DNA of 38,608 nucleotides from an uncultured Gammaproteobacteria bacterium (GTDB lineage: Bacteria; Pseudomonadota; Gammaproteobacteria; GCA-002705445; GCA-002716945), in assembly GCA_913048065.1 (NCBI GenBank), contig CAJWVG010000007.1, positions 1 through 38,608 of the forward strand. The letters run 5' to 3'. Made by a program: the position numbers and the translations under genes. Below are positions 1 to 38,608 of this stretch, piece after piece. The notes under the pieces were generated by a model. It saw only the letters and a program-made list of their open reading frames with translations. It ran no database searches and was not told the DNA's origin. Every line of letters starts with the position of its first letter. Position 1 is the first letter of the stretch.

Positions 1-520
1 AGGCTAGAAGATTGTCTATTGCATTATTTGTTTCAGTTAATGAGTTTGAAACTACCACTCCCTTACCAGCAGCTAATCCATCTGCTTTAATAACCAAAGG
101 GTGTTTTTTATCTTTAACAAAATTTTTTGCTTCAACAGATGAAGAAAACATATCATAACTTGCTGTTGGAATTTTATAATTATTCATAAATTCTTTTGAG
201 AAGACTTTAGAGCCTTCTAGAAGAGCATAGCTTTTGGTAGGACCAAATATTTTAAGATTATTTTTATTAAATTGATCTACAATGCCATTCATGAGCGGAT
301 CTTCTGGACCAATAATAGTCAAAGCAATTTCTTTCTTTTTAGCAAACTCTATAAGCGCAGGGATATCTTTAGTGTTAATGTTTATATTCTCGATAGCTGG
401 TTCCTGAGCTGTACCCCCATTACCTGGGCAGACATATACTTTTTCAACTTTTTCAGAGGAAGATAATTTCCATGCAATAGCGTGCTCTCTTCCTCCTTGA
501 CCTATAACAAGTATTTTCAT
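1..520 (-). CDS. purD: Phosphoribosylamine-glycine ligase, C-terminus cut off by the window
   Basis: This encodes GAR synthetase, which joins glycine to phosphoribosylamine with ATP in de novo purine synthesis. The first 173 residues are visible; the family is about 430 long, so the rest lies beyond base 1. The N-terminus MKILVIGQGGREHA and the later KADGLAAGKGV, which opens the ATP-grasp domain, are family signatures. The ATG at 518-520 aligns with the E. coli start (MKVLVIGNGG). Another in-frame ATG at 524-526 would add two residues, and neither has a clear ribosome binding site. It lies 9 bases after the purH stop and ends the fis-purH-purD series. Confidence 0.95.
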   Translation of the reverse strand, partial: MKILVIGQGGREHAIAWKLSSSEKVEKVYVCPGNGGTAQEPAIENININTKDIPALIEFAKKKEIALTIIGPEDPLMNGIVDQFNKNNLKIFGPTKSYALLEGSKVFSKEFMNNYKIPTASYDMFSSSVEAKNFVKDKKHPLVIKADGLAAGKGVVVSNSLTETNNAIDNLLA

Positions 521-529
521 CTTCATATA

Positions 530-2089
530 TTAGTGTTTAAAGACTCTAACGCCACTAAGAACCATAGACATCTTATGACTATTTACGACGTCTATTATAT
601 CTTGATCTTTAATAGAACCGCCAGGCTGAATAATTGCTGTTACACCTATTTTCTTTGCTAAATCAACATTATCTCTAAATGGAAAAAACGCCTCAGAGGC
701 CATAACACATCCTTTGAGTGAAATTCCATGATTTTTTGCCTTTGTCTTAGCAATGTTTGTAGAGTCTATACGGCTCATTTGTCCAGCACCAATACCAAGC
801 GTTCTGCCATTTTTTGCAAACACAATTGAGTTAGATTTTACGTAACGTGCTACTTTAAATGCAAATAAAAGATCATTTATTTGATTAGCTGTTGGCTTTT
901 TTATTGTAACAACATTGAGGTCTTTCTTTGTAAGTACAATAGAGTCAGTTTCTTGAATTAGTACTTTATTTTGCAAGGTTTTCATTTCAATCCTTGAGCC
1001 GCTATTTGAAAATTCTTTTATTTCTAATAATCTTATATTAGGTTTCTTTTTAATTATTTCAGCACATTTTCCTTCATATTTAGGCGCAACTATTACTTCT
1101 ACAAATTGTTGAGAAATTATTTTATTGAGTAATTTAGAGTCAAGTTTTTTGTTAAAAGCTAAAATACCGCCAAACGCTGAAGTTGGGTCAGTCTTAAAGG
1201 CAAGATTATATGATTTCAAAAGACTATCCGATTCAGCAACTCCGCATGGATTAGCATGTTTCACAATCACACAAGCTGGTTTTTTGAATTGTTTAACACA
1301 AGAAAGAGCACTTTCTGTATCTACAAGATTATTGTAGGATAAATCTTTGCCAGCAATCTGATTATAATCAAAACCTGATATCTTTGAGTTTTGAATTTTA
1401 TATATTGCAGACTTTTGATGTGGATTTTCTCCATATCTCAATTGATTTTTTTTATTTAGCCTTATATCCAATATTTCAGGAAAAGTATTTTTCAATATAG
1501 AATCTTTATTATCAAGATATTCAAATATTTTTGCATCATATGCTGATATTTTCTTAAATACCTTTTTTGCTAATTGCAGCCTAGTTTGACTCGAAACTTT
1601 ATGAGAAACTTTAAGTTCATTAATGATCTTATCATAATCATCTGGTTCTGTGACGACTGTAACTCTTTGATGGTTTTTAGCAGCAGCCCTCAACATTGTT
1701 GGTCCCCCTATATCTATGTTCTCTATTGCATTTTCAAAGGTACAGTTCTTCTTAGATATTGTATTTTCAAATGGATATAGATTAACTACGACCATATCTA
1801 TGAGGTAATAGTCAAGTTTTTTTAGATTTGATAACGATGATTGGTTCTTAGCTAGGATGCCAGCATGAATTTTTGGATGAAGCGTCTTGACTCTACCTTC
1901 TAAAATCTCTTCAAATTCAGTAAAATCTGAAATAGCTATATTCTTGATTTTATTTGCCGTCAAGAATTTTGCAGTACCACCCGTTGATAGAATTATATAT
2001 TTCTGGGATATTAGTTCTTTTGCTAATTTATCTATATTTCTTTTATCTGATACACTTATGATTGCAAATTTCTTATTATTTGATTTCAT
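530..2089 (-). CDS. purH: Bifunctional AICAR transformylase / IMP cyclohydrolase
   Basis: PurH does the last two steps of IMP synthesis: formylation of AICAR from 10-formyl-THF, then ring closure. Its 519 residues are normal for the family. The MGS-like cyclohydrolase domain comes first (STGGTA near 35-40, GRVKTLHPKIHAGIL at 65-79). The transformylase domain follows, with LRYGENPHQ near 217-225 and the catalytic KHANPCG motif at 277-283 (His278). Later motifs include GAGQMSRIDS and FFPFRDNVD. The ATG at 2087-2089 directly follows the fis stop codon (TAA then ATG), so translation is probably coupled to fis. Confidence 0.97.
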   Translation of the reverse strand: MKSNNKKFAIISVSDKRNIDKLAKELISQKYIILSTGGTAKFLTANKIKNIAISDFTEFEEILEGRVKTLHPKIHAGILAKNQSSLSNLKKLDYYLIDMVVVNLYPFENTISKKNCTFENAIENIDIGGPTMLRAAAKNHQRVTVVTEPDDYDKIINELKVSHKVSSQTRLQLAKKVFKKISAYDAKIFEYLDNKDSILKNTFPEILDIRLNKKNQLRYGENPHQKSAIYKIQNSKISGFDYNQIAGKDLSYNNLVDTESALSCVKQFKKPACVIVKHANPCGVAESDSLLKSYNLAFKTDPTSAFGGILAFNKKLDSKLLNKIISQQFVEVIVAPKYEGKCAEIIKKKPNIRLLEIKEFSNSGSRIEMKTLQNKVLIQETDSIVLTKKDLNVVTIKKPTANQINDLLFAFKVARYVKSNSIVFAKNGRTLGIGAGQMSRIDSTNIAKTKAKNHGISLKGCVMASEAFFPFRDNVDLAKKIGVTAIIQPGGSIKDQDIIDVVNSHKMSMVLSGVRVFKH

Positions 2090-2344
2090 TTATACAATGA
2101 TACCGTAATCTTTAATTCTTTTAATCAGAGTGCCTCTATTAATTCCTAGATAGCTAGCGGTTTTTGTTACATTTCCCCCTAAATGAGTTAATACAGCAGA
2201 AATAAGTGATTTTTCTACTTCAGAGATAAATAAATCATGAAGATTACTTACTCCTTGTCCATTCATCTTATTTATATAACTGATTGTTTCGTTTTTAATA
2301 GTCTTACTGATCGAACTTGCTGTATTTTTTTTTGTTTTTTCCAT
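2090..2344 (-). CDS. fis: Fis family nucleoid-associated DNA-binding protein
   Basis: Fis is a dimeric DNA-bending regulator of rRNA, recombination and growth-phase genes. The 84-residue protein (E. coli 98) has a variable N-terminal part and a well-conserved C-terminal helix-turn-helix with GGNVTKTASYLGINRGTLIKR at about 55-75. The short length reflects a trimmed N-terminal arm. In many gammaproteobacteria fis follows dusB; here dusB is absent and fis lies 108 bases after accC. It directly abuts purH, as in Pseudomonas-type orders. No obvious Shine-Dalgarno sequence precedes the ATG. Confidence 0.93.
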   Translation of the reverse strand: MEKTKKNTASSISKTIKNETISYINKMNGQGVSNLHDLFISEVEKSLISAVLTHLGGNVTKTASYLGINRGTLIKRIKDYGIIV

Positions 2345-2409
2345 CTATTAGCTACACACCCCGGTGATGTCAATGCATATGAGCAATGATTTTAATTTAG
2401 AATCGTTTT

Positions 2410-2415
2410 ATTATA
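2410..2415 (-). promoter_or_regulatory. Possible -10 element for the fis-purH-purD genes
   Basis: A perfect TATAAT on the minus strand lies about 65 bases before the fis ATG, in the only spacer (2345-2452) separating fis from accC. The -35 position 17-18 bases upstream (ATCGGC or TATCGG) is poor, so this is a weak call. Readthrough from accC is an alternative. Apart from an imperfect dyad near 2350-2367 (CACCCCGGTG core) I see nothing else in this gap, and no convincing terminator. Confidence 0.3.
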
Positions 2416-2452
2416 TTACAGGCTTAATGAATGCCGATAAAGAGATAATTTG

Positions 2453-3796
2453 CTAATTTTTCTTAATAAATTGATTAAGTGTATTAATTGTAAAGTCACC
2501 ATTTACAAAAAAATCACTCGTTAAAAGACTCTTATGAAGAGGAATATTAGTTTTTATACCTTGAATAACTGTTTCATCTAGAGCAAACAACATTTTCTTG
2601 ATAGCTGTGCTCCTATCTTCAGCGTGAGTTACTATTTTTGCTATTAATGAGTCATAACTTGGTGGAACATCATATCCAGAATAAATATGAGAATCTACGC
2701 GAACACCAGGCCCGCCTGGCGGATGAAAAACACTAATATGTCCTGGTGATGGCATAAAGTTATCTGGATCTTCAGCGTTAATTCTACATTCAATTGAGTG
2801 TCCTTTGAAAACCACATCTTTTTGTGTGAGTGTAATCTTTCTATTTGATGCAACTAAAATTTGTTCTGAAATTAAATCTATGCCTGTGACAAATTCGCTG
2901 ACAGGATGCTCCACCTGTATTCTCGTATTCATTTCTATAAAACTAAATGAACCATCCTGATATAAAAATTCAAAAGTACCTGCGCCTGTATAACCAAGTT
3001 TTTTACAAGCTTTTGTACAAATATCACCGATTTTACTTATAGCTTCTCGTGATATATTTACCGCGCTAGTTTCTTCAATGACTTTCTGATTGCGTCTTTG
3101 AAGAGAGCAATCTCTTTCTCCTAAATGTATTGCATTCCCATGATTATCACATAGAACTTGAATTTCAATATGTCTAGGTTTATCAAAATACTTCTCAAAA
3201 TATAGATCTCCATTACCAAAAGCATTTTCAGCTTCTGTTTTTGTTATATTCATCGCTTTGGCAAAATCTTTTGCTTGATTGACTATCATCATACCTCTTC
3301 CACCACCACCATGTATTGCTTTTAACATGATAGGAAACCCTATTTTTTCAGCTTTTTTAATATTAGATTTAATATCGTCTGGGAGAATTCCATCGTATCC
3401 TGGAATGCATGGTACACCAAATTCTTTCATAGCATTCTTTGCTTTAATTTTATCACCCATCTTTTTTAATACTTTACTGCTTGGACCTATAAATATAAAT
3501 TTATTAGTTTCTACTATCTCGGCAAACTGAGCAGATTCAGACAAAAAACCATAGCCTGGATGTATCGCATCTGCATTTGTTAATTCAGCTGCACTAATGA
3601 TAGAAGGTATATTTAGATAGCTTTTTTTTGGGTCAGCAGAGCCTATACAAACAGATTCGTCAGCCATTTTAACATGAGGCAATTGTCTATCTACCGTTGA
3701 ATGTACAGCAACTGTTTTAATCCCTAATTTCTTGCAAGCACGCAGTATACGTAATGCTATTTCACCTCTGTTGGCAATTAATATTTTTTGAATCAT
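2453..3796 (-). CDS. accC: Biotin carboxylase subunit of acetyl-CoA carboxylase
   Basis: AccC carboxylates the biotin carried by AccB using ATP and bicarbonate, the first half of the malonyl-CoA reaction for fatty-acid synthesis. The 447 residues align over the full family length (E. coli 449). Visible landmarks are the start MIQKILIANRGEIALRI, the glycine-rich ATP lid GGGGRGM at 163-169, RDCSLQRRNQKVIEE with Lys238, and EMNTRIQVEHP with Glu288, Asn290 and Arg292. These positions coincide with the catalytic residues of the E. coli enzyme. It starts one base after the accB stop. Confidence 0.97.
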   Translation of the reverse strand: MIQKILIANRGEIALRILRACKKLGIKTVAVHSTVDRQLPHVKMADESVCIGSADPKKSYLNIPSIISAAELTNADAIHPGYGFLSESAQFAEIVETNKFIFIGPSSKVLKKMGDKIKAKNAMKEFGVPCIPGYDGILPDDIKSNIKKAEKIGFPIMLKAIHGGGGRGMMIVNQAKDFAKAMNITKTEAENAFGNGDLYFEKYFDKPRHIEIQVLCDNHGNAIHLGERDCSLQRRNQKVIEETSAVNISREAISKIGDICTKACKKLGYTGAGTFEFLYQDGSFSFIEMNTRIQVEHPVSEFVTGIDLISEQILVASNRKITLTQKDVVFKGHSIECRINAEDPDNFMPSPGHISVFHPPGGPGVRVDSHIYSGYDVPPSYDSLIAKIVTHAEDRSTAIKKMLFALDETVIQGIKTNIPLHKSLLTSDFFVNGDFTINTLNQFIKKN

Positions 3797-3797
3797 A

Positions 3798-4244
3798 TTA
3801 TTTTATAATAAAAAGAGGTTGTCCATATTCAACAGGTTCAGCGTCATCGACAAGAATCTCTACGATAGTTCCATTTTTTTCTGCTGTAACTTGGTTCATC
3901 ATCTTCATTGCTTCTAGTATGCAGACGGTATCCCCTTTGTTGACTTTTTGCCCTTTTTCTACAAAAGGTTTTGAATCAGGAGATGCAGATCTATAAAAAG
4001 TTCCAACCATAGGTGAGGTAATAGCATCTCCATCTGGTATATTTTTTTCAGGCGCAGGTACAACCGGTTGAGAAGCTTCGTTGATATTTGGTTGACTAAC
4101 TGGTGCAACCAATTGCGGATTAGGCTGTTGAACATTCGAAGCTCTTGAAAGTTTAATAGCTTCTTCACCCTCTTTAACTTCTATCTCTGAAATATTAGAC
4201 TCCTCTAATAATTCAATAAGCTTCTTAATCTTTCTTAAATCCAT
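3798..4244 (-). CDS. accB: Biotin carboxyl carrier protein of acetyl-CoA carboxylase
   Basis: AccB carries biotin between biotin carboxylase and carboxyltransferase. The 148-residue protein has an N-terminal helical segment ([16 protein letters not shown]), a Pro/Ala/Gln-rich linker at about 38-70, and a C-terminal biotinyl domain with EAMKMMNQV, where Lys114 is the biotinylation site. It lies 2 bases after aroQ and 1 base before accC, giving a tight aroQ-accB-accC unit as in other gammaproteobacteria. The carboxyltransferase genes accA and accD are not in the window. Confidence 0.97.
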
Positions 4245-4246
4245 AA

Positions 4247-4690
4247 TTATTTATCTCTTAAGTAATTTTTTGCTCTTCTCATGGCTAAACCATAACCACC
4301 AACTCCACAACCAATTATACAGCCAATGCTAATATCACTCAGAAAAGAGTTTTTTCTAAATTCTTCTCTTTCAAAAATGTTTGAAATATGTACTTCTATA
4401 AAAGGAATTTTAGTACTCAAAAAAGTATCTCTTAGCGCGATGCTAGTATGTGTTAATGGTCCTGGATTTATTATTATTACATCAGTTGAATTTTTATTTG
4501 CATCTTGAATTGAATTTATAATTTCATGTTCTGCATTTGATTGAATACAATCTAGTTCATGCCCAGCATCTTCTGCGCTAGATTTGAGTTTACTCTCAAT
4601 TTCACCTAGAGTTACATCACCATATATTTCTGGCTCTCTCGTCCCGAGCAGATTTAAATTAGGACCGTTGATAAGAAGAATTCTAGACAA
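4247..4690 (-). CDS. aroQ: Type II 3-dehydroquinate dehydratase, TTG start
   Basis: AroQ dehydrates 3-dehydroquinate to 3-dehydroshikimate in the shikimate pathway. The 147-residue protein carries [21 protein letters not shown] with the catalytic Tyr23, the [13 protein letters not shown] loop, and PFIEVHISN with the catalytic His101. Translation appears to begin at a TTG (4688-4690), placed 5 bases after a strong AGGGG ribosome binding site; no ATG fits the conserved N-terminus. A 51-base spacer with no hairpin separates it from dsbD upstream. Confidence 0.95.
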
Positions 4691-4741
4691 TTTTACCCCT
4701 AAATTGTAATTTTAATAGAAGTTAGCAGATAATTGCAGAAT

Positions 4742-6493
4742 TTACAAGGGATTTAAATTATTTGAAACTAAAGTTTCATTTAATTTAGTATATTTTTCAA
4801 GAAAGGTCTCCGCATCTATAAAGCCTACAATCCTAGCAGTCCTTATTTCTTTTCCATCTCTGTTGAAAAAAAGTATAGCTGGTGGTCCAAACAGTTTATG
4901 ATCTTTTAAAAATTTTGTATTATCATTATTTGTCTTAGTGATATCTAATTTAATTAGGTTTAAATTTTTTAATTTTAGAGCAACTTCTTCGTTACTAAAA
5001 GTATATTTATCTAACTCTTTGCATGCTACACACCAATCTGCATAAAGGTCCACCATTGTGATTGTTGATGCATTTTTAATTCTTGAGTAGAGTTCTTGAG
5101 TTTCAGTTACCTCGATAAACTTATTTGGACTCTCCTTTTCTATAAAACTCGTTACAGGATCAAATGTTTTATGGCTGTTAACCCCATAAATTTGGAGGGT
5201 AGAGTAGAAAATTAATAAAAATAGTGGAGTTAGATTTATTAACGATTTATGCGTTAATGATTTAGTATAAATTAATGCAATTAGAAGTGATAAGATTGCC
5301 CATAGATATGCTGCTATTTGTATTGAGACTATTCTTTCAATCAACCATATAGCTACTACTAAGAATAAAACTCCAAATATTTTATTTATTATTTGCAGAT
5401 ATGACCCAAATCTTTTTATGAGCTCTGATGCAGATGTACCTAATATTAACAAGGGCATGCCCATGCCTAACCCTAAAGAAAAAAGTGCTGCACCACCAAT
5501 TAAATAATCGTTAGTTGTTGCAATATAAATTAATGCCCCTATGAGGGGAGCTGTCACACATGGTCCAACAATTAATGCTGATAATGATCCCATTATTCCA
5601 ACACCCACATATGTTCCTGATTTTTTTTCATTTGATTTAGAGATGAGCAAGTTTTGTATAAATCTTGGCATCTGCAGAGTTATAATATTAAACATCGATA
5701 GAGATAAAATTATAAATAATATTGCGAAACCTGATAAGACATATGGATTTTGAAGATCAGCCTGTATATTACTCCCAGATAGAGCAATCAGAATGCCTGC
5801 TAAAGCATAAGTTAAAGACATTGAGAGCACATATGTCGCTGATAACAAAAATGACTTTCGAGTTGTAATATTATTACCTTGACCCACTATAAGACCGGTT
5901 AATATAGGTATCATAGGAAAAACACAAGGCGTAAATGATAAAAGAATTCCTGCTATAAAAAATAAAATTATATTTAAAATAACAGATTGTTCAAATAATT
6001 GCTGACTAATTAGATTATGATTAGCCGACAGGTTGGTTTTTTTAAAATAATAATCACTAAACGTATATTCATTAAGAAAGAATTCCTGGGTAATTGGAGG
6101 ATAGCATAATCCCGCATCTGCACACCCTTGATATTTTACTATTAATTTCGAATTAGAATGTAATTTATCAATATATATATCTGCTTTAGTAGTATTATAA
6201 AATACATCAACATCACCAAAAAATTCATCTGTTTTTTTTATGCCATCAGGCATATTTATTTTTGTAATTTGAGTTTTGGAATCATTTATATTGAATTCAA
6301 ACATCCCAACGTAAAGGTAATAACCTTTAGCAATATCCCACTTTACTTCTAGGTGGTTTTTATCTACCTCTCTGATCGAAATCTTAAATGCTTCAGATGG
6401 AGATAGAAAGTCGGAATCGCTATCAGATAAGATATCTGCGTTTAGATGCATTGGCATTAAAGCTAATGTCAATATAAATAAAAAATGTTTCAT
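4742..6493 (-). CDS. dsbD: Thiol:disulfide interchange protein DsbD
   Basis: DsbD moves electrons from cytoplasmic thioredoxin across the inner membrane to periplasmic proteins such as DsbC and cytochrome-c maturation factors. All three domains are present in 583 residues. A signal peptide (about 1-19) is followed by the alpha domain with GCADAGLCYPP (Cys124, Cys130). An eight-helix membrane core carries FTPCVFPMIP (Cys190) and GPCVTAPLIGA (Cys312). The C-terminal thioredoxin-like gamma domain has ADWCVACKELD (Cys488, Cys491). All six working cysteines are present. Divergent from fxsA and upstream of aroQ. Confidence 0.96.
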   Translation of the reverse strand: MKHFLFILTLALMPMHLNADILSDSDSDFLSPSEAFKISIREVDKNHLEVKWDIAKGYYLYVGMFEFNINDSKTQITKINMPDGIKKTDEFFGDVDVFYNTTKADIYIDKLHSNSKLIVKYQGCADAGLCYPPITQEFFLNEYTFSDYYFKKTNLSANHNLISQQLFEQSVILNIILFFIAGILLSFTPCVFPMIPILTGLIVGQGNNITTRKSFLLSATYVLSMSLTYALAGILIALSGSNIQADLQNPYVLSGFAILFIILSLSMFNIITLQMPRFIQNLLISKSNEKKSGTYVGVGIMGSLSALIVGPCVTAPLIGALIYIATTNDYLIGGAALFSLGLGMGMPLLILGTSASELIKRFGSYLQIINKIFGVLFLVVAIWLIERIVSIQIAAYLWAILSLLIALIYTKSLTHKSLINLTPLFLLIFYSTLQIYGVNSHKTFDPVTSFIEKESPNKFIEVTETQELYSRIKNASTITMVDLYADWCVACKELDKYTFSNEEVALKLKNLNLIKLDITKTNNDNTKFLKDHKLFGPPAILFFNRDGKEIRTARIVGFIDAETFLEKYTKLNETLVSNNLNPL

Positions 6494-6517
6494 ATGCTAT
6501 CCCATTACTTCTCAGTC

Positions 6518-6546
6518 TTGATATATAGTATCTTATCTACTATAGA
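6518..6546 (+). promoter_or_regulatory. Probable sigma-70 promoter for fxsA
   Basis: A TTGATA (-35, 6518-6523) and a TATAGA (-10, 6541-6546) are separated by exactly 17 bases in the spacer between divergent dsbD and fxsA. Transcription would start about 30 bases before the fxsA ATG chosen here. The -35 has one mismatch and the -10 two mismatches to consensus, so this is moderate support in AT-rich DNA. Confidence 0.5.
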
Positions 6547-6583
6547 AATTTTGTCTATAAATGATAGTGTAAGAGTTGATATT

Positions 6584-7003
6584 ATGAATATAAAGAAAAT
6601 TATTACTATTTTTGTGTTACTTGTTCCAATCCTAGAAATTGTCTTGTTTGTCGAGATTGGCTCAATAATTGGAAGTTTCAATACAATTTTAATAATCATA
6701 ATCACCGCTTTTTTAGGCATATATTTGATTAAATACAATGCGTCAATATATATGTCTGAAATTCAAGGTAAATTAATGAGAGGAATAAGGCCAGACCAAG
6801 AGATATTATCTGGGATTGTGATATTTATTTGTGGAATTTTGCTGTTAATACCAGGCTTTTTAACAGACTCCATTTCAGCAATATTTTTGTTCAAGCCTTT
6901 CAGGTCTTACTTAATCAGGAAATATGCTACATCAGGAAGAACCGGAAGCCGAAGAAGAACCAGTGGCAATGTTATAGACGTAGATCACACAGAAGACAAA
7001 TAA
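6584..7003 (+). CDS. fxsA: FxsA family inner-membrane protein
   Basis: FxsA is a small cytoplasmic-membrane protein, known in E. coli for relieving F-plasmid exclusion of phage T7 when overproduced; its normal role is unclear. The 139-residue form starting MNIKKIITIFVLLVPILEI matches the family start. An in-frame ATG at 6485 would add 33 unconserved residues and lie inside the divergent dsbD start, so I reject it. An AAGAG lies 8 bases before the chosen ATG. Hydrophobic segments occupy roughly residues 4-20, 24-48 and 76-101, followed by a basic tail rich in Arg and Ser. It precedes groES, as in many gammaproteobacteria. Confidence 0.88.
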   Translation: MNIKKIITIFVLLVPILEIVLFVEIGSIIGSFNTILIIIITAFLGIYLIKYNASIYMSEIQGKLMRGIRPDQEILSGIVIFICGILLLIPGFLTDSISAIFLFKPFRSYLIRKYATSGRTGSRRRTSGNVIDVDHTEDK

Positions 7004-7018
7004 AGTAACATAATTACA

Positions 7019-7047
7019 CTTGAAATTTAGCAAAAGGTCGCTATATT
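7019..7047 (+). promoter_or_regulatory. Heat-shock-like promoter of groESL, overlapping a sigma-70 promoter
   Basis: CTTGAAA at 7019-7025 is the RpoH -35 consensus. After 13 bases, CGCTATAT (7039-7046) matches the CCCCATNT -10 at five of the seven defined positions. The same bases also read as a housekeeping promoter: TTGAAA (7020-7025), 16 bases, TATATT (7042-7047). Either gives a leader of about 45 bases before groES. This agrees with the known heat-shock control of groESL in gammaproteobacteria. Confidence 0.65.
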
Positions 7048-7097
7048 AACTATCTAAGAGTATAAAGGACTCAAATTAATAATTAACGAGGATAAAT

Positions 7098-7385
7098 ATG
7101 AAAATAAGACCATTACATGATCGTGTGATTATAAGAAGAATGGAAGAAGAGAAGACCTCTCCCGGAGGCATTGTGATTCCTGATTCTGCAACAGAAAAGC
7201 CTGTAAAAGGAGAGGTGGTAGCCGTAGGAAAAGGTAAAATACTTGAAAATGGCGACATAAGACCATTAGACGTAAAGGTAGGTGACACGATTTTATTTGG
7301 TAAATATTCAGGCACTGAAGTTAGTGTAGACGGTGAAGAATTACTTGTTATGCGAGAAGATGACATAACAGCAATAGTAAGTTAA
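7098..7385 (+). CDS. groES: Co-chaperonin GroES
   Basis: GroES is the heptameric lid of the GroEL folding chamber. The 95 residues match the family over the full length, from [14 protein letters not shown] through the mobile loop [10 protein letters not shown] to [19 protein letters not shown] good ribosome binding site (GAGG, 7088-7091) precedes the ATG. groEL follows after 31 bases in the same transcript. Confidence 0.98.
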
Positions 7386-7395
7386 CAATTAATAG

Positions 7396-9078
<1,683 letters not shown>

Positions 9079-9111
9079 TCCAAGCTTTTTGTAACTAATA
9101 CAAACTTATTT

Positions 9112-9148
9112 CAAAGCCTCTAATTACTAGGGGCTTTGTTATTTTTAG
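9112..9148 (+). terminator. Rho-independent terminator after groEL
   Basis: CAAAGCCTCTA (9112-9122) pairs with TAGGGGCTTTG (9128-9138) around the loop ATTAC, an 11-base-pair stem with one G-T wobble. A T-rich tail follows (TTATTTTTAG). It lies 34 bases after the groEL stop and is the clearest terminator in the window. Confidence 0.88.
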
Positions 9149-9163
9149 TTTAGTATGTTATTT

Positions 9164-10810
9164 ATGAATAAGATATGGCTTAAAAGTTACCCTAAAAATA
9201 TTCCTGAATCTATAGGTGAGTTATCTAACAGCTCTATTTGCGATATGATGAAAAAAGCATCGCATAAGTATTCAAAAAATATCGCATTCACAAATTTAAA
9301 TTCAAAATTAACCTATAGCGATGTTGATAAATATTCTGATAATTTTGGTGCTTATCTCCAAAAACAATTATCTATTAGCAGAGGCTCTAAGGTTGCAATT
9401 ATGCTGCCCAATTTACTTACCTATCCAGTGACCCTGTTTGGAGCTTACAAAGCTGGAGCAACAGTTATTAACATCAATCCATTATATAAGAGCAGAGAAA
9501 TAGAAAGTGCATTAAATGATTCTAATGCCGAAACAATCATCGTACTAGATAGATTTTTAAACGAACTTGAGCTCATAATAAAGAAAACTAATATTAAAAA
9601 TGTAATAGTTTGTTCTATTACTGACCTCTTATCTTTCCGAATGTCCTTATTAGTTAAAACTATAATGTTTTTTAAAAAATCAAATATCAAACTAGATAAA
9701 GATTATATAATATTTTCTGATACTATTACTCACAAATATAATTTAGAAAATGTCACTTTAGAATTAGATGATGTTGCTCTTTTACAATATACAGGTGGTA
9801 CAACGGGAAAATCTAAAGCCGCAGTATTAACCCATAATAATATTTTATCAAATATGCAGCAACTTAACTTATGGGTTGATTCAAATATTGAAGAAGGTAA
9901 AGAAATAATAATAACTGCTTTACCTCTCTACCATATATTTTCATTTACTGTAAATTTTTTATACTTTTATAGCATTGGATCTAACAATGTTCTAATTACA
10001 AATCCTCGTGATTTAAAGAGCTTTGTTAAAGAATTATCCAAATATAAGTTCACTGTGATAACTGCTGTTAATACACTATTTAATTTATTATTAACTAGTT
10101 CTGTTTTCAAAAAAATTAATTTTGACTCTCTTAAATTCTCTGTTGGAGGAGGAATGTCTGTATTAAGTGCTACTGCTAAAAAATGGAGTGAAATAACACA
10201 GACTGAAATTACCCAAGGTTACGGTTTGACAGAAACATCACCTATAGTATCTATAAATATTATAGGTGAGAAATTTAATGGAACTATAGGTTTGCCTGTC
10301 CCTTCTACTGATATTTCGATTAGAGATGACTCTGGACAAGAATTAGATGCTGGTGAAGCAGGAGAATTATGTGTAAAGGGGCCACAAGTAATGTCTCAGT
10401 ACTGGAATAACAAAGAAGAGTCATTAAACTCTTTTACGCATGATGGTTTTCTAAAAACAGGAGATATCGCAAAAATAAACGAAGATGGTTTAATCACTAT
10501 TGTTGATAGAAAAAAAGATATGATTATTTCATCTGGATTTAATGTATATCCAAATGAGATTGAAGATTATGTATCTCAACATCCAGATGTCATTGAATGT
10601 GGTGTAATTGGTATTGATGATTCTAATAGAGGGGAAAGTATACATTTATTTATAGTAAAATCTTCTGAATTACTTACTGAGATGGATGTAATCGCATATT
10701 GTAAAAAAGGATTAACTATATATAAGATACCCAAGAGAGTCATTTTTATCAAAGAAATACCTAAAAATAATGTAGGCAAGATATTAAGAAGAAAATTAAG
10801 AGACCTTTAA
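9164..10810 (+). CDS. fadD: Long-chain fatty acid-CoA ligase
   Basis: FadD activates long-chain fatty acids to acyl-CoA via an acyl-adenylate at the inner membrane, feeding beta-oxidation or phospholipids. The start MNKIWLKSYP aligns with E. coli FadD (MKKVWLNRYP), so I choose the ATG at 9164; an ATG at 9155 would add three residues. Neither has a clear ribosome binding site. The AMP-binding P-loop YTGGTTGKSKAAVLTH, the GYGLTETSP motif and the FadD signature DGFLKTGDIA...DRKKDMIISSGFNVYPNEIE are all present. The 548-residue length is normal. Only 3 bases separate it from the convergent fbpC stop. Confidence 0.93.
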   Translation: MNKIWLKSYPKNIPESIGELSNSSICDMMKKASHKYSKNIAFTNLNSKLTYSDVDKYSDNFGAYLQKQLSISRGSKVAIMLPNLLTYPVTLFGAYKAGATVININPLYKSREIESALNDSNAETIIVLDRFLNELELIIKKTNIKNVIVCSITDLLSFRMSLLVKTIMFFKKSNIKLDKDYIIFSDTITHKYNLENVTLELDDVALLQYTGGTTGKSKAAVLTHNNILSNMQQLNLWVDSNIEEGKEIIITALPLYHIFSFTVNFLYFYSIGSNNVLITNPRDLKSFVKELSKYKFTVITAVNTLFNLLLTSSVFKKINFDSLKFSVGGGMSVLSATAKKWSEITQTEITQGYGLTETSPIVSINIIGEKFNGTIGLPVPSTDISIRDDSGQELDAGEAGELCVKGPQVMSQYWNNKEESLNSFTHDGFLKTGDIAKINEDGLITIVDRKKDMIISSGFNVYPNEIEDYVSQHPDVIECGVIGIDDSNRGESIHLFIVKSSELLTEMDVIAYCKKGLTIYKIPKRVIFIKEIPKNNVGKILRRKLRDL

Positions 10811-10813
10811 TTA

Positions 10814-11845
10814 TTAATCAAATATAATTAGATGATCTATTTCAGGTTTAATCCCTATAACTTCGTTAATAGCATGATTATGATGGCTCGAAGTGTAACA
10901 AAATACTGTCTCATCTTTTGTTAATTCTAGTTTATATAAAAAATCAGAACCATGAAATATTTTCTCAATTACTTTAGCGGATTGTGTAGAGTCATCATCA
11001 TGAATTATATCGTCGGGCCTTATCATTACAATTACCTTGGATCCTGGGGCAAATTTTGATGTATTACCAAATAAATTTCCAAGATTAGTAGATACATGAT
11101 TCATATCTACAACAGAACCATTTATGAAGCTACCTATACCGCAAAACTGCGCAATCTCTTTTGTAAGGGGCTTATGGTAAAGATTATAAGCAGTATCACA
11201 TTGCATAATCTTTTTATTATCAAGAAATGCAATTTTATCAGATAATTGAAATGCTTCTTTTATATTATGAGTAATTACTATAGCAGTAATTTTTTCTTCC
11301 TTAAGAAGTTTTTTAACATCCGATATCAATGTGTCTTTTAATTCTTCATCTAATGCGCTAAAGGGCTCATCTAATAGTAAAATTTCCGGTTTAGGAGCTA
11401 ATGCTCTAGCTATAGCAACCCTTTGTTGTTGACCACCAGATATTTCGTGAGGGAAACTCTCTAAAATCTGAGAAATACCAAGTAACGAGGCAAGTCTATC
11501 TAATCTATTTAATTTTTGGTCTATACAATTTTTTGATATACCAAAAAGAATATTATCTTTACAGTTTAAATGAGGGAATAAAGCTAAATCCTGAAATATA
11601 ATCCCAATATTTCTTTTTTGTGGCTCAACTTTTGTCACCATATCGTCAACGATTGAATTATTAAGTTTTATTTTTCCAGAATTAATATTTTCAAAACCTG
11701 CAATCATTCTTAATAATGAGCTTTTTCCAGATGCGCTAGGACCTATTATAGATAGAATTTCGTGCTCATCTACATTTAGGTTTAAATTCTCTAGAATTGA
11801 ATCCCCTTCAATACTAAGTGATACATTTTCAATTTGTAATTTCAT
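10814..11845 (-). CDS. fbpC: Ferric-iron ABC transporter ATP-binding protein
   Basis: This ATPase powers the Fbp/Fut-type ferric importer. In 343 residues it shows Walker A GPSASGKSS (35-43), a Q-loop (IIFQDLALFP), the ABC signature ISGGQQQRVAIARAL (from 135), Walker B ILLLDEPFSALD (155-166), the switch histidine in VITHN, and a C-terminal TOBE-like region with VIVMIRPDDI. Its ATG lies inside the end of fbpB (17-base overlap) behind a GGCGAGA site, so the subunits are probably translationally coupled. The iron assignment rests on the neighbouring binding protein and Fur box. Confidence 0.9.
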   Translation of the reverse strand: MKLQIENVSLSIEGDSILENLNLNVDEHEILSIIGPSASGKSSLLRMIAGFENINSGKIKLNNSIVDDMVTKVEPQKRNIGIIFQDLALFPHLNCKDNILFGISKNCIDQKLNRLDRLASLLGISQILESFPHEISGGQQQRVAIARALAPKPEILLLDEPFSALDEELKDTLISDVKKLLKEEKITAIVITHNIKEAFQLSDKIAFLDNKKIMQCDTAYNLYHKPLTKEIAQFCGIGSFINGSVVDMNHVSTNLGNLFGNTSKFAPGSKVIVMIRPDDIIHDDDSTQSAKVIEKIFHGSDFLYKLELTKDETVFCYTSSHHNHAINEVIGIKPEIDHLIIFD

Positions 11846-13463
11846 TCTCGCCGCTAAAATTAATAGTTTTTCTTATCAGCAGTATAACAGGAATTAAACT
11901 AATAATAATAAGCATTAGTGATGGAGAGGCTATAAATGAAAGTTGTTCTGAGGAAGCTAATTCATAAATATTTATAGCTAAAGTATCAAAGTTAAAAGGC
12001 CTTAGTATAAGTGTTGCTGGGAGTTCTTTTACAATATCTACAAAGACTAATATAAAAGAAGTTATCAATGTAGTTTTCATAATAGGCATATGTATTTTTC
12101 TTAATATAGTAAAATTAGATAAACCAAAAGATTGAACGGTTAAATCTATATTCTTTTTAATCTTACTAAGACCTGATTCTGTTGCATTATATGATAAAGT
12201 TGAAAATCTTACTAAATACGCAAGCACCAACGCAAATAATGAGCCACTTAAGTAATATATTGGAGATCCAAATATCATAGCTTGTAAGTTATCAACCATT
12301 GTTAGTGGTATAATTATACCTACAGCTATTACAACGCCCGGTATTGAATAACCTAGTGAAAATATCTTCAGAGGATATCTAATATATATACTGTCTGATG
12401 ATCTATTTATATAACAAGAATATATTGATACTAAAACTATAATTATTGATGCAATAGTTGCAACAGAGACTGTATTTATTATTACTTGTAAATAATAGCT
12501 TTCAAAAATATAGCTATATGTTTCTGTTAACCATAAAAATAATTGAATAACCGGTATTATGAAACCAGCCAAAGGAAATAATAAGCACCAAAGAAAAGCA
12601 TATATCCTATTTACTCCCTTTAGATTTTTTTCCTTTATTTTTTTTGATTTTTGAGATGTATTTACATATTGACTTTTTCCTCGTGAAAATTTCTCTATCA
12701 CGATAAGTACAAATACAAATGTTAATAGAATTGACGATAAATGGAGGGCGCTAGTCTCATCACCAAAAGAAAACCATGTTCTATAAATTCCAGTTGTAAA
12801 TGTACTTATACCATAATAATCCATTGTTCCAAACTCGGCTAAGGTCTCCATCATTACTAAACTGATACCAGCTATTATCCCTGGTCTTGCCAATGGCATG
12901 TTAACTCTATAAAATAACTCTGCGCCTTTTAAGCCTAGCGATTTTCCGACTTCCATAGCACAATAGGTCTGTTCTTTAAACGATGAGTAAGCAAGCAAAT
13001 ATACATAAGGATATAAGCAGATACTTAATATGAAAATTACACCATAAATATTTCTTAGTTCAATAGCTTCATATAGCTCTTTACCTAAGCCAAAGTAATT
13101 TTCTATGGATTCGAATATCATTCCTGATGGTTCAAACAATCCAGCATAAATATACGCTGAAACATAAGTTGGTATTGCGATTGGCATTACCAATAACCAT
13201 TTAAATATATCTTTCCCCGGAAAAACAAAATTCGTAACAAGCCATGCACATGAAACACCCACAATCAATGATAAAATAGCAACAGATATTAAAATAATAA
13301 AAGTATTTGATAAGTATTCTAATAATAAATTATCACTCAGATGCACCCATAATTCTGTTGATGGCTGAAAAATATATGACATTACAGTTATGATTGGAAA
13401 GATTACTAATAAAATTACAAAAAAGAATAAAAATTTATTATTATATTTTATTAGTCTTTCCAT
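11829..13463 (-). CDS. fbpB: Ferric-iron ABC transporter permease, two fused domains
   Basis: The 544-residue inner-membrane permease holds two BPD_transp_1 domains in one chain, as in FbpB, with about twelve predicted membrane segments. Each half shows an EAA-type coupling loop that contacts the ATPase: GKSLGLKGAELFYRVNMPLA in the first half and SFGLSNFTILRKIHMPIMK in the second. A Lys-rich cytoplasmic linker joins the halves at about residues 260-280. It starts 6 bases after the fbpA stop and overlaps fbpC by 17 bases. The family also includes thiamine and other importers; context favours iron. Confidence 0.9.
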   Translation of the reverse strand: MERLIKYNNKFLFFFVILLVIFPIITVMSYIFQPSTELWVHLSDNLLLEYLSNTFIILISVAILSLIVGVSCAWLVTNFVFPGKDIFKWLLVMPIAIPTYVSAYIYAGLFEPSGMIFESIENYFGLGKELYEAIELRNIYGVIFILSICLYPYVYLLAYSSFKEQTYCAMEVGKSLGLKGAELFYRVNMPLARPGIIAGISLVMMETLAEFGTMDYYGISTFTTGIYRTWFSFGDETSALHLSSILLTFVFVLIVIEKFSRGKSQYVNTSQKSKKIKEKNLKGVNRIYAFLWCLLFPLAGFIIPVIQLFLWLTETYSYIFESYYLQVIINTVSVATIASIIIVLVSIYSCYINRSSDSIYIRYPLKIFSLGYSIPGVVIAVGIIIPLTMVDNLQAMIFGSPIYYLSGSLFALVLAYLVRFSTLSYNATESGLSKIKKNIDLTVQSFGLSNFTILRKIHMPIMKTTLITSFILVFVDIVKELPATLILRPFNFDTLAINIYELASSEQLSFIASPSLMLIIISLIPVILLIRKTINFSGENEITN

Positions 13464-13469
13464 TATTAG

Positions 13470-14528
13470 TTATTGCCAGTTTACTATATCAAATATTTCA
13501 ACAGCTCTTTTATTATTCTTACCTAGTTTATTCAGGGATAACCTATCTTGTTTGAATGGATAACCCCATGATTGTACAACGTCACTAACCTCAATGTTAT
13601 CCCTAATAGGGTATTCATGATTTGCTTTAGCATAAAGTTCTTGAGCTTTATTATCTGCTAAAAACTCGAGGAATTTTATTGCATTTTGAGTATTTTTTGA
13701 ATATTTCACAATTGCGGCACCACTAATGTTTATATGCGCACCTCTATTCATTTGATTCGGAAAGAAAACAGAAATCATTTTGGCATATTTCCTCTCATTC
13801 TCTTTTTTTGATGTAATCCATTTGCCTAGGTAATATGTATTCGCTAGAGTCACATCACATTCTTCTAGCACAACAGATGTCATTTGCGTTCTATCATTGC
13901 CTTTTGGTTCTCTAGAGAAATTACTTACAATATTTTCAGCCCACTTTTTGGCCTCTTTTTCTCCTATGTGAGAAATCAATGAGGCAAGTAAAGATTGATT
14001 ATAAATATTACTAGATGATCTTATACAAATTCGACCTTTCCATTTGGGATCAGCTAAGTCTTCATATGTGCTTAACGAATTTATGTCAACTTTTTTTGGA
14101 TTATACATTATGACTCTTGATCTAATAGATAATCCATACCAGTAACCTTCTTTGTCTCTAAGATGTTCAGGTATTAAGGTATTTAGCTTAGCAGACTTAA
14201 TACTCTGTAATAAACCATCGGTTTTAGCCTTATATAAGTTTCCAGCATCTACTGTCAACAGCACATCTGCTCTTGTATTTTCTCCTTCCTGCTCAATTCT
14301 TTTTTGTAATGATTTTGATTTACCTGAGATTATATTCACTTTTATTTTCGTAGATTTTTCAAACTCATCTATCAGAGGTTTCAAGAGATACCCTTTGCGC
14401 GCACTGTAAACGTTAACCTCATTCAAGCCTGCCCCAACTTCTATTTCAACATCCTGCCTGTTAGGTGTCTCACTGCTGCATGCTGATAATGCGCCGATCA
14501 TAAATAAGCATAAAAATATGTTTCTCAT
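13470..14528 (-). CDS. fbpA: Ferric-iron-binding lipoprotein of the Fbp/Fut importer
   Basis: This extracytoplasmic protein captures Fe(III) and delivers it to FbpB. It has 352 residues. The N-terminus is a lipoprotein signal with lipobox LSAC (Cys17) rather than the cleavable signal of classical periplasmic FbpA. The mature part follows the family: VYSARKGYLLKPL (Tyr41), YNPKKVD, LADPKWKGRICI, and the paired iron-ligand tyrosines in LANTYYLGKW (Tyr232, Tyr233). An AGGAG site lies 5 bases before the ATG. It is first in fbpA-fbpB-fbpC and its promoter carries a Fur box. Confidence 0.92.
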   Translation of the reverse strand: MRNIFLCLFMIGALSACSSETPNRQDVEIEVGAGLNEVNVYSARKGYLLKPLIDEFEKSTKIKVNIISGKSKSLQKRIEQEGENTRADVLLTVDAGNLYKAKTDGLLQSIKSAKLNTLIPEHLRDKEGYWYGLSIRSRVIMYNPKKVDINSLSTYEDLADPKWKGRICIRSSSNIYNQSLLASLISHIGEKEAKKWAENIVSNFSREPKGNDRTQMTSVVLEECDVTLANTYYLGKWITSKKENERKYAKMISVFFPNQMNRGAHINISGAAIVKYSKNTQNAIKFLEFLADNKAQELYAKANHEYPIRDNIEVSDVVQSWGYPFKQDRLSLNKLGKNNKRAVEIFDIVNWQ

Positions 14529-14572
14529 CTTAACTCCTAGTTAAATTAAGGGGTATTTGTCATTCCATAAAC

Positions 14573-14591
14573 GCGAATGATTCTCATTATA
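14573..14591 (-). promoter_or_regulatory. Fur box upstream of fbpA
   Basis: Read on the minus strand this 19-mer is TATAATGAGAATCATTCGC. It matches the classical Fur operator GATAATGATAATCATTATC at 15 of 19 positions, including both ATAATGA and AATCATT half-motifs. It overlaps the -10 of the fbpA promoter, so Fe-Fur binding would block RNA polymerase. It lies about 45 bases before the fbpA ATG. Confidence 0.85.
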
Positions 14592-14614
14592 TAGCTTGAA
14601 AAGAAAGATTTAAA
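14586..14614 (-). promoter_or_regulatory. Sigma-70 promoter of fbpABC
   Basis: On the minus strand there is a perfect -10 TATAAT (14586-14591), preceded after exactly 17 bases by TTTAAA (14609-14614, four of six matches to TTGACA). The -10 lies inside the Fur box. The leader would be about 50 bases, ending with AGGAG before the fbpA ATG. Confidence 0.7.
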
Positions 14615-14639
14615 GCGCTGAACATTAAATATTTATGAA

Positions 14640-14655
14640 AAAATACATGTATTTT
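14640..14655. repeat. Perfect 16-base palindrome upstream of ilvE
   Basis: AAAATACATGTATTTT is a perfect inverted repeat about 58 bases before the ilvE ATG. It sits in the 184-base spacer (14529-14712) between divergent fbpA and ilvE, just upstream of a possible ilvE -10 TATAGT (14673-14678) that lacks a good -35. It could be an operator for a dimeric activator. Such AT-rich palindromes also arise by chance in DNA of this composition. The rest of the spacer holds only the fbpA promoter and Fur box. Confidence 0.35.
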
Positions 14656-14712
14656 AGTTTTCTAAGTCATGTTATAGTTTTCAGTTAAATTACAACAAAA
14701 AAGTGATTACTC

Positions 14713-15642
14713 ATGATAATGTCTGACCTACAAGGGCAAATTTGGATGGATGGAACTTTTTGCGACTGGAAAGATGCCAAAATTCATATATTAACTCATA
14801 CTTTACATTACGGGACTGGTGTATTCGAGGGTGTTCGGGCCTATGAAACGGAGTCTGGACCTGCGATATTTAGACTTAAAGATCATACAGATAGATTATT
14901 TAATTCTGCTAATTTGGTTGGCATGCAAATACCATTTGAAAAAAATATAATTATGCAAGCTCAGTGTGAGGCTGTGAGCCAGAATAATTTAAAAAATGCA
15001 TACATAAGGCCGTTATGTTTTTATGGAAGTGAAGGAATGGGATTGAGAGCAGATAATTTAAAAGTACATTGCGCCATTGCAGCTTGGGACTGGGGACCGT
15101 ACTTGGGTGCAGAACAGATTATTAATGGGATTAGAGTGAAGGTATCACCATTTCCAAAAAGAAATCCCGAAGCTATGATATATAAAGCAAAAGCAACGGG
15201 TAATTATATAAATTCCATGCTTGCTTTAAAAGATGCGCTTTCCCACGGTTATGATGAAGCATTAATTTTAGGCACCGATAACTCAGTAAATGAAGGTTCT
15301 GGAGAAAATTTTTTCCTAGTAAAAGATAATAAACTTGTTACGCCAAAATTAGTTACAGTATTAGACGGAATCACGAGAAAAACTATAATTCAATTGGCTA
15401 AAGATTTAGATATAGAGACCTTAGAGAGAAATATAAGCGTTGATGAGGTTTATGAATGCGACGAGGCATTTTTTACTGGAACGGCGGCAGAAGTAACGCC
15501 AATAATAGAAGTAGATGACAACAAGATCAATAACGGTCTTCCCGGACCACTAACTAAGCAGCTGCAGGCTAATTACTTTAATCTTATTAGAGGAAAACAC
15601 GATAAGTATAATGAGTGGTTAACTAGGGTTGAAAAAAAATGA
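14713..15642 (+). CDS. ilvE: Branched-chain amino-acid aminotransferase
   Basis: IlvE does the final transamination in leucine, isoleucine and valine synthesis with PLP. The 309-residue class IV aminotransferase shows HTLHYGTGVFEGVRAYET, IRPLCFYGSEGMGL, the PLP lysine in KAKATGNYINSML (Lys160), and SVNEGSGENFFLV. A second in-frame ATG at 14719 (MSDLQGQ) is an equally plausible start; no strong ribosome binding site separates them. The stop overlaps the rfaE1 ATG (ATGA), so ilvE leads a three-gene transcript with the heptose genes. ilvE next to LPS-core genes is also seen in Pseudomonas. Confidence 0.95.
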   Translation: MIMSDLQGQIWMDGTFCDWKDAKIHILTHTLHYGTGVFEGVRAYETESGPAIFRLKDHTDRLFNSANLVGMQIPFEKNIIMQAQCEAVSQNNLKNAYIRPLCFYGSEGMGLRADNLKVHCAIAAWDWGPYLGAEQIINGIRVKVSPFPKRNPEAMIYKAKATGNYINSMLALKDALSHGYDEALILGTDNSVNEGSGENFFLVKDNKLVTPKLVTVLDGITRKTIIQLAKDLDIETLERNISVDEVYECDEAFFTGTAAEVTPIIEVDDNKINNGLPGPLTKQLQANYFNLIRGKHDKYNEWLTRVEKK

Positions 15643-16565
15643 TTTCAAGAAAAAAAATATTAGTAATTGGAGATGTAATGCTTGATAGGTATTGGATGGG
15701 TCATGTCAATAGGATATCTCCAGAAGCGCCAGTACCAATTCTAGATGTTTCTAAAGCTATCGATAAACCTGGTGGAGCAGCAAATGTTGCCAAGAACTTA
15801 TCAGACTTTGGCATGGATGTAACGTTAATAGGTCTCACGGGTAAAGATGAGGCTGCTATGAAATTATTTGAATTGTTATCTAATTTAAATATTGATTACA
15901 TACCCATAGAAGACTCTGCTATTAGGACAACAATGAAATTAAGGGTTATTGATAAAAATCAACAACTAATGAGAATAGATCATGAGGACAAAAACCTATC
16001 TAGAGCATTGAAAAATAACTTTAGATTTATAGAGGAACTAATCCCTAATTTTGATGGAATAATAATATCTGACTATGACAAAGGAATGGTGAAACCGCTG
16101 ATTAAAAAAATACTATCTAAAGCTTCTAAATTAAAAATAAAAACTTTTGTAGATCCGAAAGGTACTGACTTCAGCTATTATAAGAATGCTTTCCTTTTAA
16201 AACCCAACTTAAAAGAATTTGAAGATATTATGGGTATATCAAAGGATATCAGTGATTTAAAAATAAAAGGCGAAAAACTTAGAAAAAAATTATCACTTGA
16301 ATATTTATTGTTAACTCAAGGTAAAAATGGAATGATATTATTTGGGAAAAATAAGATTTCCTCATACGATGCTCTACAACAAGATGTTTTTGATGTAACA
16401 GGGGCAGGAGATACAGTAATATCTATATTAACTTCATATATTGTTGCAGGTAAAAGTATTGTTTCAGCAGTAAAAATGTCAAATATCGCTGCAGGACTAT
16501 CTGTTCAGAAGCTTGGGTCAACTAGTGTTAGTCAAGAAGATTTAAAAAATGGCTTTACAAAATAA
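15639..16565 (+). CDS. rfaE1: D-glycero-beta-D-manno-heptose-7-phosphate kinase (stand-alone HldE kinase domain)
   Basis: This enzyme phosphorylates heptose 7-phosphate to the 1,7-bisphosphate for ADP-heptose, the LPS inner-core sugar donor. The 308-residue PfkB-family protein has GDVMLDRYWMGHVNRISPEA near the start, GGAANVAKNLSDFG (46-58), DYDKGMV, the DPKGTDFSYY segment, and DVTGAGDT with the catalytic-base Asp258. In E. coli this is the N-terminal half of HldE; here it is a separate gene. The ATG overlaps the ilvE stop by 4 bases and the end overlaps rfaE2 by 17. Confidence 0.94.
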   Translation: MISRKKILVIGDVMLDRYWMGHVNRISPEAPVPILDVSKAIDKPGGAANVAKNLSDFGMDVTLIGLTGKDEAAMKLFELLSNLNIDYIPIEDSAIRTTMKLRVIDKNQQLMRIDHEDKNLSRALKNNFRFIEELIPNFDGIIISDYDKGMVKPLIKKILSKASKLKIKTFVDPKGTDFSYYKNAFLLKPNLKEFEDIMGISKDISDLKIKGEKLRKKLSLEYLLLTQGKNGMILFGKNKISSYDALQQDVFDVTGAGDTVISILTSYIVAGKSIVSAVKMSNIAAGLSVQKLGSTSVSQEDLKNGFTK

Positions 16566-17034
16566 AAAATTAGTAAAAAACATAAATGAGCTAGCTGATA
16601 TTTGTGCCTCGTTTAGAGCTCAGAAAAAAACCATTATTATGACTAATGGTTGTTTTGATATTATTCATTCAGGACACACTTATCTTTTAGGTGAAGCTAA
16701 AAAACTTGGAGATATATTAATAGTAGCATTAAATGCTGATAATTCTGTAAACAAAATTAAAACATCTGATAGGCCAATTATGCCTGAATTAGATCGTGCC
16801 TATGTTTTATCTTGTCTAGAATCTGTAGATTATGTAATACTTTTTCATGAAGAAACTCCAGAAAAAGTTATTTGTAAAATATTGCCTGATATTTTAGTCA
16901 AAGGCGATGATTATAAAGGTAAAAAAATAGCAGGAGAAGAATGTTTAGTCAAAAATGGAAAAAAAGTTAAACTCTTAAATATAATCGAAGGAAAATCTAC
17001 AACATCGATTATAAATAAAATTCTAAAGTCTTAA
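16549..17034 (+). CDS. rfaE2: Heptose 1-phosphate adenylyltransferase (stand-alone HldE C-terminal domain)
   Basis: It transfers AMP to heptose 1-phosphate, giving ADP-D-glycero-D-manno-heptose. The 161-residue cytidylyltransferase-like protein has IIMTNGCFDIIHSGH with the HxGH nucleotide site at 40-43, then DSRP-like TSDRPIMPELDRAYVL, and ILPDILVKGDDYKGKKIAG, matching the second half of E. coli HldE. It starts inside the end of rfaE1 (17-base overlap, different frame). This is a true split of the two domains rather than a frameshift within one chain, as it has its own ATG. Its last 12 bases overlap the convergent glycosyltransferase gene. Confidence 0.93.
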   Translation: MALQNKKLVKNINELADICASFRAQKKTIIMTNGCFDIIHSGHTYLLGEAKKLGDILIVALNADNSVNKIKTSDRPIMPELDRAYVLSCLESVDYVILFHEETPEKVICKILPDILVKGDDYKGKKIAGEECLVKNGKKVKLLNIIEGKSTTSIINKILKS

Positions 17035-18087
17035 TATCATATCTATTTTTTTTTTGACATCATCAACTTTTATCAAAGACATAGCTTTCTTATTCCTAAT
17101 CCTTTCTCCCCATTTAGCATCTGACACTAATTTTTTATTATATTTTTTTAGTGCCTCGGGATATTTGTTTATTATAAATTCTATATTTTGAAAAGGTCCA
17201 GTTCTCTCAGGGTTAGATGTCGCAAATAAACCAATAACTGGTTTTGATAAAATAGATGCAATATGCAGAGTTCCAGAGTCTGGTCCTATATATAATTCAC
17301 ATCCAGAGACAATATTGTATAATTCCTGCAAGTTAGTTTTGCCTACAAAATTATAGATTGGAGAGACATTAACCATATCTCTGCAAAATCTTTCAGCCAT
17401 AACTAATTGATTTTTGTTGGACGAGCCTGTAATGATAGTTACTAAATTATACTGTTCATATAAATATTTTATAATAGGTATATAGTTAATTATATCCCAT
17501 TCCCTATAGTTAAAACTGCGTTCGCTCGTAAATGGATTGATAACAATATATTTTTTGTTAATGAGTGTTTTATCAAATTCCACAATTTTTTTAAAATCTT
17601 TTTTTATTCCAATATCTCTATCATACTCTCTTTTTATTATTTCCAATGCTTCAAGAAAACAAAAAAAAGTATTAAGCACATGTGATTTAGGCATTTCTTT
17701 AATGCTCTCAGTAATAAAAAGCTGGTGCATATTCTTAGAGTTATAACAATCAAAACCAATCTTACGATTAGCTTTTACCAATAGACTTAGGATATTTGAC
17801 CTAAGAGAAACCTGCATATGCAATAAAACATCAAAAAACTTCCTTTCTCTTAGTCTTAGTAAATCTTGAATACCTTGAATTATATTTTTTTTATCTATTA
17901 CTATAAACTCGATATCCTTCATATTTTTTACTAAGGAGTATTCTGTTTTTCCTATAATCCATGTAATATCTGTCATAGGCGAATGTTTTTGTAGGGTTTT
18001 AACTATTGGAATCATATGCGTTATATCACCTATAGATGATAGTCTTAAGATGCATATAGATTTTAATGAATTAGAAGTTTGAGGCAT
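17023..18087 (-). CDS. GT9 family ADP-heptose:LPS heptosyltransferase
   Basis: The 354-residue glycosyltransferase family 9 protein probably adds heptose to the Kdo-lipid A inner core on the cytoplasmic face. It opens with SICILRLSSIGDITHMIPIV, the usual acceptor-side start. The ADP-heptose region is YIGPDSGTLHIASILSKPVIG, followed by LFATSNPERTGPF. I cannot say whether it is heptosyltransferase I (WaaC), II (WaaF) or a related enzyme. Neighbouring rfaE1/rfaE2, kdkA and waaA support an inner-core role. It converges on rfaE2 with 12 bases of overlap and is head-to-head with kdkA. Confidence 0.88.
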   Translation of the reverse strand: MPQTSNSLKSICILRLSSIGDITHMIPIVKTLQKHSPMTDITWIIGKTEYSLVKNMKDIEFIVIDKKNIIQGIQDLLRLRERKFFDVLLHMQVSLRSNILSLLVKANRKIGFDCYNSKNMHQLFITESIKEMPKSHVLNTFFCFLEALEIIKREYDRDIGIKKDFKKIVEFDKTLINKKYIVINPFTSERSFNYREWDIINYIPIIKYLYEQYNLVTIITGSSNKNQLVMAERFCRDMVNVSPIYNFVGKTNLQELYNIVSGCELYIGPDSGTLHIASILSKPVIGLFATSNPERTGPFQNIEFIINKYPEALKKYNKKLVSDAKWGERIRNKKAMSLIKVDDVKKKIDMILRL

Positions 18088-18090
18088 AGT

Positions 18091-18825
18091 TTGAATATAA
18101 TAACCAAAAAAATTAATAATACGATAATATTCTATGATAACGATATCGATATTAATATAGAAGAATTATTTTCCAGTAATGCCTTGCATACGGATGAGAG
18201 AACTAATGTAGAATGGATTAATGATAAGAAATGGGTTAAAAAACATTATTTCCGTAAAGGAATGATGTCCTTTTTAAATGATTGGTATCTATATTCCGGT
18301 CTTAAGCACACAAGGTCATATAGAGAGTTTGAGATACTTAATTATCTTCATGGGTATAAGTTTAATACTTGCAAACCAATAGTCGGCTGGGTTACATACA
18401 GTGGATTAATATATAAAGCTAATTTAGTCACAGAAACAATTCAAGCTAGAACTCTAAAAGATTTTCTTGATTTATTAGCACTAGGTGTTTCTGATTCAAG
18501 TTTATCAAATGACCCAGTTATCAAATATGAAAGGCCTGAGATTTTCAAACAGATTGGAATTAAAGTTGCGCAAATGCACAAATTAAATATTTTTCATGGG
18601 GATTTGAATATTAATAATATCATGATTTCTGATGACCCCACAAATGATGGAAAAGTGAAAATATGGATCCTAGATTTTGATAAGTCCTTAAGACAGAATT
18701 TAAGAGAAAAAGATAGATTATCAAATCTACATAGATTAAAAAATTCTCTTGTTAAGAATAAACACTATCTTCGTTTTGATTATGAGACATTTCTCTCAAG
18801 TTATTTTTCAACAATCAATTCTTGA
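18091..18825 (+). CDS. kdkA: 3-deoxy-D-manno-octulosonic acid (Kdo) kinase, TTG start
   Basis: KdkA phosphorylates Kdo on lipid A (4-OH in Haemophilus and Vibrio). The 244-residue protein kinase-like fold shows WVKKHYFRKGMM...DWYLYSGLKHTRSYREFEIL in the N-lobe, the catalytic loop HGDLNINNIMI (His169, Asp171) and ILDFDKS as the metal-binding triplet. There is no early ATG. A TTG at 18091 has GAGG six bases before it and is my choice; another TTG at 18079 would overlap the divergent glycosyltransferase and lacks a properly spaced site. The last 25 bases overlap convergent waaA. Confidence 0.88.
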   Translation: MNIITKKINNTIIFYDNDIDINIEELFSSNALHTDERTNVEWINDKKWVKKHYFRKGMMSFLNDWYLYSGLKHTRSYREFEILNYLHGYKFNTCKPIVGWVTYSGLIYKANLVTETIQARTLKDFLDLLALGVSDSSLSNDPVIKYERPEIFKQIGIKVAQMHKLNIFHGDLNINNIMISDDPTNDGKVKIWILDFDKSLRQNLREKDRLSNLHRLKNSLVKNKHYLRFDYETFLSSYFSTINS

Positions 18826-20030
18826 ATTAATCTACAATAGTCAGTAACTATATCTTTTTTAGATTCCATAATCTTCTTAGCATTATTTCCAAATAATTCT
18901 CTCCTTTGCTTAGATTTTAATAATCTTTCAAATACATGTTTAAGAGTATTTGAGTTTTTAACCATAATCATACTATTCTTTTTTAAAAACTCCTCTGTTT
19001 CAGATATAAAATTATACATATAAGGTCCAACTATTATGGTCTTACCATGTGAGGCAGCTTCAAGGAAATTTTGTCCACCATGATCAACTAGCGAGCCCCC
19101 AACAAAAACAAATTCACAATACTCAAGAAGATTTTCAACTTCTCCCAGAGTATCTGCAATATAAATTTGTGTGGAATTTTTAATTTTTTCACCCTTACTT
19201 CTAATTGCTAAATTAACCATAGATAAGGGAAGGTCTGATAAAATATCACCCAGCCTTTCAGGGTGTCTTGGAATAATGACTAATAAAACTCTTTTGTCAT
19301 TAACTTTAAGCCATTCACTAATAATTTGTCTTTCTTCATCAGCATGTGTTGATAGTGCTAGTACATATTTTCTATTAATTAAATTTGTGTTTTTGAGCAA
19401 TGGCTTATATTGATTAAACTTAAGATTACCAATAGTTTTAACATCAATTTCATTAGCTCCTAAATCAATATATTTCTTTTTTTCAATATCTGACTTACAC
19501 ATAATCTTATTTATTTTACGCAATGTTTTTTGATAAATACCTTTTACATATTTACTAGAGCCAGTTGTTTTTTTAGAAAGTCTTGCATTTATAATTGTAG
19601 TGGGGATATGATTTTTTTTACAAACTGCAATTAAATTTGGCCATATTTCTGTTTCAATAATTATGCATATTTTTGGATTGATATTTTTTATGAACCTTTT
19701 CATTGAAAATAACCAATCTATAGGTAGATAATGATGTCTTAAATTTTCTGTTTCATTAATTAATAATCTAGATGAGCTTGTGTTAGTTGTTATGATAAAA
19801 GTAGTATTTTTATTTTTTTTGTAAAACTCTTCATATAATGTTAAAGCAATTTTAGTTTCTCCTATAGATGCAGCATGAATCCATATTGTCTTTTTGATAT
19901 ATCTTTCTTGATTGTATCCGAGTCTTTGAATAAAATATTTCAGGCCACTTTTTCTTAAAATGGTGGATAATATGAGTTTTAATATTAGGTAAGGAGATAA
20001 TATATATAAAATCAGATTATATTTGAACAT
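18801..20030 (-). CDS. waaA: Kdo transferase
   Basis: WaaA transfers Kdo from CMP-Kdo to the lipid A precursor at the inner membrane. The 409 residues (E. coli 425) start with a membrane anchor (about 3-22). They continue with IWIHAASIGETKIALTL, IIIETEIWPNLI and INARLSKKTTGSS, and close with the GT30 signature FVGGSLVDHGGQNFLEAASHGK. The partner kinase kdkA suggests a monofunctional, single-Kdo WaaA, but sequence reading cannot prove that. It lies 13 bases after the tolC stop in a pcm-like/rhodanese/tolC/waaA transcript. Confidence 0.95.
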   Translation of the reverse strand: MFKYNLILYILSPYLILKLILSTILRKSGLKYFIQRLGYNQERYIKKTIWIHAASIGETKIALTLYEEFYKKNKNTTFIITTNTSSSRLLINETENLRHHYLPIDWLFSMKRFIKNINPKICIIIETEIWPNLIAVCKKNHIPTTIINARLSKKTTGSSKYVKGIYQKTLRKINKIMCKSDIEKKKYIDLGANEIDVKTIGNLKFNQYKPLLKNTNLINRKYVLALSTHADEERQIISEWLKVNDKRVLLVIIPRHPERLGDILSDLPLSMVNLAIRSKGEKIKNSTQIYIADTLGEVENLLEYCEFVFVGGSLVDHGGQNFLEAASHGKTIIVGPYMYNFISETEEFLKKNSMIMVKNSNTLKHVFERLLKSKQRRELFGNNAKKIMESKKDIVTDYCRLIQELIVEK

Positions 20031-20043
20031 GAAGATTTAAAGA

Positions 20044-21351
20044 TTACCAAACAAGCATTTTATTTATATCTTCTATATGTCTAATACTCAATTCTGAAGA
20101 ATATTTCTTGATAGATAAGTCTGTTGACATATATTCGAGGGTTGAGCTTATCAGTTCGTTTTTAGCAATAATAAGATTATATTCTGACTCTTTTAAGTCA
20201 ATATCAGAGTATATGCCTTTTTTGTAGCCAGAAATCATTGTTTTATAGTTCTCATTTGAATCATTATATTTATCTCTTTTAACCAATATTACTTTCTTTA
20301 AAAGATTATGAGTATTAATTTTATCATTAATATCCCGTCTAACTGATCTACGGAGTTGATCAAGGTTAAGCTTAGCATTTTGATATTTATACTTAGCTTC
20401 TGAAATTTTAGAATTTTGATAACCACCTTGATAAATTGGAAAATTTAATGTTAAGCCTACGGTATTTGATTCTCTAGTTGTAACTCCGAATCTTGCTCCA
20501 CCCCTAACATCGGAGTAATCATATGTAGCAGTTAAGTCTATTGTTGGAAAATGCTTAGATTTGTTAGATTCTATTTCATTTTTAGAAATGTCAACATCGA
20601 GCATTGCAATTTTAATATTGTCAAATGTAACCATAGCAGTAGATGTTAATGATTCAACATCATAGTTAGAAATAGGTATGCCAATCATATGATTGAGGTT
20701 GTGTATCTCTAATATATCTTTTCCAGTAAACATATAAACATCTTGTTTTGCCAGTTCTAATTGATTACGGGAAATTTCAAGTTCAACATCAGCTAGGCTA
20801 AAGCTATTTTTATATCTATTTAATTCTATATTAGTAATGTATCCATTCTGATAAAGTTTTTTAGCATTATCTAATTTCTTAGACATCATTTCTGTTTTAA
20901 TAAAGTTTGCACGATAATTATTTTTTAAGTTAATAAGTGTAAAGTACAAGTCAGTAGATTTGATTAATAAATCTTTTTTAAAATTATTAACATTAATTCT
21001 TGATTTATCAATTTTTGAGTTTGCTTTATTTAGTTCATCAAAAAAATATAACCTAAGTAATGGTTGAGTAATTTTAAGCGATGCTGTTTCACTTGTATAA
21101 TCTTTAGTTGATCCTGGTCCAACATATTTATTTATGTTATTTTCCTCTGTATTGGCGATTATACTAACTTCAGGAAAAATTGTGGAAGCTGTTTGATTAT
21201 AGAGTTCTTCCGATATTTTATGATCATTATTTTTTATCTTTAGCTCATTATTGAAATCTAAGGACCTATTATAGATATCAAGTAAATCAGCAGCATATCC
21301 TACTGGAGATATGAATAAAAGCATGGTTAAAAAAAAGCTAATTTTATACAT
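20044..21351 (-). CDS. tolC: TolC family outer-membrane efflux protein
   Basis: TolC trimers form the outer-membrane and periplasmic tunnel for efflux pumps and type I secretion. The start MYKISFFLTMLLFISPVGYAADLLDIY gives a clean signal peptide, probably cut after YAA, so I place it at 21351; upstream codons to 21393 lie within the rhodanese gene. The 435-residue protein has two tandem outer-membrane-efflux repeats. The strand segments include DLTATYDYSDVRGGA and NTVGLTLNFPIYQGG, and long helices carry many Asn and Lys. The ATG overlaps the rhodanese stop by 8 bases. No pump or adaptor gene is nearby. Confidence 0.9.
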   Translation of the reverse strand: MYKISFFLTMLLFISPVGYAADLLDIYNRSLDFNNELKIKNNDHKISEELYNQTASTIFPEVSIIANTEENNINKYVGPGSTKDYTSETASLKITQPLLRLYFFDELNKANSKIDKSRINVNNFKKDLLIKSTDLYFTLINLKNNYRANFIKTEMMSKKLDNAKKLYQNGYITNIELNRYKNSFSLADVELEISRNQLELAKQDVYMFTGKDILEIHNLNHMIGIPISNYDVESLTSTAMVTFDNIKIAMLDVDISKNEIESNKSKHFPTIDLTATYDYSDVRGGARFGVTTRESNTVGLTLNFPIYQGGYQNSKISEAKYKYQNAKLNLDQLRRSVRRDINDKINTHNLLKKVILVKRDKYNDSNENYKTMISGYKKGIYSDIDLKESEYNLIIAKNELISSTLEYMSTDLSIKKYSSELSIRHIEDINKMLVW

Positions 21352-21667
21352 ACTTAGGCATTGATTGATCAACTTCTTTTGACCATGAATCAACTCCTCC
21401 GCTCAAGTTTATTACATTAATGAAACCAGAAGCATCTAGAAACTTAGCTACCATTCTACTTCTAATCCCATGATGACAAACAACAATTATTGTATCTTCC
21501 ATATTTAACTCATCTTTTCTTTCAGCAATCTGACCCATTGGAATATGTACTGATTCTTTAATATGACATATATCATATTCCCATTTTTCTCTGACATCAA
21601 GAATGATGAGGTTATTTTCTTTATTATTCAGAATATCATTAATTTCTGTAGCGTTTTGTTCTTTCAT
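21344..21667 (-). CDS. Single-domain rhodanese-like sulfurtransferase
   Basis: This small cytoplasmic protein probably moves a sulfane sulfur through a cysteine persulfide. The 107 residues have LDVREKWEYDICHI (rhodanese CH2A-like), HIPMGQI, and the active-site loop VVCHHGIRS with Cys64, then a closing LSGGVDSW. It lies between the Pcm-like gene (4-base gap) and tolC (8-base overlap), an order found in other gammaproteobacteria. The substrate is unknown. Confidence 0.9.
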   Translation of the reverse strand: MKEQNATEINDILNNKENNLIILDVREKWEYDICHIKESVHIPMGQIAERKDELNMEDTIIVVCHHGIRSRMVAKFLDASGFINVINLSGGVDSWSKEVDQSMPKYV

Positions 21668-21671
21668 AAAG

Positions 21672-22304
21672 TTATTTAATTAATGCTTTAACATTTGTTT
21701 CTAAAACCTGTTCTATTAAAGATCCAGATTCTTTTAATTTTTGAAATACTATACCTGTTTTAATTGGTGCATCATCATCTCCCAGAAAAATAAATGATCT
21801 AGAGTTATCCGACATATTATTTGATATTATACTAGAGTTAGCAATACTGCTTGTAAGTATTATGACATCATATTTTTTTATTATAGATAAATCATCTAAT
21901 ATATCCATATGTTTAAATATCATATTATTCTTTAAATAATCATGCTTTGAGTTACTTTCAGACAAGTCAGCTAACCTCTTGTTTATATCAATAGAAAAAA
22001 CTCTTTTAGCTAACATAGAGACACAAGATGATAAATAGCCTGTTCCAGATCCTATTACTAAAACATTTTCATGAGATTTAATATTAAGTGCTTGCAATAA
22101 TTTTGCTTCTACAGACGGCATCAACATATGCTCTTCTTCAATAGGAATGCTAATATCTATATGAGCAAAACTTTTATATATATCTGGCACGAATAAGTTT
22201 CTTTGTACCTTTTTTAATACATTTAATACACGGTCATCTATTACGTTGAGAGTTCTTATATGGTTTTTTACCATATTAATTGTATCTGTATTATCTACTT
22301 TCAT
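21672..22304 (-). CDS. Protein-L-isoaspartate O-methyltransferase-like protein (divergent)
   Basis: The 210-residue class I methyltransferase has the SAM motif VLVIGSGTGYLSS (85-90 GSGTGY) and SIDINK. The N-terminal part resembles Pcm (MVKNHIRTLNVIDDRVLNVLKKV, LFVPDIY). However, the canonical Pcm segment GHGQTISQPYMVA is replaced by EEEHMLMPSVEAKLLQAL, losing the conserved serine. I infer a Pcm-family paralogue with a changed substrate rather than a repair enzyme. It is first in a transcript with the rhodanese, tolC and waaA, and divergent from thiC. Confidence 0.8.
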   Translation of the reverse strand: MKVDNTDTINMVKNHIRTLNVIDDRVLNVLKKVQRNLFVPDIYKSFAHIDISIPIEEEHMLMPSVEAKLLQALNIKSHENVLVIGSGTGYLSSCVSMLAKRVFSIDINKRLADLSESNSKHDYLKNNMIFKHMDILDDLSIIKKYDVIILTSSIANSSIISNNMSDNSRSFIFLGDDDAPIKTGIVFQKLKESGSLIEQVLETNVKALIK

Positions 22305-22330
22305 TTCAGTGGTAAGTTTAGTATTGTTAT

Positions 22331-22336
22331 ATTATA
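22331..22336 (-). promoter_or_regulatory. Possible -10 for the pcm-like/rhodanese/tolC/waaA transcript
   Basis: A TATAAT on the minus strand lies 27 bases before the ATG at 22304, in the 71-base divergent spacer 22305-22375. The -35 region (TATTAT at 17 bases) is weak. The same spacer must also hold the thiC start signals; I see no THI-box riboswitch pattern in it. Confidence 0.35.
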
Positions 22337-22372
22337 AGTCAAACAATAAACAAATAATATAGGCCAGTCTAG

Positions 22373-24169
<1,797 letters not shown>

Positions 24170-24175
24170 AACTAA

Positions 24176-25471
24176 TTATTTTTTCTTTTTAGCTTTACCA
24201 AAAACGCCTTCTAATGCTTGATCAATATCATTTATGATATCGTCGGAATTTTCAATACCAATAGATAGTCTCACTAAATCTTCAGGAACTCCTGCTTGTT
24301 CAAGTTCTTTTGGTGACAGCTGTCTATGAGTTGTAGATGCTGGATGACATGCTAACGATTTTGCATCTCCAATGTTTACTAGTCGGACAATTAAATCTAA
24401 ATTATCTATAAACTTAGCACCATTCTTTTTGCCGCCTTTAATGCCAAAGCTCAAAACACTGGAAGCTTTGCCGCCCATTAGTTCTTTAACAAGTTTGTAG
24501 TCAGGACTACTCGCTATTCCTGGATAATTTACCCAACTTACGTTAGGGTTTTTCATTAAGTAATTTGCAACTTTTACAGCATTTTCGCAATGTCTATCCA
24601 TTCTAACAGCTAAGCTTTCAATACCCTGAAGTATAAGGAAGCTATTAAATGGCGAGATAGCTGCTCCCATATTCCTCAATGGCACAACTCTAGCTGCACC
24701 AATAAAAGCTGCATCACCCATCGCCTCTGTATAAACCACGCCATGATAAGAAGGATCGGGTGTATTTAACCTAGCAAACCTTTTTTTGTGTTTGGCCCAT
24801 GGAAATTTGCCAGAATCTACAATGATTCCACCAATTGTTGTTCCATGTCCACCCATATATTTTGTTAAGGAATGAACAACGATATCAGCGCCATGTTCAA
24901 TAGGTCTGAATAAATATGGAGAAGGTACGGTATTATCCACAATAAGTGGGATACCGTGCTTATGAGCCAGCTCTGCCATTTTTGGCACATCCACTACATT
25001 CGCTGCAGGGTTACCAATAGATTCACAAAAAATAGCTTTCGTTTTTGAGTCGATTAGTTTAGCCATATCATCAATTTTATTGTGCTCTCCAAATTTAACT
25101 TCAACTCCAAATCGAGGCAATTGATGTGCGAATAATGTATAAGTGCCTCCATATAATGTCCCGGTACTAACTATATTGTCTCCAGCTTCACAAATAGTCA
25201 TAATTGCATATGTCGTTGCAGCTGAACCTGATGCTAATGCTAAAGCGCCTATACCACCTTCCATTGCTGCAACTCTTTTTTCTAATACATCAGATGTTGG
25301 GTTCATTATTCTTGTATAAATATTTCCTGCCTCTTTTAAGTCAAATAAATCAGCTCCATGTTGAGTATCTCTAAAAGAGTACGAAGCAGTTTGATATATA
25401 GGCACGGCCACAGAGTTTGTGGTAGTTTCTGGAGAATATCCCCCATGAATTGCAATTGTTTCGAATTTCAT
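24176..25471 (-). CDS. metY: O-acetylhomoserine sulfhydrylase
   Basis: MetY makes homocysteine from O-acetylhomoserine and sulfide (direct sulfhydrylation) using PLP. The 431-residue Cys/Met-metabolism enzyme has the start MKFETIAIHGGYSPE, YTRIMNPTSDVLEKRVAAMEGG, LVDNT-like PLIVDNTVPSPYL, and SLTKYMGGHG with the PLP lysine 204. The ATG at 25469-25471 follows a very strong GGGGGA site and fits the family start; ten upstream codons to 25501 are not conserved. A minus-strand TATACT (25528-25533) may be its -10. The C-terminus is Lys-rich (KAKKKK). Confidence 0.94.
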   Translation of the reverse strand: MKFETIAIHGGYSPETTTNSVAVPIYQTASYSFRDTQHGADLFDLKEAGNIYTRIMNPTSDVLEKRVAAMEGGIGALALASGSAATTYAIMTICEAGDNIVSTGTLYGGTYTLFAHQLPRFGVEVKFGEHNKIDDMAKLIDSKTKAIFCESIGNPAANVVDVPKMAELAHKHGIPLIVDNTVPSPYLFRPIEHGADIVVHSLTKYMGGHGTTIGGIIVDSGKFPWAKHKKRFARLNTPDPSYHGVVYTEAMGDAAFIGAARVVPLRNMGAAISPFNSFLILQGIESLAVRMDRHCENAVKVANYLMKNPNVSWVNYPGIASSPDYKLVKELMGGKASSVLSFGIKGGKKNGAKFIDNLDLIVRLVNIGDAKSLACHPASTTHRQLSPKELEQAGVPEDLVRLSIGIENSDDIINDIDQALEGVFGKAKKKK

Positions 25472-25535
25472 TTTATCCCCCGAAATTTGGTATCCATCCA
25501 TAATAAGAAAAAATTGTGAATATTACTAGTATAAT

Positions 25536-26624
25536 TTAAGAGATATCCAGATTTAACTGACTTTGTTCATTATTATTAAACTGTACACCTACACCTAAAA
25601 GTCTGATAGGTTTATTATTTGGACTGTAACTTTTTTTTAAGAGATTTAAAAAAATATCAAGGTCCATATTTTCTGTAGATATTTGAGAGCTTATAGATTT
25701 AAAATCACTAAACTTAATTTTTAGGAAACAAGTTTTAATAGTTCTATTTTTATATTTTTCTTTACTAAGCCTGATTGATAATTCTTTAAATAAAAATTTT
25801 AATTCTTCATTACATTGCTCAAGATTTCTTAAATCTACACTATATGTGTCTTCAACACTTAAGCTTTTACTAACTCTATTGCTGTCAACTTCTCTATTAT
25901 CTATACCCCTACATAATGAATATATTGTTATCCCAAATTTCCCTAAGATTTTTGAGAGCTCTTCTATGCTTAGCTTCTGAAGATCTTTGCATGTATTTAC
26001 TTTATGAGATTTCAACAATTCTTCAGTTTTTTTGCCAACCCCATGTATTTTTCTAATGGGTATGTTTAAAATAAAGCTCTTTATCTTATCATCTGGTATA
26101 CAAAACTGCCCGTTTGGTTTATTCCAATCACTTGCTATTTTAGATAATAATTTATTTGAAGAAATTCCTGCAGATGCTGTAATACCCAAATCGTCAAAAA
26201 TCTTTTGTCTAATTTGTTTTGCCATTACTTCAGGATCACCATTACAATATTCTGATTGAGTAACATCTAAATATGCTTCATCCAGAGAGACAGGCTCAAT
26301 AATTTTTGTATAACACCTATAAATTTTGTGTATCTCTTTTGAAACCTGCCGATATTTTTCCATATTCACAGGAAGAAAAATAATATTAGGGCAAAGTTTT
26401 TTTGCCTTTACTGATGGCATTGCTGATCTTACTCCATATTCTCTAGCGATATAATTACATGTTGTAATCACCCCTCTATCTTCTGAACTACCAGCCACTG
26501 CAACAGGTTTTGTCCTGAGTTCTGGCCTATCTTTGATTTCAACAGATGCATAAAAACAATCCATGTCTACATGAATTATTTTTATTCCTCTATATTTCTC
26601 ATTAACTGGAGCTTGTACTCTCAT
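25536..26624 (-). CDS. dinB: DNA polymerase IV
   Basis: DinB is a Y-family translesion polymerase that copies past damaged bases with low fidelity. The 362 residues have the metal-binding Asp20 in IIHVDMDCFYASVE, the steric-gate region, PVSLDEAYLDVT with catalytic Asp115 and Glu116, helix-hairpin-helix repeats (HGVGKKTEELL, LGKFG), and a little-finger domain ending in VRLLGVGVQ-like PIRLLGVGVQF. No β-clamp motif is certain at the C-terminus. The ATG at 26622-26624 lies inside ibaG (23-base overlap), suggesting coupled translation rather than an independent SOS promoter. I see no LexA box nearby. Confidence 0.94.
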   Translation of the reverse strand: MRVQAPVNEKYRGIKIIHVDMDCFYASVEIKDRPELRTKPVAVAGSSEDRGVITTCNYIAREYGVRSAMPSVKAKKLCPNIIFLPVNMEKYRQVSKEIHKIYRCYTKIIEPVSLDEAYLDVTQSEYCNGDPEVMAKQIRQKIFDDLGITASAGISSNKLLSKIASDWNKPNGQFCIPDDKIKSFILNIPIRKIHGVGKKTEELLKSHKVNTCKDLQKLSIEELSKILGKFGITIYSLCRGIDNREVDSNRVSKSLSVEDTYSVDLRNLEQCNEELKFLFKELSIRLSKEKYKNRTIKTCFLKIKFSDFKSISSQISTENMDLDIFLNLLKKSYSPNNKPIRLLGVGVQFNNNEQSQLNLDIS

Positions 26625-26838
26625 CAATAGTCAATGACTTAATAGTGAGTGCGTGAATTTCACCAGATTTTATGTATTTATCAAGTGCAGCATAAACAAT
26701 CTTGTGCCTATCAATGATAGACTTTCCTACAAATATATCACTTATAACATGTACTGTGTATTTGGAATCTCCGCCATCTACAACAACATTAGAATCAACT
26801 ATCTTCTCTGACAGTATTTTTTTTATTATATCTTCCAT
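26602..26838 (-). CDS. ibaG: BolA family protein, IbaG-like
   Basis: BolA/IbaG proteins bind monothiol glutaredoxins and [2Fe-2S] clusters and are linked to iron-sulfur handling and acid stress. The 78-residue protein has the family core VVVDGGDSKYTVHVISDIF, GKSIIDRHKIVYAALDKYI and GEIHALTIKS. The ATG at 26836-26838 is chosen because GGAGAA lies six bases before it and it starts 2 bases after the previous stop; an ATG at 26853 would overlap the upstream gene. The tail ends in serines overlapping dinB. Confidence 0.88.
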   Translation of the reverse strand: MEDIIKKILSEKIVDSNVVVDGGDSKYTVHVISDIFVGKSIIDRHKIVYAALDKYIKSGEIHALTIKSLTIDESTSSS

Positions 26839-26840
26839 GT

Positions 26841-27323
26841 TTATTTCTCCCATAGTTCTGGATTAGCCCAGTTATCACTGTTAAGCCAATCTGGCGATTT
26901 CTTATAACTACTTATATTATAAATATAAAAGACAAAAAAGATATTATTCTGCTGTATTTGTCTGCGAGCTTGGAATCCTAATGACATTACTGTTTTATGA
27001 AGTTTGCTATCTAAGTAATTCTCATTCAGCACCCTATTTGAAATCAAAATGTTATTTGGAAAGGTCAAAATAAGCTTACCGATAGTTTGATATAAATCTT
27101 CATGGCGCATAATGCAATCTGTAATTGATATAATCAAGAAATTATCATCATCAAAACTAATATCAATATCCTGGATATTTTCGTAATTTTTAAATTTAAT
27201 CCCTTTTTCAGTCAAAATATTATATATAAAGCCATTGATATTTTCACAAAGGATTAATCTTTTATAATTTGTATTTTCCAATACATCGAGCAATATACTT
27301 TTATAATTATTTATTTTCTCCAT
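26841..27323 (-). CDS. Uncharacterised 160-residue protein
   Basis: I do not assign a function. It has no signal peptide or membrane segment. The first half alternates hydrophobic strands and helices (RLILCENINGF, NFLIISITDCIM, LTFPNNILISNRV), resembling a Rossmann-like fold without a glycine-rich SAM loop. The C-terminus SPDWLNSDNWANPELWEK is Trp/Asn-rich. From memory it resembles tails of a small uncharacterised gammaproteobacterial family (possibly DUF6231), which needs a search. It overlaps rsmJ by 17 bases and is followed 2 bases later by ibaG, so it is translated in the long hemA-dinB operon. Confidence 0.75.
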   Translation of the reverse strand: MEKINNYKSILLDVLENTNYKRLILCENINGFIYNILTEKGIKFKNYENIQDIDISFDDDNFLIISITDCIMRHEDLYQTIGKLILTFPNNILISNRVLNENYLDSKLHKTVMSLGFQARRQIQQNNIFFVFYIYNISSYKKSPDWLNSDNWANPELWEK

Positions 27324-28020
27324 TATAAATATTATAGTTTATTAATTTCGTTTTGATATTAAAATTAGCATTAATTATGTTACTTGATGAATGTTTTGGC
27401 TCCTTTACTATTACCCTTTTTTTGGATTTTTTTATTGCAAGTTTTATTAATCTATTTTTATTTTTTTCCGATAATGAAATTATCTTTAATATTTCATCAT
27501 TCTTGGATGACAAAGATTTGTCTTTAGTTTTATCAAACATAAAATCTATATAGATATAATCATATTCTTTTTCACTATGATTTAAAAAATCATAGGAATC
27601 ACCATAATAGAGAGTTAGATTATGATCCTTTAATATATTTAGTGCATTTTTTAATATTAATATTATTAGCGGGCTTTTTTCAATCATTGTTACTTTATAA
27701 CCTAGTAAATCAAGTATTCTAGCATCTCTTCCAAATCCTGCCGTACAATCCAAAATTTCTGACCCTTTGTCTGGAAATATTTTATTAAATATATCATTAT
27801 TATCTCTCATACGTATTTTAAGTCTATCGTTCACTTTTTTATCTAAAAAACTGATATTGACAAAAGCTGGTTTTTTATAATTTGTATTGAGAATATGAAT
27901 ATTGCTTTCCTCAAATTTTAGCAATATATTTTCATTGAATATTTTAGGGCATATATCTTTTAACTTATTTTCTATAAATAAAGATTTATCTTTATTTATA
28001 ATATCAGATACTATCTTCAT
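27307..28020 (-). CDS. rsmJ: 16S rRNA (guanine-1516-N2)-methyltransferase
   Basis: RsmJ methylates G1516 of 16S rRNA. The 237-residue protein has ILDCTAGFGRDARILDLLGYKVTMIE (SAM motif I, TAGFGRDA 93-100) and the family's C-terminal SKKRVIVKEPKH (KRVVVKRP in E. coli). The motif IV, DPMFP in E. coli, reads DFMFD here (159-163), losing the proline. The N-terminal region is poorly conserved and Lys/Asn-rich. Its ATG overlaps the mreD stop by one base (TAATG). Assignment is good at family level; activity is less sure. Confidence 0.85.
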   Translation of the reverse strand: MKIVSDIINKDKSLFIENKLKDICPKIFNENILLKFEESNIHILNTNYKKPAFVNISFLDKKVNDRLKIRMRDNNDIFNKIFPDKGSEILDCTAGFGRDARILDLLGYKVTMIEKSPLIILILKNALNILKDHNLTLYYGDSYDFLNHSEKEYDYIYIDFMFDKTKDKSLSSKNDEILKIISLSEKNKNRLIKLAIKKSKKRVIVKEPKHSSSNIINANFNIKTKLINYNIYNGENK

Positions 28021-28487
28021 TATTTAATATTATATCTTCTTCTAATTGACCTAAGACTAAAAAATATTATTGGCCAAATTATTGCACTAACTAGTGGTAT
28101 CCAATATACAGATAAACCATAATTACCGATAGTAAGTAACTTATCAATCCATAATAGAATTGTATATTTGAATATTAATAAAAAAAGAACTATGATTCCT
28201 TGTTGAAATACAGTTAAATATCTTATTGTTTTATATGTTTTTAAAATAATATAAGAAATTAAAACATATACTAGAGCATTGGCACCTAGAGTAGACCCAA
28301 CCACTACATCCGCTGTTAAGCCGATTATCCAGGATACAACTAACCCCACAGATTTTGGTGCCGCTAGAATCCAGTATATTAGGAATAAATGTATCCAGTC
28401 TGGAGAAAATGAACCTAATGGAAATGTTGATATCGTGAGGGCAATAGATATAAAAAATGATATCAATATTACCAGAAAACTATTCAT
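28020..28487 (-). CDS. mreD: Rod shape-determining protein MreD
   Basis: MreD is an inner-membrane partner of MreB, MreC and the elongation synthases. The 155-residue protein is almost wholly hydrophobic, with about five membrane segments. The family stretch PDWIHLFLIYWILA is followed by GLTADVVVGSTLGANALVYV. It ends in a basic tail (LRSIRRRYNIK). Its ATG overlaps the end of mreC by 8 bases and its stop overlaps the rsmJ start. Confidence 0.93.
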   Translation of the reverse strand: MNSFLVILISFFISIALTISTFPLGSFSPDWIHLFLIYWILAAPKSVGLVVSWIIGLTADVVVGSTLGANALVYVLISYIILKTYKTIRYLTVFQQGIIVLFLLIFKYTILLWIDKLLTIGNYGLSVYWIPLVSAIIWPIIFFSLRSIRRRYNIK

Positions 28488-29334
28488 TAATTTTTTCCTT
28501 CTCTTGCTGAGGTTTATAATCCCAAATTAAAATCAGCTCAGACATGTTTCCTATATTTTCAAATGGTTCTATATCAATTTCACTGAATCTTCTATCCGGA
28601 TTATTATATACTTTACTTATCTTTCCTATAGGAATTTTAGATTTGAACCGTCCTGCAATACCAGATGTAGAAATTATATCTCCAGGTTTAATATCAATAC
28701 CCACTTTTGCATAATTAATTGATAGTTTTTGTGAATCTTCGGAACCATTTATTAAAACTTTCTCACCAGTCCGATTTATTTGCCCTGGAGTTGTATGGGT
28801 AGGCTCAGATATTAGTATGACTTTTGAAGACAGGAAGTTAGTCTCAATTATTTGACCTACTAATCCATTTACACCTATAACATTTTGACCCACAAAAATA
28901 CCATGCTTTTGACCTTTATCTATAGCCAATATTCTTTTATTAGGACTTGCGGCATTATTTATAACCTTAACAATAGTTTGCTTTTTAGACATAGTTAATG
29001 ATTGTTTGGTAATCTTTCTTAATCTAGTATTTTCATCCTTAAGAGATGCTAGCTCTTGTAGCTTAATTTTTAGATTCATATTTTCTTTTTTTAATAATGC
29101 TATTGTATTTTCTAACTCATCCAGATTACTAGATTCTCGTATTGCATCATTTAGCAGGGATTTTGGCATAGATGATAATTGATCAATAGGATAAACTATA
29201 AGATCGGTGATGATTGATCGTATATATGTTATTTGGTTATATTTATAATCTAATGTAATTGTCAAAATTGACAGTAGTAGTAAGAAAACAAGAGTATAAA
29301 AATCAGCAGTACTTTTTTTATAAAAGCGTTCCAT
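28480..29334 (-). CDS. mreC: Rod shape-determining protein MreC
   Basis: MreC is a bitopic periplasmic scaffold that activates the elongasome. The 284 residues show one N-terminal membrane anchor (about 12-30), a coiled coil at about 70-103 with alternating Leu/Lys/Glu, and a β-rich C-terminal domain with NAASPNKRILAIDKGQKHGI, VGQIIETN, TTPGQINRTGE and GDIISTSGIAGRFKSKIPIG. It starts 2 bases after mreB. Length is slightly below the E. coli protein (367), lacking its long C-terminal extension. Confidence 0.95.
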   Translation of the reverse strand: MERFYKKSTADFYTLVFLLLLSILTITLDYKYNQITYIRSIITDLIVYPIDQLSSMPKSLLNDAIRESSNLDELENTIALLKKENMNLKIKLQELASLKDENTRLRKITKQSLTMSKKQTIVKVINNAASPNKRILAIDKGQKHGIFVGQNVIGVNGLVGQIIETNFLSSKVILISEPTHTTPGQINRTGEKVLINGSEDSQKLSINYAKVGIDIKPGDIISTSGIAGRFKSKIPIGKISKVYNNPDRRFSEIDIEPFENIGNMSELILIWDYKPQQEKEKINE

Positions 29335-29336
29335 TT

Positions 29337-31819
<2,483 letters not shown>

Positions 31820-31821
31820 AA

Positions 31822-33276
31822 CTATTCCCTCGTGATATTTGGTTGCATCGTATGCCAATCTGTTAATTGTTGAAAATGATTAGCGAGAGATAAAATCTTC
31901 GATTCATCAAAATGGTTGCCAATTATTTGGAGTCCGAGAGGTAGTTTATTTTTAAAACCCATCGGTATTGACATTGCGGGTAGGCCAGCAAGGTTTGTAC
32001 TCACTGTAAAAACATCAGATAGATACATCGCAATCGGATCATTGGTTTTTTCACCTAACTTAAAAGCACAGTCCGGTGCTGTTGGTCCTAAAATCAAATC
32101 AACATCTTTAAATGCTGCGGCAAATTCACTTGATATAATCTGTCTTATTTTTTGTGCTTTTAAGTAATATGCATCATAGTATCCAGCAGATAAAGCATAT
32201 GTCCCAATTAAAATTCTTCTTTTTACCTCTGCTCCAAAACCATGTGAACGTGATTTTTTATATAATTCCTCAATATCTTTAACTCCATCAGCTCTATAAC
32301 CAAACCTCACTCCATCAAACCTTGATAAGTTCGACGAACACTCCGCTGGCGCTACTACTTGATAAGCCGAAACTCCTAACTTGGAACTTTTCAAATTTAT
32401 AGGTTTAAATGAGCAACCATTTTTTTCTAAAATTTTAATATTTTCTTCAAAAACATTTTTAACATTATCATCTAAGCCATCTAAAAATTCTGATGGTATG
32501 CCAATTTTCAAACCCGTAAATTTTTGTTTTATATCTTTCACATAGTTAGGCACATTTTTTCTTGACGACGTTGAATCTTTAGGATCATAACCCGAGATAT
32601 AGCTCAACATTAAGGCACAATCTTCGGCGGTTCTTGTAAAAATTCCAGCTTGATCTAGGCTAGATGCGAACGCAATCATGCCATATCTTGATACCCTTCC
32701 ATACGTTGGTTTAATCCCACATATTCCAGTTAGAGAAGCTGGTTGTCTTATTGATCCCCCTGTATCTGTGCCTGTAGAACATGGTGATAGTCTTGCAGCA
32801 ACACAAGCAGCTGAACCACCCGAAGAACCTCCTGGAACATAATCAGTATTCCATGGGTTTTTAACATCCCCAAAATAGCTTGTTTCATTAGAAGAACCCA
32901 TGGCAAATTCATCCATATTAGTTTTTCCAATTATTATCATCCCAGCCTCATTGAGTTTTTCCACTACTGTTGCATCATATGGGCTAATAAAATTTTCTAA
33001 CATTTTAGAACCACAAGTAGTTTTTATGTTTTTGGTACAAAATATGTCTTTTTGAGCAAGAGGAATTCCGCCCAAAGGCCTAAATTCACCCTTTGATATT
33101 TCCTGGTCAATTTTTTTTGCCTGATTTAGCGCATGTTCTTCTGTTAATGTAATAAATGAATTTAGTTTGCAATCATACTTCTTAACCCGATCAATAAAAT
33201 GTTGAGTTAGCTCTAAAGAACTTACTTCTTTCTTCTCTAAATCATTTTTTAATTCTGAAACTGTTTTATTATGCAT
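31822..33276 (-). CDS. gatA: Aspartyl/glutamyl-tRNA amidotransferase subunit A
   Basis: GatA is the amidase that releases ammonia from glutamine for GatB. The 484 residues have the amidase triad: Lys76 in LAQKDIFC, cis-Ser151 in [10 protein letters not shown], and nucleophile Ser175 in [11 protein letters not shown], offset by three from the Staphylococcus numbering. The ATG at 33274-33276 lies 1 base after gatC; a TTG three codons upstream would overlap gatC and is less likely. Full length, no damage seen. The GatCAB presence implies that at least one of Gln-tRNA or Asn-tRNA is made indirectly. Confidence 0.97.
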
Positions 33277-33277
33277 A

Positions 33278-33559
33278 TTAATCAATTATTTTTGGTACTT
33301 TATAGTAACCATTATCGGTGTATTTATTATCCTTCTGAAATAAATCTCTATTATTTATCTCTAATACCTTATCTTTTCTTAATTCCTGTTTGAGATTTAG
33401 TGGATGAGCCATTGGTTTGACATTATCCGTATTGATAGAGTTCATTTCATCAACTAAGTTTAATATCTTTTCTAAACTCGAGACAATATCATTTATCTGA
33501 TCTTGTTTTATTTCAATTTTAGCCAAGTCAGCTATTTTAATAATTGTATCTTTGTCCAT
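33278..33559 (-). CDS. gatC: Aspartyl/glutamyl-tRNA amidotransferase subunit C
   Basis: GatC is the small stabilising subunit wrapped around GatA and GatB. The 93 residues follow the family pattern: [38 protein letters not shown], and the C-terminal VPKIID. It is 1 base from both prmC upstream and gatA downstream, completing a gatC-gatA-gatB set. Confidence 0.95.
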
Positions 33560-33560
33560 T

Positions 33561-34418
33561 TTATGAATTTTTTGAAAGTGTAAATCTTTTTATATTATTA
33601 TAATCTAATATAACATCTATGTCTTTAAAATAGTTTGTTTCCAAAATCTTCCTAACAGCTGAGTTTTGGTCAAAACCATTTTCCAATATTAGTAAGCCAT
33701 TTGTTTTAAGGGTTTTTCTTGATTCAGTTATTATTCTTTTTATATCATAAAGGCCTTTGTCTTTTGAATATAATGCACGCTCGGGCTCATATTTTTTTAC
33801 ACTCTCCTGAATGTATGGAGACCCCTTTTCTATATATGGTGGGTTAGAGATGATTATATCTGCAATATTTTCATTAAATGCAGTTAGCCAATCGCACATA
33901 ATCAATTCACAATTTTTATAGTTGTTGCTTATATAATTCTTATTTAGTATTTCAAATGCCTCTTGATATTTTTCTGTTAAAATAATATTCCAGTTTTTCC
34001 TCTCTGCCGCAATCGACAATCCTATGCACCCAGAACCAGATCCTACATCTATGATTGTTGTATTACCATATTTTTTGTAAATTTTATCTCCAGCTTTGAT
34101 AGCTTTTGATATTATTATTTCTGTATCCTGTCTTGGTATTAATACATTATCATTTACAAAAAATTTATTATTATAAAACTCTTGATAACCAAGTACATAT
34201 GCAAGAGGCATACCTTTTTTAAGATTATCTATTAATTTAAAAAACTTTAGTTCCTCTTCGCTATTTAAATGAATATCATGCATATGAATATATGATCTAT
34301 CCTTTTTAATAGCCTCCATTAAACAATATTCGATATCAGATTTGGTAATGGATAAATTACCACTGGAATTAATATCTTCAAATGTTTTTGAAAGAATATT
34401 AGTAATAGTAAATGTCAT
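33561..34418 (-). CDS. prmC: Release factor glutamine methyltransferase
   Basis: PrmC (HemK) methylates the glutamine of the GGQ motif in release factors RF1 and RF2. The 285 residues show an N-terminal helical domain, the VLIPRQDTE motif (92-100), SAM motif I VGSGSGCIGLSIA (from 125) and the NPPY glutamine-binding motif at 192-195. It starts 2 bases after its substrate gene prfA, the classical hemA-prfA-prmC order. Confidence 0.96.
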   Translation of the reverse strand: MTFTITNILSKTFEDINSSGNLSITKSDIEYCLMEAIKKDRSYIHMHDIHLNSEEELKFFKLIDNLKKGMPLAYVLGYQEFYNNKFFVNDNVLIPRQDTEIIISKAIKAGDKIYKKYGNTTIIDVGSGSGCIGLSIAAERKNWNIILTEKYQEAFEILNKNYISNNYKNCELIMCDWLTAFNENIADIIISNPPYIEKGSPYIQESVKKYEPERALYSKDKGLYDIKRIITESRKTLKTNGLLILENGFDQNSAVRKILETNYFKDIDVILDYNNIKRFTLSKNS

Positions 34419-34420
34419 GT

Positions 34421-35533
34421 TCAGCCTGCCGATGCTTTTTTAAGTTCGTTAATTAATTGTTCTATGTCACCTTCTAATATTTGTTCTAATTTATATAGTG
34501 TTAAATTTATCCTATGATCGGTAATTCTTCCTTGAGGAAAATTATATGTTCTAATTCGTTCGGATCTATCACCACTGCCTATTAGACTTTTTCTTTCTTC
34601 TGCCGTGTCTTTTTTTTGTTGTTCTTGTTCATGCAACAAAAGTTTTGAGTGAAGTATTGACATTGCTTGGGCCTTGTTTTTATGTTGTGAACGCCCATCC
34701 TGACATTCTGAAACAGTGCCAGTTGGTAAATGCGTAATTCTTACTGCAGAATCTGTTTTATTAACATGTTGGCCTCCAGCCCCTGAAGCCCGATAAGTAT
34801 CAATTCTTAAATCAGCTGGGTTAATATCAACCTGATCAATTTCTTCTATTGCAGGTAATACCGCGACTGTTGAAGCCGACGTATGAATGCGACCTTGTGT
34901 TTCAGTATCAGGTACCCTTTGAACTCTATGAGTTCCAGATTCGAATTTAAGTTGTCCATAAATATCATCTCCTATAACTTTTAATATTATCTCTTTGTAA
35001 CCACCATGGTCGCTTTCAGTTACATTAATGAGCTCTATATTCCAAGAATTCTTCTCTGCATATTTTGAATACATCTTATAAAGATCTCCAGCGAAGATAG
35101 CAGCTTCATCGCCACCTGTGCCGGCGCGTATTTCTAAAAATACATTTTTAGAATCATTCGGATCTTTCTCAACTAAAAACTCTAATAATAGATTCTGCAA
35201 TTGTGTCTTTTTTTCTAGATATTCTTTAGACTCATCTTCGGCCAATATCTTTAACTCTTTATCTTTCTCATTGGAGATTAAATCTTCAATATCTATGATT
35301 TTTTTAAGTAATTCTTTATAATCTAAAAAAAGTTTATATGGTTTTTCTAGCTGTGACCTTTCTTTATTTAATTTTTCAGATAATTTTCGGTCTTTGTAAG
35401 TTTCTGGGTCTTCTAGTTTTTGAGTTATTTCAGCATAACGTATTATTATATTATCTAATCTGTCTATTAGTTTAGGGTTTGTGATAAATTCAAAAGCTAA
35501 GCTTTTTGGATCATTTGAAGATTTTTCATTCAT
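34421..35533 (-). CDS. prfA: Peptide chain release factor 1
   Basis: RF1 reads UAA and UAG stops and triggers peptide release. The 370 residues carry the GGQ motif in [16 protein letters not shown] (253-255) and [22 protein letters not shown]. The stop-codon tripeptide, PAT in E. coli, is PDT here (208-210), within the PxT pattern. The N-terminus is longer than in E. coli by roughly 15 residues, but the ATG overlaps the hemA stop (ATGA), which supports this start. Confidence 0.97.
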
Positions 35534-36777
35534 TCTTTCTTTTTAAAGATATTTTGCACCTTTAATGCAGTTGGTTTATCGATAAGAGGTAGAATTTCTT
35601 TTAGCTTTGCTGTTGTTTCATGTGTAAGTTTATTTTTCAACGATTCTGAAAGGAAAGATATTACCATATCGATATCTTCACCCGCTTCAAGCATTTTCTT
35701 AGACTTTATTACCACTCCATCTGTAATATCATCAATATATCCTCGATATGATTTTATTAGATTATCCGAGTGATTCTGATCCAGCCAAACCCTGAACTCA
35801 TTAATTTTATAATCTATTATTTTTTCTGCTTCCACTAAAGCCTGTTTTCTTATTTTGAAATTATTTTCTATGACTTTACCTAAATCGTCTATGCTATATA
35901 AATATACATTATCTAAAGTGGTGATTTCAGGTTCTACATCACGAGGAACACCTAAATCAATTATAACCATCGGCTTAGAATTATTATTAGTTATTGAGCT
36001 CTCCATCATTCCTTTTCCTATGATTGGTATTGTGCTTGATGTACAAGTTATTATTATGTCATTCATAGATATTAAATTTGGAAGATATTGTAATTTAGAA
36101 TAATTACACTCATTATCCTTGGCAATTTTTTTACCTTTTTCTGTATTCCTATTGGCTAGAGTGATATCTCTAACATTATTTGACTGCAAATATTTAATAG
36201 CCAATTGAATCATATGACCGGACCCTACAACTAATGCCCTTTTTAAGGATATATCATCAAAGATTTTTTTTATCAGAGTTATTGATGTAAACATGAAGGA
36301 TACAGGATTTGAACCAATATCCGTATTTGTTCTAACTTGTTTTGCTACAGAAAATGAAAATTCAAATAGTCTTTTTAGCGAGGATTTTATACATTGGTTC
36401 TGATTTGCAATTCTAAAAGCATCTTTCACTTGACCTAATATTTCATTTTCACCAACAACCATTGAGTCAACGCCGGAGGTTACACTAAATAAATGTTTTA
36501 TTGCTTCATCATTATAGTAACTATAAGTATAAGGGCCACAATCCTTGGTTTGATTTTGATTACTATTGAGCCAATGAAGGATTTTGCTATTATCAGAATT
36601 GTTCTCAGTATAAATTTCTGTCCGATTACAGGTAGATATGAGTACTACTTCGTTCACGCCATCAATTTTTTTTAGATCTGATAAAGCTTTAGGGATAGAA
36701 TTTTTATCAAAAGCAAGCTTCTCTCTAATATCAATAGGGGCAGACTTATGATTAACTCCCAGTACATTTATTGGCAT
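35530..36777 (-). CDS. hemA: Glutamyl-tRNA reductase
   Basis: HemA reduces Glu-tRNA to glutamate 1-semialdehyde, opening the C5 haem pathway. The 415 residues have the catalytic Cys50 in [30 protein letters not shown], an NADPH-binding [12 protein letters not shown]-like segment, and [14 protein letters not shown], plus the C-terminal dimerisation helix. It is the first gene of the long minus-strand operon. TGGAGAGA lies just before the ATG, and a minus-strand TATAAT (36829-36834) about 52 bases upstream is a possible -10. Confidence 0.97.
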
Positions 36778-36828
36778 AATTCTCTCCAGATAGACTATAC
36801 ATTCTCCAAATATATAGATATCTGCTAT

Positions 36829-36834
36829 ATTATA
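36829..36834 (-). promoter_or_regulatory. Possible -10 for the hemA-dinB operon
   Basis: A perfect TATAAT on the minus strand sits 52 bases before the hemA ATG, in the 62-base spacer (36778-36839) shared with the divergent TPR gene. The -35 position (ACTCAA at 17 bases) lies inside the TPR gene and is poor, so confidence is limited. The spacer's AT-rich sequence also has TATATT and TATACT on the plus strand. Confidence 0.4.
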
Positions 36835-36839
36835 CTATT

Positions 36840-38534
36840 ATGCGTATTTATTTGAGTGTTTTGCTAATAATAATCCCATTTTTTATAGGATCTTGTTCTA
36901 AGCAACAAGAGGACGATTCCAATTCGTATAATTTGAATATGTCAGTTGGCGATAGAAGCTCATATCTTTATCAATCTATATACATAAACTTTGCCCTAAC
37001 AAGATCTTTAGAGGATGAGGCTCTATCAATGTTTATAGAAAATATTGATAATATGACAGATCAAAAACTATTTGAGAAAATATCCAAAATCTCTCTTGAA
37101 ACTTATCAATATGACAAGAGTGAAATTATTGCCAACAGATGGCTTCAAATTTACCCTAAATCATATAACGCATATCAATTTAGCATAAGTTCATCGCTCG
37201 AGAATAATAATTTATTAAAAGCAGAAAAATATTTTATTGAGTATTTAAAAATAATTAAGCCAATTGATAAGAATGATTATTCAAAATTAATTTTTTCATT
37301 TTTAGATAATAAAAATAGGTTAAATGTAGTCAACTTTTTTGAAAATTATTTAACTAAGAATGATAATCGAGCATTAAACTTAAATTTTATTGAACTATTG
37401 TATTCTTACAATATGCCATCAAAAGTAATAAAGCATATTGATAAATTGGGAACTTTCGGTGAAAGAAACTTAGTCAGACTCTATGCAAGCTCGCATATGC
37501 TACTTAAGAGTTATAATAAGTCCCAAAATATTTTAGAATCTTATTTGAAAGGAAAAAAAGCGTCTGATAGACAAGTACAGTTTGAATTATTAGAAATATA
37601 TATTTTAAATAATCAAAAAGAATATCGAGATAAACTGATTCAAAAGATATTAGATAGTGATCCTGATAATCTAGATACGATTTATCAAATATCTAGGATT
37701 CTTTTTGAAAGCTCTATGTTTGATTTATCAGAAAAATATTTATCATCGATTGTAGTAGAGAGTGACGAGGTTAATCTTCTTAGAGGCATGATTGATTATG
37801 AGCGAGGTAGTTATATTGAGGCAATTGATCATTTCGATAGAATAACAAATTATAATTATAAGATTCTTGCTATAATTAACAAATCATCCGCTATGAGTAA
37901 ACTTGAAAGTGTATCCAAGGCCATAGATTATTTAGAAAACCTTAAAAAAAATTATAATGATTCTTCAGTTAGGCAAAGATTTGCTCTTAAACAAATCTCA
38001 TTGTTGAATGAAAAAAAATTATATAAAGATATTATTACTTTAACTAATAAAATATTAGATAATAATAATGATAATATTAATATCTTATATGCTAGAGCCA
38101 TGGCATATGAATCACTCGATAATATAAATTTAATGGAAAAAGATTTAAAACAGGTTTTAAAATATGACCGCAAAAATGCTAATACCCTGAACGCCCTTGG
38201 TTATAGTCTCACAATACACACTGAAAGATATGAGGAGGCTTATAACTTTATTCATCAAGCGTATCATTATGATCCCGGTAGTCCAGCTATTTTAGATAGT
38301 CTTGCTTGGATATTATATAAAAAAGGAGAATTTACTCATGCATTAATATATGCTGAATCATCATATATTAAAGATCAAGACCCAGAAATTGTTGAACATT
38401 ACTGTATTATACTGATGGAAAATAAATTATATGAAAAATTAAAAGAAGTCATAAAAAAAGAATCAGTCAGGAATTCTAATAATGAAAATTTCATCAAAAA
38501 ATTACACTCCATCAAAGATGAAATACCATTATAA
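36840..38534 (+). CDS. Tetratricopeptide-repeat lipoprotein
   Basis: The 564-residue protein has a lipoprotein signal with lipobox IGSC (Cys19), then a long helical repeat region. Clear TPR units appear towards the end (NTLNALGYSLTIHTERYEEA, ILDSLAWILYKKGEFTHALI); earlier repeats are degenerate and rich in Asn, Lys and Tyr. TPRs serve as protein-docking scaffolds; the partner here is unknown. It matches the TPR gene found between hemA and lolB-ispE in Pseudomonas-type genomes. No ribosome binding site precedes the ATG. It overlaps ispE by 17 bases. Confidence 0.88.
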   Translation: MRIYLSVLLIIIPFFIGSCSKQQEDDSNSYNLNMSVGDRSSYLYQSIYINFALTRSLEDEALSMFIENIDNMTDQKLFEKISKISLETYQYDKSEIIANRWLQIYPKSYNAYQFSISSSLENNNLLKAEKYFIEYLKIIKPIDKNDYSKLIFSFLDNKNRLNVVNFFENYLTKNDNRALNLNFIELLYSYNMPSKVIKHIDKLGTFGERNLVRLYASSHMLLKSYNKSQNILESYLKGKKASDRQVQFELLEIYILNNQKEYRDKLIQKILDSDPDNLDTIYQISRILFESSMFDLSEKYLSSIVVESDEVNLLRGMIDYERGSYIEAIDHFDRITNYNYKILAIINKSSAMSKLESVSKAIDYLENLKKNYNDSSVRQRFALKQISLLNEKKLYKDIITLTNKILDNNNDNINILYARAMAYESLDNINLMEKDLKQVLKYDRKNANTLNALGYSLTIHTERYEEAYNFIHQAYHYDPGSPAILDSLAWILYKKGEFTHALIYAESSYIKDQDPEIVEHYCIILMENKLYEKLKEVIKKESVRNSNNENFIKKLHSIKDEIPL

Positions 38535-38608
38535 GTCACCTGCAAAAATTAACCTTTTCCTAAATATAATTAAAAAAAGAAAAGATGGATTTCATGACAT
38601 TCAAAGCA
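38518..38608 (+). CDS. ispE: 4-diphosphocytidyl-2-C-methyl-D-erythritol kinase, N-terminal fragment
   Basis: IspE is a GHMP kinase of the MEP isoprenoid pathway. Only 30 codons are in the window, but MKYHYKSPAKINLFLNIIKK and DGFHDIQS match the E. coli start (SPAKLNLFL, RADGYHTLQT). The ATG at 38518 gives the E. coli-like spacing of six residues before SPAKIN; an in-frame ATG at 38482 would add twelve. It begins inside the end of the TPR gene, in a different frame, so translation is likely coupled. The rest lies beyond the window. Confidence 0.88.
   Translation, partial: MKYHYKSPAKINLFLNIIKKRKDGFHDIQS

Follow-up and report, generated by a model that had tools for sequence, protein, structure and literature searches.

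DUF6231 of Gammaproteobacteria, a putative methyltransferase-like pseudoenzyme with a nearly constant Trp-rich tail

Class-I S-adenosylmethionine (SAM) methyltransferases have, by definition, a sheet of seven strands. Members of this class are the closest structural relatives of the predicted body of DUF6231: the model of a Thioalkalivibrio homologue (L118) is superimposed on MfnG (7ux6), HEN1 (5wy0) and CysG (9fcx) with Z scores of 12.7, 12.5 and 11.8, respectively. Unlike these enzymes, DUF6231 lacks the canonical motif I, shows six strands in its models and carries an extra conserved tail. A second comparison is provided by nematode PMT-2, the N-terminal half of which is regarded as the vestige of a methyltransferase domain. 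This half (4ine, residues 3-173) is the top VIA row for the model of the DUF6231 protein studied here, rows within one Z unit being tied. It belongs to a two-domain enzyme, in contrast to DUF6231, and we know of no DUF6231-type tail on nematode PMT-2.

No function of DUF6231 is described in the open-licence literature, where the name DUF6231 occurs in no paper and which also yielded nothing usable on a dead-methyltransferase precedent, on a link with IbaG or rsmJ, on the vestigial PMT domain or on a Trp-rich tail. The Pfam entry, PF19742, appears in one paper, in a figure legend that compares a Staphylococcus aureus protein with several Pfam groups; it is the S. aureus protein whose fold is called hydrolase-like or transferase-like there. 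The locus in PA7 has the order DUF6231, ychJ, a small ORF and an ORF that we take to be yicG-like. By its match to this gene order, PA1040 of Pseudomonas aeruginosa is DUF6231: Table 2 of PMC3922391 gives an operon of PA1040, PA1039 (ychJ), PA1038 and PA1037 (yicG). According to the same paper, PA1037-PA1040 correspond to one growth-impairing antisense insert, the effect being that of four genes and not of PA1040 alone. Another apparent source on PA1040, PMC8497521, was set aside, as the match proved to be to the name of a strain tag. The gene described below belongs to the same family as PA1040 (by gene order) but has other neighbours.

The gene lies in a window of 38,608 nucleotides, the whole stretch of DNA analysed (Table 1). 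The preliminary description had placed a 160-residue protein there, overlapping rsmJ by 17 bases within a hemA-dinB run, and all of this was borne out. The frame opens with ATG (CDS 27323..26841, minus strand), and frame 1 of the plus strand is interrupted by stops across it. The order on one strand is hemA, prfA, prmC, gatC, gatA, gatB, mreB, mreC, mreD, rsmJ, DUF6231, ibaG, dinB, with small gaps or overlaps between the genes; mreD, rsmJ, ibaG and dinB were assigned by domain scan and the other eight names are presumptive, given from the look of the sequences. The proposed 2-base gap to ibaG holds if the ATG of ibaG is at 26838, and becomes a 13-base overlap if ibaG is read from 26853. Two terminator-like sites were found in 25000-38608 (5.1 expected), one of them on the minus strand within gatA.

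Table 1. Positions of the DUF6231 gene, its parts and its nearest neighbours in the window
Feature	Position	Strand	Basis
DUF6231 (PF19742) gene, 160 aa + stop	26841..27323	minus	ORF + Pfam
Body, residues 1-139: predicted degenerate class-I methyltransferase (Rossmann-like) fold without cofactor motif	26907..27323	minus	predicted model + motif I
C-terminal tail, residues 140-160, near-invariant YK..PDWLN...WANPELWEK	26844..26906	minus	alignments, tail pattern
rsmJ-like gene for a 16S rRNA methyltransferase; lies upstream and overlaps by 17 bases (context only)	27307..28020	minus	Pfam SAM_MT, 110 bits
ibaG-like BolA gene, downstream (context only)	26602..26838	minus	Pfam BolA, 50.9 bits
dinB, closing the gene run (context only)	25536..26627	minus	Pfam IMS, 190 bits

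Two further observations concern the surroundings of the gene. RsmJ of the window (27307-28020) scores 55 bits against an NCBIfam equivalog cut-off of 422 and is thus very divergent. At 22376-25501, a gene and its converging neighbour, which we take to be thiC-like and sulfhydrylase-like, are separated by 6 bases.

A homologue of the DUF6231 ORF is present in 22 of the 25 genomes of the window's family, its own genome counted (best E 2e-37 besides the self-match), and none of the listed matches has an internal stop, which argues that this is not a chance ORF. The Pfam match to DUF6231 (62.9 bits, cut-off 35) aligns residues 75-160 with positions 63-142 of the 145 of the profile. By sequence, the window protein is a divergent member of this known, uncharacterised family, its tail being built on the same plan and its body far diverged. 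The match is to DUF6231 and not to a family of known function, and the protein is as uncharacterised as had been proposed. Comparison by hhalign of the window body with the family body gave a modest match in the second half of the body, residues 64-141 (P 4.7e-5, probability 68%).

Among 370 Gammaproteobacteria genomes, requested at 90% completeness and with the window's own genome (82.6%) included, DUF6231 is carried by 68, in one copy each; none of 14 control genomes has it. The window protein itself was matched in 25 of 57 genomes searched, including the 22 of its own family. A profile of the body only, run on 114 genomes, gave 17 matches, all in carriers with the tail or a tail variant; it did not recover the window protein, and the carrier G080 was not among the matches listed. 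The PDB, searched by sequence, contained no match to the window protein or to one tail alone, and three DUF6231 members had no match in NCBIfam. Viral contigs yielded no homologue. A role in phages or in anti-phage defence was dropped, as three members searched against PHROGs and PADLOC matched nothing at E<=1. Five long open frames ending in DUF6231 carry no further Pfam domain; they were rejected as gene fusions, since the stretches ahead of the true starts are probably open only by read-through of GC-rich DNA.

The AlphaFold2 model of L118, made with an alignment of 38, has a pLDDT of 91.6, and that of the window protein, likewise built with an alignment of homologues, a mean of 81.2. Helices and strands follow nearly the same order in both models, each of which has six strands of at least three residues. 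Foldseek against the PDB gave best E values of 3.3e-6 (L118) and 1.1e-4 (window); the 50 matches listed are SAM-methyltransferase-type proteins by title, apart from a few with other titles (TamK, the RdmB chimeras, WbdD, ApiI and FinI) that are presumably of this type too. VIA-align scores were Z 12.7, rmsd 2.6 and 139 aligned residues for L118, and Z 11.2, rmsd 3.4 and 138 aligned residues for the window protein. A class-I methyltransferase (Rossmann-like) fold of the body is well supported by these models, in line with the Rossmann-like domain without a SAM loop suggested earlier. At the sequence level there is a faint echo of Methyltransf_12: with E<=1 as the threshold it matches 14 of the 38 members, the best at 5e-4. 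The hits of a PDB profile search, a response regulator at E 0.0062 and SAM-methyltransferase chains at E 0.18 or worse, were not used as evidence.

The canonical motif I, hh[DE]xGxGxG, occurs in none of the 38 and none of the 29 aligned DUF6231 members. Loss of SAM binding is likely because this cofactor motif is missing. An acidic residue at the end of strand 2 (L118 columns 47-52) is present in at most 10/38 and 6/29 rows, and a D or E just after it (column 53) in 11/38 and 16/29. Outside the window's family, 25/38 and 16/29 rows keep the first G of motif I, and 28/38 and 20/29 have an E following strand 4. Since this G and E persist in many rows outside the window's family, ligand binding may be retained there. 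These two residues, the acidic residue at column 53, the fold match and the Methyltransf_12 echo could also be read as signs of a SAM-dependent methyltransferase that is active through a cofactor site of an unusual kind. Such an enzyme is improbable, given that no aligned member has a canonical motif I and that the first G is absent from all 20 members of the window's family, in which the cofactor site has decayed furthest.

The Trp/Asn-rich C-terminus PDWLNSDNWANPE, pointed out in the preliminary description, is real and turns out to be the signature of the family. Its core, W-L-N-x3-W-A-N/H-P, lies within the last ~22 residues; in the window, the more general pattern defined in this work, W-[LN]-[NS]-x3-W-[AS]-[NHT]-P, is found at 26860-26888. 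Mean pairwise identity is 67% in the tail vs 21% in the body in alignment A1 (29 rows) and 68% vs 27% in A2 (38 rows), the tail values being inflated at the filter sites because tail residues guided both the choice of ORFs and the retrieval of 80 named loci; the Pfam model includes the tail as well. Nevertheless, Y146, K147, P150 and K166 (L118 numbering) are constant though they were outside the ORF filter. The exact DNA pattern of the tail core is found once per genome in 59 of the 370 genomes, all of them DUF6231 carriers, and the reversed pattern, used as a control, in none of the 370. The other 9 of the 68 carriers have tail variants such as WLS, WSN, WAT or WNN. A scan of genome contigs with the tail core returned at least 598 stretches, of which at least 595 were confirmed relatives, a confirmation that may itself rest on the tail. 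A second tail subtype, with YN.KR.WNN...WANPE.F instead of YK.TPDWLN, was observed at L094:7900-8385 (-) and L206:2384-2929 (-).

Body and tail have evolved largely apart. For this comparison, 75 non-redundant members at <80% identity, taken from 118, were set against 20 members of the window's family. R89 (L118 numbering throughout) is present in 73/75 outsiders vs 3/20 family members, W113 in 65/75 vs 0/20 and the first G of motif I in 51/75 vs 0/20; D65 is found in 7/20 family members. In the tail, Y146, K147, P150, W152, L153, N154, W158, A159, N160, P161 and K166 are present in 20/20, as is G122 of the body, and the last three tail residues are absent in the window's family. Judged from these alignments, most of the body residues that are conserved elsewhere have disappeared from this family, and the tail has stayed.

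Substitution rates follow the same division. In a Pseudomonas-rich set, dN/dS is 0.13 for the body and 0.019 for the tail (44 sequences; 351/946 pairs, dS 0.1-1); the respective values are 0.60 and 0.12 in the window genus (21/21 pairs, with dS near saturation), 0.49 and 0.055 in genus g5 (21/28 pairs) and 0.43 and 0.17 in genus g6 (3/6 pairs). The quotient of body and tail dN/dS is thus 5-9 in three sets and 2.5 in the remaining one. Homologues and purifying selection are both present, selection being clearest in Pseudomonas. A decaying remnant was dropped as an explanation given this purifying selection, an argument that is weak for the window genus with its body value of 0.60 and near-saturated dS.

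One way to account for a constant tail is intramolecular: its Trp residues could occupy the cleft left empty by the cofactor or hold the small domain in place, and its constancy would then reflect folding. The tail core is always attached to a DUF6231 domain in the 370 genomes, all matches to the body-only profile bear the tail or a variant, and G122 of the body is retained alongside the tail in all 20 family members. In the models, moreover, tail pLDDT is about 66-67 for the window protein and 66-81 by blocks of ten in both models, not below 50; at such intermediate values the tail is not clearly disordered and may pack on the body. However, most of the conserved body residues have changed in the window's family while the tail has not, and the several-fold higher dN/dS of the body points the same way, which makes a purely intramolecular tail rather unlikely.

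The neighbouring genes had been taken as a clue to function, and here the proposal found no support. In all 21 family loci examined (of 22 family genomes with the gene, G023 with its short contig being left out), the order is mreD, rsmJ, DUF6231, ibaG, dinB. In 40 loci outside the family, rsmJ is found within 1 kb upstream in none vs 21/21 family loci (within 5 kb in 2/40), ibaG within 1.5 kb downstream in 6/40 vs 21/21 and dinB downstream in 1/40 vs 21/21. The context of these 40 loci is mixed, with mreD in 7/40 and, upstream in 6/40, a gene with exonuclease and HRDC domains, presumably rnd (RNase D); a fixed partner among the neighbours was dropped as an explanation. In 80 named loci, mostly from Pseudomonas and partly overlapping with the 40, ychJ is downstream in 52/80 and ibaG is near in 1/80. 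The order in L118, mreBCD, rnd, DUF6231, ibaG, dinB, suggests an old arrangement that would have been broken later.

Two relatives have lost the gene; the fragmented genome G019 was excluded from these counts. In G007 (completeness 100%, contamination 5%), rsmJ and ibaG overlap directly, and in G009 (completeness 82%) the two genes are about 80 bases apart. Both genomes retain mreBCD, rsmJ, ibaG and dinB, and no DUF6231 homologue was found genome-wide in either. By this sequence evidence the gene is dispensable in these two relatives, and its retention in compact genomes is thus not universal.

A non-catalytic partner of the rRNA methyltransferase RsmJ would explain why the gene adjoins rsmJ in every family locus. 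The presence of rsmJ (PF04445, E<=0.001) in 55/68 carriers vs 171/302 non-carriers would also fit (Fisher P 1.8e-4, uncorrected for kinship). Nevertheless, 13 of the 68 carriers have no PF04445 match at this threshold, rsmJ is not within 1 kb in any of the 40 outside loci, and G007 and G009 keep rsmJ without DUF6231; such a partnership is very improbable. A role in assisting IbaG with iron-sulfur handling, for which the downstream ibaG of the 21 family and 6 outside loci could speak, is most improbable, since the same two genomes keep ibaG without DUF6231 and the Pseudomonas-rich named set has ychJ and hardly ever ibaG beside the gene. As two relatives lost the gene and 13/68 carriers have no rsmJ, DUF6231 is not an obligate partner of rsmJ or ibaG. 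Of the preliminary interpretation, then, the uncharacterised Rossmann-like protein without a SAM loop and with a distinctive tail is supported; the role linked to rRNA modification or iron-sulfur handling by its neighbours is not.

Other genes were noted beside DUF6231. An uncharacterised protein of ~294 aa with a P-loop-like GE[ST]GRRKT is encoded between DUF6231 and ibaG at L058:4976-5866 (-) and L090:5267-6148 (-) and was also matched in L118 and L130; the L058 copy has no Pfam match and weak NCBIfam echoes only. A gene for a 492-aa AAA ATPase lies divergently beside DUF6231 at L118:5386-6864 (-), the copy that was scanned, and at L058:6488-7966 (+).

DUF6231 probably works by binding another molecule and not by catalysis, because the cofactor motif is lost and the Trp-rich end almost unchanged. 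We give an even chance to the explanation that it is a pseudoenzyme resembling methyltransferases and that it acts by way of a tail docked on a conserved partner. A trimmed class-I methyltransferase fold would have lost its SAM site, as the missing motif suggests, and the body would have become a fast-evolving scaffold for the C-terminal peptide YKxTPDWLNxxxWANPExW. Docking on a conserved partner, protein or RNA, would be what keeps the tail nearly constant. Family membership, the constraint on the tail, the exclusiveness of its core pattern to the family in 370 genomes, purifying selection and dispensability are drawn from sequence, and the fold is drawn from predicted models.

Tentatively, DUF6231 may be an adaptor that is widespread in Gammaproteobacteria and occurs even in 1-Mb genomes, a dead methyltransferase of which the invariant Trp-rich peptide is a new docking motif for one conserved machine. 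A dead methyltransferase with a docking tail is a testable hypothesis, and a peptide of 20-odd residues that differs little between Pseudomonas and a 1-Mb genome can serve as bait. Should the partner turn out to be a core machine, the tail would represent a new bacterial docking motif.
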